This document shows, piece after piece, positions 1-64,000 of a stretch of 64,000 bases of DNA. Every line of letters starts with the position of its first letter. Position 1 is the first letter of the stretch. The stretch is from Planctomonas psychrotolerans. Its GTDB lineage: Bacteria > Actinomycetota > Actinomycetes > Actinomycetales > Microbacteriaceae. The stretch spans positions 806,001 to 870,000 of the forward strand of contig NZ_SJEV01000001.1 in the NCBI RefSeq assembly GCF_008642235.1, written 5' to 3'. The position numbers and the translations under genes were made by a program. The notes under the pieces were generated by a model, which was not told the origin of the DNA, made no database searches, and saw only the letters and a program-made list of their open reading frames with translations.

Positions 1-49
1 CGGATCCGGAACCCGGTACCGGGGCGCGACGGAGTCCCCGCCCGGTCAC
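1..49 (-). CDS. TadG-like pilus assembly protein, N-terminus only (runs off the window)
   Basis: A GTG at 49 overlaps the TGA of the TadE-like gene as GTGA and opens a frame that stays open to the window edge (16 codons, beginning MTGRGLRRAP). In actinobacterial tad loci of the Rv3654c type the gene after TadE encodes a TadG/TadE-like secreted pseudopilin, so identity is inferred from position and coupling; too little protein is visible for a domain call. Confidence 0.45.
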   Translation of the reverse strand, partial: MTGRGLRRAPVPGSGS

Positions 50-519
50 GGGCCCGATCCCACTGCGCAGCTCGACGCCGACAGGTCCACCGGCAGGATG
101 CCGGCCGGGCCCTGCCACGCCCGCGTCGAGAGCTGCACGCAGACGATGTCGTCCCGGGAATCGATTCGCACCGCGACACGGTCGCCCGTTCGGGCGAGGT
201 AGTCCGTGGCGCGCGCCGAATCGCCGCGGGCCACGAGACGGGCCACGTCGGCGGCCGCGTCGAGAAGACGCACCTGCGCGCCGACCGTCGAGAACCCGGC
301 CAGGCAGAGCACGACGACCACGATCGCCGCAGGCAGTACCGCGGCGAACTCCGCCGTCACGCTCCCCGTGGCGCTGCCGTGGGCGACGGAGCTCCGCACC
401 CGTCGGATTCCGCGCGCGGTTCCGATTGCCCGCGCCTCTGCTTCACCGCCCTCCGCCGGGCCACCGGCCCCCCGTGCCGCATCGCCGCAGTCCCCTGCTG
501 CGCCGACCTTCCGACGCAC
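46..519 (-). CDS. TadE-like minor pseudopilin of the tad pilus
   Basis: 157 residues. A positively charged leader is followed around residues 50-72 by SATGSVTAEFAAVLPA and a hydrophobic stretch: the usual TadE arrangement with a Gly cleavage position and a Glu five residues on, then a membrane helix. The rest is a short extracytoplasmic domain with two cysteines. GTG start at 519 lies 4 nt after the pilin gene stop, with a GGGGTG-like ribosome site. The long basic N-terminus is unusual, so translation could start further in. Role: minor pseudopilin in type IVc (Flp) pilus assembly; family assignment from motif and operon position. Confidence 0.7.
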   Translation of the reverse strand: MRRKVGAAGDCGDAARGAGGPAEGGEAEARAIGTARGIRRVRSSVAHGSATGSVTAEFAAVLPAAIVVVVLCLAGFSTVGAQVRLLDAAADVARLVARGDSARATDYLARTGDRVAVRIDSRDDIVCVQLSTRAWQGPAGILPVDLSASSCAVGSGP

Positions 520-523
520 GCGA

Positions 524-829
524 TCACCCCGTGTAGGTCAACGCCTGCCGCACGAGGTCGGTGAGGATCTGCCGCACCTCGTCGCTCTGCATGATGGCTA
601 CGAGAACCCCGGCGAAGGCGACCGCCGCCATCGTGGCGATGGCGTACTCGGCCGTCGCCGCGCCGATCTCATCCGTGCCGTGTTCGCGGACTCGGAGTCG
701 TGCCATGCCCACCCGCGCCGCAGCGCGTCGTCGGAACCCTCTTCGCGGATGCGCCGGGTTCGGTGAGGGGGTCGGAATCGTCGGAACCGGTCGGGCCGGC
801 GAGGCGGTGCAGGGGGCGGTGCCGTTCAT
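524..829 (-). CDS. DUF4244 protein, probable Flp-type pilin
   Basis: 101 residues from ATG 829, which has an AAAGGA ribosome site 5 nt upstream. The last 55 residues hold the pilin signature EIGAATAEYAIATMAAVAF: Gly before the processing site, Glu at +5, then a single hydrophobic helix. This matches DUF4244, the small pilin of actinobacterial tad loci (Rv3656c type). The first 45 residues are Pro/Thr rich and longer than the usual leader; an internal ATG at 706 would give a 60-residue form nearer the usual family length. It lies between the tadB/C-like gene and TadE, as expected for the structural pilin. Confidence 0.75.
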   Translation of the reverse strand: MNGTAPCTASPARPVPTIPTPSPNPAHPRRGFRRRAAARVGMARLRVREHGTDEIGAATAEYAIATMAAVAFAGVLVAIMQSDEVRQILTDLVRQALTYTG

Positions 830-946
830 GGGCGTCCTTTCGTCGTTCGCGGCGGATCCGCGAGAGTGTGTTGCGGCGCGAGTGCAGCCAGTGTTCCGGG
901 TGCCGGTCATCGACGGGACCATCCGGAGCTCATCCGTGCCCCGGCC

Positions 947-2035
947 TCACGGAACGAGACCTGTGGACGACATGACGCTGATCAGGAGCGGCACCACACC
1001 GACCACCAGGAATGCCGGAAGTACGCAGATCCCGAGGGGCAGCATGAGCGCGGCCGAGGCCGTTTCCGCGTGCTGCCTGCCCTCGGTTCGAGCCGCGCGA
1101 CGCACCTGGTCCGCCTCACCTCGCAGCAGCCCGGCTGCGGGAATGCCGGCCCGTTCCGCGAGTGCCGCCACCTCGTCGATGGTCGCGGCGTCGTCGGCGA
1201 CCGCGGGCAGGAACCGGTCCCCGGCGGCGGTGACGCTCCGCCGCGCATCCGCGAGGGGCTGTCCGCCCGAGACCGCGATCGCGAGAAGGTCGAGGCCGAG
1301 ACCGGGAGCCGCCTCGCGAGGTGTTGCCGCGCGGATGAGGTGCCGGTTCCAGGCGCCGGCGGCCACCATCAGTGCTGCGCCGAGCAGAAGGCACCCGGAG
1401 CCGAGCGGCGTGGCGAAGAGCACGCGGAGGGTGTCGAAGCCGAGCACCGTACCGAACAGGATCCCCACCGCCGGGAGCGCCAGCACCATGCGGGCGGTGG
1501 CGACGGGGCCGGCGAGCGCCACGGCGAGGTCCCGCTCGATCTGCGCGACCGACCGGAATGAATCGGCGAGGGCGGTGAGGCTGCGCGCCAGCGGCGCACC
1601 CGACTTCGTCGCCACGGCCCACGCCACGGCGAGCGCGCTCCACGCGCTCCGTACCCGCGGAGGGCAGTGCTGTGCCGCGTCGTGCATGGCGTCGGCGATC
1701 GATGCGCCCTCAGCGGTCGCATCGGCCACTCGGCGCACCACCTCCGCCGTCGACACCGTCCGCTGCCGAGCGGAGCGCGTGCTCCACCACCCACCGCCCG
1801 TATCGCCACCGCCCGTATCGCCGCCGCCCGCTCCTATGCGGGACGGGATTGACGGAGGCACGACGACACCCGGATCCGTCTGGACCGGGACGGCCGCCGC
1901 ACTGAGGTGGTGCCACGCGGATGCGGGCGGCACTCCCGCCCCGAGCAGCACCGCGAGCCGGTCCGCCACCGCGGCCACCTCCTCGAGGGGATAGGCGGGC
2001 TCCTCGGCGGACGGTCGCCGACGGAGCGATCTCAT
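947..2035 (-). CDS. TadB/TadC-type pilus assembly membrane protein (fusion-like)
   Basis: 362 residues with two type II secretion F-like segments (about 100-185 and 235-360), each with amphipathic helices; hydrophobic segments sit near 190-215, 220-245 and 330-358. It would be the inner-membrane platform that works with the TadA ATPase. Mycobacteria use two separate proteins (TadB, TadC); here one frame seems to cover both. A low-complexity GGGDTGGGDTGGG insert lies near residues 69-82, encoded by a short tandem DNA repeat. ATG 2035 overlaps the tadA stop as ATGA, so translation is probably coupled. Confidence 0.75.
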   Translation of the reverse strand: MRSLRRRPSAEEPAYPLEEVAAVADRLAVLLGAGVPPASAWHHLSAAAVPVQTDPGVVVPPSIPSRIGAGGGDTGGGDTGGGWWSTRSARQRTVSTAEVVRRVADATAEGASIADAMHDAAQHCPPRVRSAWSALAVAWAVATKSGAPLARSLTALADSFRSVAQIERDLAVALAGPVATARMVLALPAVGILFGTVLGFDTLRVLFATPLGSGCLLLGAALMVAAGAWNRHLIRAATPREAAPGLGLDLLAIAVSGGQPLADARRSVTAAGDRFLPAVADDAATIDEVAALAERAGIPAAGLLRGEADQVRRAARTEGRQHAETASAALMLPLGICVLPAFLVVGVVPLLISVMSSTGLVP

Positions 2036-3282
2036 CGCGGGCCCGTGGGCTTTCCGACGTCGACGCGGTCGGCGACCGGGGCAGGACGTAGTCGCTCGAC
2101 GCGCAGGCGATCGCGTGCGTCCGTCCTGAGCGTGCCGAGCCCCGCCACGCGACGGGCTGGACCGGAACGCGAGAGATGCACGACGAGACCGATCGCGCTC
2201 ACGGCCTGGCTGGCCAGGGCCTCGGGGCTGAGCCCCGCCCTAGCACCGAGCGCTTCGAGGCGAGCGGGCACGTCGTCGACCGAGTTGGCGTGCAGGGTGC
2301 CCGCACCACCGTCGTGCCCCGTGTTCAGTGCGGCGAGGAGATCGCGAACCTCCGGCCCCCGGCACTCCCCCACCACGAGGCGATCGGGACGCATGCGCAG
2401 CGCCTCCCGCACGAGGCGGTCGAGCGGGACCGAGCCGGCGCCCTCCAGATTGGGTTGGCGTGCCTCCAGCGACACCACGTGCGGGTGCCGCACGCGGAGC
2501 TCGGCCACGTCCTCCACCGTGACGATGCGCTCGATCGGAGGGGCGGTCGCCAGCAGGGCGGACAGCAGTGTGGTCTTTCCGCTGCCCGCCGCACCCGTGA
2601 TCAGCAGGTTGGTGCGGGCGGTGACCGCCGACGTCAGGTCGGTGAGGGTGGTGCCCGGGAACATCCCGGCAGCGTGCAGCTCGGTCAGGGACGGGGCGTG
2701 CACCCGCGGCAGGCGGATGGAGACGAGCGTTCCGCGCGGTGACACGGGCGGGAGCACCACGTGCACCCGGATGCCCTCGCCGATGCGCACGTCGACGCAC
2801 GGATTCGCCTCGTCGACATGGCGACCACCCGTGGCGACGAGCCGGGTGGCGAACGCTCGCAGGGTCTCCTCGTTCCGGCACACGACGGTGGACTCGCGGA
2901 CGAGCCCGCCTCCCCGATCCACCCACGTCTCCCCCGATCCGTTCAGGAGGATGTCGGTGATGTCGGGTTCGGCGACGAGGTGGGCGAGCGGCCCGAATGC
3001 CGCGGCGGCCCTCCGCGGCCGTGCGGCGGGCGCTGCCCCGAGCCCCGGCCCTGTCCCCGCCGCTGTCGCTGTCCCTGGCGCACTGGCGTGCCCGGTGCTC
3101 TCGCGGGGGCGGACACCGGACGGGAGGCCGGGCGACGGGAGGGGGACCGTGGTGCGCAGCCCGGCCGCATTCCGCCGTCGGGCGACGAACGGCTCCACGG
3201 CCCGGTGCCGCGGATCGGGCGCAGGCGGCGGGCTGTCGGACGGCCGCAGTAGCGACCGGGACTCCGGTGACGACGTTCCCAT
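2032..3282 (-). CDS. tadA: TadA/CpaF-family pilus assembly ATPase
   Basis: 416 residues. The N-terminal 75 residues are Pro/Arg rich. The ATPase then shows LVAEPDITDILLNG, the Walker A GAAGSGKTT, a Walker B-like RPDRLVVGECRG with the conserved Glu, and GHDGGAGTLHANS, all diagnostic of the VirB11-like secretion ATPases called TadA or CpaF in tad loci. It powers assembly of type IVc pili at the cytoplasmic membrane. The start is placed at ATG 3282 because the upstream extension overlaps the 6C RNA terminator and looks non-coding; no strong ribosome site is visible. Confidence 0.85.
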   Translation of the reverse strand: MGTSSPESRSLLRPSDSPPPAPDPRHRAVEPFVARRRNAAGLRTTVPLPSPGLPSGVRPRESTGHASAPGTATAAGTGPGLGAAPAARPRRAAAAFGPLAHLVAEPDITDILLNGSGETWVDRGGGLVRESTVVCRNEETLRAFATRLVATGGRHVDEANPCVDVRIGEGIRVHVVLPPVSPRGTLVSIRLPRVHAPSLTELHAAGMFPGTTLTDLTSAVTARTNLLITGAAGSGKTTLLSALLATAPPIERIVTVEDVAELRVRHPHVVSLEARQPNLEGAGSVPLDRLVREALRMRPDRLVVGECRGPEVRDLLAALNTGHDGGAGTLHANSVDDVPARLEALGARAGLSPEALASQAVSAIGLVVHLSRSGPARRVAGLGTLRTDARDRLRVERLRPAPVADRVDVGKPTGPR

Positions 3283-3413
3283 GCGGGCACCGTAGCGACG
3301 GCCGCGGCGCGGCCTCCGCGGTACTTCCCGACCCGGGATAACCCGTACGGCCGAGCCTCCCGGGAGAACGGGAGGACGGGAGAAACCCGCCTCGCCAAGC
3401 CGTTCGGTCGGGG

Positions 3414-3511
3414 AAAAAAGAGGGGCGGCACCTATTGGGGGGAACAGGTGCCGCCACGCAACGCCGGATTGGGGGGAATCACATGCGTTGCAGTCGGCCT
3501 TTCGGCTGACG
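3414..3511 (-). ncRNA. 6C small RNA
   Basis: On the minus strand two adjacent stem-loops each display six C in the loop: arms 3485-3491/3458-3464 (7 bp) with CCCCCC opposite 3471-3476, and arms 3446-3455/3424-3433 (10 bp) with CCCCCC opposite 3437-3442. The second is followed by a T6 tract (3414-3419), as in an intrinsic terminator. A third small hairpin (3493-3499/3504-3510) precedes them. This is the defining architecture of the actinobacterial 6C RNA (B11 of M. tuberculosis, about 93 nt; here about 98). In mycobacteria the 6C gene also lies at the tad/Rv3660c locus, so the position agrees. In mycobacteria it is reported to affect expression of several mRNAs through its C-rich loops. Confidence 0.88.
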
Positions 3512-3517
3512 TATGAA

Positions 3518-3546
3518 AGTGTACCCCCCGGGGCAGCCCCGACCAA
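3518..3546 (-). promoter_or_regulatory. Promoter of the 6C RNA
   Basis: Minus-strand -35 TTGGTC (3541-3546), exactly 17 bp spacer, -10 TACACT (3518-3523); predicted start near 3511, just before the first hairpin. The same -10 hexamer precedes the SRP RNA in this window. Confidence 0.65.
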
Positions 3547-3715
3547 GGGTCAATCCGTGCGTTCACATCAACTTTTCATACTGGACGCGGGGGTCGCGGG
3601 AGCAGGCGGAACCGCCGTGACCGACGGCGCCCCGTGCCCGCTCCGGTGAGTGCCGCGCGAGCCGTCGCGAACTCGGAACAGGCGACGCGATAGCGTAGAT
3701 GCGGAGAGGATGACG

Positions 3716-5758
<2,043 letters not shown>

Positions 5759-5764
<6 letters not shown>

Positions 5765-5775
5765 CCCTCCTACTC
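5759..5775. terminator. Small bidirectional hairpin holding both stop codons of acs and ridA
   Basis: GAGTAG (5759-5764) and CTACTC (5770-5775) form a 6-bp stem with a 5-nt loop. The acs stop TAG and the ridA stop (TAG on the other strand) are both inside the stem. No T-tract, so terminator function is inferred. Confidence 0.45.
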
Positions 5776-6240
5776 GAAGGCGAGCACGACCTCGACCTCG
5801 ACGGGCGCGTCGAGCGGCAGCACCGCGACGCCGACGGCGCTGCGCGCGTGCACGCCCCGGTCGCCGAAGATGTCGCCCAGGGTCGTCGACGCGCCGTTGA
5901 TCACGCCGGGCTGACCGGTGAAGGCGGGGTCGGATGCGACGAAGCCGGTCACCTTCACAATGCGGGTGACCCGGTCGAGGTCACCGAGCACCGACTGCAC
6001 GGCGGCGAGCGCGTTCAGAATGCTCAGCCGGGCGTAGCCGGTGGCCCGGTCGGCGGCGACGAGACCGTCCCCTTCGCCGACCTTGCCCGTTTCCGGCAGC
6101 GCGCCGTCGACGAACGGCAGCTGTCCCGACGTGTAGACGTGGTTGCCGTCGATGACCGCCGGCACGTAGGCCGCCACGGGAGCGGCGACCTCGGGCAGGG
6201 TTATGCCGAGTTCGGCGAGACGATCGGTGACGCGCCCCAT
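5770..6240 (-). CDS. RidA family (YjgF/YER057c/UK114) enamine/imine deaminase
   Basis: 156 residues, a standard length. The fold signature is present: VYTSGQLPFVDG, then LSILNALAAVQSVLGDLDRVTRIVKVTGFVAS and the C-terminal PVEVEVVLAFE. RidA proteins hydrolyse reactive enamine/imine intermediates from PLP enzymes. The canonical arginine near the C-terminus of the RidA subgroup is not obvious (HARSAVGVAVLPLDAPVE contains an Arg that may fill it), so the exact subfamily is uncertain. Its ATG (6240) shares one base with the TGA of the small upstream gene (TGATG), indicating coupled translation. Confidence 0.85.
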   Translation of the reverse strand: MGRVTDRLAELGITLPEVAAPVAAYVPAVIDGNHVYTSGQLPFVDGALPETGKVGEGDGLVAADRATGYARLSILNALAAVQSVLGDLDRVTRIVKVTGFVASDPAFTGQPGVINGASTTLGDIFGDRGVHARSAVGVAVLPLDAPVEVEVVLAFE

Positions 6241-6416
6241 CAGACCGAACCCGCCGCGACGGGACGCTTGAGGTAGGCGACGAGCCCGCCCTCCGGACCC
6301 GTGACCACCTGGACGAGCTCCCACCCCTCGGATCCCCAGTTGTTCAGGATCGCCGCGGTGTTGTGGATCATGAGCGGGGTGGTGAGGTATTCCCAGGTCT
6401 GGCGGCCTTCTGGCAC
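6240..6416 (-). CDS. Small DUF4177-like protein (58 residues)
   Basis: A short frame with an excellent AAGGAG ribosome site 5 nt before GTG 6416. The product reads MPEGRQTWEYLTTPLM..., then NNWGSEGWELVQVV and ends LKRPVAAGSV. The WEY...GWELV pattern is typical of DUF4177, small proteins of unknown function often found directly upstream of ridA in actinobacteria. The stop overlaps the ridA start (TGATG). Function unknown; co-translation suggests a link with RidA. Confidence 0.75.
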   Translation of the reverse strand: MPEGRQTWEYLTTPLMIHNTAAILNNWGSEGWELVQVVTGPEGGLVAYLKRPVAAGSV

Positions 6417-6531
6417 GGTGGCTCCTTCGAATCGTGAACGGTGGGTCGAACGGGGGCCCGGCTCTCCCGGCAGGCGAGTGGCACCCGGCGTGGCGGGGGC
6501 GGATTTCCAGTTTGGTGAAGTAGGCGTCCCG

Positions 6532-6537
6532 TACTCT
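6532..6537 (+). promoter_or_regulatory. -10 box of a probable leaderless ponA transcript
   Basis: TACTCT is followed by 7 nt and then the ATG of the PBP gene, so transcription would begin at or next to the start codon. There is no Shine-Dalgarno sequence. The -35 region is weak. Confidence 0.5.
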
Positions 6538-6544
6538 TGATCAT

Positions 6545-9049
6545 ATGTCTGCCCAAAATAATGCGCCTCGCAGTGCGCTCGCCGCCGGTCTCGGCCTCAT
6601 CGGCATGAGCGCGGTAGCCGGCCTCCTGGTCACCGCCATGGTCACCCCCGCTATCGCCGTGACCGGCATGGCGGCGAAGAACACCATCGGCGTGTTCGAG
6701 AACCTCCCCGACTACCTCGAGATCGAGAACCTCGCCGAGGGCACGGAACTGTACGCGACGCAGGGTGGACAGCCCGTCAAGTTCGCCGAATTCTTCGACC
6801 AGAACCGCGAAGAGGTGCCGTGGGAAGCCGTGTCGCAGTTCGCGAAGGATGCGGCCATCGCCACGGAGGACCCGCGCTTCTACGAGCACGGCGGCGTCGA
6901 CGTCCTCTCCGCAGCCCGAGCCGTGGTGCAGAACGCGGCGAGCGGACAGACCGAGAGCGGCGCCTCGACCATCACCATGCAGTACGTGAAGAACGTGCTC
7001 GTGCAGCAGGCCGAGCAGCTGAAGACCACCGACCCCGAAGCGGGCGAGAAGGCCTTCATCGCCGCCACCGAGACGAACATCGGCCGCAAGCTCAAAGAGA
7101 TGCGCATGGCCATCGGGGTCGAGAAGAAGTACGACAAGGACACGATCCTGCTCGGGTACCTCAACATCGCCGGCTTCGGCGGAACCGTCTACGGCATCGA
7201 GGCCGCGGCCCAGTACTACTACAGCGTGAGCGCGGCCGACCTGTCGCTCGCTCAGGCGGCCAGTCTCGTCGCCACGGTGAACAACCCGAACAACCTGCGG
7301 ATCGACATCCCCGAGAACATCCCCGCCAACCAGGCGCGGCGCGACCTCATCCTGGGCGACATGCTCGAGGAGAAGAAGATCGACCAGGCGCAGTACGACG
7401 AGGCCATCGCCACACCGGTCACGCCCGCGATCAAGCCGGTGCAGAGCGGATGCGTCAACTCGGCCGCCCCCTACTTCTGCGACTACGTCAAGTTCATCAT
7501 CCAACAGGACCCCGCCTTCGGCGGCGACGCAGCAGCACGCAACTCGCTGCTCACCCGGGGCGGCCTCGAGGTGTACACCACCCTGAACCTCGACCTGCAG
7601 GGCGTCGCCTCCGAGGCCATGGTGAACGCCGTGCCGGCATCGGTGACGTGGGCCGATCTCGGCGCCGCCGCCGTCTCGGTGGAGGCAGGCACCGGCCGGG
7701 TCATCTCCATGGTGCAGAACACGGCCTACGGCAACGCCGTCGACACCCCTGGCGTCACGAGCATCAACTTCAACACCGACTACAACTACGGCGGATCCGA
7801 GGGTTTCACCGTGGGGTCGACGTACAAGACGTTCACGCTGCTGGAGTGGCTCAAGCAGGGTCACTCCCTGAATGAGACGGTCCGCGCGTCCAAGGCGACC
7901 TGGAATGCGAAGGACTTCACCAACTCCTGCGGCGGCAACATTCAGAAGCCGTACGTCGTGAAGAACGACACCGGCAGCACCGGACCGAACCTCAGCGCCC
8001 TGGTTGCCACCCGCCAGTCGGTGAACACCGGTTTCGTCGCGATGGCGGCCGAGCTCGACCTGTGCGACATCAAGCAGACCGCGCTGGACATGGGCATCCA
8101 CCAGGCCGTTGCCGATCGGGAGCTGCAGATGAACGTGAGTGACGTGCTCGGCTCCGGTGGAAACAACATCGCGCCGCTCACCATGGCCACAGCGTTCGCG
8201 GGCATCGCGAGCGGCGGCAAGGTGTGCAGCCCGATCGCCATCGACCGCGTCGTTCTTGCCGATGGCTCGGAGCTTCAGGCGCCGGCGAGCACCTGCAACC
8301 AGGGCGTCCAGCCCGAGGTCGCCAACACGGCCGCCTACGCCCTGCAGCAGGTCGTGACCAACGGAACCGGAACGCGGTCGAACCCGCGTGACGGCATCGA
8401 CCTCATGGGCAAGACCGGCACCACCGACAACTCGAAGGACACCTGGTTCGTCGGCTCCACCACCAAGGCCGCGACCGCGGTGTGGGTCGGCAACGTGCTC
8501 GGTGAGGTCAGCATGCGGCGCAACGGACTCGCTAACGCCCGGCACGACGTGTTCCGCCCCATTCAGACCGCCATCAACAACGTGTACGGCGGGGACGACT
8601 TCCCCGGCCCGAGCCGCACGCTCACCCGCTCGACCCGCATCAGTGTGCCCGACCTCGCCGGTCGCTCGGCCGCCGAGGCCGAGCGCCTTCTCACCGGTGT
8701 GGGTCTCATCTACGCCGACGGCGGGGCGCAGAACTCGTCGGTGCGAGAGGGCCTCGTGTCGGCGACCAACCCGGGCCCGGGTGCGAGCGTCGCGCGGAAC
8801 TCCACCATCACCGTCTACACGAGCAACGGCCTCGCGGTCGGTGTGCCCGATGTCACCGGTCAAGAGGAAGCGGACGCCCGGGCGGCTCTCGAGGAGCTGG
8901 GCTTCCGGGTGAACGTGACGCGCGAGGACACCACGGACGAGAACCTCGTCGATCGCGTCGTGCGGACGGACCCGGCGGCGGGCATCCTCCGGAACCCGGC
9001 GTCCGGCCCGATCACCCTGGTGCTGGGCCGCGCCGTCGAGTCCGACTAG
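6545..9049 (+). CDS. ponA: Class A penicillin-binding protein with PASTA domains
   Basis: 834 residues. One N-terminal membrane segment (about 8-40). GT51 glycosyltransferase with the catalytic-Glu motif EDPRFYEHGGVD (near residue 113) and SGASTITMQYVKN. The transpeptidase follows with SxxK (STYK in GSTYKTF, about 424), SxN (SVN, about 497) and KTGT (MGKTGTTD, about 622). Two PASTA repeats end the protein (about 700-765 and 768-834). It polymerises and cross-links peptidoglycan at the outer face of the membrane; PASTA domains usually bind muropeptides. The next gene starts inside its stop codon (TAGTG). Confidence 0.95.
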   Translation: MSAQNNAPRSALAAGLGLIGMSAVAGLLVTAMVTPAIAVTGMAAKNTIGVFENLPDYLEIENLAEGTELYATQGGQPVKFAEFFDQNREEVPWEAVSQFAKDAAIATEDPRFYEHGGVDVLSAARAVVQNAASGQTESGASTITMQYVKNVLVQQAEQLKTTDPEAGEKAFIAATETNIGRKLKEMRMAIGVEKKYDKDTILLGYLNIAGFGGTVYGIEAAAQYYYSVSAADLSLAQAASLVATVNNPNNLRIDIPENIPANQARRDLILGDMLEEKKIDQAQYDEAIATPVTPAIKPVQSGCVNSAAPYFCDYVKFIIQQDPAFGGDAAARNSLLTRGGLEVYTTLNLDLQGVASEAMVNAVPASVTWADLGAAAVSVEAGTGRVISMVQNTAYGNAVDTPGVTSINFNTDYNYGGSEGFTVGSTYKTFTLLEWLKQGHSLNETVRASKATWNAKDFTNSCGGNIQKPYVVKNDTGSTGPNLSALVATRQSVNTGFVAMAAELDLCDIKQTALDMGIHQAVADRELQMNVSDVLGSGGNNIAPLTMATAFAGIASGGKVCSPIAIDRVVLADGSELQAPASTCNQGVQPEVANTAAYALQQVVTNGTGTRSNPRDGIDLMGKTGTTDNSKDTWFVGSTTKAATAVWVGNVLGEVSMRRNGLANARHDVFRPIQTAINNVYGGDDFPGPSRTLTRSTRISVPDLAGRSAAEAERLLTGVGLIYADGGAQNSSVREGLVSATNPGPGASVARNSTITVYTSNGLAVGVPDVTGQEEADARAALEELGFRVNVTREDTTDENLVDRVVRTDPAAGILRNPASGPITLVLGRAVESD

Positions 9050-10032
9050 TGTCGCGCGCCGCATCCATCGCCCGCGTCGGCGGGACCGTTCTCGGGTCGA
9101 TCACGGCCCTCGGCGCGGTCTCCGGATCACTGGCCTTCGCCTACGGCGCCCTGGTCGAGCGCAACAGGTTCACGGTGCGCCGCGTCACCATGCCGGTGCT
9201 GCCCGCAGGGTCCGAACCGATCCGGGTCCTGCACATCTCGGACATGCACATGGCACCGTGGCAGAAGCGCAAGCAGGAATGGATCCGGTCGCTGGCCGAT
9301 CTCCGCCCTGACCTGATCGTCGACACCGGGGACAACACCGGGCACGCACGGGGCATCGAGGGTGTGGAACGCGCCCTCGAACCGTTCGCCGGCGTCGCCG
9401 GCGTGTTCGTGCACGGGTCGAACGACTACTACGGTCCCGTCGCCAAGAACCCGCTCCGATACTTCCGGGCACCGACGCACCGCACGGAACGGGCCCCGGA
9501 TCTCGACATCGCGCGACTGGAGAGCCTGTTCGCACGCTACGGCTGGCTGGATCTCAACAACGCCGTCGGAGCGCTCGAACTGAAGGGGACCCACCTCGAG
9601 TTCTTCGGCGTGAACGACGCCCACCGCGACTTCGACCGTCCCGAACGGATCCCGCGCGCCCTGGACGATCTGCGGGAGAACGATGAACTCTACGACGCAC
9701 TGCCCGAGAACGACGAGGAGCGCAGCGTCGTCACCATCGGCGTCACCCACGCGCCCTACCAGCGCGTGCTCAACTCGTTCGTCACGCACGGGGCGATCGC
9801 CATCTTCGCCGGCCACACCCACGGCGGGCAGGTGTGCGTGCCCGGCTATGGTGCGCTGGTCACCAACTGCGACATCCCGCGCCGCCAGGTGAGCGGACTC
9901 AGCATCTGGACCCACGCCCTCAGCGCCGCCTACCTCAACGTGTCGGCGGGCCTCGGCACATCGATCTACGCGCCGGTGCGGTTCGCCTGCCGCCCAGAGG
10001 CGACGCTCGTCACCCTCACCGCGCTGTCCTGA
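9049..10032 (+). CDS. Membrane-anchored calcineurin-like metallophosphoesterase
   Basis: 327 residues. A hydrophobic N-terminal anchor (about 10-33) precedes the metallophosphoesterase core, with the metal-binding motifs SDMH, DTGDN, GSNDYY (in place of GNHD) and GHTHGGQ. The substrate is not predictable. The GTG start at 9049 shares its first base with the ponA stop, so the two are translationally coupled; this PBP-phosphoesterase pairing is common in actinobacteria and suggests a cell-envelope role (inference). Confidence 0.85.
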   Translation: MSRAASIARVGGTVLGSITALGAVSGSLAFAYGALVERNRFTVRRVTMPVLPAGSEPIRVLHISDMHMAPWQKRKQEWIRSLADLRPDLIVDTGDNTGHARGIEGVERALEPFAGVAGVFVHGSNDYYGPVAKNPLRYFRAPTHRTERAPDLDIARLESLFARYGWLDLNNAVGALELKGTHLEFFGVNDAHRDFDRPERIPRALDDLRENDELYDALPENDEERSVVTIGVTHAPYQRVLNSFVTHGAIAIFAGHTHGGQVCVPGYGALVTNCDIPRRQVSGLSIWTHALSAAYLNVSAGLGTSIYAPVRFACRPEATLVTLTALS

Positions 10033-10094
10033 CGCGGCGGTACGAAGATGCCCGAACCATCGGGTATCCTGATCTAGGCTCCTCGTGAGCTGAT

Positions 10095-10168
<74 letters not shown>

Positions 10169-10212
10169 CGCGATCGGTTCAATTATCCGACTCGGATGAT
10201 CAACCACAGGCA

Positions 10213-10239
10213 AAGGCCCCCTCTCTTCGAGGGGGCCTT
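10213..10239 (+). terminator. Intrinsic terminator after tRNA-Pro
   Basis: Eleven-bp perfect stem AAGGCCCCCTC / GAGGGGGCCTT with a 5-nt loop, ending in TTCGTC. It lies 44 nt past the tRNA end. Confidence 0.75.
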
Positions 10240-10282
10240 CGTCATGCGCAGGACGCGCAGGCTGGTTCAGTACGGTGTTCCC

Positions 10283-10741
10283 ATGACGAGTTCGCCGCGC
10301 ACCCGCCGCATCGGGTGGCTGCTCGGCACGGTCTACCTGCTCACCCTCGCCGCGATCGCGTTCTCGCCGCAGAACGTCGACTCGCGGATCTACCCCGCGC
10401 TCCTCCGCGCCCTCGACCGGTTGCAGGAGCTGGGTGCCCCGCACTGGGTGACCTACGCCGCCGTCGAGTTCGGTGCCAACGTGCTGCTGTTCCTCCCGCT
10501 GGGCGCGCTCGTGGTGCTGCTCCTCGGACCCCGCCGCTGGTTCTGGGCCATCCCGATCGGGATCGGCTGCTCGACGGGAATCGAACTGGCTCAGGCACTG
10601 TTCCTGTCGAGCCGGGTGTCCAGCATCCGCGACGTTCTCGCGAACAGCTCCGGTGCCCTGCTGGGCGCCCTGCTCACCATCCTGGTGCTCGCCATCGCCC
10701 GCCGGAAACGGCCGGACGGCCCCGGTCAGTCGGTGGTCTGA
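10283..10741 (+). CDS. VanZ-like family membrane protein
   Basis: 152 residues with four predicted membrane helices (about 10-28, 60-83, 92-112, 120-142). The family pattern is visible: AIAFSPQNVDSRIYPAL after helix 1, NVLLFLPLGALVVLL, and GCSTGIELAQALFLSSRVSSIRD. VanZ-like proteins have been linked to teicoplanin and lipoglycopeptide sensitivity in Gram-positives, but in most genomes their role is unknown. ATG 10283 follows a TACGGT box by 6 nt, so it may be leaderless. The 3' end overlaps the convergent LCP gene by 16 bp. Confidence 0.8.
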   Translation: MTSSPRTRRIGWLLGTVYLLTLAAIAFSPQNVDSRIYPALLRALDRLQELGAPHWVTYAAVEFGANVLLFLPLGALVVLLLGPRRWFWAIPIGIGCSTGIELAQALFLSSRVSSIRDVLANSSGALLGALLTILVLAIARRKRPDGPGQSVV

Positions 10742-11733
10742 AACTCGGGGGTGTACGACTCGAGCGAGTCGGTGCGGAAAGCCTCCTGAACCTCGGCCAT
10801 CCCGACCGGGTCGAGGTTCACGATCGACTGCCCGTCGGGCGAGGTTCCGGTGCCCGTAGTCGGGGCGGTGAAGAAGGTGATGTCCTCACTTCGCAGTGAG
10901 CGGAGCTCGAGGCCGAGACCTCCGACGTAGGCGGCGTTCAATCCGTTGTCCACGCGCAGGTACGGCGAGATCGATCCGACCAGTGCACTGATCTTCGCCG
11001 GGTCGGTGAGGGTCTCCGCGCTCAGCACCTTGCCGATGACCGCCTTGATGTAGGCCTGCTGGTTGCGTGCCCGCTGGAAGTCGCCGTCACGGAAGGAATA
11101 GCGCTCGCGCACGAAGCCGAGCGCCTGTTCACCGTTGAGAGTCTGCACGCCCTGCGGGTAGGCGTGACCGTCGCGGGTGAAGGCGACGGCGTTGTCCACG
11201 TCGACGCCGCCGAGCGCGTCGGTGAGTCCCTTGAACCCCTCGAAGTCGATGATCGCCACGTGATCGATCCGCGCGGAGATGAGACTCTCGACGGTCTGCA
11301 CGGCCAACGGCACGCCACCGTAGGACAGCGCCGAATTGACCTTGGCGGCACCGCGGCCCGGGATGTCCACCCAGCTGTCCCGCATGATCGACATCACCTG
11401 CACGTTCTCCCGATCGGCCGGGATGTGCAGCACCATGATGGTGTCGGAACGCTGTCCGCGCACCGTCGCCAGATCCTCCCCGATCGCGCCCCGGGTATCC
11501 GACCCGAGCAGCAGGATGTTCTGCGCCGACGCCGCAGCACCCTCCAGGACGGGCGGTCGACTCGTCTCCTCGGGGAACGCCTCCGCAATCTTCTCGGTGC
11601 CGGTGTCGAAGGTTCGCGAGAGCGTGAGCGCGTAGGTGGCGACAATCCCGACGCCGATGACCACGAGCACGACCAGCACTATTACGGTATTGCGGAGCCA
11701 ATGACTTCTCGCTGTGGTGGGTTCCGCCGTCAT
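10726..11733 (-). CDS. LytR-CpsA-Psr (LCP) family cell-wall glycopolymer ligase
   Basis: 335 residues: cytoplasmic stub, one membrane helix (about 17-40), then an extracytoplasmic LCP domain. Landmarks are LLLGSDTR, RSDTIMVLHI, SIMRDSWVDIPG (conserved Arg-Asp), KVNSALSYGG, GVDVDNAVAFT and LGFVRERYSFRDGDFQRARNQQ. LCP enzymes transfer undecaprenyl-linked glycopolymers (teichoic acids, capsule) to peptidoglycan. It lies near, but not in, the exopolysaccharide operon. ATG 11733 is preferred to GTG 11751 since GACAAT sits 6 nt before it. Confidence 0.88.
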   Translation of the reverse strand: MTAEPTTARSHWLRNTVIVLVVLVVIGVGIVATYALTLSRTFDTGTEKIAEAFPEETSRPPVLEGAAASAQNILLLGSDTRGAIGEDLATVRGQRSDTIMVLHIPADRENVQVMSIMRDSWVDIPGRGAAKVNSALSYGGVPLAVQTVESLISARIDHVAIIDFEGFKGLTDALGGVDVDNAVAFTRDGHAYPQGVQTLNGEQALGFVRERYSFRDGDFQRARNQQAYIKAVIGKVLSAETLTDPAKISALVGSISPYLRVDNGLNAAYVGGLGLELRSLRSEDITFFTAPTTGTGTSPDGQSIVNLDPVGMAEVQEAFRTDSLESYTPEFQTTD

Positions 11734-11950
11734 GCCTCCATTGTCCCGCACGGTGACTGAGGACCGGGCCTCCGCACCTGCCCCCCAGTGCTGGGGGCAA
11801 ACGTTGTAAAGCGGCGAAAATGCGTTGACACGCCTCCGAGCACCTGTGACAGTTATGGAATTGGTACGGCGGTATCGGGAAATACCGCCCAGGTCCCTTG
11901 ACTTTCGATTCCTCGTGGGTCAGGACCGCTGATCACTATCGGGGGGAATC

Positions 11951-12100
11951 ATGCGTCAATTGGTCCAGCGTTGGAACGTTCGCCGAAGCCACTGCTCACT
12001 GTGCGGACACGCGCTTCACCACGCCACGGAGGCTTACGGGTTGCACAAGTTCTGCTCCACGTTCCACCGTGTCGAGTGGCAGCAGCACATGGTGCTGTAG
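11951..12100 (+). CDS. Putative 49-residue CxxC micro-protein
   Basis: An unannotated-size frame: ATG 11951 is preceded by GGGGGGAATC, giving a strong purine-rich ribosome site. The product starts MRQLVQRWNVRR, then has HCSLCGHALHH and, 14 residues on, HKFCSTFHRVEW. Three Cys and several His could bind zinc. No family is recognised. It lies alone between the LCP gene and the secreted beta-helix gene. Existence is supported by the ribosome site and a bounded frame, but coding bias cannot be judged over 49 codons. Confidence 0.4.
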   Translation: MRQLVQRWNVRRSHCSLCGHALHHATEAYGLHKFCSTFHRVEWQQHMVL

Positions 12101-12185
12101 GGGGCACGTCCGTATCAGAGGGGCGCGGCCGGTCGACTGAGCGATCGGGAAAGCGTGTGCCGATGAAGTAGGGTCTATGAACAAT

Positions 12186-12205
12186 GCGACGCCCGCGGGC
12201 GTCGC
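12186..12205. repeat. Perfect 20-bp GC-rich palindrome
   Basis: GCGACGCCCG directly followed by its reverse complement, ending at 12205. It could be a protein-binding site or, with a 4-nt loop, an 8-bp RNA hairpin. Sits between the micro-ORF and the beta-helix gene. Confidence 0.5.
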
Positions 12206-12213
12206 CCTCAGGT

Positions 12214-12246
12214 GGGTGCCTAGATTCCGGGGGGAATCGGGCACCC
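12214..12246 (+). promoter_or_regulatory. Two-part hairpin with G-rich tip upstream of the secreted beta-helix gene
   Basis: Outer stem GGGTGCC/GGCACCC (12214-12220 with 12240-12246) and inner stem GATTCC/GGAATC (12223-12228 with 12233-12238) with a GGGG tip; TTTG follows. It may end the micro-ORF transcript or be a leader element for the gene starting at 12279. On the opposite strand the tip would be C-rich, like the 6C loops, but only one such hairpin is present. Confidence 0.45.
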
Positions 12247-12278
12247 TTTGCACGTGAGTCGCCGGGGGAGGCGTAACA

Positions 12279-14870
12279 GTGGGACGGGTTGTGCGAGCAG
12301 TTTCAAGACTCAAGACGTTGGGCGCGAACGCGGTGGTGACGGCACTGGCCTCCGGGCTCCTGCTGGTGCCCGGCCCCGGAGCCGCCAGTCCGGCCGGAAC
12401 CTATGAGAACGGGTCTCCCGCGGTCAGCACCAGCGGTTCCTGGTCCACGGTTCACTCGGGCTACGACAGCGGCGGGTCCTACATCCGGCTCGACAGCGCG
12501 GGCGCTGCGGAGATCACCTTCACCGGGTCCAGCGTCAAATGGGTGAGCCGCACCAACAACTACGCCGGCATCGCCGACGTCTATCTCGACGGCACCAAGG
12601 TGCAGAGCGTCGACCTCTACTCGGCCGCGACCGCATACCGCACCGTGGCCTTCGATTCCGGAAGTCTCCCGGATGGACAGCACACTCTGCGCATCGCGCA
12701 CACCGGGCAGAAGAACAGCGCCTCCACCGGAAGCAACATCTTCCTCGACAGCGTCATCGTGGAGGACGATCCGACCGACGCCGTCGGCCCCGGCACGTAC
12801 GAGAACGGCGCAGCGGCGATCGTCTCGTCGGGTCCGTGGTCGACGGTGACATCGGGCCAGGACAGCGGAGGATCGGCCGGTCGCCTCGACAGCGTGGGCG
12901 CCGCGACGCTGACGTTCACGGGCACCGGTGTGACGTGGCTGACGCGGATGAACGACTACGCCGGCATCGCCGAGGTGTTCCTCGACGGCGCGCGCGTGAA
13001 GACGGTCGACCTGTACTCGGAGGCGCCCAAGCACCGCACCGTGGCGTTCGACTCCGGTGCCCTCGCGGCGGGCACGCACACCCTGCGCATCGAGCGCACG
13101 GGTCTCAAGGGCACGCAGTCCACGGGCAAGAACATCTTCCTCGACGCGATCGTCGTCGAGGACGCGACGCCGGCCGAGGCCCCGGTCGACGCCCCGGCGG
13201 AGTCGGTCGCGCCGGCGGACACGGCCGCACGCACGCTCGGCACCTCCGCCGTCACCACCACCGCCGTCACGACCGCCGGCACCCAGGACAGCACGTCGGG
13301 TGCCCTCGGGTGGACCGGCAAGTGGACGCAGCACACCTCCAGCCGGGATATGGGGGGCTCCTACCGGGTCTCCGGCGACGCGTCCGCCGCCGTGCGCCTC
13401 TCCTTCACCGGCACGGGTGTGAAGTACGTCACCCGCACCGACCACTACTCCGGGATCGCCCGTGTGCTCATCGACGGCCGGCATGTGCGCGACGTGGACC
13501 TCTACACCGCCACCCGCAAGGACCAGCAGACCGTGTTCAGCGCATCCGGCCTCAGCGCCGGCACCCACACCATGGTGATCGAGCGCACCGGTGCCAAGAA
13601 CCCGAGCTCCACGGGTCGGGACATCTCGCTCGACGCGCTGGTGGTCACCGACAGCACGCCGCCGCCCGCGCCCGCTGCACCATCGATCAGCGCCAACCGC
13701 AAAGGGCTCGCGCTCTCCTGGGCCACCTCCACCGCCCACGACGTGAAGAGCTACAAGCTGTACCGCGCCCTCGGCAGCGGCAGCTACTCCCTCGTCCAGG
13801 CGTTCACCCCGTCCCAGAGGTCGATCCTCGACGTGGGGCTCAACGCCAACGCCAGCTACTCCTACCGGCTCACCGCCATCGACTCGAGCGGCAACGAGTC
13901 GGCTCGGTCCGCGCCGGCCACGGCGAAGACGGTGCCTGCTCCGACCGTGTCCACCGGTCGCTATGCCAAGTGCCCCGCCGCGACCATGTCGGTGTCGACG
14001 CGCTCGCAGCTCGCCACGGCCCTCACCAAGGCGGCACCGGGCTCGGTCATCAAGCTCGCGGCGGGCAACTACGGCGGCGGCTTCAACATCGCGAAGCGCG
14101 GCACCAAGGAGAAGCCGATCTGGATCTGCGGTCCTCGCACCGCGGTGCTCGACGGCGGCAACGTGCACGCGGGGCACGGGGTCCAGATCACCAATTCGTC
14201 CCACGTGGTGCTCACCGGCATGACCATCAAGAACTCGAAGAAGGGCGTGATGGTCGTGAACAGCACCGCGATCACCGTGTCCGACCTCTCCGTCACCAGC
14301 ATCGGCGAGGAGGCGATCCACCTCCGCACCCACACCACCGACAGTTTCGTCATGGGCAACGTCATCAGCCGCACCGGCCTCCGCATCGCGCAGTACGGCG
14401 AGGGCGTCTACATCGGCTCCGACCCGTCGAACTGGTGCAACTTCTCCGGCTGCCAGCCCGACCGCAGCAACCGGAACTCGGTGCTGTACAACACCATCAG
14501 CAAGACGACCGCGGAGGCGATCGAGGCCAAACCCGGTAGCCAGGGTGGACTGATCAAGGGCAACACGGTGGAGGGATCCCTGATCAATTCCTCCTTCTCC
14601 ACCTCCTGGATCTCGGTGAGCGGGAACGACTACATCGTCGAACGGAACACGGGCGTCAACTCGCCTCGAGACGGCATCAAGTCGGTGAAGGTGACCACGG
14701 TGGCCGGCTGGGGTGTGAACAACGTCTTCGTCGGCAACTCCGCGACGTCGGTGCGAGCGGACTCGTACGGGGTGCGGATCACCTCCAAGTACACCAACGC
14801 GCTGGTCGGCTGCGACAACACGCTCTCCGGCTCCGGCATGGCGCCCACGAATCAGGGCTGCCAGAAGTAG
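12279..14870 (+). CDS. Secreted triple beta-sandwich repeat, FnIII and right-handed beta-helix protein
   Basis: 863 residues. Signal peptide about 1-38 (hydrophobic core, cleavage near GAAS). Three homologous ~115-residue repeats (about 40-160, 166-285, 340-460), each with an ITFTG / TFTGTGV strand, NNYAGIADVYLDG-like turn, VDLYS and HTLRI.RTG.K..STG motif, resembling carbohydrate-binding jelly-roll modules. A FnIII domain follows (about 465-552; SYKLYRAL..GSYSLV), then a right-handed parallel beta-helix (about 565-863) of the pectate-lyase-like or Pbh1 kind. Likely a secreted polysaccharide-binding or -processing protein; substrate unknown. GTG start 12279 has GGGGGAGG 7 nt upstream. It faces the exopolysaccharide operon tail to tail. 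Confidence 0.8.
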   Translation: MGRVVRAVSRLKTLGANAVVTALASGLLLVPGPGAASPAGTYENGSPAVSTSGSWSTVHSGYDSGGSYIRLDSAGAAEITFTGSSVKWVSRTNNYAGIADVYLDGTKVQSVDLYSAATAYRTVAFDSGSLPDGQHTLRIAHTGQKNSASTGSNIFLDSVIVEDDPTDAVGPGTYENGAAAIVSSGPWSTVTSGQDSGGSAGRLDSVGAATLTFTGTGVTWLTRMNDYAGIAEVFLDGARVKTVDLYSEAPKHRTVAFDSGALAAGTHTLRIERTGLKGTQSTGKNIFLDAIVVEDATPAEAPVDAPAESVAPADTAARTLGTSAVTTTAVTTAGTQDSTSGALGWTGKWTQHTSSRDMGGSYRVSGDASAAVRLSFTGTGVKYVTRTDHYSGIARVLIDGRHVRDVDLYTATRKDQQTVFSASGLSAGTHTMVIERTGAKNPSSTGRDISLDALVVTDSTPPPAPAAPSISANRKGLALSWATSTAHDVKSYKLYRALGSGSYSLVQAFTPSQRSILDVGLNANASYSYRLTAIDSSGNESARSAPATAKTVPAPTVSTGRYAKCPAATMSVSTRSQLATALTKAAPGSVIKLAAGNYGGGFNIAKRGTKEKPIWICGPRTAVLDGGNVHAGHGVQITNSSHVVLTGMTIKNSKKGVMVVNSTAITVSDLSVTSIGEEAIHLRTHTTDSFVMGNVISRTGLRIAQYGEGVYIGSDPSNWCNFSGCQPDRSNRNSVLYNTISKTTAEAIEAKPGSQGGLIKGNTVEGSLINSSFSTSWISVSGNDYIVERNTGVNSPRDGIKSVKVTTVAGWGVNNVFVGNSATSVRADSYGVRITSKYTNALVGCDNTLSGSGMAPTNQGCQK

Positions 14871-14883
14871 CGGGCGGCGGCGC

Positions 14884-16059
14884 TCAGCGCAGCCGGACCC
14901 GGATGATCGCGAGGAGGCTCACGCTCTTCGCCACGTACACGGCGGTGAGAGCCTGCGCGGCACCGACACCGCCGAAGAGCAGCGACCCGATGATCAGCGC
15001 GACGATGAGAACGATTGAGAATACGATGCCGTTCGTGGCGACGACGCGTTCGTGACCCTGGCTCTGCAGCAGTCCACCGAGCGGTGACGCGAGGGCGATG
15101 AACGGGAAGGCGGCGAGCGTCCAGGCGAGAATCGGGGCGCTCGCGGCGAAGTCGGTGCCGAGCAGCAGCCGGACGAGCGGATCGGCGAACACCGCCACCC
15201 CCATGAGCAGCGCGAGCAGCCCGAGGTGGATGCCGGTGAGCTTCCACGCGATGCGCGCGGCTCGACGCGGCGTACCCTTCGCACCGGCGGGAAGCACGAG
15301 CGTCGCGATGGTGCTCGGGATCAGCATGAACGGCGAGGTGAGGCGCTGAGCGGCGGCATAGAGACCCGCCATCTGGCTGCCGCTCGTCGTGGTCACGATC
15401 AGGATGTCGAGGTTGCGCGAGGATGCCGTGAGGTTCGCGAGCAGGAATGGGAACGCCGCGCGCCACAACGACGGGGTGCGCTGGCCGGTGTAGCGGTAGT
15501 CGTCGGCGAGCGCCCGACGGGCGAGGAACTGACCCACGAGCGAGCTCGCGAGGGTCGCGTAGGCGTAGGCGAGGATCGGGTCCGTCCCGGCCGCATAGAG
15601 CGCCGCAAGCAGCCCGAGGGTGAGTGCTCGGCGCACGAGGATCGACACGGCCGGCGTCGTCTTGTTGCCGCGGGCGATCGACACGGCGAGCGCCGTGTCG
15701 ACGTTCTTCTCGAGCGCCATGGACAGTCCGAGGACGAGCAGTCCCGCTGGGAGCTGCTGCCCGGCGGCGAACAGCGTGATGGCGCCGGCGGCCACCACCC
15801 CGCCGAGCACCGAGCTGATGGTGTTCAGGCGGAGAGCGGTCGCCACGTCGCCCAGGTGCCCCTTCGCCGACGCCCTCGAGATGAAGGAGGACAGACCGAG
15901 GTCGACGATCACGAAGTAGACCGCCCCGACGGCGAGGATCGCGCTCAGGATGCCGAAGTCGGAGGGTCCCGCCCACCGGGCGACCAGCACGAACGAGATG
16001 GCGAGCAGGAGGGCTCCGGCGCCGCGGGAGACCAGCAGCGCGACGAACTGGGCCTTCAC
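14884..16059 (-). CDS. Wzx-like polysaccharide flippase
   Basis: 391 residues with about 12 hydrophobic helices; opens VKAQFVALLVSRGAGALLLAI and has the PST/MATE-like helix pairs around GPSDFGILSAILAVG and GLYAAAQRLTSPF. It would move undecaprenyl-PP-linked repeat units across the membrane. GTG 16059 overlaps the TGA of the upstream glycosyltransferase (GTGA). Last gene of the exopolysaccharide operon. Confidence 0.82.
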   Translation of the reverse strand: MKAQFVALLVSRGAGALLLAISFVLVARWAGPSDFGILSAILAVGAVYFVIVDLGLSSFISRASAKGHLGDVATALRLNTISSVLGGVVAAGAITLFAAGQQLPAGLLVLGLSMALEKNVDTALAVSIARGNKTTPAVSILVRRALTLGLLAALYAAGTDPILAYAYATLASSLVGQFLARRALADDYRYTGQRTPSLWRAAFPFLLANLTASSRNLDILIVTTTSGSQMAGLYAAAQRLTSPFMLIPSTIATLVLPAGAKGTPRRAARIAWKLTGIHLGLLALLMGVAVFADPLVRLLLGTDFAASAPILAWTLAAFPFIALASPLGGLLQSQGHERVVATNGIVFSIVLIVALIIGSLLFGGVGAAQALTAVYVAKSVSLLAIIRVRLR

Positions 16060-16946
16060 CGGTGCAGCAGGCCGCGCGCGACGAATCCGCCCGCGTACAG
16101 CAGCGACCAGACCGTGGGGCGACCTCGGCGCACGGCGACTCGCAGGATGTCGGCGACCTGCCGCCATCGACGGGCCGTGACGGCGGCGCGCAGCGGGTAC
16201 CGCGACAGAAGGAAGTCCGCGAAGGCGCGACGACCACCCGGCATGCCGGACACGAGCAGTTCCCGGCGTGCCCAGTCGATGGACTCGGCGACGCGGATCG
16301 ATTTCGACACCGAGCCGACCGTGTCACCGAAGGTCACCAGCGCTCGATCGGCCTGCAGAATCCGCAGCTCCGGCACGCTGGCGGCCAGGTCGAGGAACCA
16401 GGTGAGGTCCTGATGGAAGCGCTGGTCGGAACGCCACGGCACCCGACGCACCAGCGCCGTCGGAAAGACCAGGGTCGATGTGGACAGTGCGCCCTTGCCC
16501 GCCGGGCCGCCCTTCAGGGTGAAGAGATAGGACACGAGGTCCTCGCCCGGCGCGATCAGCCGGCGCGGGTAGGTGGAGCCGTCGGAGAGACGTCCGCTCG
16601 ACGACGCGACCCAGGTGGGTCCGGCGTCGGCCGGTACCGCGGCCAGCACGGTCGCGAGGAAGTCGGCGTCCCACTCGTCGTCGTCGTCCAGGAGAGCGAT
16701 CACGTCGCCCGTCGCCCGTTCCATCCCGTCGCGGCGACATCGGTTGCCTCCGGCGCCGGGACCCACCTGGGTCACGCGGATCCGCGGGTCGGACGGCACG
16801 TCGAGCGGTGCACCCGCGTCACTGCCGACGAGGATCTCGGCGACGGGAAGGGTCTGCGCGAGCACGGACTCGAGGGCCCGGCTCAGAGACTCCCGTCCGA
16901 CGGTGGGGATGACCACCGACACGCGCCCGGGCGCGCCCGCACTCAC
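16056..16946 (-). CDS. Family 2 glycosyltransferase
   Basis: 296 residues. GT-A fold: VSVVIPTVGRESLSRALESVLAQTL at the N-terminus, then GDVIALLDDDDEWDADFL with the metal/nucleotide-sugar aspartates (DDDD). The rest is a variable acceptor domain without membrane helices. It would add one sugar to the lipid-linked repeat unit at the cytoplasmic face. GTG 16946 overlaps the previous stop as GTGA, which fixes the start. Confidence 0.85.
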   Translation of the reverse strand: MSAGAPGRVSVVIPTVGRESLSRALESVLAQTLPVAEILVGSDAGAPLDVPSDPRIRVTQVGPGAGGNRCRRDGMERATGDVIALLDDDDEWDADFLATVLAAVPADAGPTWVASSSGRLSDGSTYPRRLIAPGEDLVSYLFTLKGGPAGKGALSTSTLVFPTALVRRVPWRSDQRFHQDLTWFLDLAASVPELRILQADRALVTFGDTVGSVSKSIRVAESIDWARRELLVSGMPGGRRAFADFLLSRYPLRAAVTARRWRQVADILRVAVRRGRPTVWSLLYAGGFVARGLLHR

Positions 16947-18052
16947 GAGGACCGCCCCGACAGTCGAGCAACGGCCGGGGACCGGAGGAGAGCGTCGAGG
17001 TATCGGGCCGTCACCGCGTCCTCCTCCCGCTCGCGCAGCACCTTGGCGCGCGCCGCGGCGCCCATCCGCATCCGCACCCCCGGATCGTCGACGAGCAGGC
17101 GGAGAGCCCGCGCCGCGTCTCCCGCATCCCGGGGCGTGTAGGAGAGTCCGGACACCCCGTCCTCGTAGTACTCGGGCGACCCCCCGGCGCGCGGGGTGAC
17201 GACGGGTTTGCCCGCCATCATGGCCTCCCCCACCGTGCGCCCGCTCGGCTCGTTCTCGTTGGCCACGAGCAGCACGTCGATCTCGCGGTAGATTTCCGCC
17301 GGGTCGCGCCGGCCGAGGAAGCGCACCCGACCGGGAGCTACGGCGTCGGCATGGGCGGACAGGGTGTCGAGGTAGGTGTCGTCCGCGACGAGGGGGCTCC
17401 CGTACACCTCCAGGGTCACGGCCGCCGGCAGCGCGGCGATGGCGTCGATGGCCACGTCGATCCGCTTCTCCGGGTCGACGCGTCCCACGATTCCCACCAC
17501 GGTCGCGGAGTCGTCCCTCGCGGTGGGGATGGGGTCGGTCTCCGGGATGGGTCGGGGCACCACCGTCGCGCGTGCCGCGATCCCGAGCGCAACGGCGACG
17601 TAGTCGCTGATCGCCACGAGGGCGTCGGCGAAACGGATGCAGGTGCGCACGGCGATACTGTCGGCCGGATCCTGCGGCACGTCGTGCAGGTCGACCACCA
17701 CGACGCCCCGGAAGGCCGGGCTCAGCCGGAGAAGCGGCGCCAGCGGCACCAGCTGCAGGCTGAAGATCACGACGACGCTTGCAGCGGCCCGGTGGAGCAC
17801 CGCCCTCCGGAAGTCGAGGAGCGTGCCCACCCGGCCGGCCGCGGTTCGGAGCTGGCGCACCGGCCCCGCCGCGGCCGCGCGGAAGAAGCGCGCCGTGGGA
17901 GTCGACGAGCACAGCACCTCGGTGTCCACGCCTCGCGCCGACGCCGCCTGGAGGATCGCGCGGAGACTGTGTTCGGCACCCCACGGCTCCGAGGCGGCCG
18001 TCACGAAGACGACGCGGACGGGCGGGGTATCCGATTCGGGTTGCGCCCTCAC
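16943..18052 (-). CDS. Family 4 glycosyltransferase
   Basis: 369 residues, GT-B fold. N-domain starts VRVVFVTAASEPWGAEHSLR; C-domain has VVGIVGRVDPEKRIDVAIDAI, then VLLVANENEPSGRTVGEAMMAGKPVV with the conserved E-x7-E donor-binding motif (EPSGRTVGE). Retaining glycosyltransferase of the exopolysaccharide repeat unit. GTG 18052 overlaps the upstream stop (GTGA). Confidence 0.87.
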   Translation of the reverse strand: MRAQPESDTPPVRVVFVTAASEPWGAEHSLRAILQAASARGVDTEVLCSSTPTARFFRAAAAGPVRQLRTAAGRVGTLLDFRRAVLHRAAASVVVIFSLQLVPLAPLLRLSPAFRGVVVVDLHDVPQDPADSIAVRTCIRFADALVAISDYVAVALGIAARATVVPRPIPETDPIPTARDDSATVVGIVGRVDPEKRIDVAIDAIAALPAAVTLEVYGSPLVADDTYLDTLSAHADAVAPGRVRFLGRRDPAEIYREIDVLLVANENEPSGRTVGEAMMAGKPVVTPRAGGSPEYYEDGVSGLSYTPRDAGDAARALRLLVDDPGVRMRMGAAARAKVLREREEDAVTARYLDALLRSPAVARLSGRSS

Positions 18053-18882
18053 CGCATCCGCCTTCTCCGCCGGTGTTCGGCGACGAACACCCGGGAGAAG
18101 CTCACGGCACTGACGAGATAGCGGCGACCCAGTCGGCGGGGCTCCTGAATCAAGCGGAAGGCCCACTCGAGTCCGACGGACTGCACGATGCGCGGAGCGC
18201 GGGCCTTCGTTCCGGCGAGGAAGTCGACGGTGGCCCCCACGCACAGCACCGACGCGCAGTCGAGACGATCATGGGCGAGGTCGAGGTGCAGCTCGCTCTT
18301 CGGCGCTCCCACGCAGAGCAGCAGGATGTCGGGGGGATCCTCGTGCACCACCCGCACGAACTCGTCCACCGACTCCTCGGTCGGCACCAGGGGGAGGAAC
18401 GGATTGCTCGAGAATTCGACGAGCCGAAGGCTGGGGTAGGCCGTGCGCACGTTCTCCACCGCCGCGGCGTTCGACGCCGCGGATCCGCCGATGATGCCGA
18501 CGGATCGCCCCGCCTGCTCCGCAGCCTTCATCACATCGAGCGCGAGGTCGGAGCCGGTCATCCGGCCGCGTCGGTCGCCCTCGAAGATCCTGAGGGCGAG
18601 GGATACCGGCCAGCCGTCCGGGATGACGATCTCGGCACTGTTGACCGCGTGGGTCACCTCGGGATCGATGCTCGCGAGGTGCAGGTGGAAGATGTTGGGC
18701 GTCACCACGCGGACGGGGTGGCTCCCGGTCTTCCGCTGGAGCACGCGTTCGATGACCTCGGCCCGGGTATCCGTCGTGAAACGCAGCTCCCCCAGGTGGA
18801 GGCCTCCGGCCCGTCGCCGTTCACCGTGTCGGCTCCGTCGCCGGGATCCGGTCGTGCGCGCGTGATCAGTACGAAGTGCCAT
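18049..18882 (-). CDS. WecG/TagA/CpsF family glycosyltransferase (GT26)
   Basis: 277 residues. Family signatures VVTPNIFHLHLA, AEIVIPDGWPVSLALRI (catalytic Asp), IIGGSAASNAAAVENVRTAYP and LLCVGAPKSELHLD, LCVGATVDFLAGTKARAPR. These enzymes add a ManNAc-type or glucose unit to an undecaprenyl-PP sugar. ATG 18882 has AAGGGG about 10 nt upstream; the start overlaps the Wzy gene end by 17 bp. Confidence 0.85.
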   Translation of the reverse strand: MALRTDHARTTGSRRRSRHGERRRAGGLHLGELRFTTDTRAEVIERVLQRKTGSHPVRVVTPNIFHLHLASIDPEVTHAVNSAEIVIPDGWPVSLALRIFEGDRRGRMTGSDLALDVMKAAEQAGRSVGIIGGSAASNAAAVENVRTAYPSLRLVEFSSNPFLPLVPTEESVDEFVRVVHEDPPDILLLCVGAPKSELHLDLAHDRLDCASVLCVGATVDFLAGTKARAPRIVQSVGLEWAFRLIQEPRRLGRRYLVSAVSFSRVFVAEHRRRRRMR

Positions 18883-20359
18883 GAACGCGTGCCCCTTCTG
18901 CTCGATCCCTCCGGGGGCCGACAGCGGCCCACGGAGGTGTTTCCGACGTTCCGGTCGATGCCGGAACCGGTACGTCGGACCCGGCGGATCGCCCTGCGCG
19001 CTCCGCGGCATCAGGCGACTCCAGCGCATCGCGCGTTCCGTGCAGCGCGACCAGCAGGACGAGGCCGAGCACCACGACGGTGCCGTGCTGGTCGTCGATC
19101 GCGTTGTACGTGCCGATGGAGGCGCCGAACACGGTCAGGAGCATGATCGCCTCCATGTCCCGTCGCCGGAAGGCCGAGACCCATGCCGCACCCAGCAGCG
19201 CCACGAAGAGCAGAACACCCACCAAGCCGATGCTCAGCAGAAGTTGCAGATACGAGTTCTCGATGAAGCGGAGGTCGAGGATGGCTCGCCCCATGGCCAG
19301 GAACGAGGTGTCCGGCCCGGCCCCGGTCGGCGGCAGGGTGGCGCTCCGCTCGACGACGATGTCGATGCTTCGCGTGCGCTGGGTGAGCGACCCGCTGGCC
19401 TCGGTGCTGAGCAGGCGGGCGGCGACAGCGGGAACCGCGAGCGCCACCGCCAGTCCCACCGTCGCGACGAGCGCACCCGCGAGGAACACCCGGATCGTGG
19501 CGCGGTTGCGGTGAACGGCGCTGACCAGGAATCCGACGACGACCGCGACGGCGACCGCGATGTAACCGCCGCGGGTCAGCGTCGCGACCAGGCCGGCCGC
19601 ATTGGCGGCGAGGAGGACGAGGCCCCACCGCGACCGCGACGACGCCCACTGGGCGAGGGCGATGGCGGTGGAACAGGCGAAGAACATGCCGGCGAACACC
19701 GGGCTGCCGAGCGACGCCGACGCGCGATAGGTCTCCCAGTGCTGACCGTCACCACCGAAGAACGAATAGATGTAGCCGTAGACGATGTTGCGGGCGAGAA
19801 CGAGCTCGACCGCCGCGTACGCACCGAGAACGGCGCCGAACACGCTCCAGCCGCGCACCAGCACGACCCGTTCCCGCACGGCGTCGGACAGGAAGACAAC
19901 GGGCACCGTCGCCGTGGCGAACAACAGCATCCACACGATGCTGCTCGGGCGGTCGATCGAGAACAGAGTCGAGAAGCCCATCCACAGGAGCAACAGGAGC
20001 GTCAATCCACCGACCAGGGCACGGCTGCCTCGCGGTGCGGTGGACGACGTCGGCGTCAGCAGCTTCCGCGCGGCCCAGAGAAGGAGCACGATCGCCGACG
20101 GGGGGAAGTCCTGCAGCACGTCGGGCAGGAGCCGCTGCGGCCCGAGAGCGAAGACGACGAGCGCCACGAGCGGGAGCCAGCTGATCGGGACCATGAGGCA
20201 TCCGGCCAGGAGCCCTATCGCGAGGGCGATGAGGATCAACCACTGCACCGGCGAACGATCGGACGACGCGATCGCGAGCACGATGCCCGCAGTGAGAGCA
20301 GCGTTCACGACGAGGGCTATCCCGAGCATCGCCTTCTGCTGTACCGCGGGGGTCTTCAC
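18866..20359 (-). CDS. Wzy-like O-antigen ligase/polymerase domain protein
   Basis: 497 residues with 10-12 membrane helices and the O-antigen ligase (Wzy_C) region around residues 190-400, including a large outer loop (SIDIVVERSATLPPTGAGPDTSF) before FIENSYLQLLLSIGLVGVLLF. It probably polymerises the flipped repeat units. GTG 20359 has a GAGG ribosome site 5 nt upstream. The C-terminal 60 residues are polar. Confidence 0.82.
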   Translation of the reverse strand: MKTPAVQQKAMLGIALVVNAALTAGIVLAIASSDRSPVQWLILIALAIGLLAGCLMVPISWLPLVALVVFALGPQRLLPDVLQDFPPSAIVLLLWAARKLLTPTSSTAPRGSRALVGGLTLLLLLWMGFSTLFSIDRPSSIVWMLLFATATVPVVFLSDAVRERVVLVRGWSVFGAVLGAYAAVELVLARNIVYGYIYSFFGGDGQHWETYRASASLGSPVFAGMFFACSTAIALAQWASSRSRWGLVLLAANAAGLVATLTRGGYIAVAVAVVVGFLVSAVHRNRATIRVFLAGALVATVGLAVALAVPAVAARLLSTEASGSLTQRTRSIDIVVERSATLPPTGAGPDTSFLAMGRAILDLRFIENSYLQLLLSIGLVGVLLFVALLGAAWVSAFRRRDMEAIMLLTVFGASIGTYNAIDDQHGTVVVLGLVLLVALHGTRDALESPDAAERAGRSAGSDVPVPASTGTSETPPWAAVGPRRDRAEGARVHGTSY

Positions 20360-20527
20360 ATTCGCCTCGGTGTCGTTTCCGCACGGAACGGGAAACGAAA
20401 GCGAATCAACGAAGAGTGGCTCGATGCATCCCCCTGACGGGGGACCCCGCCACCGAACAGGATAGCCGATAGGGACGCAAGCGCACTCGGTCGACGGTAT
20501 ATTCCGCCCGGCGCTCTTACGCGGGCG
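20360..20527 (-). other. 168-bp gap inside the exopolysaccharide operon
   Basis: No gene. It holds a small GC hairpin TCCCCC/GGGGGA with a 4-nt loop (20429-20444), without a T-tract. It may modulate expression of the genes after the sugar transferase; it is the only real gap in an otherwise overlapping operon. Confidence 0.4.
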
Positions 20528-21973
20528 CTAATACGCGCCACTCGATCGCAGCACCGCGCGGCCCGTGCGGTAGATGATCATGAGATCCCCGGTGAGCGAC
20601 CAGTTCTCCACGTAGTAGAGATCGAGCCGCACGCTGTCCTCCCAGGAGAGGTCGGACCGTCCGCTCACCTGCCAGAGACCGGTGATGCCGGGCTTCACGA
20701 GCAGGCGCCGCTGCGCCCACCCGTCGTACTGATCGACCTCGCTCGCGAGCGGCGGCCGCGGCCCGACGAGGGACATCTCCCCGCGAAAGACGTTGATGAG
20801 TTGCGGGAGCTCGTCGAGGCTGTACCTGCGGAGTACCGCTCCCGCCTTCGTGACCCGCGGGTCGGACTTCAACTTGAACAGCACGCCGTTCCCGTCGGAC
20901 TGGTCGAGCAGGCTGGGCAGGATCGCTTCGGCGTCGGTGACCATCGACCGGAACTTGACCATCTGGAAGGTTCGGCCATTCAGACCCACCCGCTCCTGGC
21001 GGAAGAAGGCGGGACCGGTGCTCCCGCCGCGCACGATGAGGGCGAGCACGAGGAACACCGGGCTCAGCACCGCGAGAGCCGTGCCCGACATGATGATGTC
21101 GAAGGTGCGCTTGGCGAGGTGCTTCCGGCCCTCGAAGGTCGGATAGTCCACATGGATGAGCGGGAGTCCCGCCACCGGGCGCGCGTGGATACGGGGGCCG
21201 GCGATGTCGGTGAGCGCGGGAGCGACCACGAGACTGACCTTGCGCGCCTCGAGGTCCCAACCGATCTCGCGGAGCAACCGCGGGCCGAGGTGATCGGAAC
21301 CGGTGATGATGACGGTGTCCGCCTTGATCGTGTCGAGCACCGCCGAGAGGTCGTTGAAGTCGCCGACCACCGGCACGCCCGGCTCGAGCGGCCGTTCGGT
21401 GCTGCCCACGCGGGTCAGTGCGCCCACCACCTGCAGACCCGCGGCGGGGTCGTTACGGATGTTCATCGCCACGTGCTCGCTCTTCAGGCGATCACCGAGG
21501 AGGAGGGTGCGGTGCGAGTACTTACCCTTCACCCGCTGGGCGATGAGCCACTTGCGCCAGATCCATCGTCCGACGAGCAGCAGGAGCAGCCCGAGCGGCA
21601 GAGCGGTCAGGAAGTAACCGCGGCCGAGTTCCACCTGCAGGAGGAACATCACGATGGCGATGCCGCCGAACATTCGCAGCGTCGCGTCGACCACCCGCCG
21701 GTACTCCGTGCTGCCCGACCCGACGACTTTGAAGTCCCTCGTTCCGAAGGTGCCGAGCAGAATGAGCCAGAGGCTCGCGACGACCACCGAGACGAGCTCG
21801 TACGCGATGCGGAACGGCGGGAATCCGTCACCCCGGACGCGGAGCTCCGCGGTGCCGGTGCCGAACCACACCAGTTGACTGACCGCCATGGCGATGAGCA
21901 CGGCCGCGAAGTCGGAGAGGAGGAGTCGGCGGGAGTAGGCCCGCTGCCAGCTGAGAGCGGCTGCTACTCCCAT
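20528..21973 (-). CDS. Polyprenyl-phosphate sugar-1-phosphate transferase (WbaP/CpsE type)
   Basis: 481 residues. Four or five N-terminal helices and a CoA-binding-like middle domain (HRTLLLGDRLKSEHV), one further helix near residues 305-330, then the bacterial sugar transferase domain: KRTFDIIMSGTALAVLSP, FFRQERVGLNGRTFQMVKFRSM, RRYSLDELPQLINVFRGEMSLVGPRPP and KPGITGLWQVSGRS. It starts repeat-unit synthesis by loading a sugar phosphate on undecaprenyl phosphate. ATG 21973 lies 10 bp inside the upstream gene. Confidence 0.92.
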   Translation of the reverse strand: MGVAAALSWQRAYSRRLLLSDFAAVLIAMAVSQLVWFGTGTAELRVRGDGFPPFRIAYELVSVVVASLWLILLGTFGTRDFKVVGSGSTEYRRVVDATLRMFGGIAIVMFLLQVELGRGYFLTALPLGLLLLLVGRWIWRKWLIAQRVKGKYSHRTLLLGDRLKSEHVAMNIRNDPAAGLQVVGALTRVGSTERPLEPGVPVVGDFNDLSAVLDTIKADTVIITGSDHLGPRLLREIGWDLEARKVSLVVAPALTDIAGPRIHARPVAGLPLIHVDYPTFEGRKHLAKRTFDIIMSGTALAVLSPVFLVLALIVRGGSTGPAFFRQERVGLNGRTFQMVKFRSMVTDAEAILPSLLDQSDGNGVLFKLKSDPRVTKAGAVLRRYSLDELPQLINVFRGEMSLVGPRPPLASEVDQYDGWAQRRLLVKPGITGLWQVSGRSDLSWEDSVRLDLYYVENWSLTGDLMIIYRTGRAVLRSSGAY

Positions 21974-22926
21974 GCGACACCTCCGTCGGAGGAGCGCAGC
22001 ACCGTGTCGCCCGACCAGAGCCAGAGGACGTCCCCTGCCGAGGAGATCGCGGTGGTCGCGGCCGGATCGACGGGTGTCTCGGAGCAGCCGCGTTCGGACG
22101 CAGCGGAGCCGGAGGAGGCGCCGAGGGCGGTGACCTGCACGCCGGCGCACGGCGCGACCCCGGTGCGGGCGACGAGGTAGCCCTCGTCATCGGCTGTGAC
22201 CGCGACCGCGCCGGGCAGAATCGCACCGGCGTCCCAGGTCGCGCCCCCGTCGACCGTGCGGAAGACGGACTGGTCGGCGCAGAGGACGGCGGCCTCGGTC
22301 GTGCTCGTGTCCGCGAGCGCGATCACGGAATCGCACGGCGCCGGGCGTTCCCCGGTCGGGGTGTTCACGACGGAGCGATCGGCCGTGCCGAGATACCAGG
22401 CCCCCGGTAGCTGCGTCGGGAATTCCTGCCAGTACTCGCCACCGGTGTAGCTGCCCGCGAGGATCGGCGCGCAGTCCTCGGCTCCCTCGGCGATCAGCGA
22501 GACGTAGGAGTCGTCGGTGGCACGGAGAGCGGTCACCGAGCCCACCTCGACGGATGCCGCGAGGTTCACCTCGGTCCAGGTGGTGCCGCCCGTGGTGGTG
22601 CGTTCGACGACGACGTCTCCCGCCGCGCAGTCCGAGGTCGCGGCACGCCAGGCGGTGGTGTCGTCGACGGCGGCGATGAGGCGACCCTGCGGGGCGGAGA
22701 GCGCCGCCGGCACCGGTGTGGGCGTGGGGGTCGGCGTCGATCCGGCTCCCGCGCTCGCGCCGGACGGGCGTGCGGGAGCGGACGCGGCGGCGGAGCCGTT
22801 CCCGGGCAGGCCGAGCGCCCAGATCACGAGCACCACGTCGAGGAGAAGCAGCAGGACGAGCCCCGTGATCACCCACCGTCGGCGGACGGTGCCGGAGGGG
22901 TTCCGTCGCTTCGGCTGCGGGGTCAT
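21964..22926 (-). CDS. Membrane-anchored BNR/YCF48-like beta-propeller protein of unknown function
   Basis: 320 residues. Basic N-terminus (PKRRNPSGTVRRR), one membrane helix (about 18-40), a Thr/Pro linker (TPTPTPTPVP), then a wholly extracytoplasmic domain with recurring Asp-box-like motifs (TTGGTTWTEV, TVDGGATWDAG, SSDGGVAWE) and scattered cysteines. Such repeats occur in sialidase/YCF48 beta-propellers; no catalytic residues are recognisable. ATGA overlap with the phosphatase gene and 10-bp overlap with the sugar transferase tie it tightly to the exopolysaccharide machinery, perhaps as an outer-face scaffold or sensor (inference). Confidence 0.7.
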   Translation of the reverse strand: MTPQPKRRNPSGTVRRRWVITGLVLLLLLDVVLVIWALGLPGNGSAAASAPARPSGASAGAGSTPTPTPTPVPAALSAPQGRLIAAVDDTTAWRAATSDCAAGDVVVERTTTGGTTWTEVNLAASVEVGSVTALRATDDSYVSLIAEGAEDCAPILAGSYTGGEYWQEFPTQLPGAWYLGTADRSVVNTPTGERPAPCDSVIALADTSTTEAAVLCADQSVFRTVDGGATWDAGAILPGAVAVTADDEGYLVARTGVAPCAGVQVTALGASSGSAASERGCSETPVDPAATTAISSAGDVLWLWSGDTVLRSSDGGVAWE

Positions 22927-23609
22927 GACGGGCTCCTTTCGGCGCGGCGCTCGGTTCCCGTGGTGGTGTCCGCCGGTCGGATCGAGACGGCGCGGGTGAG
23001 CAGGCCGGCCACGATCTCGCTGGCGGGGAAGAGCTGCGATCCGGAGAGGGAGTACGTCGCGTCGTCGCGGCGGTACGGGTCGATCACGTCGTCATCGGTC
23101 GCCTGCTGCGGCGCCTCGACGCTGCCCCGACGCGATGCCACCAGAGCCACCGCCGCCGCGAGTCGACCCGCAGCGTCGTCGGCCGGCAGCCGGGCGATCT
23201 CGGACAGGTCCGAGTCCGTGATGTCGCGCGCGAGCCGGGCGAACTCGCGCAGCGTGAACGTGTAGCGACTCGCGCGCGGGAGGAGGGACACGATCTCCCT
23301 GCGGTGCTCGCGGGAGAGCGCCAGCACGAGGTTCGACTCCCGCAGGTACGCCTCACGCAGATAGCGTGCGGCGTGAGTGCCGGGCGGGACACCGTTGCCC
23401 TCCGCGAGCTGACGGGCCTGCGGGGTCATGTCGTCGCCCTCGACGGCCATGGTTCCGGCGCTCGACACGGAGACCCCGGGCACGGCGGCGAGCTGCGCGC
23501 GAAGGTGGTGCTCGGCGACGGGCGACCGGCAGATGTTGCCGGTGCACACGGTCAGGATCGCAAACCCGGTCGCGGACTCCGCACCGGATCCTCCGCCGGC
23601 TCCGGCCAT
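22923..23609 (-). CDS. Low-molecular-weight protein tyrosine phosphatase (Wzb/Ptp type)
   Basis: 228 residues. The P-loop CTGNICRSP is the CX5R active site, and VIDPYRR near residue 193 supplies the general-acid Asp. An insert of about 40 residues relative to ~150-residue family members lies between them. It should dephosphorylate the adjacent BY-kinase and so control polymer length or export. ATG 23609 (GAGG 9 nt upstream) is chosen; a TTG at 23624 overlapping the kinase stop is the alternative. Confidence 0.88.
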   Translation of the reverse strand: MAGAGGGSGAESATGFAILTVCTGNICRSPVAEHHLRAQLAAVPGVSVSSAGTMAVEGDDMTPQARQLAEGNGVPPGTHAARYLREAYLRESNLVLALSREHRREIVSLLPRASRYTFTLREFARLARDITDSDLSEIARLPADDAAGRLAAAVALVASRRGSVEAPQQATDDDVIDPYRRDDATYSLSGSQLFPASEIVAGLLTRAVSIRPADTTTGTERRAERSPS

Positions 23610-23620
23610 CGGGTCGAACC

Positions 23621-25051
23621 TCAACTGCGTCGAGCGCGCTCGGGCGATGCGCCCACCGAGGCGAGGGCGACCGGCTCGTCCTGCTCCATCTCGTAGATGG
23701 CGCCGTAGTTGCCGTAGCCGTAGGCATCCGGCCCCTTCGTCGGAAGCATCGTGAGCACGACGCCGAGCACGCGACTACCGATGTGCTCCAGCGTCCGCAG
23801 GGCCGCCTGCAGCTCGCTCTTGCCCGTTCGACCGGCAGCGGCGATCACGATCGCTCCGCCGGTGAGCTTGCTGAGGATCGCCGCGTCGGTCACGGGCAGG
23901 AGCGGCGGTGCATCGATGAGCACATAGTCGAAGGACTGCGACAGCGCGCTGATCAGGGTCACCATGGCCTTCGAGCCGAGCAGCTCGCTCGGGTTCGGGG
24001 GTACGCGACCGGCCGGGAGGACGTGCAGCGCGTTGGTCCCCCACGGCTGCAGCACGTCGGCGAGATCGGCCCTGCCGATCAGCACGTCCGTCAGACCGAC
24101 CGCGCCCTCGAGGCCCATCGCGTCCGCCAGACGGGGAAGGCGGAGATCGCCGTCGATGACCGCCACTCGGGCGCCGGTCTCCGCGATCGCGATGGCGAGG
24201 TTCGCCGTGGTCGTCGTCTTGCCCTCGCCCGGCAGCGAGGAGGTGATCACGAACGCCCGCGCGTTCGAGTCGAGATTCACGAACTGCAGGTTCGTGCGCA
24301 GGGAGCGGAACGATTCGGACCGCGGGTTGCGCGGGTCGACGTGCACGATGAGGGGACGCTTCTTCGCGTCGGGGTCGTAGCTGATGCCCCCGAGCACAGC
24401 GGCATCGGTGAGGTGCTCCACGTCGTGCGCCCCGTGGATGCGCGTGTCCAGCTTGCTGCGCAGGATCGCCGCGGCGACGCCGAGAACGAGCCCGACGAGG
24501 AAGCCGAGCGCGAGGTTGAGCGGCACCCGCGGGGACGCGGGGTCGGAGGGCACGATGGCGGGTTCGATCGTCTCGATCCTGACGAGGCTTACCCCGCCGT
24601 CCTCCGGCGACTCGAGGTCGTTCACCACGACGGACCGGAAGCTCTCGCCGACCGCGTTGGCGATGTTCGCGGCCTGCTCCGCGTCGGCGTCCTCCACGGT
24701 GATGTCGATGAGCACCGTGTCGATGGGGGTGGACGCCGACACCTGCTCGGCGAGGTCCTGCGCGGTCAGGCCCAGGTTGAGTTCCTCGGTCACCGGCCCC
24801 AGCACCCGCGCGCTCGTGACGACGTCGCCGTAGGAGCGCACCTTGGCCTGTGCCGCGTTGCTGCCCTGCACCAGATCGCCGCTGTCCGATGCGCCGGAGG
24901 CCTGCACCGAGACGAAGAGCTGCGTGTAGGCGACGTACTTCGGGGTCATGACGATGGAGACGGTCGCCGCGACCGCGACACCGAGGAGCGTCATGGCGAC
25001 TATGAGAATCCACCCCTTACGAAGGATTCGAAGATAGTCGCGTAGCTCCAC
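23621..25051 (-). CDS. Wzc-like chain-length determinant / BY-family tyrosine kinase
   Basis: 476 residues: Wzz domain with two membrane helices (about 14-35 and 175-195), then a CpsD-type kinase with Walker A LPGEGKTTTTAN, Walker A' VIDGDLRLP and Walker B YVLIDAPPL. The C-terminal tail is Tyr rich (DAYGYGNYGAIYEME), the usual autophosphorylation cluster. Co-polymerase controlling exopolysaccharide length. GTG 25051 (giving MELRDYLRILRKGW) has AAAGG 9 nt upstream; ATG 25090 would add 13 residues without a ribosome site. First gene of the operon. Confidence 0.92.
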   Translation of the reverse strand: MELRDYLRILRKGWILIVAMTLLGVAVAATVSIVMTPKYVAYTQLFVSVQASGASDSGDLVQGSNAAQAKVRSYGDVVTSARVLGPVTEELNLGLTAQDLAEQVSASTPIDTVLIDITVEDADAEQAANIANAVGESFRSVVVNDLESPEDGGVSLVRIETIEPAIVPSDPASPRVPLNLALGFLVGLVLGVAAAILRSKLDTRIHGAHDVEHLTDAAVLGGISYDPDAKKRPLIVHVDPRNPRSESFRSLRTNLQFVNLDSNARAFVITSSLPGEGKTTTTANLAIAIAETGARVAVIDGDLRLPRLADAMGLEGAVGLTDVLIGRADLADVLQPWGTNALHVLPAGRVPPNPSELLGSKAMVTLISALSQSFDYVLIDAPPLLPVTDAAILSKLTGGAIVIAAAGRTGKSELQAALRTLEHIGSRVLGVVLTMLPTKGPDAYGYGNYGAIYEMEQDEPVALASVGASPERARRS

Positions 25052-25277
25052 GGGATCGTGCCTTTCTCGTGCATTGCTTGAGGACGGCATGCAAAATACG
25101 CCGACAGTACAGCGACCCCCCAGCACGCGAACCCGAGTTCAGCAGTGCGCCGGCGCGTGTGTTATCGCGCGGGAGCCGCATTCATAGTCGCACATTCCGT
25201 CCGGAACGGGTGACATCGGCTCTTCGGGACGTCGACGAGCAACCGGTCCGGCGGGGAGCGCGGCCTATCATCGGGAC

Positions 25278-26303
25278 ATGGCGGACGAGGGGGCGAACGC
25301 GAGGCGCTCGCGATCCGCCGCTATCGACGCCGTTCGCGTGCTGGGGTTGACCGCGGTCGTCGCCGGTCACGCGTTCGCCGATCCGGTGGTGCGGAGCGCC
25401 CTGTATCCGTGGCACGTGCCGGTGTTCTTCTTCCTGACCGGGTACCTGTGGACATCCGGTCGGGACCTCGGCACCGAGATCCGGAAGCGCTCCGCCACAC
25501 TGCTCCGGCCCTACCTCGCCTGGCTCCTGCTCGGAGGGCTGCTCGTTCTCGTCGTGCGCCTCCTCACCGGCCGCGGGGTCGACCCCGGCATGGTCGGCGC
25601 GATGCTCCTCGGCGGTACGCACATCGACAGCCCGCTGTACACGTTCTGGTTCGTCACGGCACTGCTGTTCGCGGCGCTGCTGTACCGCCTGCTCGAACGA
25701 CTGCCGATCTGGGCCCGGCTCGCTGTTCCGGGAGCCGCACTCGCCGTCACCTACGCCGTCCCGCACGTGGTGGCGGGGATCCCGCTCTCCGTCGGTGTGG
25801 CGGTTCCGAGCGTGCTGTTCCTCCTCGCCGGCACTGTCGCCCGCCGGTACCGGCCGAGGATCCGGCATCCGCTGGGCTCCGGCCTGGCGGCGGTGGCTGT
25901 CGCCGCGCTCGCCGTCTCGACCGGGGCGTCGCGCCCGGTGGACATCAAGCAGGGCGACTTCGGCACGCCGGTGCTCAGCGTCGCGGTGGCCGTGCTCGCG
26001 AGCTTCGGCATCGTGCTGATCGCCGAGGTCGTCATTCCCCGTCTCGGGAATCGCATCGGTGCGGTCGTCGTGGCGCTGGCGGCGGGCGGGCTGCTGGTGA
26101 TGCTGGTGCATCCCGTGGTGTTGTGGGCGCTCGGGAACGACGCGGACGCGGGCTCGTGGCCCCTCTTCCTCTCCGCCCTCGCGGCCCCGTGGGCGCTTGC
26201 CGTCGCGCTCCGGCACACGGCCCTGTCGCCCTGGGTGCTCGGTGTCCCCCGGGCGACGGCGCCGCGGGACGTGCGGAGCGGGCGATCCGGGTCAGGGTCG
26301 TGA
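25278..26303 (+). CDS. Acyltransferase 3 family membrane protein
   Basis: 341 residues with about 10 helices. The N-terminus AIDAVRVLGLTAVVAGHAF fits the acyltransferase-3 family, with the conserved His of helix 1, and YPWHVPVFFFLTGYLWTSG follows. These proteins O-acetylate sugars or cell-wall polymers at the membrane; placed divergently from the exopolysaccharide operon it may modify that polymer (inference). ATG 25278 follows TATCAT by 6 nt, suggesting a leaderless mRNA. The end overlaps the convergent thymidine kinase gene by 12 bp. Confidence 0.82.
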   Translation: MADEGANARRSRSAAIDAVRVLGLTAVVAGHAFADPVVRSALYPWHVPVFFFLTGYLWTSGRDLGTEIRKRSATLLRPYLAWLLLGGLLVLVVRLLTGRGVDPGMVGAMLLGGTHIDSPLYTFWFVTALLFAALLYRLLERLPIWARLAVPGAALAVTYAVPHVVAGIPLSVGVAVPSVLFLLAGTVARRYRPRIRHPLGSGLAAVAVAALAVSTGASRPVDIKQGDFGTPVLSVAVAVLASFGIVLIAEVVIPRLGNRIGAVVVALAAGGLLVMLVHPVVLWALGNDADAGSWPLFLSALAAPWALAVALRHTALSPWVLGVPRATAPRDVRSGRSGSGS

Positions 26304-26894
26304 AGGGGCGAGTGCGCCGCGGCTCTCCGTCAGGTAGCACGCCCCGCAGAGCGACTCGTAGGTGACGAACTCGCCGTCGATGGCGACCTGATCGCCGTCG
26401 AAGACGAATCGATCGCCCATCCGGCGGGCGTTGAAGACCGCCTTCCGACCGCACCTGCAGATGGTCTTCAGCTCCTCGAGGCTGTGCGCGATCTCGAGCA
26501 ACCGACGGCTCCCGGGGAAGGCGACGGTAAGGAAGTCGGTGCGGATGCCGTAGGCGAGCACCGGCACCCCGTCGAGGATCGCGATGCGCAGCAGATCGTC
26601 CACCTGCTCCGTGCTGAGGAACTGCGCCTCGTCCACGAGAAGGGCGGACACGGGATTTCCCGCCGCGGCGTACTCCGTGAAGGTCCGTCGAGCGTGGTCC
26701 TCGGGAGCGAGGAGGAAGTCGGCGGACCGGGAGAAGCCCAGCCGTGACACGATCGCGCGGTCGCCTTTGGTGTCGATGTGCGGCTTGGCGATGAGCACAC
26801 GGTGCCCGCGTTCCTCGTAGTTGAAGGCGGCCTGCAGCATCGCCGTGCTCTTGCCGCTGTTCATCGCGCCGTAGCGGAAGTAGAGCTTCGCCAT
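26292..26894 (-). CDS. tdk: Thymidine kinase
   Basis: 200 residues, type II thymidine kinase. P-loop GAMNSGKST, Walker B-like LLVDEAQF with catalytic Glu, the lasso region and zinc site CRCG ... CGAC, and YESLCGACY at the C-terminus. Salvages thymidine to dTMP. It begins immediately after the stop of the response regulator gene, so it is probably the last gene of the sensor operon, an odd partner for a two-component system. Confidence 0.95.
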   Translation of the reverse strand: MAKLYFRYGAMNSGKSTAMLQAAFNYEERGHRVLIAKPHIDTKGDRAIVSRLGFSRSADFLLAPEDHARRTFTEYAAAGNPVSALLVDEAQFLSTEQVDDLLRIAILDGVPVLAYGIRTDFLTVAFPGSRRLLEIAHSLEELKTICRCGRKAVFNARRMGDRFVFDGDQVAIDGEFVTYESLCGACYLTESRGALAPSRP

Positions 26895-27617
26895 TTACTC
26901 CAGGTATCCGTCCTCGGCCGCCCGCCGGATCAGATCGGCCTTGCGGCTCGCGGGGCGATTGGCCTGCTTGTACTTCTCGCGCACGCGGCGCAGGTAGGTC
27001 TTCGCGGTCTCGTAACGCACGTTCATGAGGGCCGCCACCTCGTTCGTGCTGTGTCCGGCGACATAGAGCTTCAGCGCTTCCTCCTCGCCGCCGCTCAGCT
27101 TCGGCACGGTCTGATTCTGCGCACCGATCGGCAGCGGCCGCCAGTCGTGGTGCGGAGCGTTGTCGCGCTCCACGCCCATCACCCCGCGCACCACGTCCAT
27201 GACGTCGCGCAGCGGCTGGGACTTGCTGACGAAGGCCGACGCACCGGCGTCGAGCGCGCGGTCGCGAGCTTCGACGGTATCGAGGCCGCTCATCACCACG
27301 ACCTTGGCTCCGGCCGCCCGGCAGGTGCGCACCCGGGCTTCGATCGACACCGGTTCGCGGATCTGGAAGTCGAGCAGCACCACCTCGGTCGGGAAGTTCG
27401 CGCTGTGCACGAGCTGCACCCAGGAGGCCGCACTGAGGACGACGTCGAAGTCGGGGGCATTCGCACCGATCCAGCCGGTGAGGCTGTCGAGCAGCACCTC
27501 GTGATCGTCGAGGATGGCGAGTCGCACCCGTCGGCTCGGCCGCGGGAGGATCACCGACAGGGGGATGTCGCCCGTCACGTCGACGGACTGGTCGCCCTCG
27601 ACCTCATCTCCGCCCAT
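26895..27617 (-). CDS. LuxR/NarL-type response regulator
   Basis: 240 residues. Receiver domain about 31-155: acidic pair DD at 37-38, phosphoacceptor Asp 83 in VVLLDFQI, VVMSG (switch Ser) and FVSKSQP (Lys). Linker, then a LuxR-type helix-turn-helix (about 175-240) with LSGGEEEALKLYVAGHSTNEVAALMNV. ATG 27617 lies inside the end of the degenerate sensor gene (14-bp overlap). It should be phosphorylated by the kinase encoded two genes upstream. Confidence 0.9.
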   Translation of the reverse strand: MGGDEVEGDQSVDVTGDIPLSVILPRPSRRVRLAILDDHEVLLDSLTGWIGANAPDFDVVLSAASWVQLVHSANFPTEVVLLDFQIREPVSIEARVRTCRAAGAKVVVMSGLDTVEARDRALDAGASAFVSKSQPLRDVMDVVRGVMGVERDNAPHHDWRPLPIGAQNQTVPKLSGGEEEALKLYVAGHSTNEVAALMNVRYETAKTYLRRVREKYKQANRPASRKADLIRRAAEDGYLE

Positions 27618-28761
27618 AGGAGAACTTTAGTGTGAGTGCCGAATGGCGGTACTCGAAGCGCACGTCGCGGAAGACGGCACGGAACACCGCGGCGTACCGG
27701 GTCAGGTGCCCTCGCGTTCGCGACCCGCTCGGCGCCAGACGCGCGTCGAGTTCCCCCTCGTACCCGTCGTCGGCCGTGGTCAGCCACACCGTCAGGCTCC
27801 CCGGCTGAAGGGGCAGGTCGTACAGCAGGGCGGCGATCAGGGCGCGGAGCACGGCCCGCTGCTCCACGTTCATCGAGTCGGCGACGCGCGACGAATCGCA
27901 GACGACTTCCACGCCGTCCCCCGGGGCGCCGAGCAGATGACGGTGCCCCGAGATGAACTCGTCGAGCCAGGTGCGCTCCGACTCGGCCACCATGATCCGC
28001 CGCACGCTGTCGGAGATCTGCCGGGCACGTCGGGCGTCGTTGCCCCCGATGGCGTCCCGTCGCAGGATGTCGGTCAGGAAGGGAACGACATCGCGGTTGA
28101 GCACAGTCACCCTGTCCTGCTGCACCGACCGCGCGACGGCCTGCCGCGCCTCGGCGTCGAGTCGTGCGCTGACCTCGGCGACGTGGACGCGCCACTCGTC
28201 GAGCGACGCCACGATGACCCGGGAGAACGCCGCCGAGGCGATCGTCATGCCGATGATCGGAGTGAGGGCGATGCAGAGGAGCACCAGGTCTGGGGTGTCG
28301 GATGCGAGGGCGGGGAACTCCGCCACGGTGACCAGGGCGACGAAGGCGGACGCCACCACTCCGCCGTGCAGGATCTCCCGCCACGGCCGGTACGGGGCGA
28401 TGGCGAGCAGAACCACACCCACCGAGAACGCGCCCCACACCTGCCGGTCGTCGTCACTCCGCCCCCACTGGCTGTAGGCCAAGAGCAGGAAGGCGACCAG
28501 CGATGCGGCGATGACGAATCCGTGGCGCCTGCTCGAGAACGGGGACTGTCGCGTCCGCGAACCGAAGACGAGCGCAAGGCACGCCCCGGCGAGCACGAGG
28601 AGTGAGCTGATGGCGAAGGCCGGCCGGTCGATCTCGTCGGAGTCCCGGATCGTGAGGACGGCGGAGTAGCCGAACGCCACGAGCGCACCGCCGACGGTGA
28701 GGAGTCGGCCCGACAATGCTCCGAGGGGATCGAGCTGCTCCGCGGTCGGCTCGCGCTTCAT
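27604..28761 (-). CDS. Degenerate sensor-kinase-like membrane protein
   Basis: 385 residues. N-terminal half has about six helices (roughly 20-175) like the neighbouring kinase; the cytoplasmic half has a helical DHp-like stretch (EVSARLDAEARQAVARSVQ) and a C-terminal region that aligns in position with an ATPase domain. No phosphoacceptor His-Asp, no clear N box and no glycine-rich G boxes are visible. It looks like a pseudokinase partner. ATG 28761 overlaps the kinase stop as ATGA; its own end overlaps the regulator start. Confidence 0.6.
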   Translation of the reverse strand: MKREPTAEQLDPLGALSGRLLTVGGALVAFGYSAVLTIRDSDEIDRPAFAISSLLVLAGACLALVFGSRTRQSPFSSRRHGFVIAASLVAFLLLAYSQWGRSDDDRQVWGAFSVGVVLLAIAPYRPWREILHGGVVASAFVALVTVAEFPALASDTPDLVLLCIALTPIIGMTIASAAFSRVIVASLDEWRVHVAEVSARLDAEARQAVARSVQQDRVTVLNRDVVPFLTDILRRDAIGGNDARRARQISDSVRRIMVAESERTWLDEFISGHRHLLGAPGDGVEVVCDSSRVADSMNVEQRAVLRALIAALLYDLPLQPGSLTVWLTTADDGYEGELDARLAPSGSRTRGHLTRYAAVFRAVFRDVRFEYRHSALTLKFSYGRR

Positions 28762-29999
28762 GAGCGAGGCACCGTCGCGCTCGGCCCGGTTCCGGAGCCC
28801 GGCCGTTCGGACGGGTGCTCGCGCGGTACCCGCATCACGACCGATGTTCCGTGCCCGATCGACGACCAGATGTCGACCGATCCACCCACGTCGGCGATCC
28901 GGCCGCGCACCGATTCCCGCAGTCCGAGGCGATGGGGCTCGACGCCGGACTCGTCGAACCCGACACCCCCGTCGATGACCATGATCGTCAACTCGTCCTC
29001 CGTGGCGATGACGTTGAGTTCGGCGCGTTCCGCCCGGGCATGCTCGGTGACGTTCACCAGGCACTGGCGCACCGCGAGCGCGACGGACCGCGCCGACTCC
29101 GGCCCCAGCAATGACACGGCGTCCATGTCGCCGGAGACGTCGACGATCAATCCGTCGTGTCGTGACCGATCGACGGCCGCCTCGAGCTCGGTGGGGTGAC
29201 GGTCCGATGGCGCATCTGCGCGCCGCGGCGAGTCAGCGGGCGCGAGCCATTCCTCACCGACCACGAGGTCGAGGTCGCGCTGGATGCTCGCTCGCATCCG
29301 TTCCGACAGTCGTCCGCGCGGAGCCGCGGCGATCGCGGCGAGCTGGCTGAGCATCGTGTCGTGCAGAAGGGCGGCCGCGCGCAGCTCCAACCGGTAGCGC
29401 ACGCGTGCCAGCTCGTCGTCACGGGCGGCACGGTGCAACGCGGGCTGCACGTGCTCGGGCGCCGAGCGGCCGATCGACACGGTGGCGAACGAGGCGCAGA
29501 CCATCCCCGTCGCGGCCAGCGTCGACAGGTCGAGCCACGGATTCACGGACGTTCCCACCATGGCGACGAGCACGACCGACTCGGCGAGCACGAAGCCTGC
29601 GAGGGCCCAGCACGCCGCCGCAGCGGCACCGAGGGCGGGTCCGCCCACCATGATTAGGGCCACCTTGGGCAGGGAGGTGAGGTAGGCGTCCGTCGACGAC
29701 TCCGGCACGCGCTGCGCGAACAGGGTCTGGGCGTACCAGAAGCTGCTCGCCGCGCCGATCACCAGATAGGTCGCGGCGGACAGGGTGGTGCGCTCGCGGC
29801 AGTGCACGGCAAGGGCGACCGCCATCGGCAGGAGGGCGACCGCGGCGGGCCAGGTGATGATCGGCGATTCCGCGTACTGCAGAATCACCATGCTCATGCC
29901 GGCGAACACGAGGCATACCCACGCAACGCCGTGGCACGCTCGCGCGATGGCGGCGATCACGCGTGACGGCGCCAGGTGATTCGGCAGGCCCAGGGACAT
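28758..29999 (-). CDS. Sensor histidine kinase (NarL-partner type)
   Basis: 413 residues. Six or so N-terminal helices (about 10-165), then HisKA_3-like AALLHDTMLSQLAAIA with the phosphoacceptor His, N box VRQCLVNVTEHARAE, G1 VIDGGVGFDESG and G2 GGSVDIWSSIGHGTSVVM. Membrane sensor whose signal is unknown. ATG 29999 follows GATACT by 7 nt: probably leaderless. First gene of a four-gene operon (kinase, pseudokinase, regulator, tdk). Confidence 0.88.
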   Translation of the reverse strand: MSLGLPNHLAPSRVIAAIARACHGVAWVCLVFAGMSMVILQYAESPIITWPAAVALLPMAVALAVHCRERTTLSAATYLVIGAASSFWYAQTLFAQRVPESSTDAYLTSLPKVALIMVGGPALGAAAAACWALAGFVLAESVVLVAMVGTSVNPWLDLSTLAATGMVCASFATVSIGRSAPEHVQPALHRAARDDELARVRYRLELRAAALLHDTMLSQLAAIAAAPRGRLSERMRASIQRDLDLVVGEEWLAPADSPRRADAPSDRHPTELEAAVDRSRHDGLIVDVSGDMDAVSLLGPESARSVALAVRQCLVNVTEHARAERAELNVIATEDELTIMVIDGGVGFDESGVEPHRLGLRESVRGRIADVGGSVDIWSSIGHGTSVVMRVPREHPSERPGSGTGPSATVPRS

Positions 30000-30049
30000 T
30001 CCGTGCAGTATCCCACTCCCGCACCCCGCTGGGAAGGTTGGCCGCGCGG

Positions 30050-31159
30050 CTAGAACAGGGTGGGCTGCGCCTCGGCGATGGCACGGGCGGCGACTGCGGG
30101 AGGCAGTTCCTCGGCGAGCAGGGAGCCTCGCGCCACTCCGCGCGTCGATCGCTCCGCCGGCGAGAAGGCCGTGGAGAGGATCGCACCCGTCGCCGGCGCG
30201 GCCTGACCCTTGGCCAGTCCGTGAGCCCGGATCAGCGGCCGGATGCGTTCCGCCAGCCACTCCCGATAGGCCTTCGGGGCATAGGTCCCGCTCCCGTAGA
30301 GCTCCCGATAGGTCGGCACCAGTTCCGGGTGCTCGCGCTCCAACCACCCCATGAACCACTCCTTGACGCCCGGCTTGAGGTGCATCGCGGAATACAGCAC
30401 CGACGTTGCGCCGGACGCCTTGACGTCCGCGAGCGCCGCATCGAGCGAGGCCCGACTGTCGGTCAGGTACGGGAGGATCGGCATCATGAAGACACCGCAT
30501 CGCAGACCGTGCTCACGGGCGGCGGTGACCGTGGCCAGTCGTGACCTCGTGGAGGGTGTGCCCGGCTCCACCGACTGCTGCAGTACGTCGTCGAAGATCG
30601 CGATCGACATGGCCAGGTCGACGGGCACCGTCTCCGACGCCTCGGCCAGCAACGCCAGGTCACGCCTCAACAGGGTGCCCTTGGTGAGGATGGACAACGG
30701 CGTGCCGGATGCGGCGAGCGCTGCGATGATGCCGGGCATCAGGCGGTAGCGCCCCTCGGCCCGCTGGTAGGGATCGGTGTTGGTTCCGAGGGCGACCGGA
30801 TGCCGTTGCCACGAGGGCCTGGCCAGTTCCTTGGCGAGCACGTCGGCCACGTTCACCTTGACGATGATCTGCGTGTCGAAGTCGGTGCCGGAGTCGAGGT
30901 CCAGGTACGTGTGGGTCGGACGGGCGAAGCAGTAGACGCAGGCGTGACTGCATCCGCGGTAGGGATTGATGGTCCAGCCGAACGGAAGTGCTTTGGACGC
31001 GCCCGGCACGGAGTTGAGCGCGGTCTTGGCGAGCACCTCGTGGAACGTGATGCCGGCGAACTCCGGCGTGGTGACGGTGCGCACGAGCGAGGTGAGCTTG
31101 ACCAGTCCCGGAAGCGCGGACTCCGCCTCCGCGGACAGCTGCTGCCCTTCCCATCGCAT
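30050..31159 (-). CDS. Rv2578c-family radical SAM protein
   Basis: 369 residues. The radical SAM cluster is GCSHACVYCFAR (C-x3-C-x2-C) near residue 79, preceded by GWTINPYRG; TNTDPYQRAEGRYRLMPG and LTKGTLLRRDL are typical of the spore-photoproduct-lyase-like group that includes Rv2578c. Iron-sulfur enzyme of unknown substrate. ATG 31159 chosen; ATG 31177 would add six residues, and neither has a clear ribosome site. Confidence 0.85.
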   Translation of the reverse strand: MRWEGQQLSAEAESALPGLVKLTSLVRTVTTPEFAGITFHEVLAKTALNSVPGASKALPFGWTINPYRGCSHACVYCFARPTHTYLDLDSGTDFDTQIIVKVNVADVLAKELARPSWQRHPVALGTNTDPYQRAEGRYRLMPGIIAALAASGTPLSILTKGTLLRRDLALLAEASETVPVDLAMSIAIFDDVLQQSVEPGTPSTRSRLATVTAAREHGLRCGVFMMPILPYLTDSRASLDAALADVKASGATSVLYSAMHLKPGVKEWFMGWLEREHPELVPTYRELYGSGTYAPKAYREWLAERIRPLIRAHGLAKGQAAPATGAILSTAFSPAERSTRGVARGSLLAEELPPAVAARAIAEAQPTLF

Positions 31160-31216
31160 GAATCGAGTCGAACACATCTTCGAGCGGATCGCAAGCCGGG
31201 CGGGTCGTGGAGTCAG

Positions 31217-32914
31217 CTACCTCTCGAGGTGCAGGCGCTCCCCCGTCCAGCCCGAACGCACCCAGCGGTCGTGGCTCGCCACCACCACCGCTCCCGGGTA
31301 CCCGCCGAGCGCCTCCTCCAGCTCCGTGGCGAGGGCGAGCGAGAGATGATTGGTCGGTTCGTCGAGCAGGAACACGTGCGGTGGCCGCGCGAGGATCAGC
31401 GCGAGGGCGAGGCGCCGTTGCTGCCCGACCGACAGCTCGGCCACCGGCCGATCGATGTCCCGCGGCGCCACCAGACCGAGGCTCACCAGCGGCACCGCCT
31501 CCGCCCTGCGCTCGCCGACCGCGTCGTCGTAGAGGTCGCGTGCGCTTCGCCGGGGCCGGGCGAAGCGCACGTCCTGCTCGAGCAGTCCGACGCGGAGCCC
31601 CTTGCGGCGGTGCAGCAGACCGGACCCGAGCGGCACGGTGCCCGCCAGCACGCCGAGCAGGGTGGACTTGCCCGCCCCGTTGGCCCCGGTGACGAGCAGC
31701 CGGGTGGAGGACTCGATCCGCAGCGCATCGATTCGGAGGCGCCCCGGAACGGTCGCCTCGGACATCTGCAGGATCAGTCCATCCGACCCGAGGGCGTGCG
31801 ATCCGGTCGGAATGCCGGCGAAGCGCAACACCGGCCGAGGCTTTCGCACCTGGTTCTCGCGGAGCTCCTCCAGCCGTCCCGTCGCATTGCGGATGCGTCG
31901 GGAAACCTGCCGTTGCACCGTTCCGGCCTTGAAGTCGTACGCCATCTTCGCGTTGTCGCGCGGCGGGCGATTGGGCGCCACACTCCGCGACGTCACGTCC
32001 ACCGCGTGCGCGAGCCGGATCAGCTCCCGTTGCTCGTCGGCGTGCTGCGCCTCCCATCTCGCGCGTTCCGCCGCCTTGTGCGCCAGGTAGTCGGTGTAGT
32101 TGCCGCCGAAGCGGGCAGCGGCGGAGCGGGACGGATCGATGTCGAGGAGGGACGTGGCCACGGCGTCGAGGAACGTGCGGTCGTGGCTCGCGAACAGCAC
32201 GGGACCCGACCACCCGGCGATGGTGCGCTGCAGATAGTCGGCCGCCGCATCGTCGAGGTGATTGGTCGGCTCATCGAGCAGGAGGGCCGCGGGTCGCCCG
32301 AGCAGCAGGGCGGCGAGGGCGAACCTGCTGCGCTGTCCTCCGGACACCTCGTCCAGTCGCCGGCCGGGTGGGATGTGCGCCACCCCGAGCCCGGCGAGGA
32401 TCTCGTCCCGGCGCGCGCCGACGGACCAGACCTCCGCCCGTTCGGCCGCCTGGAGCGCCGCGGCGTATCGGGTGCTCGCCGCGTCGACGCCGTCGTCCAT
32501 TCCGCCGGCGAGCGCCTCGGCGGCGGTGAGGAGCTCTTCCTCGATCATCCGCACGCCCGAAAGAGCGGCGTCGAGCACGTCGGCCAGAGTGTCATCCGGC
32601 GCGAACGGCACCTCCTGCCACAGCAGACCGATGCTCGCCGGGCGCACCACCGCCCCCGCATCGGGCCGTTCCACCCCGGCGACCAGCCGGAGCAGGGTGG
32701 ACTTGCCCGCGCCGTTCTCGCCGATCAGCCCGAGCCGCTGATGCGGTCCGACGGTGACGGAGAGGTCGGTGAGCACTCGCCGGGCGCCGTACCCGTGCGA
32801 CAGTCCGTCCACGCGGATGTGGTCGACGGGGGCGACGGAACCGGCGTCGTGGGACGGAAGCGAACCGACGGACGGGGAGGATGAGGGTGATACGGATGGC
32901 TGTGGAGCACGCAT
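31217..32914 (-). CDS. ABC-F family ATPase (ribosome-associated)
   Basis: 565 residues, two ABC domains and no membrane helices. Domain 1: GENGAGKST, VSGGQRSRF, LLLDEPTNHLD. Domain 2: GANGAGKST, LSVGQQRRL, LLDEPTNHLS. A Lys/Arg-rich interdomain linker lies around 265-300. ABC-F proteins act on ribosomes, either as translation factors or as protection against ribosome-targeting antibiotics; the subfamily cannot be settled here. A 130-bp leader with a 3-codon frame upstream is typical of inducible protection members. Confidence 0.88.
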   Translation of the reverse strand: MRAPQPSVSPSSSPSVGSLPSHDAGSVAPVDHIRVDGLSHGYGARRVLTDLSVTVGPHQRLGLIGENGAGKSTLLRLVAGVERPDAGAVVRPASIGLLWQEVPFAPDDTLADVLDAALSGVRMIEEELLTAAEALAGGMDDGVDAASTRYAAALQAAERAEVWSVGARRDEILAGLGVAHIPPGRRLDEVSGGQRSRFALAALLLGRPAALLLDEPTNHLDDAAADYLQRTIAGWSGPVLFASHDRTFLDAVATSLLDIDPSRSAAARFGGNYTDYLAHKAAERARWEAQHADEQRELIRLAHAVDVTSRSVAPNRPPRDNAKMAYDFKAGTVQRQVSRRIRNATGRLEELRENQVRKPRPVLRFAGIPTGSHALGSDGLILQMSEATVPGRLRIDALRIESSTRLLVTGANGAGKSTLLGVLAGTVPLGSGLLHRRKGLRVGLLEQDVRFARPRRSARDLYDDAVGERRAEAVPLVSLGLVAPRDIDRPVAELSVGQQRRLALALILARPPHVFLLDEPTNHLSLALATELEEALGGYPGAVVVASHDRWVRSGWTGERLHLER

Positions 32915-33042
32915 GGCGGCTGCCCTTCTCGACACGTCGAGCGATTCCCGCCGGGATGAAGCAGAGGAAGCCGGAGAAGCGCCGGAAAGCGGCGTCGACC
33001 GGACCGTGCCTACTGCGCCTCGGGCGCGGGACGGAAGGGGAG

Positions 33043-33054
33043 TTACAGCCTCAT
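33043..33054 (-). promoter_or_regulatory. Candidate 3-codon leader ORF (Met-Arg-Leu-stop) of the ABC-F gene
   Basis: ATGAGGCTGTAA begins about 4 nt after the predicted transcription start and 129 nt before the ABC-F ATG. Short leader frames followed by hairpins are the usual attenuation device of antibiotic-inducible ABC-F and erm genes. Between it and the gene lies CTCGACGTGTCGAG, a small hairpin just before the ribosome site AAGGG. Function inferred. Confidence 0.45.
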
Positions 33055-33064
33055 AGCGCCAACG

Positions 33065-33093
33065 ACGCTAACAGGTCGGATGCACCGTGTCTA
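33065..33093 (-). promoter_or_regulatory. Promoter of the ABC-F leader
   Basis: Minus-strand -35 TAGACA (33088-33093), 17-bp spacer, -10 TAGCGT (33065-33070); predicted start about 33058. Confidence 0.55.
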
Positions 33094-33223
33094 TCACCGG
33101 CACGGAAAAGGCCCGGATGAACGGTTCGAACATCTGAAGCGCGTACATTCAATAGACCCGGATTGGCGTCGATCGGGTTGAGGACAACGCACAATGGATC
33201 CCAGGTACTCGGGGGAGGATGGA

Positions 33224-35470
33224 ATGAGCAACCGCTCAGCGGAAGGCCGCGACGCCGACGCCGTGTCCGTCGTCATCCAGGCCCTCGGCACCATGGCGGA
33301 CGGGTCGATCATCACCGATGCGCAGCAGCGGATCGTCTACGTCAGTCCCGCATTCACGCTGATGACCGGGTACGACATCGACGAGATCCGCGGGCGGAAT
33401 TGCCGCTTCCTGCAAGGGCCCGATTCCGATGAGGCCACAACCACCGCGATCCGGCGGGCCATGGGCCGCGAGGACGCGTACCAGGGCGTGATCCTCAACT
33501 ACCGCAAGAACGGTGAGGCGTTCTGGAACGCATTGACGATCATGCCGTTGCGTGATCGTCGGGGAAAGGTGACCCACTACGCCAGCGTTCAGCGCGACGT
33601 CACCGCCCTCATCGCCCAGGAGAAGCAGACGCAGCACCTGCTCGAGGAGACGAAACGCCAGCGGGAGACGGATCACCTCCTGCTCGAGGCGGCTCGGCTC
33701 CTGGGCGAACGGTCGAGCGTCTCCGCGGTTGCTCAGACGGTCGCCGATGTCACTCCCGGTCTGTGCGGTGCCGACAAGGCTGCCGTCGCGCTGTGGGACG
33801 CGAAGGACGAACGGTTGTTCATCGCCGCGGTGAGTGGCTGGGATGGCGCGCTGGGCGACCGCATCCGAACGTTCGAAGCGACCCCGGAGCAGAGTCCGGA
33901 ACTCTACGAGATCATGCAGTCCCAGGCGCCGGCGATCGTGGACGGGCGCGGGTCGGACTGGGCCAAGGACGTCATGGCGCGGTACGAGACGCGCGCGATC
34001 GTCATCGTGCCGATCGCCTCGGCGGGTGCGCTTCGGGGACTTCTGCTCGCGGCCTGGTCCGACAGCGAGCCGCCCGATTCCATCGATTCCACCCTCCGCG
34101 ACCGCATGGCCGGCCTCGCGGGTCTCGCCGCCGTAGCGATCGACAACACCCGCCTGCTGGAGGAGGTGCGGTGGACGGAATCGCACGACGGTCTCACGGG
34201 GCTCCCCAACCGGGCGCTGCTCGAGGAACGTGTGGCGGGGGCGCTCGAACGATCACGCACCGACGGCACCGACGTGGCTGTGCTGTTCTACAACATCGAT
34301 CGCCTGAAACGGGTGAACGACGTCCTCGGACACGGTTCGGGTGATGCGGTGCTCTGCCACGTCGCGGCCACCCTACGGAGCGCCGCCCGCGAAGGAGACA
34401 TCGTCGCCCGCTCCGGTGGGAACGACTTCGTCATCGTGCTCCCGGGCATCGCCTCCCCCGCCGAGGCGGACGAGGTGGCGGAGAGGGTGATCTCGCTTCT
34501 CGAGCAGCCGCTGGTCATCGCGGGCCGCGACGTGTTCGTGCACCTGTCGCACGGCGTGGCGATGTCCGTCGACCGCAGCGCGCCGATGGCGAGGGTCGTT
34601 CCCCTCCGCGAGGAGGCGGAGCAGTTGATCACCGCAGCGAACAACTCCATGCACGAGGCCCGATCGCGGAAGATGAGCGACGCGGAGCCCTTCGGGGGAA
34701 TCGACGAGCTCCGCCTGGACTCCGAACTGCACGGGGCCCTCCAGCGGGGCGAGCTCACGGTCTGGTACCAACCACAGGTGGACGTCCGTTCCGACCGCAT
34801 CGTCGCGGTCGAGGCGCTCGTGCGCTGGCACCACCCGATACTCGGAGCCATCCCGCCGAGCGCATTCATCCCCATCGCGGAGGAGAACGGTCTCATCCAT
34901 GAGATGGGCCGTTTCGTGCTGAACGAGGCGTGCACACTGGCCGCGCTCTGGCAGGACCGCGGGCATCGGCTCGAGGTCGCCGTCAACGTATCGGCCCTGC
35001 AGCTCACGTCCCCGGAGTTCTTCACCGCCCTCACGTCGGGCCTCCGGGACTGCGCGCTCGACCCGGCGGCCCTCACGATCGAGATCACGGAGTCGCAGAT
35101 GGTCGGCGACATCGCCACGGTGGCACCGCGGCTCGCCGCACTGCGGAACCTCGGGGTGGGGATCTCGGTCGACGACTTCGGTACGGGCTACTCCTCGCTG
35201 TCGCAGCTGCACACCCTTCCCGTGACCGAGTTGAAGATCGATCAGACCTTCATCCGGAACGACAGCGCCACGAGCGCCGCCCTGGTCGCGGCCGTCGTCG
35301 GTCTCTCGCGCGGGCTGTCGTTGCGCGTGGTCGCGGAGGGTGTCGAAACGCCCGAGCAGTTGCAGATGCTGCGGGATCTGAACTGCGACCGGGCGCAGGG
35401 GTACCTGATCGCCAGGCCGATGCCGCGCTCCGACCTCGACGGTCGGCTGGGCATGCTCTCCGCGGTCTGA
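33224..35470 (+). CDS. LOV-GAF-GGDEF-EAL protein (light-linked c-di-GMP enzyme)
   Basis: 748 residues. LOV photosensor about 12-125: GRNCRFLQG carries the flavin-adduct Cys, followed by NYRKNGEAFWNALTI. GAF domain about 150-300. The GGDEF domain (about 315-470) has RSGGNDF in place of GG[DE]EF, so cyclase activity is doubtful. The EAL domain (about 495-745) keeps EALVRW, NVSALQL, EITES, DDFGTGYSSL and KIDQTFI, so phosphodiesterase activity is likely. Blue light may control c-di-GMP breakdown. ATG 33224 has GGGGGAGGA 5 nt upstream. Confidence 0.9.
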   Translation: MSNRSAEGRDADAVSVVIQALGTMADGSIITDAQQRIVYVSPAFTLMTGYDIDEIRGRNCRFLQGPDSDEATTTAIRRAMGREDAYQGVILNYRKNGEAFWNALTIMPLRDRRGKVTHYASVQRDVTALIAQEKQTQHLLEETKRQRETDHLLLEAARLLGERSSVSAVAQTVADVTPGLCGADKAAVALWDAKDERLFIAAVSGWDGALGDRIRTFEATPEQSPELYEIMQSQAPAIVDGRGSDWAKDVMARYETRAIVIVPIASAGALRGLLLAAWSDSEPPDSIDSTLRDRMAGLAGLAAVAIDNTRLLEEVRWTESHDGLTGLPNRALLEERVAGALERSRTDGTDVAVLFYNIDRLKRVNDVLGHGSGDAVLCHVAATLRSAAREGDIVARSGGNDFVIVLPGIASPAEADEVAERVISLLEQPLVIAGRDVFVHLSHGVAMSVDRSAPMARVVPLREEAEQLITAANNSMHEARSRKMSDAEPFGGIDELRLDSELHGALQRGELTVWYQPQVDVRSDRIVAVEALVRWHHPILGAIPPSAFIPIAEENGLIHEMGRFVLNEACTLAALWQDRGHRLEVAVNVSALQLTSPEFFTALTSGLRDCALDPAALTIEITESQMVGDIATVAPRLAALRNLGVGISVDDFGTGYSSLSQLHTLPVTELKIDQTFIRNDSATSAALVAAVVGLSRGLSLRVVAEGVETPEQLQMLRDLNCDRAQGYLIARPMPRSDLDGRLGMLSAV

Positions 35471-35512
35471 ATTGCCGGACGGGCGCTCCCGCGTGGTCGG
35501 TCCACCGCCGGA

Positions 35513-36502
35513 TCAGGCCGGACGGGAGGACAGGAGTTCGTCCCACGCCTCCACCCGGTTGCGACCGCCGTGCTTGGCCTCGTAGAGGGCGCGGTCGGCC
35601 CGATCGATCGCCTGGGTGAGAGACACGTCCCCGCTGGGCAGCACACTGGCGTAGCCGCCGCTGACTGTGACGACCCCGCCGGCCGGGTGACGCACGCCGA
35701 GCCCTTCCACCGCGGCGCGTAACCGTTCGGCGGCACGGCCGCACGCTTCGCGATCGGCTGCCGCGACCACGACGAGGAATTCCTCGCCGCCGAACCGCGC
35801 CACCGCGTCGACGCTGCGACTGGTGCGGACGAGCGCCGACGACACGTTCTGCAGGCACTCGTCACCACGGAGGTGCCCGTAGGCGTCGTTGAACGCCTTG
35901 AATCCATCGATGTCGAGCAGGACGATGCCGAGGTGCAGGGAGTGGTGTCGCGCACTCTCCCACATCTGCTCCGCGACGGCATCGAACCCTCGTCGATTGA
36001 ACAGGCCCGTCAGGGAATCCGTGGTGCTGAGCGAGAGAAGCGTCGAGTTGATCTCGGCGAGTGCTCGAGCCTGCGCCTCGACCTCGTCCGTGTGCGCACG
36101 GATGCGACGCTCGTTCGTGTGGCGGGCGCGGAGCACACTGATCAGCGTGGCGCTGAGGTCGTCGCGCACCGAGGTGAGGTCGTCGCCCTCGGTCGCCTCG
36201 GAGATCACCTGCCCGATGTCAGGGAGTGAGATGGGTCCGGTCGGGCCATCCGTCCGGTCGTCGTGCGCGGAGAGGCGGTGCACCACCGACCCGCCGCGGA
36301 GAGCGATCGACTCCACGACCCGCACCGAGTCGCCGCCAACGGCTGCCGAACGAAGCACTCCGCCCAGGTCATCACCGAGGCGCACGACCACACCATCGCG
36401 CTCCACCATCGCCGCGAACGAATCGTCGAAATCCACCAACCGGCCGTCCGGGCCCGACACGGCCAGACCGATCGGGGAGCGGGGCGCTTCGGAGCCGGTC
36501 AT
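35513..36502 (-). CDS. GGDEF diguanylate cyclase with PAS-like N-terminus
   Basis: 329 residues. The N-terminal 110 residues look PAS-like (GLAVSGPDGRLVDFDDSFAAMV), then a coiled-coil helix (about 115-160) leads to a GGDEF domain with DSLTGLFNRRGFD, LDIDGFKAFND and an intact active site FGGEEF. RxxD (RSVD) lies five residues before GGEEF, a product-inhibition I-site. Soluble; makes c-di-GMP from two GTP. Convergent with the LOV gene and divergent from the next cyclase. Confidence 0.9.
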   Translation of the reverse strand: MTGSEAPRSPIGLAVSGPDGRLVDFDDSFAAMVERDGVVVRLGDDLGGVLRSAAVGGDSVRVVESIALRGGSVVHRLSAHDDRTDGPTGPISLPDIGQVISEATEGDDLTSVRDDLSATLISVLRARHTNERRIRAHTDEVEAQARALAEINSTLLSLSTTDSLTGLFNRRGFDAVAEQMWESARHHSLHLGIVLLDIDGFKAFNDAYGHLRGDECLQNVSSALVRTSRSVDAVARFGGEEFLVVVAAADREACGRAAERLRAAVEGLGVRHPAGGVVTVSGGYASVLPSGDVSLTQAIDRADRALYEAKHGGRNRVEAWDELLSSRPA

Positions 36503-36780
36503 GGTGCACCGACTGCGGGTGCGGATGCCGAATGGGCCATGACGGTGCGTTCCTCAGTTCGGTGTCCGTGCGGACCCCAAGGGTTCCGTGGCTGTGCGTC
36601 ACCGGCTCGCGCCGGGTTCGCCGTTATCGGTGACGCGGTCTCCGGGGCCGATTCGACACCGGTCGTGGATGCGCTCCCGAGGCGAAAATCCCGCTGTGAG
36701 CAGCATCACTCGCCATGGGAAACGTTCCACTTGTCCGCGACGCGCGGCAAGTCCCCCGTTCGTGTGGCATTGTCGGTTGC
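36503..36780. other. 278-bp divergent spacer between two diguanylate cyclase genes
   Basis: No gene, RNA or clear repeat seen. It must hold the promoters of both cyclase genes, but no convincing -35/-10 pair stands out; CATTGT lies 7 nt before the ATG at 36781. Confidence 0.35.
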
Positions 36781-37635
36781 ATGTGGTGGCAGGTGGGGGC
36801 GGGGGCCAGCGTTGTGACGACGCTGTGCTTGTTATTCATTTCGGGGTGGATCGTTCGGGGCATGATCCGGACCGGGCGGCAGTCGTCGAAGTGGCTGGGT
36901 GCCGCGACGGCTGCATTGTTCGCCGCCTGCGCGACGAGATTCGGGTACACGGCCTTCCAGCTGCTGTGGCCCGCCAGCGCGGACCACGACGAATCCGCCC
37001 GCCAGCTCTTCTCCGGGGCGGCCGCCGCTCTCCTGCAGGCGCTGGTGGCCGCCGTCGCCCTGCTCTATCTGGCCGGAGCTATGGTGAGTCGCAACTTCGC
37101 GCCGCTCTGGAGCGGTACGGAGCGCCTGCATCGCGCGTCGAGTGAAGCCGGCGAAGTGCTCATCGATCGTCTCACCGGTGTGCCGAACCGGACGGCGTAC
37201 ACGCGTTACGCGGAGTCGCTCGCCGATGACGAACGATGGATGATCGTGCTCTTCGTCGACCTCGGCGGTTTGAAGGAGTTCAACGACGAGTATGGTCGCG
37301 ACGCCGGTGACCGCCTGTTGCGCGACATGGCGCAGCGTCTCGCCGGGAGCCTCGGCAGCTCCGAGAAGCTCTTCCACCTCGGCGGTGACGAGTTCGCGAT
37401 CGTGGGTCTCGGTCACGACACCGCTCAAGCGGCCGGCCTCTACACTCGCACCGAGGCCCTGCTCGCTCGACCGATCGGCACGCGCAGCGGCGAGACCGTG
37501 GTGGTGTCCAGCCTCGGCGTCGCCACCGGGCACGCGAATGTGGGCGTCGATGGTCTGCTGCGTCGTGCGGACGCGTCGGTCTATCGCACCAAGAGCCTGC
37601 GCCGCCAGCCACCCGGCGTGCCCTCGCAGCGGTAG
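36781..37635 (+). CDS. Membrane GGDEF diguanylate cyclase
   Basis: 284 residues. Three predicted helices (about 3-27, 38-57, 75-103) followed by a GGDEF domain: LIDRLTGVPNRTAY, LFVDLGGLKEFND and intact HLGGDEFAIVG. No RxxD I-site precedes GGDEF, so it may lack product inhibition, unlike its divergent neighbour. ATG 36781 (MWWQVGAG) is chosen because the upstream 22 codons look non-coding. Confidence 0.85.
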   Translation: MWWQVGAGASVVTTLCLLFISGWIVRGMIRTGRQSSKWLGAATAALFAACATRFGYTAFQLLWPASADHDESARQLFSGAAAALLQALVAAVALLYLAGAMVSRNFAPLWSGTERLHRASSEAGEVLIDRLTGVPNRTAYTRYAESLADDERWMIVLFVDLGGLKEFNDEYGRDAGDRLLRDMAQRLAGSLGSSEKLFHLGGDEFAIVGLGHDTAQAAGLYTRTEALLARPIGTRSGETVVVSSLGVATGHANVGVDGLLRRADASVYRTKSLRRQPPGVPSQR

Positions 37636-37654
37636 CGAGGTAGCGGTAGCGGTA

Positions 37655-37682
37655 GCGAGCCGGTCGGCTACGGCCGGCTCGC
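37655..37682. terminator. Hairpin terminator between convergent genes
   Basis: GCGAGCCGG / CCGGCTCGC, 9-bp stem with a 10-nt loop, between the cyclase (plus) and the small acidic protein (minus). Preceded by a short GGTAGC tandem repeat (37631-37656). No T-tract, so efficiency is uncertain. Confidence 0.5.
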
Positions 37683-37725
37683 GGCGGACCGCCGGTGACC
37701 GCCGGTGGCGTGCGGTCGCCGGGGC

Positions 37726-37893
37726 CTAGAGCTGCCCGGAGTCGTCGCCTTCGGCCTGCGAGGGTCGGCCGGTGGGCTGAGGAGTGTGGTCCTCCGTGGA
37801 GGGCCCGTCCACGTCGTCACCCTCGGCCTGCGAGGGCTTGCCCACGGGTCCGGCCTCGTCGGGAAGGTCTGTGTTGTCGGTGTCGTGAGTCAT
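37726..37893 (-). CDS. Small acidic repeat protein (55 residues)
   Basis: A short frame with a near-perfect ribosome site (GAAGGAGG, 5 nt before ATG 37893). The product begins MTHDTDNTDLPDEAGP and contains the segment G[KR]PSQAEGDD twice (about residues 18-27 and 42-51). It is strongly acidic, has no Cys or membrane segment and is probably disordered. Similar small PSQAEG-containing proteins occur in actinobacteria without known function. Confidence 0.7.
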   Translation of the reverse strand: MTHDTDNTDLPDEAGPVGKPSQAEGDDVDGPSTEDHTPQPTGRPSQAEGDDSGQL

Positions 37894-37971
37894 CGGATCC
37901 TCCTTCGCGCAGCGACCGTTCGGTCGTGCACTGCCCGACCGTACTCGCCCCCTTCGCTCGAGGGACGGCCG

Positions 37972-38952
37972 TCACACGGGCGGGGTGGTCCGCCGACGGT
38001 CCCCGGCCTGCGCATCCGCCCACTCCCCCGCCACCGCCGGAGCCGACGGCGCCTCGACCGGCACCGCCTCGCGGGCGGTGAGGATGTGCTCGCGGTTCGC
38101 CATGCGCACCACCACCAGCGAGTAGACCACCATGATGAGCACGGTCGTGAGCAGGGCGAATGGGCTGCCGGAGTCGGCGTTCACGTCGACGATGTCGAAG
38201 GCACCGAGCAGGAAGAGCAGGGTGTTGTTGACGACGTGCGCGGCGATGGCGGCCTCCAGACCCCCGGTGCGCCAGGTGAGCCAGGCGGCGGTGACTCCGA
38301 AGACCGCGACGTCGGCGAGACCCCACACGTCGTAGTCGTGCCCGATCGCGAACAGCGGTACCGGCAACAGGATCGCCCAGGCGGGGTGCTTGAGCCAGCC
38401 CCCGATGAGCTGCATCAGGTAGCCGCGGAACACGTACTCCTCGGCCGTCGCCTGCAGTGGCGTCATGAGGACCGCGAGCACGACGAGGACCCAGGTGGTG
38501 GAGGTGATGACCGGCACCGGTAGGGGCTCGCCGAGCACCGGACCCACCACGGCGAAGGTCAATCCGAACACCACACCGAAGATGACGAGCGCGGGCATGG
38601 TGCACCGGAGCAGCCAGCGCCACCGGAGGTGACCGGCGACCGACGACAGCAGACCCATCGGGCGCGGTCCCATGATGAGCGTCGCCACGAGCACCGCGGG
38701 CAGCATCAGCGCCACCGAGCCGATCGCGAACAGGAACATCAGGGGATCGCTGAGGTCGATGTCGAGGGAGCCGAGGTCGTCGAGGAAGGTGCCGAAGACC
38801 GCCGGGAAGACGAATCCGAGCAGGATCAGGGTCACCGCGAACGCGAGCGAGAAGAACAGGTACAGCGCGAGGCCGATGAGCCCGGTGATCAGCGGTTTCC
38901 ACCAGCCATACTTCGGCCAGGAGCGAGCAAGGCGGGGGTATGCGAAGTCCAC
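37972..38952 (-). CDS. CPBP-family intramembrane metalloprotease (Abi-like)
   Basis: 326 residues, about eight helices. CPBP/Rce1 motifs: EEYVFRGYLMQ (EExxxR), a mid-protein FAIGHDYDVWG His motif and HVVNNTLLFLL. Predicted glutamic-type membrane endopeptidase; in bacteria linked to bacteriocin immunity or protein maturation, here unknown. GTG 38952 has no ribosome site. Divergent from a second CPBP gene. Confidence 0.85.
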   Translation of the reverse strand: MDFAYPRLARSWPKYGWWKPLITGLIGLALYLFFSLAFAVTLILLGFVFPAVFGTFLDDLGSLDIDLSDPLMFLFAIGSVALMLPAVLVATLIMGPRPMGLLSSVAGHLRWRWLLRCTMPALVIFGVVFGLTFAVVGPVLGEPLPVPVITSTTWVLVVLAVLMTPLQATAEEYVFRGYLMQLIGGWLKHPAWAILLPVPLFAIGHDYDVWGLADVAVFGVTAAWLTWRTGGLEAAIAAHVVNNTLLFLLGAFDIVDVNADSGSPFALLTTVLIMVVYSLVVVRMANREHILTAREAVPVEAPSAPAVAGEWADAQAGDRRRTTPPV

Positions 38953-39012
38953 GATGCAGAAGCCTATTGGTACATTTCGAACGTCGAATCAACGTCCGAT
39001 CGAAAGGCTGTC

Positions 39013-39969
39013 ATGCAGCGGTCCGCGTCCCGTCCGAGCCTCCGTCCCGTGCTTGTCTTCCTAGCGTTGGCCTACGGTCTGGCATGGCTGGTGGCGCTTC
39101 CGCTCTGGCTGAGTGACGGACTCGGCAATCCGCTGTTCGGCGTGCTCGCCATCGCGATCATGGCCACACCCGCGATCGCGGCTCTCGTCGTGGTGCGGTT
39201 CGTCGAGCGCCCGGTGTCGATCCCGCACGCCCTCGGTCTCGCGACCTACCGTCCGCTCGGCCGTTTCTTCTTCTTCCTCGCACTCGGACTGATCCTGCCG
39301 GTGCTCCTCGTGCTCGCCGCACTCGCCGTGGGAGCGTTCCTCGGCCTGTACCCGGCGGATGTGACGAACTTCTCCGCCTTCCGGGCCGTCGTCGCGCTGA
39401 ATGATCCCACCGGTACTGTGCTCGAGACGGTGCCTATCGGGGCGCTCGTGGCGGCGCAGTTCCTCAGCGTGCTGGCGGGCGCGCTCATCAACGTCGTGCC
39501 CGCGCTCGGGGAGGAGCTCGGTTGGCGGGGCTGGCTGCTCCCCCGGCTGCTCCCGTACGGCATGATTCCGGCGCTCGTCGTCTCGGGCGCGGCGTGGGGA
39601 CTCTGGCATGCGCCGCTCATCCTGCTCGGGTACAACTACCCGTTCGCGCCGGGGTGGCTGGGCCTTCTCGCCATGGTGGGCACGACGATGGTGCTCGGTA
39701 CCATCTTCGCGTGGATGCGGCTGCGTTCGAACTCGGTGTGGCCCGCGGCGCTGGCGCACGGCTCGCTCAACGCGGCGGCGGGGTTCAGCGTGGTGTTCGC
39801 CGCCGGCGGGGAACGCATCGACACGGTGAACGCCACCATCCTCGGGTGGTCGGGGTGGCTCGTGCCTCTCGTCGTCATCGCGGTGCTGTTCGCCACCGGG
39901 CAGTTCCGTGGTCGCGCGTACGATCCGGTGCTCGCGGTGGGGCCCCGTGCTGGTGCGGGTGCGGCGTAG
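39013..39969 (+). CDS. CPBP-family intramembrane metalloprotease
   Basis: 318 residues, eight or nine helices. Motifs GEELGWRGWLLPRLL (EExxxR), SGAAWGLWHAPLILLGYNYP and LAHGSLNAAAG place it in the CPBP family. GAAAGG sits 6 nt before ATG 39013. It differs clearly from the divergent CPBP neighbour, so the pair is not a recent duplication. The stop lies at the edge of a GC-rich tandem repeat tract. Confidence 0.87.
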   Translation: MQRSASRPSLRPVLVFLALAYGLAWLVALPLWLSDGLGNPLFGVLAIAIMATPAIAALVVVRFVERPVSIPHALGLATYRPLGRFFFFLALGLILPVLLVLAALAVGAFLGLYPADVTNFSAFRAVVALNDPTGTVLETVPIGALVAAQFLSVLAGALINVVPALGEELGWRGWLLPRLLPYGMIPALVVSGAAWGLWHAPLILLGYNYPFAPGWLGLLAMVGTTMVLGTIFAWMRLRSNSVWPAALAHGSLNAAAGFSVVFAAGGERIDTVNATILGWSGWLVPLVVIAVLFATGQFRGRAYDPVLAVGPRAGAGAA

Positions 39970-40190
39970 CGCGGCACTGCACGGCACCGCACTGGTGCGG
40001 CACGGGTGCGGCGTAGCGCGGCACGGCACGGCACGGCACGGCACGGGTGCGGGTGCGGGTGCGGGTGCGGCGTAGCGCGGCACAGCACGGCGCCGCACGG
40101 CCACGGTACCGCACGGCACCGCACGGGTGCGGGTGCGGGTGCGGCGTAGCACGGTGAGCACGCCGGCGCCGCACGGGAGGACGGCGACCC
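39952..40190. repeat. GC-rich tandem simple repeats (GTGCGG and CACGG units)
   Basis: Runs of GTGCGG (for example GGGTGCGGGTGCGGGTGCGG) alternate with CACGGCACGG tracts and the phrase GCGGCGTAGCGCGGCAC, which recurs at least three times. The array fills the convergent gap between the CPBP gene and mqo and slightly overlaps the CPBP stop. Probably slippage-prone satellite DNA. Confidence 0.75.
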
Positions 40191-40220
40191 GCCCGGGTGC
40201 CGACCTCCCGTCCTACTGGG

Positions 40221-41699
40221 TCAGCGGGCGATCTCCAGCGCGCGAGCGGTCTCCGCCATGACGGAGGCGGCTGTCCTCGGCTCGTCCGACAGCGGCGATC
40301 CGTAGTTCGGAATCATCCGCTTGAGCGGGCGGCGCCAGCCCTCGATGGAGTCGGGGAAGCAGCGCTGCAGCACGTCGAGCATGATCGGCACCGCCGTCGA
40401 TGCGCCGGGCGACGCACCGAGAAGGCCGGCGATGGAGCCGTCGGCCGACGCCACGACCTCGGTACCGAACTGCAGCACTCCGCCCTTCTTCTCATCCTTC
40501 TTCATCACCTGCACCCGCTGACCGGCGGTGATCTGGTACCAGTCCTCGGGGCGCGCGCTCGGCATGAATTCGAGCAGCGAGTCGAACTTGTCCGACTTCG
40601 ACGCGAGCACCTGTCCGACCAGGTAGCGGATGAGACCGAAGTTGTCCTTCGCCACGTTCAGCATGGGCAGGATGTTGTGCGGCCGGATCGAGGCGAAGAG
40701 GTCGAGGTTTGATCCGGTCTTCAGGAACTTGGGGCTGAAGCCCGCGTAGGGACCGAACATCAGCGACGCCTTGCCGTCGACGACTCGCTTGTCGAGGTGC
40801 GGCACCGACATGGGCGGTGATCCGACGGCCGCCTTGCCGTACACCTTCGCCTGGTGCCGGGCGACGATCTCCGGGTTGTCCGTGCGGAGGAACTGGCCGC
40901 TGATCGGGAAGCCGCCGAAGCCCTTGATCTCGGAGATTCCGGCCTTCTGCAGCAGGTGCAGGGCACCACCTCCGGCACCGACGAACACGAACTTCGCCCG
41001 CACCGACTTCGGGGCCTGCCCCACGCGGTAGCGCAGGCCGATCTGCCAGGTCCCGTCGGAGCGGCGCTTCAGGCTGCGCACCTCGTGGTCGACGTTGAGA
41101 TTCGCCCCGTTGTCGACGAGGTAGTCGAACAGCCGGTGGGTCAGCGAGCCGAAGTCCACGTCGGTGCCCTCGGCGAACCGAGTGGCCGCGACGTTCTCGT
41201 CCTTGTCACGGTGAAGCATGAGGAGCGGGGCCCAGGAGTGGATGACCTCCGGGTCCTCACTGAACTCCATCCCGGCAAAAAGCGGGTGGGCGGAGAGCGC
41301 CTCGTACCGACGGCGAAGGTAGTCCACGTTCTCGAGGCCGCGCACGAAGGTCATGTGCGGTGTGGGGTTGATGAACTCCTTGGGCTCCGGCAGCTCTCCG
41401 GATGCGACGAGGTGCGACCAGAACTGCCGCGAGAGCTGGAACTGCTCGTTGATCTTGACGGCGCTGGTGACGTCGATCGACCCGTTCTTCTCCGGGGTGT
41501 AGTTGAGTTCGCACAGCGCCGCGTGGCCGGTTCCCGCGTTGTTCCACGGGTTCGAGCTCTCCTCCCCCACGTTCGAGAGTCTTTCGTAGATCTCGATCGA
41601 CCAATCCGGCTCGAGCTGCTTGATCAGGGTTCCGAGGGTGGCGCTCATGACGCCACCGCCGATCAGCACGACGTCGACGGGCTTCTGGGATGAACTCAC
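40221..41699 (-). CDS. mqo: Malate:quinone oxidoreductase
   Basis: 492 residues, normal length. N-terminal FAD-binding VDVVLIGGGVMSATLGTLIKQL, then NNAGTGHAALCELNYTP, and a C-terminal FAD motif region GLLGASPGASTAVPIMLDVL. Peripheral membrane flavoprotein that oxidises malate and reduces the quinone pool, replacing or aiding malate dehydrogenase in the TCA cycle. GTG 41699 follows TAAACT by 7 nt with GGAGG in between, so it is probably (near-)leaderless. Confidence 0.95.
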   Translation of the reverse strand: MSSSQKPVDVVLIGGGVMSATLGTLIKQLEPDWSIEIYERLSNVGEESSNPWNNAGTGHAALCELNYTPEKNGSIDVTSAVKINEQFQLSRQFWSHLVASGELPEPKEFINPTPHMTFVRGLENVDYLRRRYEALSAHPLFAGMEFSEDPEVIHSWAPLLMLHRDKDENVAATRFAEGTDVDFGSLTHRLFDYLVDNGANLNVDHEVRSLKRRSDGTWQIGLRYRVGQAPKSVRAKFVFVGAGGGALHLLQKAGISEIKGFGGFPISGQFLRTDNPEIVARHQAKVYGKAAVGSPPMSVPHLDKRVVDGKASLMFGPYAGFSPKFLKTGSNLDLFASIRPHNILPMLNVAKDNFGLIRYLVGQVLASKSDKFDSLLEFMPSARPEDWYQITAGQRVQVMKKDEKKGGVLQFGTEVVASADGSIAGLLGASPGASTAVPIMLDVLQRCFPDSIEGWRRPLKRMIPNYGSPLSDEPRTAASVMAETARALEIAR

Positions 41700-41740
41700 A
41701 TCCTCCAGTTTACGTCCGGTCGCTGTGGCTGCTTCGCCGC

Positions 41741-42184
41741 TCAGGAGGGGTGGATGCGCTCGTACGTGTCGAGGAACCTGGCGACCGGAGTCGCGGCGAT
41801 CGTGCTGGCGATCAGGTCGAGGTCGAGGTCGTCGACCGAGCGGAATCGCAGGCAGCTCTTGCCCATGTTCAGGGCGCGGCCCGTGGAGGTCCATTCGGTA
41901 CGGAAGATGCGCTCCTCCGCGGAGTCGCCGGCGAGAGCCATCAGGTACAGCGAGCAGTAGTTCTTCTGTGCGGCGAGCGACACGAACGCGAGCGGCTGAC
42001 CGTTGTACGTGCGCGGATAGGTGGCGAGCGGCACCGACCAGGTCGGCATGCGCCACAACATCGACAACTCGTAACCATCGGGCATGGCGCTGTGCACGGT
42101 GTGGAAGACGGGGAGAACCTCGGCCCGCTTTGCCTCGGGCAGCCGATCGAGGTAGGCCGTCACGTCGTCGGGAACGGCTTCCAT
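41741..42184 (-). CDS. DUF1801 domain protein (YdhG-like)
   Basis: 147 residues. Opens VTAYLDRLPEAKRAEVLPVFHTVHSAMPDGYELSM, then FVSLAAQKNYCSLYL and MGKSCLRFRSVDDLDL, which is the DUF1801/YdhG pattern (small alpha-beta proteins, function unknown). ATG 42184 lies 8 nt after TACCCT, with no ribosome site. Just upstream is a hexanucleotide repeat. Confidence 0.8.
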   Translation of the reverse strand: MEAVPDDVTAYLDRLPEAKRAEVLPVFHTVHSAMPDGYELSMLWRMPTWSVPLATYPRTYNGQPLAFVSLAAQKNYCSLYLMALAGDSAEERIFRTEWTSTGRALNMGKSCLRFRSVDDLDLDLIASTIAATPVARFLDTYERIHPS

Positions 42185-42256
42185 ACTGCAGCAGGGTAGC
42201 GGCACCACATGGTCTTGCGGGATCCGATTCCCGCAGCTCGGGGTGGTGTGCAAGGT

Positions 42257-42344
42257 TCACCTGGACTGGGACTCGGACCTGGACTCGGACCTGGACCTGG
42301 ACCTGGACCGGGACTTGGACTCGGACTCGGACTCGGACCTGGAC
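42257..42344. repeat. Hexanucleotide tandem repeat (GGACYT/GGACTC)
   Basis: About 14 consecutive 6-nt units of GGACCT, GGACTC or close variants. In one frame they would encode Asp-Leu/Asp-Ser repeats and in another Ser-Pro/Gly-Pro, but no credible gene covers them. Lies in the roughly 290-bp gap between the DUF1801 gene and the HNH gene, which otherwise shows nothing. Confidence 0.75.
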
Positions 42345-42475
42345 TCCCCGCTCGAGTGTCACCGCCGTGTTCGCTCGAGCGTCCGCCGCGGCATTCATGC
42401 CGGTTCCGGCTGCACTCGTGGCGTTGCCCATCACTCGCGTCAAGTTGCCCAAGACTCGCATGAACCAACCGGTCG

Positions 42476-43933
42476 TCATGTGCGTTGATGTCGGGTTTGG
42501 ATGGTGTGGATGTCGGGGTTTCGGCTGGGCATCGGGATGTGTGCCTGTGTCGGGTCTACTGTCCGGGGTGGTCTGAGCCAGTAGTCGCCGTCGTGGCGGA
42601 GGATCTTCCAGTGGTTGTCGTGCACCAGGAGGTGGTGTCTTCGGCAGAGGAGTACCCCGTCGGCGATGTCGGTTTTTCCGTGTTCTTTCTTCCATTGGTT
42701 GATGTGGTGGGCTTCGCACCAGGATGGTGGCCGGTCGCAGGACGGGAACAAGCATCCGCCGTCGCGAACGGCCATTCCGACGCGTTGCCTGGGGGTGAAG
42801 AACCGGCGGGCCCGTCCCACGTTCACGCATTGCCCGGTGTCGTCGAACCCGACGGCTATTGCTCCGGTGTCGCAGAGGTGCCGTTCCACCGTGCGGAACG
42901 ACACCGGGTCGGGGTGACCCTCGATCCGCCCGTGACCTGCACGGTTGTGAAGGTGCGCGTCGGTGACGATGACCCTCACGGCGGGGCGGTGGTGTCCGAA
43001 AATGGTGCCGGGATCCGCGTCGACCGCGACGCGGATCATCTCCACCAACGCATCGGCTGCGATCTGCTCCGTCGACCGTTCATCATTCAGGAGCGCGTCG
43101 GCGGCGGCTTTCTCTTCCGGGTCCACCATCCGCGGACCACCCCGCCGGGGCGACAGGATCTGATCGATGGCGCCGGCGAGGATGGTGCCTTCTTCGGGTG
43201 CGAGTCGGAACTTCCCGCAGTACATGCCGGCACTGTCCCACCAGGTGCGCAGGGTCCGGTCGTCGCGGCGTTGCTTCTCGCGTCGGTCGATGCCGTCACT
43301 GTCCAGCTCGTCGCGGAGGTTCCGTGCCTTCCGGAACAACTGGTCCGGACTCAACCCCGTTCCGGACGTGATGAGCTCAGCGCACGCGGCGGTGAGCGCC
43401 ACAGCCGGGACTCCGGGACCGACGTCACCGAGCGCCCGCTGAATCGCGTGGAAGCAGTCCGACGACAGCACGCCCTCGGCCATGGCGGCAACCAGGGGCG
43501 CCTGCCATGGCGGCGCGATAGGAAAGGTGTGGTCTTCGGGAGTGTCGCTCCCATCCGCTCCATCCACAGTCGATTCCACGGATCCTGCGGTGAGGGTCTC
43601 GGCGGCTTCGGTTTCGGCGATGATCGTGCCCAGCCGGACCAACTTCACGGCTTCGGGACGGGACAGCTTGCCGATCGACTGGATCATCGCCTCCGGCGAC
43701 ACGAACCCCGCGCTCTGCGCCATCCCGCCATGTCCCGCTTCGGGTCGGGACCGGTGTGCGATCTCTCCGGCGATGAGGGCCGAGTACCGGTCCACGCACT
43801 GGCGCAGGACCGTGACCCGGTCCTGCGCACCCCGCAACTCCCCGTCCGGCAGCACCGCGACGTCGGCCGCGCAGTCACCGAGATCGGCGACTGCGTCCGC
43901 TGCGGTGCGGAGTCGGGTGGAGAGGAGGTCCAT
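42476..43933 (-). CDS. DUF222/HNH endonuclease (13E12-type)
   Basis: 485 residues. The N-terminal half is DUF222 (LSTRLRTAADAVADLG ... SPEAMIQSIGKLSRPEAVKLVRLG); near the C-terminus is an HNH domain CEAHHINQWKKEHGKTDIADGVLLCRRHH with metal-binding His/Cys pairs. These genes are multicopy in Microbacteriaceae and mycobacteria and are suspected mobile or selfish elements; activity unproven. ATG 43933 follows GACAAT by 7 nt. It borders the largest REP-like array. Confidence 0.88.
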   Translation of the reverse strand: MDLLSTRLRTAADAVADLGDCAADVAVLPDGELRGAQDRVTVLRQCVDRYSALIAGEIAHRSRPEAGHGGMAQSAGFVSPEAMIQSIGKLSRPEAVKLVRLGTIIAETEAAETLTAGSVESTVDGADGSDTPEDHTFPIAPPWQAPLVAAMAEGVLSSDCFHAIQRALGDVGPGVPAVALTAACAELITSGTGLSPDQLFRKARNLRDELDSDGIDRREKQRRDDRTLRTWWDSAGMYCGKFRLAPEEGTILAGAIDQILSPRRGGPRMVDPEEKAAADALLNDERSTEQIAADALVEMIRVAVDADPGTIFGHHRPAVRVIVTDAHLHNRAGHGRIEGHPDPVSFRTVERHLCDTGAIAVGFDDTGQCVNVGRARRFFTPRQRVGMAVRDGGCLFPSCDRPPSWCEAHHINQWKKEHGKTDIADGVLLCRRHHLLVHDNHWKILRHDGDYWLRPPRTVDPTQAHIPMPSRNPDIHTIQTRHQRT

Positions 43934-44029
43934 ACCACCTATTGTCCCAGCATCGAACACGTGTCTCAAGAGGTGGGTGCGAATGAGGATAAGTTCTTAT
44001 CCACAGGCGGGATGCGGGTGTGGGCGGGG

Positions 44030-44462
44030 TGCGTCCCTTCGACAGGCTCAGGGACCGTGCGGGGTGCGTCCCTTCGACAGGCTCAGGGACCGTGCGGGGT
44101 GCGTCCCTTCGACGGGCTCAGGGACCGTATGGTGCATCCCTTCGACGGGCTAGGAACCGTGCGGGGTTGCGTCCCTTCGACGGGCTCAGGAGCGTGAGGG
44201 TAACGTCCCTTCGACGGGCTCAGGGACCGTATGGTTCGACGGGCTCAGGAGCGTGAGGGTAACGTCCCTTCGACAGGCTCAGGGACCGTAATGGTGCATC
44301 CCTTCGACAGGCTCAGGGACCGTATGGTGCATCCCTTCGACAGGCCCAGGGACCGTATGGTGCATCCCTTCGACAGGCTCAGGGACCGTAATGGTGTGTC
44401 CCTTCGACAGGCTCAGGGACCGTAATGGTGCATCCCTTCGACAGGCTTAGGGACCGTGCGGG
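44030..44462. repeat. REP-like palindrome array 1 (about 13 copies)
   Basis: Core CCCTTCGACAGGCTCAGGG then ACCGT, repeated about every 31-36 bp, with variants (GACGGGCTC, one lacking its left half, AGGCCCAGG, AGGCTTAGG). CCCT and AGGG can pair as hairpin arms. Two eroded copies follow (44466-44525). Spacers are themselves repeated (GGTGCGT, ATGGTGCAT). It fills the divergent gap between the HNH gene and the 2H gene; apart from the array no gene is present. Confidence 0.9.
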
Positions 44463-44583
44463 GCGTGTCCTTCCGGCGGGCACAGCCACCGTAGGCGTGC
44501 GTCCCACTCGACAGAGTCGGGACCGCGTGGACACCGTCCGGCGCCCGGCGCAGGGCGCAGGGCGCAGGCATACAGTGGGGGCA

Positions 44584-45105
44584 ATGCACAGCATCGAACT
44601 GCTTTTCGACGACGAAACCGATGCCGCCGTACGCGCCGAATGGCGAGCGCTGGCCGAGTGCGACCTCCCGAGCCTCGAGCGCCACACCGGCGCGACCAAC
44701 CGCCCGCACGTCACCATGCTGGTGGCCGACAGCCTCGACACCGCAGATCTCGCCCCGCTCCGCGAGGCGGTCGGCACTCTTCCCCTGACCGTCTCACTCG
44801 GTGGCGTCGTGATCTTCGGCGCAGGTCGACGTGGGTTCGTTCTCGCCCGGCACATCATTGTGACTCGGGAACTCGCGGCCCTGCACCGTTCGATCCACAG
44901 CGCGGCGCTCGGCCTCGCCGAGGGCGTCGTCGACCTCACCCTCCCCGACCATTGGACGCCGCACGTCACCCTCGCGCGCCGCCTCACAGCCCCGCAGATC
45001 GGAGCGGCGCTGGAGGCGATCGGCGCGGCCGCACTTCCGCCGGGAATCGCGAGTGCGGCTCGGATCTGGGACGGGCTGGAGAAGACGGTCACCCCGCTGA
45101 CCTGA
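44584..45105 (+). CDS. 2'-5' RNA ligase family / 2H phosphoesterase
   Basis: 173 residues. Two HxT motifs, RPHVTML (about residue 41) and TPHVTLA (about 122), define the 2H phosphoesterase superfamily (cyclic phosphodiesterase or RNA ligase-like). Cytosolic; substrate unknown. ATG 44584 follows TACAGT by 7 nt, so the mRNA is probably leaderless, and this promoter lies just beyond the repeat array. Confidence 0.82.
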   Translation: MHSIELLFDDETDAAVRAEWRALAECDLPSLERHTGATNRPHVTMLVADSLDTADLAPLREAVGTLPLTVSLGGVVIFGAGRRGFVLARHIIVTRELAALHRSIHSAALGLAEGVVDLTLPDHWTPHVTLARRLTAPQIGAALEAIGAAALPPGIASAARIWDGLEKTVTPLT

Positions 45106-45219
45106 CGGAGCGGCCGGCAGGACGCCGACGGGTCGATGCCGACCGAACCCGACCGAACCTGGCCCGAACCCGGCCCGACCCGGCCCGACCCGGCCCTCGA
45201 TCGGTGTCGACCGAACCCG

Positions 45220-46161
45220 TCAGAGTCCCGCCTCATCGAGGGCGGCGGCCATGCGCTTCGCGAACTCCGCATAACCGCGGTCGTTGGGATGCAGCCCATC
45301 GGCGGAGATCCACTCGGGATGACCGTCGAGCCAGTGCGACGACCCTGCGATGTAATCCGCACCGATGTCCTCGGCGGCATCCCGCACCCACCCGATGATC
45401 TTCCCCACCGATTCGGGTCGATCCTCGGTGTACCAGAACGGCTCGACGACCACGATCCGGGCGTCGGGGAGCTCCGCGTCGAACCGGGTGAGGTCGGTGC
45501 GGATGGCTTCCTCGATGTCCGCGTCCGTGCGGGAGAAGGCGAAGTTGTCGTTCAGCCCCATCGTCACGATCACGATGTCGGGCTCCGCGTCGATGATGAC
45601 ATCCACGAGATTCTTCCCACCCGCGAGCGGGTCGCCGTTCGGCAGTCGATTGTTCACGAAGCCGAGGCCGTCGATGCTCGGGTTGACCTCGTTCCACCCC
45701 CGCTGCTCGCTCAGAAGCGTGGACCACCGCAGCCCCGGATCGCTGGCACCCGTGCCGCGCGTGTAGGAGTCGCCGTAGAACGCGACCACGGGACCGCCGG
45801 GGAACGTGGCGGCCGGGGTCGGCACTGCGGGCAGCGCCGTGAACCGGACGAACAGGATGGCGCCGACAGCAGCGAGGGCCAGCACCACGAGCACGGCGAC
45901 TCCACGACCGGACAGGCCATGACCGGACCCGCCGCGACCAGACTGGCCACGTCGGGACGATATGCGACGCATCGGCCCTCGAGGAGACGACCCCTGAGGA
46001 GACGAACTCAGAGGAGACGAACCCCGAGGAGAAGCATCCTGAGCAGACGAATCCCGAGCAGAGGACGCCGACTCCGACGACCGAGAAGGGGACGCCCTGC
46101 CGTCGGCGGCCGCACGGCCTCGCGGCTGCCCGGGAGCGGATCCGCCCCGGTCTTGCGTCAT
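45220..46161 (-). CDS. SGNH/GDSL-family hydrolase, membrane anchored
   Basis: 313 residues. The first 80 are disordered and Ser/Arg rich with SSPRGSSPLSSSPQGSSPRG repeats, then a membrane helix (about 88-110). The SGNH domain follows: AFYGDSYTRG (catalytic Ser), VTMGLNDN (Asn) and the C-terminal DGLHPND (Asp-x-x-His). Likely an extracytoplasmic esterase or deacetylase. GGAGG lies 7 nt before ATG 46161. Confidence 0.85.
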   Translation of the reverse strand: MTQDRGGSAPGQPRGRAAADGRASPSRSSESASSARDSSAQDASPRGSSPLSSSPQGSSPRGPMRRISSRRGQSGRGGSGHGLSGRGVAVLVVLALAAVGAILFVRFTALPAVPTPAATFPGGPVVAFYGDSYTRGTGASDPGLRWSTLLSEQRGWNEVNPSIDGLGFVNNRLPNGDPLAGGKNLVDVIIDAEPDIVIVTMGLNDNFAFSRTDADIEEAIRTDLTRFDAELPDARIVVVEPFWYTEDRPESVGKIIGWVRDAAEDIGADYIAGSSHWLDGHPEWISADGLHPNDRGYAEFAKRMAAALDEAGL

Positions 46162-46208
46162 CGTGCAGCCTCCACCCGATCGCCGACTACCGCATCTCGT
46201 GTCCCGCG

Positions 46209-47613
<1,405 letters not shown>

Positions 47614-47631
47614 GGGGTTGGGGACCGAGGG

Positions 47632-48912
47632 TCAGCGACCGGTGCCGGCGTGCACCACGGCCTCGGCGTCGCCGTCGAGACCGAACGCGGAGTGCACGAT
47701 GCGCACGGCGTCGTTGATCGTGTCGGCGCGGGTCACGACCGAGATGCGGATCTCGCTGGTGGAGATCATCTCGATGTTGATCCCGGCCTCGAAGAGCGCG
47801 GTGAACAGCTTGGCGGACACTCCCGCGTTGCTGCGCATCCCCGCCCCGACGAGCGCCAGCTTGCCGATCTGATCGTCGTGCTGCAGCCCGGTGTACCCGA
47901 CGGCATCCTTCTCGGCCGCGAGCGCCGTCAGCACGGTCTGCGCCTCCGACTTCGGCAGGGTGAACGAGATGTCGGTGAGCCCGGTGGCCGCGGCCGACAC
48001 GTTCTGAACGATCATGTCGATGTTGGCGTTGGTCTTGCCGACGATCGTGAAGATCTGGGCGGCCTTGCCGGGGATGTCGGGCACGCCGACCACGGTGATC
48101 TTGGCCTCCGAGAGATCGGCCGCCACACCGGCGATGATGGGCTCTTCCACGCTGTCTCCGTTCTGGGGGTCCGCGGTCGCGGGGTTGTAGACGATGGTGC
48201 CCTCGTTGTTGTTGAACGACGAGCGCACGTGCAGGGTGACGCCGTGGCGTCGGGCGTACTCGACGGCGCGGATGTACAGCACCTTCGCGCCGGCCGCCGC
48301 CAGTTCGAGCATCTCTTCGCTGGTGATGCGGTCGATCTTCCGGGCCTTGGGCACCACTCGGGGATCGGCCGTGAAGATCCCGTCGACGTCGGTGTAGATC
48401 TCGCACACGTCCGCGTCGAGTGCTGCGGCGAGCGCGACCGCGGTCGTGTCCGAGCCGCCGCGGCCGAGCGTGGTGATGTCGCCCGTTCCTCGGTTGAACC
48501 CCTGGAAGCCTGCGACGATGACGATGGAACCCTCGTCGAGAGCCGATTGCAGGCGCACCGGCGTGACATCGACGATGCGTGCGGCGCCGTGCTGCGCGTC
48601 GGTGATCATCCCGGCCTGACTGCCGGTGAAGGAGCGGGCGTCGAAGCCGAGACTCTTGATGGCCATGGCGAGCAGCGCCATCGAGATGCGCTCGCCCGCG
48701 GTGAGCAGCATGTCGAGCTCCCGTGGAGCGGGAAGCAGGGTCACCTCGTGGGCGAGGTCCAGCAGTTCGTCGGTGGTGTCGCCCATCGCCGAGACGGCGA
48801 CCACGACGTCGTTCCCCGCCTTGCGGGTCTCCACGATGCGCTTGGCGACGCGCTTGATGCTTTCGGCATCGGCGACGGAGGATCCGCCGAACTTCTGCAC
48901 GATGAGGCTCAC
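47632..48912 (-). CDS. lysC: Aspartate kinase
   Basis: 426 residues. Kinase motif [15 protein letters not shown] at the N-terminus, [33 protein letters not shown], and two C-terminal ACT domains (about 265-410) that bind Lys/Thr for feedback inhibition, with the [12 protein letters not shown] start. First step of the aspartate pathway. GTG 48912 has GGAGA 6 nt upstream. Confidence 0.96.
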
Positions 48913-49015
48913 GAGGGTTCTCCAGGATGTGTGGCGGCGGCGGCCGGAACTGTCATTCTAGGGCGTGCCGTGCGATCCCCGGTCGGGTCGGGCGCACGCG
49001 GGCCCGGAGGATCGG

Positions 49016-49612
49016 CTAGCCGACCACGCGGCGACCCTCGAAGGCCCGACCGAGGGTGACCTCGTCGGCGTATTCGAGATCGCCACCCACCGGCAGACCG
49101 GACGCCAGTCGAGACACCGTGATGTCGATCGACTGCAGCAACCGGCTGAGGTAGGTGGCGGTCGCCTCCCCTTCCAGGTTCGGGTCGGTGGCGATGATCA
49201 CCTCGGTGACGGTTCCGTCCGCGAGGCGCTGCATGAGCTGCCGGATGCGGAGGTCATCGGGGCCGATGCCGTCGATGGGGCTGATGGCGCCCCCGAGCAC
49301 GTGGTACAGCCCGCGGAATTCCCGCGTGCGCTCGATGGCGACCACGTCCTTCGCCTCCTCCACGACGCAGATCGTGGTCGGGCTCCGCCGGGGATCGCGG
49401 CAGATGGAGCAGGTGTCCTGTTCGGAGACGTTGCCGCAGATCTCGCAGAACCGCACCCGCTCCCGCACATCGGTGAGCACCTGCGCGAGCCGGGACACGT
49501 CGAACGACTCGGTCTGCAGGATGTGGAAGGCGATGCGCTGGGCAGACTTCGGACCGATCCCGGGCAGCCTGCCGAGCTCGTCGATGAGTTCCTGAACGAT
49601 TCCCTCGTACAC
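49016..49612 (-). CDS. recR: Recombination protein RecR
   Basis: 198 residues. Helix-hairpin-helix [18 protein letters not shown]4 zinc finger [16 protein letters not shown], Toprim domain [14 protein letters not shown] ... [17 protein letters not shown]. Works with RecF/RecO in gap repair. GTG 49612 begins 6 nt after the dnaX stop, the usual dnaX-recR order (the small YbaB gene is absent between them). Confidence 0.96.
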
Positions 49613-49617
49613 GGCGG

Positions 49618-52035
49618 TCAGCCCCCGTCACCGGTCGGACGGATGGTGGGTCTCGACGACCGCGTCACCGGCTTCTCCTCGATGAAGCTGGCTCCGAGGA
49701 TTTCGCGCACCACGGACTCCCCGTAGCGCTGTCCACCACCGGTCGAGCCGTTCGGCGAGCGACCGGATGCGCCGGACGGACCGCCGCGACCATCGTTGCG
49801 ATTCGTGCGTGCACCGGACCCTGCGGGAGTCGCCGGCACTCCCGGCGACTCATCCGCGGGCGGGTACGACTCGTCGAGGCTGCGCGTCCAGTCGGGCTCG
49901 GGTTCGTCCGGCTCCGGCGGTTCTTCATCGGGCCACGTCGCCGAGCGGGCATCGGGCCGGGGCGCATCGGGTCGGGCCGGGCCCGGCGCGGATCCGGTGC
50001 GTGATGATGCGTCCCCCCGGGCGCTGGACTGCGGAGTTCGAGCGGGCTCGCCCGATCGGGAATCCCGCGCCGCCGGGGCGGCCTGCGGGGTCGACGCGGG
50101 CGTGCGGCGGTCGGGCGTCGGGGAGGGTGCGGCGTCGGTGCCGGATCCGGAGTTCGGGATGGCTACGGTGGCCCATCCGCCGGGCTCCACTTTCGGCGCC
50201 GCGGTCGGGGCGGGGGGCGTGGCCGCCGGCGGCGGACCATCGGCCCGGGCGGTGAAGCGAACGCGAATGCCGAGCACCGCGAGGATTGCGTTGCGCAGGA
50301 TGTCGCTCACGCCTTCCCCCGGCGTGCCGCCGCGCTCCTTGAAGCTGTCCACGTCGTTCTGGCTCGGGAAGGACAGGGCCAGCACATTGTCTTCGGAGAG
50401 CCCGCGCGGCGTCGCCGTGACCGCCACCATCCAGGCGCTGCGCTTCGTGTTCTGCACCGCTTCCACGATCTGCGGCCACGCGTCCTTCAGCTGCTGCAAC
50501 GACACGGGCATCGGGGTCGCGGGCGGCGCCGCGGCAGGCGGAGCGGGTGCGGCGGCGGGTGCGTTCGCGGCGGCGGGAGCGGTGCGTCGGGCGGCGTCCG
50601 TTCGGGGTGCGGACGTCCCTTCGACAGGCTCAGGGACCGTGGTCGGCTCAGGGACCGTGGTCGGCTCAGGGACCGGAGTGAGCTCAGCGCCCCTGGTGGG
50701 CTCGGGGACCGGCGCGGGCGTGGTGCGTCGGCCGGCATCCGTTCGGGGTGCGGACGTCCCTTTGACAGGCTCAGGGACCGTGATGGACTCAGGGACCGGA
50801 GCGGACTCGGGCACCGTGACCGGCCCGGCGGCGGCGGCGTCGGCGGCGGCACCGGCGGCGGGCGCGGGAACGACGCCGACGCGACGCTCCAGCCGTTCCA
50901 CCCGCGCGAGGGCTCCGCGGTGCGTGTCGTCACTCGCCGGAACGAGGATGCGGGCGATCAGCAACTCGAGATGCAGCCGCGGTGACGTGGCACCGGTCAT
51001 CTCGGTGAGGGCCGCGTTGGCCACATCCGCCGCCCGGGACAGCTCCGTCGGACCGAACTTCGACGCCTGAACGCGCATCGAATCGAGCTCGTCCTGCGGG
51101 ACGCCGCGCAGCACGGCCGCCGCTCCCTCGGCGGTGGTCGCGGCAACGATGATGAGGTCGCGCAGGCGTTCGAGCAGGTCCTCGACGAAGCGACGCGGGT
51201 CCTGCCCGGTCTGGATCACGCGGTCGACTGCGGCGAAGGCGCCCGCCGCGTCGGCGACCGCGAGAGAGTCGATGACCTCGTCGAGCAGTGCGCCGTGGGT
51301 GTAGCCCAGCAGGGCGACGGCGCGCGCGTATTCCACCGTCGGCCCGTCGGATCCGTTGATCAGCTGGTCGAGCAGCGACAGGGTGTCGCGCACCGACCCG
51401 CCACCGGCGCGCACCACGAGCGGCAGCACGCCGGGCGCGACCTGCACCGACTCCGTGTCGCAGAGCCGCTGCACGTAGTCGAGCATCTGGGCGGGCGGCA
51501 CCAGGCGGAAGGGGTAGTGGTGCGTGCGCGACCGGATGGTGCCGATCACCTTCTCCGGCTCGGTGGTGGCGAAGATGAACTTCACGTGCTCCGGCGGCTC
51601 TTCCACGATCTTCAGGAGCGCGTTGAAGCCCTGAGGCGTGACCATGTGCGCCTCGTCGAGGATGAACACCTTGTATCGATCGCGCGCGGGAGCGAAAATG
51701 GCCCGCTCACGCAGGTCGCGGGCGTCGTCGACGCCATTGTGACTTGCGGCGTCGATCTCGACGACGTCGAGCGACCCTCCACCGTCGCGACTCAGCTCCA
51801 CGCAACTCGGGCACACCCCGCAGGGCGTGTCCGTCGGACCCTCGACGCAGTTGAGGCAGCGGGCGAGGATGCGCGCGGAGGTCGTCTTGCCGCACCCGCG
51901 CGGGCCGCTGAAGAGATAGGCGTGATTCACCCGGTTCGAGCGGAGGGCGGACATGAGGGGATCGGTCACCTGCGACTGACCGATGAGCTCGGCGAAGTTT
52001 TCGGGCCGGTAACGGCGATACAGGGCGGTGACCAC
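49618..52035 (-). CDS. dnaX: DNA polymerase III subunit gamma/tau
   Basis: 805 residues. AAA+ module: [17 protein letters not shown], Walker [11 protein letters not shown], zinc-binding Cys set (CLNC...CGVCPSC), Walker B ILDEAHM, arginine region and collar domain to about 380. A long Ala/Pro-rich linker (about 405-510) carries two in-frame REP-like repeats read as VPEPV[EK]GTSAPRTDA, then the tau-like domain ([21 protein letters not shown]) and a disordered Pro-rich tail ending in the [15 protein letters not shown] motif. Clamp-loader subunit. GTG 52035 lies 6 nt after TATCCT; GTG 52038 is the alternative. Confidence 0.94.
50583..50818. repeat. REP-like element copies inside dnaX with a 141-bp tandem duplication
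   Basis: Full copies at 50616-50640 and 50757-50780 plus about five half copies of GGCTCAGGGACCG. The ~58-bp segment around each full copy is nearly identical and offset by 141 bp (47 codons), so the reading frame is kept. Encoded segment lies in the flexible linker of tau. Confidence 0.85.
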
Positions 52036-52319
52036 CACCTCAGGATAGTCGCGACGTCCGACCTTCCCCGAGCGCGGGGCGGAGCCGGGGACAGCCCGCC
52101 GGAGTAGCCCCGCTGCACACCCCCCGTAGTGGGACTGACCAGTCTGTCTGTCCCCCCGGCAGAATGAATTCACAAGCGGGGAAAGCGCCTCACGAGGGTC
52201 CTCCGCTCAGCGCCCAGGCTTCCCGAGCGCACCCTGCCGCACTCCGACGGCAGCGTTTCCCGCACCATCCTGGGCCGCATCACCGCAGTACACCTAGCAC
52301 CGCACCACCACCCGAACGA

Positions 52320-52404
52320 CCGGCACCAGATCACCCGAAAAGTGGGTGCCGGAACGCAACAGCACCTCGAGAATCCCCCCCTGACTCGAGGTGCTGTTTG
52401 CGTT
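52320..52404. promoter_or_regulatory. Tandem strong hairpins between ackA and dnaX, one with a C7/G7 loop
   Basis: Hairpin A: CCGGCACC (52320-52327) with GGTGCCGG (52345-52352). Hairpin B, directly adjoining: 52353-52371 pairs with 52385-52404, 19 bp with one bulged A, loop AATCCCCCCCTGA. It could terminate ackA transcription on the minus strand or be a plus-strand structured RNA whose second loop resembles 6C. No clear T-tract on either side. The rest of the 427-bp gap (52036-52462) shows no gene. Confidence 0.55.
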
Positions 52405-52462
52405 AACCGGTGCGCATGTCCTCAGCGCGTCCGTCGGACCAGAGGGCGGCGCCGCGAGAGCC

Positions 52463-53659
52463 TCAGGACACGGACAGCGTCTGCCTCGCGATCTCCAGTT
52501 CCTCGTTCGTGGGCACGACGAGCACCGTCACCGCCGAGTCGTCCGTGGAGATGATCCGGGTGTCGCGCGACCTTGCGGCGTTGCGGTCCGCATCCACGAG
52601 GATGCCGAAGTGGGCGAGCCCGTCGAGCGTCTCGGCGCGCAGCTGCGCATTGTTCTCGCCCACACCGGCCGTGAACGCGATCACGTCCACCCCGCCGAGG
52701 TGGGCGATGTACGAACCGATGTAGGACCGGAGGCGGTGGCGGTACACGGCGAGCGCGGCTGCGGCGGTCTCATCACCGGAATCGGCCGCCGACTGCACGT
52801 CGCGCATGTCGCCCGTGCCGGTGAGGCCCAGCAGCCCGCTCCGGCGATTGAGCAGGGTGTCGAGCTCCGCGATGTCCATGCCGGCCTGTCGGTGCAGGTG
52901 GAACAGCACGGCCGGGTCGAGATCGCCCGACCTGGTGCCCATGACGAGACCCTCCAGCGGGGTCATGCCCATCGACGTCTCGATCGACACGCCCCCGCGC
53001 ACGGCGCACGCGGATGCCCCGTTGCCGAGGTGCAGCACGATCGTGCGCAACTCCGCGAGGGGGCGGTCGAGGAACTCGGCCGCCGACTCCGAGACGAACT
53101 TGTGCGACGTCCCGTGGAATCCGTAGCGGCGCACGCGGTGCTTCTCGGCGATGCCCGCGTCGATCGCGTAGGTGTAGGCCTCGGGCGGCAGGGTCTGGTG
53201 GAACGCCGTGTCGAAGACCGCCACGTGCGGCACGTCCGGGAACACCCGGCGGGCGGCGCGGATGCCCTCGAGGTTCGGCGGGTTGTGCAGCGGCGCCAGC
53301 GCCCCGAGCTCATCGATGTCCTGCTCGACTCCCGCCGTGATCACCGTGGGGGCGAAGAAGCGCTTGCCGCCGTGCACCACGCGGTGCCCGACGGCCGCCA
53401 CGGTGGCGTCGTCGAGGTCGGGGCCGTACTCACGGAACGCCTCGGTCATGACGCCGAAGCCGTCGGTGTGGTCGACGATGCGACGCTCGATCTCCGACGT
53501 GCCCGCCGGGGTGGTGTGCCGAGCGGCACCGGTGGGCTCGCCGATCCGCTCGACGAGGCCCGACGCGAGTACCTCGTGCTCGCGGGAACCCTCGTCGACG
53601 GCGATGAGCTGGTACTTGAACGACGACGAGCCGGAGTTGATGACGAGCACGACGCTCAC
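52463..53659 (-). CDS. ackA: Acetate kinase
   Basis: 398 residues. VLVINSGSSSFKYQLI (phosphate 1), GHRVVHGG, FDTAFHQTLP, YGFHGTSHKFVS, HLGNGASACAV, RSGDLDPAVLF and FTAGVGENNAQLR, all ASKHA-fold acetate kinase signatures. Interconverts acetyl-phosphate and acetate with ATP. GTG 53659 overlaps the pta stop as GTGA. Confidence 0.97.
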   Translation of the reverse strand: MSVVLVINSGSSSFKYQLIAVDEGSREHEVLASGLVERIGEPTGAARHTTPAGTSEIERRIVDHTDGFGVMTEAFREYGPDLDDATVAAVGHRVVHGGKRFFAPTVITAGVEQDIDELGALAPLHNPPNLEGIRAARRVFPDVPHVAVFDTAFHQTLPPEAYTYAIDAGIAEKHRVRRYGFHGTSHKFVSESAAEFLDRPLAELRTIVLHLGNGASACAVRGGVSIETSMGMTPLEGLVMGTRSGDLDPAVLFHLHRQAGMDIAELDTLLNRRSGLLGLTGTGDMRDVQSAADSGDETAAAALAVYRHRLRSYIGSYIAHLGGVDVIAFTAGVGENNAQLRAETLDGLAHFGILVDADRNAARSRDTRIISTDDSAVTVLVVPTNEELEIARQTLSVS

Positions 53660-55836
53660 GAGGCACCCCCTGCTGCTGCGGCCGGTCCGGCGGCCCGGGC
53701 ATTTGCCGCGCTCGCCTCCGCGGTCGCGGCGATCGCCTGAGCCTGGATGGCCGTGATGGCCACGGTGTTCACGATGTCCTCCACGAGCGCACCCCGCGAC
53801 AGGTCGTTGATCGGCTTGTTCAGCCCCTGCAGCACCGGCCCGATGGCCACGGCCCCCGCGCTCCGCTGCACGGCCTTGTACGTGTTGTTGCCGGTGTTGA
53901 GGTCGGGGAAGATGAACACCGTCGCGCGGCCGGCGACCTGCGAGTCGGGCATCTTGGCGGCGGCGACCGCGGCGTCGGCAGCGGCGTCGTACTGGATCGG
54001 CCCCTCCACCGGCAGGTCGGGTCGCAGGTCCCGCACCAGGTGCGTGGCGGTGCGCACCTTCTCGACATCCGCCCCCGCACCGGACTCACCGGTCGAGTAC
54101 GACAGCATGGCGACCCGGGGATCGATGCCGAACTGCGTCGCGGTCTCCGACGACGACACGGCGATGTCGGCGAGCTGCTCGGCGGTCGGATCGGGATTCA
54201 CGGCGCAGTCGCCGTAGACCAGCACCCGGTCCTGCAGCGCCATGAGGAACACCGACGACACCACCGAGACGCCGGAGCGGGTCTTGATGATCTCGAACCC
54301 CGGACGGATGGTGTGCGCGGTGGTGTGCGCGGCTCCCGACACCATGCCGTCGGCGAGTCCCAGGTGCACCATCATGGTGCCGAAGTACGACACGTCGGTC
54401 ACCGTCTCGCGGGCGATGTCGAGCACCATCCCCTTGTGCGAACGAACCCGCGTGTACTCCTCGGCGAAGCGCTCGCGCAGCACGTCGTCGAACGGGCTGA
54501 GGATGCGCGCCTCGCCGAGGTCGATGCCGAGGCCGATCGCGCGGGATCGCACCTCGACCTCCTCACCGAGGATGGTGAGGTCGGCGATGCCGCGACGCAG
54601 GATGGTGCCCGCGGCACGCAGGATCCGGTCGTCGTCGCCCTCCGGCAGCACGATGTGCCGCCGGTCGGTGCGCGCCTGCTCGATGAGCTGGTACTCGAAC
54701 ATGAGCGGGGTGACCACCGACGACGGACGCACGTCGAGGATGCCCATCAGCGCATCCTTCTTCACGTGCTTCTCGAACAGGTCGAGCGCCGTGTCGATCT
54801 TGCGGCGCGAGTTCGCCGACAGTCGGCCCCGCGTCTGCGTGATGCGCTGGGCGGTCGCGTACGTGCCGAGCTCGGTGAGGATGAGCGGCAGCGTCTGGTC
54901 GAGGCCGGACATGAGCCGCTCGATCGTGGGCGAGAGGTCGAATCCTCCGTTGAGCACGATCCCGGCGAGCGACGGGAAGGTGTCGGACGCGTGCGCCATG
55001 AGCACGGCAAGCAGCACTTCGCTGCGGTCCCCCGGCACCACGACGACGGCGCCCTCGGTGAGGCGGGCGAGCACGTTCTCCATCGACATCGCCGAGATGA
55101 CCACACCGAGCGACTCGCGCGACAGCAGGGCCTCGTCGCCCTTCAGCAGACTGCCTTCCACCGCGGTCAGGAGCTCGCCGACGGTGGGGGCGATGAGGAG
55201 CGGGTCTTCGGGAATCGCCCACACCGGCACGTCGTGGCCGGCGGGCTCGAGCGCATCGGGAAGAACGGCTTCGATCGCCGCCTCGATCTCCTCGAGGGTG
55301 TCCGCATCGGAGCGGTTCGAGACGATCGCCAGCGTGGTGGCATGCGCCGCGACGAGTTCGGGCAGGCTGAGCTCGGTGATCTGGCGCATCTCGTCGGCGG
55401 TGCGCCCGCCCGACTCGTCGGGACGGCGTCCCGTGAGCACGAGCAGCACGGGGGCGCTGAGGTTGGCGGCGATGCGCGCGTTGTAGCCGAGTTCGGTGGG
55501 GCTGCCCACGTCGGTGTAGTCGGATCCGACGATCACGACCACGTCGCACTTGCGCTCGACGGCCTTGTACCGCTCGACGATGCGCGACAGTGCCGCATCC
55601 GGGTCGGCGTGGACGTCGTCGTAGGTGACTCCCACGCACTCGTCGTAGTCGAGGTCGACGCCGACGTGCCCGAGCAGCAGCTCCAGCACGTAGTCGCGTT
55701 CGGTGATGGATCGAGCGATCGGGCGGAAGACTCCGACGCGGGAGATGGTGGAACCGAGCGTGTCCAGCACGCCGAGTGCGACGGTGGACTTGCCGGACCG
55801 GCCTTCTGCGGACGTGATGTAGATGCTCCGTGCCAT
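53656..55836 (-). CDS. pta: Phosphate acetyltransferase (long form)
   Basis: 726 residues, the long three-domain form: N-terminal P-loop/BioD-like domain (YITSAEGRSGKSTVALGVLD), DRTGG-like middle domain (about 215-330) and C-terminal PTA_PTB catalytic domain (about 390-700) with RHIVLPEGDDDRILRAA, GMVSGAAHTTAHTIRPGFEII and FPDLNTGNNTYKAVQR. Makes acetyl-phosphate from acetyl-CoA. ATG 55836 follows TAGGGT by 7 nt with GGGAG between. Confidence 0.96.
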   Translation of the reverse strand: MARSIYITSAEGRSGKSTVALGVLDTLGSTISRVGVFRPIARSITERDYVLELLLGHVGVDLDYDECVGVTYDDVHADPDAALSRIVERYKAVERKCDVVVIVGSDYTDVGSPTELGYNARIAANLSAPVLLVLTGRRPDESGGRTADEMRQITELSLPELVAAHATTLAIVSNRSDADTLEEIEAAIEAVLPDALEPAGHDVPVWAIPEDPLLIAPTVGELLTAVEGSLLKGDEALLSRESLGVVISAMSMENVLARLTEGAVVVVPGDRSEVLLAVLMAHASDTFPSLAGIVLNGGFDLSPTIERLMSGLDQTLPLILTELGTYATAQRITQTRGRLSANSRRKIDTALDLFEKHVKKDALMGILDVRPSSVVTPLMFEYQLIEQARTDRRHIVLPEGDDDRILRAAGTILRRGIADLTILGEEVEVRSRAIGLGIDLGEARILSPFDDVLRERFAEEYTRVRSHKGMVLDIARETVTDVSYFGTMMVHLGLADGMVSGAAHTTAHTIRPGFEIIKTRSGVSVVSSVFLMALQDRVLVYGDCAVNPDPTAEQLADIAVSSSETATQFGIDPRVAMLSYSTGESGAGADVEKVRTATHLVRDLRPDLPVEGPIQYDAAADAAVAAAKMPDSQVAGRATVFIFPDLNTGNNTYKAVQRSAGAVAIGPVLQGLNKPINDLSRGALVEDIVNTVAITAIQAQAIAATAEASAANARAAGPAAAAGGAS

Positions 55837-55984
55837 GTCTCCCACCCTACGGACCATGGTCGCGTGCGGCGATGGCGTGTGCCGGATGCAGGGCGGGCGC
55901 ACATGAAGCGGTGCAATGCGGTTCCGACCCGGCCACACATCCGGCGCTCCGCGGCCGGCGCTCCGCCGTCCGCGCCTTAACGAG

Positions 55985-56077
55985 AAAGGACCCCTCGCGC
56001 ACCCGCCAGAGCCCGGTTACCCTTGCTACGTTTCCGTCCTGGGGGATTTGGCCTGGGTGGCGCCACGCGAGGAGCCG
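55985..56077 (-). ncRNA. ffs: Signal recognition particle RNA (4.5S type)
   Basis: On the minus strand the core reads CCAGGACGGAAACGTAGC then AAGGGTAACC: the SRP domain IV apical loop (GGACGGAAACGTAGCAAGG) with its GGAA-type tetraloop and Ffh-binding asymmetric bulge. Flanks GGCTCCTCGCG (5') and CGCGAGGGGTCC (3') pair to close the long hairpin, and TTTCTCG follows as terminator. About 93 nt. Often found near dnaX; here two metabolic genes lie between. Confidence 0.9.
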
Positions 56078-56082
56078 AGAAC

Positions 56083-56088
56083 AGTGTA
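56083..56088 (-). promoter_or_regulatory. -10 box of the SRP RNA
   Basis: Minus-strand TACACT, 6-7 nt before the predicted 5' end; identical to the -10 of the 6C RNA. The -35 is not clear. Confidence 0.5.
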
Positions 56089-56148
56089 CCGGACCCATCG
56101 CGGCCGCCCTCCCCTTCCCGCCCCGGCTGACCCGCGTAGCGTGGGGGC

Positions 56149-56829
56149 ATGCGTATAGCCATTGCCGGAGGACACGGAAAGATAGCCCGACTGCTCGAGC
56201 GCCAACTCGCGGATGCCGGCCACCAGGCGGTGGCGATCATTCGCAACGCCGATCAGACCGCCGACATCGAGGCGGAGGGAGCTGAGGCGCTCGTGCTCGA
56301 CCTCGAGCAGACCGACGCCGACACGCTCGCGGCGGCACTGAACGGCGTCGACGCCGTCGTGTTCGCGGCGGGGGCCGGCCCCGGCAGCGGGGCGAAGCGC
56401 AAGTTGACGATCGACCGCGACGGGGCGATCCTGCTGGCGGACGCGGCCGAGCGGGCGGGCATCCGCCGCTACGTGCTGGTGTCGGCCATCGCCACCGACG
56501 ACTTCGATTCCGAGGCGGCGCAGCGCGTGGACAGCGATTCCGACGACGACGTCTCCCAGGTGTACCTGCGGGCCAAGAGTGAAGCGGATGCTGCCGTGCG
56601 GGAGCGCGACCTCGACTGGACGATCGTTCGACCGGGCGGCCTCACCGACGAGCCGGGAACCGGTCTCGTCACCCTCGCGATCTCGACCGGGCGCAGCTCG
56701 ATCCCGCGCGCCGATGTCGCGGCGATCGTCGCGACGTCGCTCGTCGAGGGCGTCGGCATCCGCCAGCAGTTCGAGGCGATCAGCGGCGGCGACACGGTCT
56801 CCGACGCGCTGGCCACGCTCCGGTACTGA
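56149..56829 (+). CDS. NAD(P)-binding Rossmann protein (atypical SDR, YwnB/YhfK-like)
   Basis: 226 residues. MRIAIAGGHGKIARLLERQL is the GGxGxxG cofactor motif; DAVVFAAGAGPGSG, YVLVSAIATDDFD, LRAKSEADAAVRERDLDWTIVRPGGLTDEPG fit NAD(P)H-binding (NmrA-like, atypical SDR) proteins. Substrate unknown. ATG 56149 follows TAGCGT by 6 nt: likely leaderless. Confidence 0.85.
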   Translation: MRIAIAGGHGKIARLLERQLADAGHQAVAIIRNADQTADIEAEGAEALVLDLEQTDADTLAAALNGVDAVVFAAGAGPGSGAKRKLTIDRDGAILLADAAERAGIRRYVLVSAIATDDFDSEAAQRVDSDSDDDVSQVYLRAKSEADAAVRERDLDWTIVRPGGLTDEPGTGLVTLAISTGRSSIPRADVAAIVATSLVEGVGIRQQFEAISGGDTVSDALATLRY

Positions 56830-56972
56830 CGGGAACCGCCCCGGCCGCCGCCGGGGCCGCGGTCGATCCGGGGCGGAGCGCGTCAGGATGCCGGAGGCGA
56901 TTCGGCCGGGGCCTGCCGCGGGTAGTATGCTCAGTGGTCGTTGCCTCCGCACCTCAGGGAGTCGACCCGCCA

Positions 56973-57057
56973 GGAGGATTCGCCTAGTGGCCTATGGCGC
57001 ACGCTTGGAAAGCGTGTTGGGTGAAAGCCCTCGGGGGTTCGAATCCCCCATCCTCCG
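56973..57057 (+). tRNA. tRNA-Ser (anticodon GGA)
   Basis: 85 nt class II tRNA. Acceptor GGAGGAT/ATCCTCC, anticodon arm CACGC TTGGAAA GCGTG (anticodon GGA), long variable arm, T-arm GGGGG TTCGAAT CCCCC, discriminator G; CCA not encoded. TAGTATGCT (56923-56931) may be its -10. Confidence 0.95.
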
Positions 57058-57101
57058 CACTTGTGTACGACGATCTCCCGCGTGATCGAGTCGTGTCGCG
57101 T

Positions 57102-57223
57102 CGCTTCGACAGGCTCAGCGACCGTACGGCCCGTTGTCTGCGTTGCATCGCTTCGACAGGCTCAGTGACCGCATGGCCCATTGCCTGCGCTAGGTTGCGT
57201 CGCTTCGACAGGCTCAGCGACCG
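57102..57223. repeat. Three REP-like elements with an altered, still pairing stem
   Basis: Copies at 57102-57124, 57149-57171 and 57201-57223. Arms are CGCT/AGCG (first and third) and CGCT/AGTG (second, a G-T pair), against CCCT/AGGG in the other arrays; the middle CGACAGGCTC is unchanged. Spacing 47 and 52 bp. Lies between tRNA-Ser and the kinase gene. Confidence 0.85.
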
Positions 57224-57261
57224 TACGGCCCGGCGGCGGCGGGTGCCGCTAGCGTGATCGC

Positions 57262-58194
57262 GTGGACACGGGCGCGAGCGATGACGACGACCGGGCGGAA
57301 CGTGACGCCGTCGTCTCCCGGTATTCGGGCATCTGGGGGCTGACGCCGGACGGCGACCCGTTCTCCACCCGGAGCAGTCATCTGGCTCCCGTGACCCGGC
57401 GCGGACGTCCCGCCATGCTCAAGGTGCCGCGCACCGAGGACGAGCGCCGGGGCGGCTCCGTCATGGTGTGGTGGGCCGGTCGCGGTGCGGCGCCCGTGTT
57501 CGAGCACGACGACTCCGGAACCCTCGTACTCGAGCGGGCGGAGGACGACACCGCACTGTTCGACCTCGCCGGTGGCCGCGGCACCGGCACCGGCACCGGC
57601 ACCGGCACCGGCACCACGAGCATTCCCACCGACGACGACCGCGCCAGCCGCATCCTCGTGACCACCGCCGCCCGCCTGCACGCCGTCCGCGACGAGCCCC
57701 CCGCAACGACGCTGCCGCTCGCCCGGTACTTCCGGGAGCTCTTCCGCACCGGAGCGCAGCACGGGGGATTCCTCGCCCGGTCCGCCGCACTGGCGCAGCA
57801 GCTTCTCGACGATCAGCACGAGGTCGTGGTGCTGCACGGCGACCTGCACCACGGCAACGTGCTCCGGTTCGGTGCAGACGGCTGGCTGGCCATCGACCCG
57901 AAGAATGTGCGCGGCGATCGCGCCTTCGACTTCGCGAACATCTTCTGCAATCCCACTGCCGAGGTTGCGTTGCTCCCGAACCGGCTGCAGCGTCAGGTGG
58001 AGGTCGTTTCCGAGGCGGCCGGACTGGAGCCCGCCCGGCTGTTGCGCTGGATCGTCGCCTACTGCGCGCTGTCCGCATCCTGGTTCCTGGCCGACGGCGA
58101 CGACACGTCGGCCGCCATCCCGCTCGCCATCGGGCGCCGGGCCGAGGACGCCCTCGCCGGCCTCGGGCAGGCGGGAACCGTCCTCACCGAGTGA
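57262..58194 (+). CDS. Aminoglycoside/hydroxyurea resistance kinase-like protein (APH(6) family)
   Basis: 310 residues, slightly longer than APH(6) enzymes. LTPDGDPFSTRSSHLAPVTRRGRPAMLKVP (N-lobe Lys), catalytic VVLHGDLHHGNVLRF (Brenner-type motif) and AIDPKNVRGDRAFD (metal Asp). A (Gly-Thr)n run of about six units at residues 110-121 comes from a GGCACC hexamer tract. Family members phosphorylate streptomycin or hydroxyurea; real substrate unknown. GTG 57262 follows TAGCGT by 6 nt. Confidence 0.8.
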   Translation: MDTGASDDDDRAERDAVVSRYSGIWGLTPDGDPFSTRSSHLAPVTRRGRPAMLKVPRTEDERRGGSVMVWWAGRGAAPVFEHDDSGTLVLERAEDDTALFDLAGGRGTGTGTGTGTGTTSIPTDDDRASRILVTTAARLHAVRDEPPATTLPLARYFRELFRTGAQHGGFLARSAALAQQLLDDQHEVVVLHGDLHHGNVLRFGADGWLAIDPKNVRGDRAFDFANIFCNPTAEVALLPNRLQRQVEVVSEAAGLEPARLLRWIVAYCALSASWFLADGDDTSAAIPLAIGRRAEDALAGLGQAGTVLTE

Positions 58195-58241
58195 GCGATT
58201 GATCCGGCATCGGGCGCACGGATGCCGGATCAATCGCTCAC
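58191..58241. terminator. Perfect 21-bp inverted repeat, bidirectional terminator
   Basis: Arm 58191-58211 (GTGAGCGATTGATCCGGCATC) is the exact reverse complement of 58221-58241, with a 9-nt loop. The stop codon of the kinase (58192-58194) and that of the convergent membrane protein (58230-58232) both fall inside the arms. Confidence 0.75.
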
Positions 58242-59354
58242 CGGAGGAGACAGGGGCACGCGGGGAGACGGGCGGGGCGGGGCACCGGGCGCCGCACGAC
58301 GGGTGAGCCAGGTGAGGGCCCGTTCCAGCGGCCCGACACCGAGGGTCAGTCGCCACACGGTCGCGGCGGCCAGCGTGACGAACAGGAAGGCGAGGTAGAG
58401 CGAGTTGTCGCTCACCTCGAGCTCCCTCGGTCCCACGGAGGGCAGCAGGGCGGCGATCGCCACGATGTGCAGCGTGTAGGCCGTGAGCGCCATCGCCCCG
58501 GTCGCCTCGAGGGGGAAGAGCACCGGCCGGAGGCGATCGGTCGCCCACAGGCAGAGACCCAGCACCGCCATGGCGAAGCCCCCTGAACCCACGACTTCGA
58601 AGACGGATCCGCTGTGCGGTTCCACCGTGAAGATGAGGTCCGCCTCAGGCAACGCCGCGAGCGCACGGCTCGTGAACACGCCGAACGAGTACCCCACCAT
58701 GGCGAGCAGGGTGCCCGCGACGACGAGCGCACCCTGGATACGGGCCGACGTGAGGTCGAGCCGCCCGATGCCGAGCCCGGTGAACACGAACGTCAACCAG
58801 ATCAGAACGGGATATTGGCCGGTCACCACCAGTTCCACGATCACGCTCTCCTGCAGCACCGACTGGTCGAGTCGCTCCACGAGCAGCAGATCGACGAGCG
58901 GCGCGAGGAGCGCGAATGCAGCGGCCAGCGCGAAGAGCTGTCGCGGATGCACCCGGAGGAACGGCAGCGACAGGGCGAACATGACGGCGTAGAACTCGAG
59001 GATCACCCCCACGGGCGTGGCCAGCATCGTGAGCAGTCCGCCGATCGCGAAGATCACGACCGCGCGGATCAGGATGCGCAGTCGCACGCGCACGAGGTCG
59101 TCCCCCGCCAGCGGCCGAGTGCGTCCCGACATGAGGGCGATGGACACACCCGCGAGCGTGGCGAACAGGATGGACGAGCGCCCGTCGACCACGCCCAGCC
59201 AGGTGTCCGGAGACGCGAAGTCGAAGTCGTCGCGAATGCCGACGTGCGCCGCCATCATTCCGAGAACGGCCAAGCCGCGCGCCACGTCGATGCCATGCAG
59301 TCGCGACGCGGAATCCTCGGGGCGAGGAGCCCCGGACAGACGGGCGGATGGCAT
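58230..59354 (-). CDS. DUF418/heparan-acetyltransferase-like membrane protein
   Basis: 374 residues, about ten helices. The N-terminus RLHGIDVARGLAVLGMMAAHV is the shared signature of the YeiB/DUF418 and heparan-alpha-glucosaminide acetyltransferase-like families, and the C-terminal half has the DUF418-like PLEATGAMALTAYTLHIVA. Possibly transfers acyl groups to an envelope glycan; unproven. ATG 59354 lies 5 nt after the PAP2 stop, so the two are probably co-transcribed. Confidence 0.8.
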   Translation of the reverse strand: MPSARLSGAPRPEDSASRLHGIDVARGLAVLGMMAAHVGIRDDFDFASPDTWLGVVDGRSSILFATLAGVSIALMSGRTRPLAGDDLVRVRLRILIRAVVIFAIGGLLTMLATPVGVILEFYAVMFALSLPFLRVHPRQLFALAAAFALLAPLVDLLLVERLDQSVLQESVIVELVVTGQYPVLIWLTFVFTGLGIGRLDLTSARIQGALVVAGTLLAMVGYSFGVFTSRALAALPEADLIFTVEPHSGSVFEVVGSGGFAMAVLGLCLWATDRLRPVLFPLEATGAMALTAYTLHIVAIAALLPSVGPRELEVSDNSLYLAFLFVTLAAATVWRLTLGVGPLERALTWLTRRAAPGAPPRPSPRVPLSPPVSD

Positions 59355-59358
59355 GGGG

Positions 59359-60048
59359 TCAGGTGACCTCGGCGTCAGGTTGCTTGCGCCGCCGTTCGAG
59401 GTGCAGTCGGTGCGCGAACGGCGCCCAGACGATGAAGGCGATGCCGGCGCCGAGCAGCATGCCGCCGAGGGTGTCGGTGAGCCAGTGCGCACCGAGGTAG
59501 GTGCGACTCACCAGCATGGCGAACACGTACAGCGCACCGACGATCCAGATCCAGTACCGGCGCAGGATGAGCGCGAGGGTGACCGCCATGGTCGCGGCGT
59601 TCGCGGTGTGCCCCGACGGGAACGACCCGAAGTCCGCCGCGATGAGGATCTCCTCGGGGCGCGGCCGGTCCACCGTGTTCTTGATGAGCTGCACGAGACC
59701 GGCGCTGAGGATGGTGGCCACGGTGAAGTAGAGCGCGGCCCACTTGCGCTTCACGATGAGCAGCACCGCGATGATGGCGAGCGGCACGACGAATACGCCG
59801 ATGACGCCGCCGCCCAGTCGGTCGAAGAGCTCCGCCGTGGCCTGCCCGAAGGGGTCGCGGCGCTCGACCAGCTCCTCCATCCACTCCTCGTCGATTTCGA
59901 ACGGAACCATCTCGAAGTCGCGCACGGCGATGAGCAACCCGCCGAGGATGACGAGCGCCACCGCGATCAGGCCGCTGATGAGCGGCCACCGCAGCTGCAC
60001 CCTATAGGCGCCGGCTTCTTTTTTCCGTTGTTCGGGAGAGAGGGCCAT
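59359..60048 (-). CDS. PAP2-family phosphatase
   Basis: 229 residues, six helices. Three acid-phosphatase motifs: KNTVDRPRP (C1), FPSGHTANA (C2) and SRTYLGAHWLTDTLGG (C3). Likely a lipid-phosphate or undecaprenyl-PP phosphatase with its active site outside. ATG 60048 follows TAGGCT by 6 nt; ATG 60051 is next to it. Confidence 0.9.
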   Translation of the reverse strand: MALSPEQRKKEAGAYRVQLRWPLISGLIAVALVILGGLLIAVRDFEMVPFEIDEEWMEELVERRDPFGQATAELFDRLGGGVIGVFVVPLAIIAVLLIVKRKWAALYFTVATILSAGLVQLIKNTVDRPRPEEILIAADFGSFPSGHTANAATMAVTLALILRRYWIWIVGALYVFAMLVSRTYLGAHWLTDTLGGMLLGAGIAFIVWAPFAHRLHLERRRKQPDAEVT

Positions 60049-60057
60049 CATTCGAGC

Positions 60058-61287
60058 CTAGTTCGAGAGTGCGGGGACTGTGCGTGGACGCACGATGAAC
60101 CAGATCGAGAAGATCGACACCACCGACGTGACCGCCATCACCGCCGCCATGGGCACCACCGTGTCGGTGCCCAGGAAGCCGACGACGGGGGAGATGACCC
60201 CGGCGAGACCGAAGTTGATCGCGCCCAGCAACGACGCCGCCGTACCGGCCTCGTGACCGTGGTTCACGAGCGCCAGCACCTGCACGCAGGGGAACCCGAA
60301 GCCGCATGCGCAGATGAAGATCCACAAGGGGATGAGCACGCCGAGGATTCCCGCGTCGGCCATCGACAGGACGATGATCGCCACCGCCATGAGCAGCTGC
60401 ACCGCGGTGGTGACGGTGAGGATCCACGCGGCGCCCACCCGCGGGATGAGCCGGGCGCTCACCTGGGTGCCGATCACGATGCCGAGCGAGTTGAGGGCGA
60501 AGAGAAGGCCGTACTGCTGCGGGTCGAGGCCGTAGAGGTCCTGCAGGATGAAGGGCGACGCGGCGAGGTACGCGAACAGCCCGGAGAAGGAGAACCCGCC
60601 GATGATGGCGATGCCCACGAAGATCCGGTCGCTGAACACGCTCTTGTAGCGCTGCAGCACGCTGCTGTGGCCCGAGTCGCGAGTGCGTTCCTTGGGCAGC
60701 GTCTCCACGATGAACAGCGACGCCGCGATGATCACGAGCAGCCCGTAGATGCAGAGGAAGACGAACAGGCCGCGCCAGTCCAGGAAGAGGAGCAGCTGCG
60801 AACCGATGAGCGGGGCGAGGATCGGCGCCAGACCGGTCACCAGCGCCAGCCGCGAGAGCATGCGCACGAGGGGCTTCCCGCCGAACAGGTCTCGCACGGT
60901 GGCCATGGCGACCACGCCGCCGCCCGCCGCGCCGACGCCCTGCAGCACGCGGGCCACCATCAGCCAGGTGATGTCCGGTGCCACGGCCGCGCCGAAGCAG
61001 GCGAGGATGTGCACCGCGGTGGCGAGGATGAGCGGTATCCGCCGGCCCACCTTGTCGCTCCACGGGCCGACCACGAGCTGACCGAGCGCGAACCCGATGA
61101 TGGTGGCGCTCAGCGTGAGCTGCACGGTGCCCTCATCGACTGCGAGGTCGGTCTGGATGACGGGCAACGCGGGAAGGTAGAGGTCGATCGTGAACGGCCC
61201 GAGCCCGACGAGGGCGCCCAGCACGAAGATGTACACGAGTCTCTCGCGGCGGGAGAGCGAGTCACCGGGATGGATGACGGTAGTCAC
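60058..61287 (-). CDS. Bcr/CflA-family MFS drug exporter
   Basis: 409 residues, 12 helices. Loop 2-3 motif GPWSDKVGRRIPL, motif C-like region GLAPILAPLIGSQLL, and the N-terminal ALVGLGPFTIDLYLPALP typical of Bcr/CflA (DHA1) proton-coupled efflux. Substrate unknown. GTG 61287 has AAGGA 6 nt upstream. Ends 10 bp before the PAP2 start. Confidence 0.9.
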   Translation of the reverse strand: MTTVIHPGDSLSRRERLVYIFVLGALVGLGPFTIDLYLPALPVIQTDLAVDEGTVQLTLSATIIGFALGQLVVGPWSDKVGRRIPLILATAVHILACFGAAVAPDITWLMVARVLQGVGAAGGGVVAMATVRDLFGGKPLVRMLSRLALVTGLAPILAPLIGSQLLLFLDWRGLFVFLCIYGLLVIIAASLFIVETLPKERTRDSGHSSVLQRYKSVFSDRIFVGIAIIGGFSFSGLFAYLAASPFILQDLYGLDPQQYGLLFALNSLGIVIGTQVSARLIPRVGAAWILTVTTAVQLLMAVAIIVLSMADAGILGVLIPLWIFICACGFGFPCVQVLALVNHGHEAGTAASLLGAINFGLAGVISPVVGFLGTDTVVPMAAVMAVTSVVSIFSIWFIVRPRTVPALSN

Positions 61288-61488
61288 AGAGATTCCTTGC
61301 GGGAGTGGACGGCACCGCGGAAACGCCCCGTCTGCCGAGTGCGTCACCCGGTCGACAGAGGACGGAGAACTACCGGGACAACCATCTGCGGTTGCAGCTA
61401 TTCCCCAGCGGGCCGAATTCCCGCCGTACCCGGCACCTTCAGCGTAGCCGCGCATTCACGCGAAGGGGCCCGAGCGACGATCCCGGTG

Positions 61489-61517
61489 TTGACCCGACGC
61501 ATCGATGTGGATACGTT
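61489..61517 (+). promoter_or_regulatory. Promoter of the FAD oxidoreductase gene
   Basis: TTGACC (61489-61494), 17-bp spacer, TACGTT (61512-61517); predicted start around 61524, giving a leader of only a few nt before ATG 61528. Confidence 0.6.
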
Positions 61518-61527
61518 GCCACAACCC

Positions 61528-63123
61528 ATGGAACCTTCCGCGCACGGCGCGCAGCTCAGTGCCGAGGTCGTCGTGTATGCCGCGACGGCCGCCGGGGTGT
61601 GCGCTGCCGTCACCGCGGCGGAAGCCGGCGCGGAGGTGCTCCTCCTCGAGCCCGGGGGCCACGTCGGCGGCATGGTGTCGGGCGGGCTCGGCTACACCGA
61701 CATCGGTGATCCGCGGGTCGTCGGGGGTGTGGCGGCGCGCTTCCGGGCGGACGTCGCCGACCACTACGGTGCGACGCCCGGACGCTTCGCGGGCCCGGAA
61801 CCGCACGTCGCCGAGCGGATCTTCCGGCGCTGGCTCCGCACCGCGGGAGTGCGGGTGGAGTTCGGGCACCGCATCGCCTCCGTCGACAGCGCGGATGCCC
61901 GCATCACCTCGATCACCTCGACCTCCGGGCTCTCCGTGTCGGCGGCGGTCTTCATCGATGCGAGCTACGAGGGCGACCTGATGCACCTGGCCGGCGTGCC
62001 GTCCCGGGTGGGGCGCGAGGACCGCGCACTGCACGGCGAACCGCACGCCGGCCGGCAGGAGCTGCTACCCGGCCGACACACGATGCCACCCTGGATCTCC
62101 CCCTTCGTCGACGACCCGAGCGGTGAACGCCCGGGCGCCGTGCTGCCGCAGATCCGCACGGAGCCGATGGTCGACGTCGGTGCGGGCGACGGTGGCGTCA
62201 TGTCCTACGGCTTCCGCCTGTGTCTCACCACTGCCGCGGACCGGGTCCCGTTCACCCGCCGGGACGGCTACGACGAGGCGCACTGGGAACTCGGCCGCAG
62301 AGTGTTCGCGACCTGGGCGGCGACGGGAGTGGAGCCGCGAGCCGGTCGCCTGCTCGGGTTGGAGCAGAACCTGCCGAACGGAAAGGCCGACGGGAACTCG
62401 CTCGGTCCGTTCTCGCTGAGCGTGCTCGATGGATCGGCGTGGGAGTATCCGGAGGCGGGTCCCCCGCGCAGGGAGGAGCTGAGGCTGCGCCACCTGCAGC
62501 ACGCGCAGGACTTCCTCTGGTTCCTCTCCAACGACCCCGCCGTGCCCGCGTCGGTGCGCGCCGAGCTGGGACGCTGGGGCCTCGCCGCCGACGAATTCCC
62601 GGACACCGATCATTACCCGCACCAGCTCTACGTGCGAGAGGCCCGCCGGATGATCGGCGCCACCGTGGTCACCGAGCACGACCTGATGGGGGCGCACAGC
62701 CAGCCCGATGTCATCGCGATGGGCTCGTACCACATCGACGTGCGCGAAGTGCAGCGCGCGTGGCGGTTCGTTCCCGAGCATCCGCGGCCCATCGGCATGG
62801 TCTTCACCGAGGGATACCTGTCGGTGCCCGTTCCCCCGTATCCCATCCCCTACCGCGCGCTGCTGCCCCGGCCGGAGCACTGCCGCAACCTGCTCGTGCC
62901 CGTGTGCGTGTCGGCGTCGCACGTAGCGTTCGCGTCGATCCGGATGGAGGTGCAGTACCAGATGATGGGCGCGGCGGCCGGGCTCGCCGCGGCGATGTCG
63001 CTGACCGGACCGGTCGGGGCCGGTGGCGCATCGCGCGGCTTCTCCCCCGGCGACGTGCACGCCGTCGATGTCGGAATCCTGCAGGATCGATTGAGGGACG
63101 CCGGGCAGATCCTGGCGCTGTGA
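61528..63123 (+). CDS. FAD-dependent oxidoreductase (FAD_oxidored family)
   Basis: 531 residues. N-terminal Rossmann VVVYAATAAGVCAAVTAAEAG with LLLEPGGHVGGMVSGGLGYTD, the PF12831 pattern; ASYEGDLMHLAGV, MSYGFRLCLT and a C-terminal FAD-contact region around FASIRMEVQYQMMGAAAGLAAA. No signal peptide, cytosolic. Substrate unknown; homologues are often next to sugar-degradation genes, which is not the case here. Confidence 0.82.
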   Translation: MEPSAHGAQLSAEVVVYAATAAGVCAAVTAAEAGAEVLLLEPGGHVGGMVSGGLGYTDIGDPRVVGGVAARFRADVADHYGATPGRFAGPEPHVAERIFRRWLRTAGVRVEFGHRIASVDSADARITSITSTSGLSVSAAVFIDASYEGDLMHLAGVPSRVGREDRALHGEPHAGRQELLPGRHTMPPWISPFVDDPSGERPGAVLPQIRTEPMVDVGAGDGGVMSYGFRLCLTTAADRVPFTRRDGYDEAHWELGRRVFATWAATGVEPRAGRLLGLEQNLPNGKADGNSLGPFSLSVLDGSAWEYPEAGPPRREELRLRHLQHAQDFLWFLSNDPAVPASVRAELGRWGLAADEFPDTDHYPHQLYVREARRMIGATVVTEHDLMGAHSQPDVIAMGSYHIDVREVQRAWRFVPEHPRPIGMVFTEGYLSVPVPPYPIPYRALLPRPEHCRNLLVPVCVSASHVAFASIRMEVQYQMMGAAAGLAAAMSLTGPVGAGGASRGFSPGDVHAVDVGILQDRLRDAGQILAL

Positions 63124-63133
63124 GTCCGCGCCG

Positions 63134-63709
63134 TTATCGGGTATCGGTGAGGTGGGCGACGATATCGCGCACGACGTCGAGCTGCGCCGCCGCCGAGCGG
63201 TGCCACCCGGCACCGGGGATTTCCAGACTGTGGTTGCCCTCCGGTACCTCGATGACGTTCGGGGAGGTGGGGAGGGTGCCCTCGGGCCGCCACAGCGGGT
63301 CCGCGGTCCCTCCGACGAAGAGGTGACGGGTCGACGCCCGCTGAGCCGCCGCGGCTACCCGCGGATCGGTCAGGATGGGCGTCAGCCAGGCACCTCGCAC
63401 GTTGTGCTCGAGGAAGAACGGCAGCGCGAACGAGCCGACCGACTTGCCGATCACCGCGGAGGGAGCGCTCGGCAGCTCCCGGATCGCCTGCACCAGCGCA
63501 TCCTTCACGAAGCGCGCCGGATCCTGGCGGCCGGCCGCTCGGATGTCGGCGTGCCAGTCCACCGACCAGACGTCCCAGCCGGCCTCCGTCAACGCGAGCG
63601 CGGACCAGTAGAGCAGAGGCGCCTGCACCGTGTACCCGGCGCCGGGGAGCACCAGTGCAATCGGAGCGTTCGAGGGAACACCCGAGTTCAGTCTGATCGT
63701 CGACGGCAT
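63134..63709 (-). CDS. Alpha/beta hydrolase
   Basis: 191 residues, a small hydrolase. LVLPGAGYTVQAPLLYW (oxyanion region), nucleophile elbow GKSVG (Gly-x-Ser-x-Gly), FVGGTADPLW (Asp) and EGNHSLE (His) complete the triad. Substrate unknown. ATG 63709 follows TACCCT by 7 nt: likely leaderless. Confidence 0.85.
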   Translation of the reverse strand: MPSTIRLNSGVPSNAPIALVLPGAGYTVQAPLLYWSALALTEAGWDVWSVDWHADIRAAGRQDPARFVKDALVQAIRELPSAPSAVIGKSVGSFALPFFLEHNVRGAWLTPILTDPRVAAAAQRASTRHLFVGGTADPLWRPEGTLPTSPNVIEVPEGNHSLEIPGAGWHRSAAAQLDVVRDIVAHLTDTR

Positions 63710-63931
63710 GGGCTCTAGGGTATTCCCCGGTCGACAGGAGTCTGCGCGCGATCGCCGCAGCGCCGCAGCGCCGCATGCCCGAAATCCCGAGAGGCGCTGA
63801 TCTTCTCTCTGGGATCGATGCCAGATACGATTTTCACCCAGGCTCAGAGACGCGCCGCCTCGTCGAGAACGCGGCGACCCGCTCCGGGCCCTCCACGATC
63901 GAGCGCCAGGAGGCGAAGTCCTATCCCGAAC
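63710..63931. other. 222-bp divergent spacer
   Basis: No gene recognised. It contains the leaderless promoter of the hydrolase at its left end and an imperfect GAGA-rich inverted repeat near 63790-63815; nothing else stands out. Confidence 0.3.
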
Positions 63932-64000
63932 ATGACAGCCCTCCGGGCGGACGCGGGTGCGGTCGAGGAGGTGGCACCCGGCATCTTCCGCGTGCGCGAC
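63932..64000 (+). CDS. Truncated protein start, possibly MBL-fold hydrolase
   Basis: ATG 63932 opens a frame that runs off the window after 23 codons, starting MTALRADAG and reading VEEVAPGIFRVRD. That last phrase resembles the first strand of metallo-beta-lactamase-fold hydrolases, but no metal motif is in view. Confidence 0.3.
   Translation, partial: MTALRADAGAVEEVAPGIFRVRD

Follow-up and report, generated by a model that had tools for sequence, protein, structure and literature searches.

The window, which is the whole 64,000-nt stretch of Planctomonas psychrotolerans DNA that was analysed, contains dnaX with copies of a short palindromic element inside it, and three intergenic arrays of the same element. 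The features are the following.

44035-44455, plus strand: intergenic array of 11 copies at ≤4 mismatches, in units of about 34 bp
47300-47610, plus strand: intergenic array of 8 copies at ≤3 mismatches, with 15-bp right-half repeats
49618-52038, minus strand: dnaX, encoding the tau/gamma subunit of the DNA polymerase III clamp loader
50581-50660, plus strand: duplicated block A, made up of the element, 32 bp ahead of it, and 18 bp behind it
50613-50642, plus strand: full element copy 1, with an exact 22-nt core; minus-strand reading TVPEPVEGT
50645-50711, plus strand: right-half copies after full copy 1 at 18-nt spacing, decaying with distance from the full copy
50722-50801, plus strand: duplicated block B, 72 of 80 positions identical to block A at an offset of 141
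50754-50783, plus strand: full element copy 2, with one core mismatch; dnaX-frame reading TVPEPVKGT
50788-50815, plus strand: right-half copies after full copy 2, whose minus-strand reading gives VPES motifs
57102-57222, plus strand: intergenic array of 3 copies, two of them of the covarying stem type CGCT...AGCG

The genome of the window measures 3.29 Mb in two contigs. dnaX, an essential gene, was called using Pfam and a codon-usage gene finder, and its product carries the domains DNA_pol3_delta2, DNAX_ATPase_lid, and DNA_pol3_gamma3; its best named relatives are Microbacteriaceae, for example Glaciihabitans, Salinibacterium, Compostimonas, and Leifsonia, with no more than 87% identity in the best segment. 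Pattern matching with the 22-nt core, CCCTTCGACAGGCTCAGGGACC, yields an exact copy at 50617-50638 and a copy with one mismatch at 50758-50779, both in the dnaX frame and each giving a 15-residue predicted peptide, and the right-half copies, CTCAGGGACC, step by 18 nt. The preliminary description of two full and several half copies in frame in the dnaX linker is therefore upheld. Elsewhere in the window, tandem repeats at 39952-40183 (47/74-bp units) and 42263-42346 (6/12/18-bp units) have a consensus unlike the element.

The element is highly repeated in its own genome (G000), where we directly observe 627 core copies at ≤2 mismatches in 3.29 Mb and none of a reversed control pattern. Since base composition predicts about 1.6e-6 exact 22-mers in the genome, a chance origin of the repeat is excluded. 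Two congeners (G001 and G002) contain 428 and 341 copies, likewise against a control of 0. Across Microbacteriaceae the distribution is patchy: 47 of 299 genomes, from 23 of 85 genera, contain the element at least once, and many of them have few copies only; the control pattern matched once, in one genome of the 299-genome survey. Additionally, ten stretches of viral contigs (L244-L253) each carry one exact 22-nt copy, and in Streptomyces plasmids a gene annotated as encoding the DNA-repair protein Ku overlaps weak matches (E about 5) that may be chance. A 73-nt query from dnaX finds at least 199 matches in its own genome, and because the matches listed mostly start at query positions 39-43, the unit can be set at about 30 nt, ACGTCCCTTCGACAGGCTCAGGGACCGTGG, consisting of the 22-nt core plus ACGT and GTGG edges.

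The palindrome is supported by strong covariation at one stem pair, and the covariation case rests on this pair 2. It is C-G in 350 and G-C in 63 of 438 cores in G000, C-G in 90 and G-C in 40 of 131 cores in G001, and C-G in 151 and A-T in 54 of 213 cores in G052, an element-rich genome outside the genus. In G000, 414 pairs are kept versus 307 expected under independence. The remaining stem pairs vary too little to reveal covariation, and pairs 4 and 5 are mostly unformed in G052 (formed in 4 and 68 of 213). The gain of the single hairpin over shuffles is only mild, with z of -1.6 and -1.2 when the two strands are folded as RNA and -1.45 and -1.05 when they are folded as DNA, and the shortened CGCT-type variant gives z of -0.01.

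Copies also show a characteristic arrangement. Neighbouring copies have the same orientation in 85 of 110 pairs, and 30 of 37 clusters contain two or more copies. A strand polarity along the replichore was considered and dropped, as the first listed sites of contig C1 are all on the plus strand but the sampled stretches are mixed. Near 451 copies, the right half alone recurs 76 times within 70 nt downstream, most commonly at 18-nt spacing, compared to 10 occurrences of the left half alone upstream. Right-half repetition is thus a general feature of the element, which explains the half copies in dnaX; these are present as first described, but they are not peculiar to this gene.

The element fits the general REP definition, being a 20-40 nt palindrome of high copy number that is mainly intergenic, and its dnaX, mutM, and xerD-like copies resemble intragenic REPs and RPEs in that they lie in frame in conserved genes most of whose orthologs lack them (for the xerD-like gene, as judged against E. 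coli XerD). It does not fit the two tagged classes. GTAG REPs have a GTAG end and an associated Y1 transposase gene; the flank consensus of 117 intergenic copies has no unpaired GTAG end, and a Pfam search of G000-G002 found no Y1 (IS200-like) transposase PF01797, on which ground mobility driven by a RAYT was dropped. In the family, PF01797 occurs in 3 of 299 genomes, all three with zero element copies. CGTC REPs have an unpaired CGTC, an 8-9 bp stem starting with A/T, and a CCA-like tail. Copies in G000 do have a CGTC flank (74-99% per position), but the GTC within it is base-paired with GAC in both G000 and G001, the stem starts with G-C and then T-A, and G052 has different flanks. Head-to-head dimers dominate among CGTC REPs and clusters are rare, unlike the largely co-oriented and clustered copies here. 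The element is thus REP-like and lies outside both the GTAG/RAYT and the CGTC definitions.

Using our own codon-usage gene finder, we examined 1.57 Mb, or 48% of G000, and classified the 553 unique copies there (≤4 mismatches); many of the stretches were picked around known copies. We directly observe an intergenic preference, with 529 copies between genes, 6 at gene ends, and 18 in ORF calls, so that the palindrome is normally intergenic, as had been proposed. One ORF-call copy (in a 40-codon ORF of L098 that appears only with a shorter length limit) was dropped as spurious, leaving 17 intragenic copies. A subset of 1.26 Mb, made up of evenly spaced stretches and the window (itself selected for the element finding), holds 250 copies, of which 233 were intergenic, 6 at gene ends, and 11 in ORFs. 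In G001, 152 of 153 copies in 400 kb were intergenic and one was in a gene (mutM), and in G052 242 of 255 copies in 379 kb were intergenic and 10 were in genes. The gene-end copies supply a TGA stop and read GP* or GR* in 6 of 6 cases in G000 (L096, L114, L124, L137, L178, and L193) and 3 of 3 in G052 (L230, L236, and L242). Stop codons are also derived from the ends of the REPs in the relevant section of PMC3733652, where the stop is TAG rather than TGA.

The 17 intragenic copies of G000 fall in six genes: dnaX (2), smc (3), mutM (4), a xerD-like gene (5), ileS (2), and carA (1, C-terminal). The copies in smc (2-4 mismatches) and in mutM (2-3 mismatches) are degenerate. The sample of genes is small, and two of them, smc and mutM, are near each other. 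Three of these genes have the following arrangement.

L138:2306-3532, minus strand: XerD-like recombinase, with a block of about 86 residues in which PSTGSGT occurs four times and VPERVEG once
L164:1644-5186, plus strand: ileS, with an inverted element pair
L121:1430-5092, minus strand: smc, with an inverted element pair

The 86-residue block (query residues 188-273) replaces residues 159-162 of E. coli XerD, in the catalytic domain. The inverted pairs of IleS and SMC read VPELVEG or PELVEG, followed by VPSTGSG; in IleS the element lies within residues 750-796, between the catalytic and anticodon-binding domains, and in SMC at about residues 956-985, before the C-terminal head part that aligns from residue 1014. 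A search for the dnaX peptide in other proteins is therefore positive, with VPEPVEG-like variants in smc, mutM, the xerD-like gene, and ileS. The five genes entered in G052 are dnaX, tpiA, an ABC transporter, an acyl-CoA dehydrogenase, and one protein without an assigned function.

The frames used by intragenic copies are restricted. Five of the six frames of the unit are open; however, the 17 G000 copies are all read as predicted peptides of the VPEPVEG type (10) or the PSTGSGT type (7). When gene-by-frame cases are counted across three genomes, 14 of 15 fall in these two of the five open frames. In a strict set, which omits G001 mutM, the unassigned G052 protein, and the G052 acyl-CoA dehydrogenase (its copy is at codon 7, where the start is perhaps wrong), 11 of 12 cases do so, and assuming equal likelihood of the five open frames P is about 3e-4. 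The exception is a third frame, LRQAQG, in the C-terminal tail of G052 triosephosphate isomerase. The restriction is a direct observation, and we infer that it reflects purifying selection on the protein.

Within dnaX, the best self-offset is 141 bp (88 of 103 identical). Among the matches listed for the 73-nt query, only the two dnaX copies extend to the first 18 bases of the flank, and at the other loci the match to the query takes in no more than about the last 20 bases of the flank, at 82-93% identity. Because this flank is common only to the two dnaX copies among the matches listed, a local duplication that carried the element along inside dnaX is well supported by the alignments. A 141-bp tandem duplication had been proposed; the offset and the local duplication stand, although clear similarity spans only about 80 bp and the remainder is ≤50% identical. 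The insert occupies about residues 416-470 of 802. In an AlphaFold2 model built from the window protein and 35 relatives, we observe no secondary structure in residues 384-509, mostly at low confidence, and a confident folded domain from about residue 510; the model as a whole is weak (mean pLDDT 60.9, low in the ATPase part too). Given this predicted unstructured stretch, the insert most likely sits in a flexible linker and has little effect on DnaX.

The position of the insert, which we take to be near the codon range where E. coli dnaX frameshifts, might suggest that the hairpin acts on the dnaX mRNA, for example in frameshifting to a short gamma form, and a second minus-strand frame is indeed open across the region (a 148-aa ORF at 50487-50933). 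However, shuffled sequences fold as well as the 101-nt context does (z = 0.20), and the dnaX genes of two congeners lack the element. We consider such a role very improbable, and the effect on mRNA structure raised in the preliminary description finds no backing in the fold energy.

To follow the insert among relatives, we parsed 78 dnaX genes from 80 fetched loci (L028 and L038 were unparsed), of which 11 are cut by a contig end. Presence and absence of the element among related species is a direct observation. PEPVEG occurs in one of the 78, that of Plantibacter L016, at three places, where two element copies are in the tail and one is in the linker, with the element both in and around the gene; among these genes the peptide is thus not seen in distant element-free relatives. 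Additionally, a G052 dnaX found by pattern search plus fetched stretches differs in copy number and position:

L233:3-2801, minus strand: G052 dnaX, with six in-frame copies in the tail and zero in the linker

Four of the five steps between these copies are 66 nt, and from the near-identical DnaX tail G052 and Plantibacter L016 are probably of the same genus. In both congeners, G001 and G002, the element was not found in dnaX at ≤5 mismatches. The element is therefore in frame in dnaX with a copy number that differs between relatives, as had been claimed, but calling it domesticated is not supported, given its absence from the dnaX of two congeners at up to 5 mismatches.

The linkers of these congeners contain VPEP/VPES repeats, so that a clean empty dnaX site is not available among the congeners; the suggested alignment with close relatives does identify element-free genes but gives no clean insertion boundary. 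The repeats are compatible with either an old decayed insert or a native repeat, and the original insertion in dnaX may be older, or its register may come from a native PEP repeat. This raises the alternative that the peptide grew from a native VPEPxP linker repeat whose codons converged on the element through slippage or gene conversion, with no true insertion. Consistent with it, the G001 and G002 genes have the repeats without a full element, G002 dnaX uses GTC CCT GAG CCC twice, and Lacisediminihabitans L018 has SVPEPVSVPEPG in an element-free 11.7-kb locus. However, the dnaX core together with its ACGT and GTGG edges is identical to the genome-wide 30-nt unit, and 74 of the 78 parsed dnaX (11 cut) have no VPEP after residue 370. 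A similar peptide is also present in mutM, where it is missing from 28 relatives, and in the xerD-like gene, at a place that takes up 4 residues in E. coli XerD. We therefore regard growth from a native repeat as unlikely.

The evidence for insertion is clearer in mutM than in dnaX, judging from the alignments. We parsed 31 mutM loops, from 30 loci plus L220. The MutM/Fpg loop (RRGKF-L/M-W to HLGMSGQ) is built around the element and has 53, 50, and 65 residues in G000, G001, and G002, compared to 11-44 residues in 28 parsed genomes outside the genus, at whose mutM loci no element was found at ≤5 mismatches. A short element-free loop is present even in the element-rich genomes G052 (548 copies), G023 (119), and G078 (37). 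The loci of the genus are each differently arranged, a rearrangement that is directly visible:

L218: mutM of G000
L219: mutM of G002
L220: mutM of G001

One arrangement has four copies with a period of 33 nt, another has two exact copies at a distance of 81 nt together with VPEP/VPEA halves, and the third has one exact copy with two halves. With congener-specific arrangements and empty relatives, the site would have been entered either once before the species split and then remodelled, or repeatedly.

Insertion of REPs into genes has been described in other bacteria. GTAG and CGTC REPs inside genes, often replication and repair genes, are the subject of the relevant sections of PMC3733652 (Di Nocera et al. 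2013), whose authors judge a fortuitous occurrence hard to believe and speculate on mutator effects of REP insertions; they present CGTC REPs as having no dedicated transposase and mention REP-like sequences without a tag in M. tuberculosis. Neither the string 'actinobacteri' nor dnaX is mentioned in its main text. As described there, those REPs and the present element are all 20-40 nt palindromes that are mostly intergenic with some copies in genes. The element differs in having no GTAG, a CGTC that is not an unpaired tag, co-oriented neighbours, and asymmetric right-half repeats. In Rickettsia japonica, 18 genes with RPE-4/6/7 are listed in PMC3767692, with the same sites in orthologs; they include DNA polymerase III alpha, a recB family exonuclease, excinuclease subunit C, and isoleucyl-tRNA synthetase. 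In its Table 1, 4 of the 18 genes are in DNA metabolism and 4 are tRNA-related, among the latter isoleucyl-tRNA synthetase, listed for RPE-7. RPE-4 and RPE-6 are assigned to the CGTC REPs in the corresponding part of PMC3733652. Going by these descriptions, the present element is similar to RPE-4/6/7 in being a palindrome in conserved genes, at the same ortholog site, with differing element types and arrangements, in solvent-exposed positions; however, the RPE inserts are listed at 68-192 in an unrelated host, the present unit measures about 30 nt and recurs hundreds of times, and the likeness is judged on description. REP/RAYT systems and REPINs (PMC3116915) are likewise short palindromes with many copies per genome, unlike the present element in its lack of a Y1-type transposase by Pfam in G000-G002. 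Two CTTCGACAGGCTCAG cores, the same core as that of the element, lie within 30 kb of a Sphingobium plasmid, but with different, mutually complementary arms and other flanks. In the open-access literature, to which the search was confined (subscription papers lie outside it), no paper matched the sequence strings or peptides of the element. The present case is thus the known intragenic REP phenomenon with an element that belongs to neither tagged class.

The identity of the genes entered suggests a bolder reading, in which REPs preferentially enter, or are retained in, genome-maintenance genes by altering replication or repair, for example through a mutator effect, so that the insert would serve a function for the element or the host. 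Four of the six G000 genes (dnaX, smc, mutM, and xerD-like) serve replication, repair, or segregation, with ileS besides. On an assumed background share of 0.05 for genome-maintenance genes, four of six would arise by chance at 8.6e-5, or at 1.2e-3 when smc and mutM are counted once. Furthermore, dnaX was entered again in another genus, and the mutM insert is found in 3 of 3 congeners. A similar lean appears among the GTAG and CGTC REPs of other bacteria in the intragenic sections of PMC3733652, and in the 4 of 18 R. japonica genes in DNA metabolism in the table of PMC3767692. On a strong version, unrelated REP-type elements would converge on replication, repair, and segregation genes because inserting at such places is favoured or rewarded, for instance through a tuned mutation rate or fork handling that aids spread, a doubtful proposition; the cases of such convergence would be DnaX (two genera), MutM (three species), SMC, and the XerD-like recombinase, with IleS beside them, and we hold this grouping to be equally speculative. 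However, only one of the five G052 genes (dnaX) is of the genome-maintenance class, the element-rich G052, G023, and G078 outside the genus spare mutM, and the congeners have no element in dnaX. Additionally, smc and mutM are neighbours in a small gene sample, and inserts are easiest to recognise in conserved multidomain proteins. Because the sample is small, G052 gives one of five, and element-rich genomes spare mutM, we retain preferential targeting as a bold, unproven, and rather improbable idea.

Altogether, the best explanation, and one that we think is probably correct, is widespread insertion of a REP-like element, which persists inside genes only in tolerated frames and at flexible sites and expands there by in-frame local duplication. 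A non-autonomous REP-like hairpin element would multiply chiefly between genes, moving by what is presumably transposition-like copying, and would occasionally enter genes. Intragenic copies would be kept mostly where the peptide read in that frame is small, flexible, and rich in Pro/Glu or Ser/Gly, and mostly at protein linkers, loops, or tails. After entry, they may grow and shrink through in-frame local duplication and tandem repetition of the right half. The dnaX insert would then be close to neutral for DnaX.

Intragenic REP insertion is known from other bacteria; here dnaX and one repair gene have been entered in more than one species. A single element family is found in dnaX of two genera and in mutM of three congeners, with short-loop relatives as controls. 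Some of these controls are element-rich. Together with the controls, the multi-species entries into dnaX and mutM make targeting versus simple tolerance directly testable. For annotation, VPEPVEG and PSTGSGT strings in the predicted proteins of such genomes can derive from the element.
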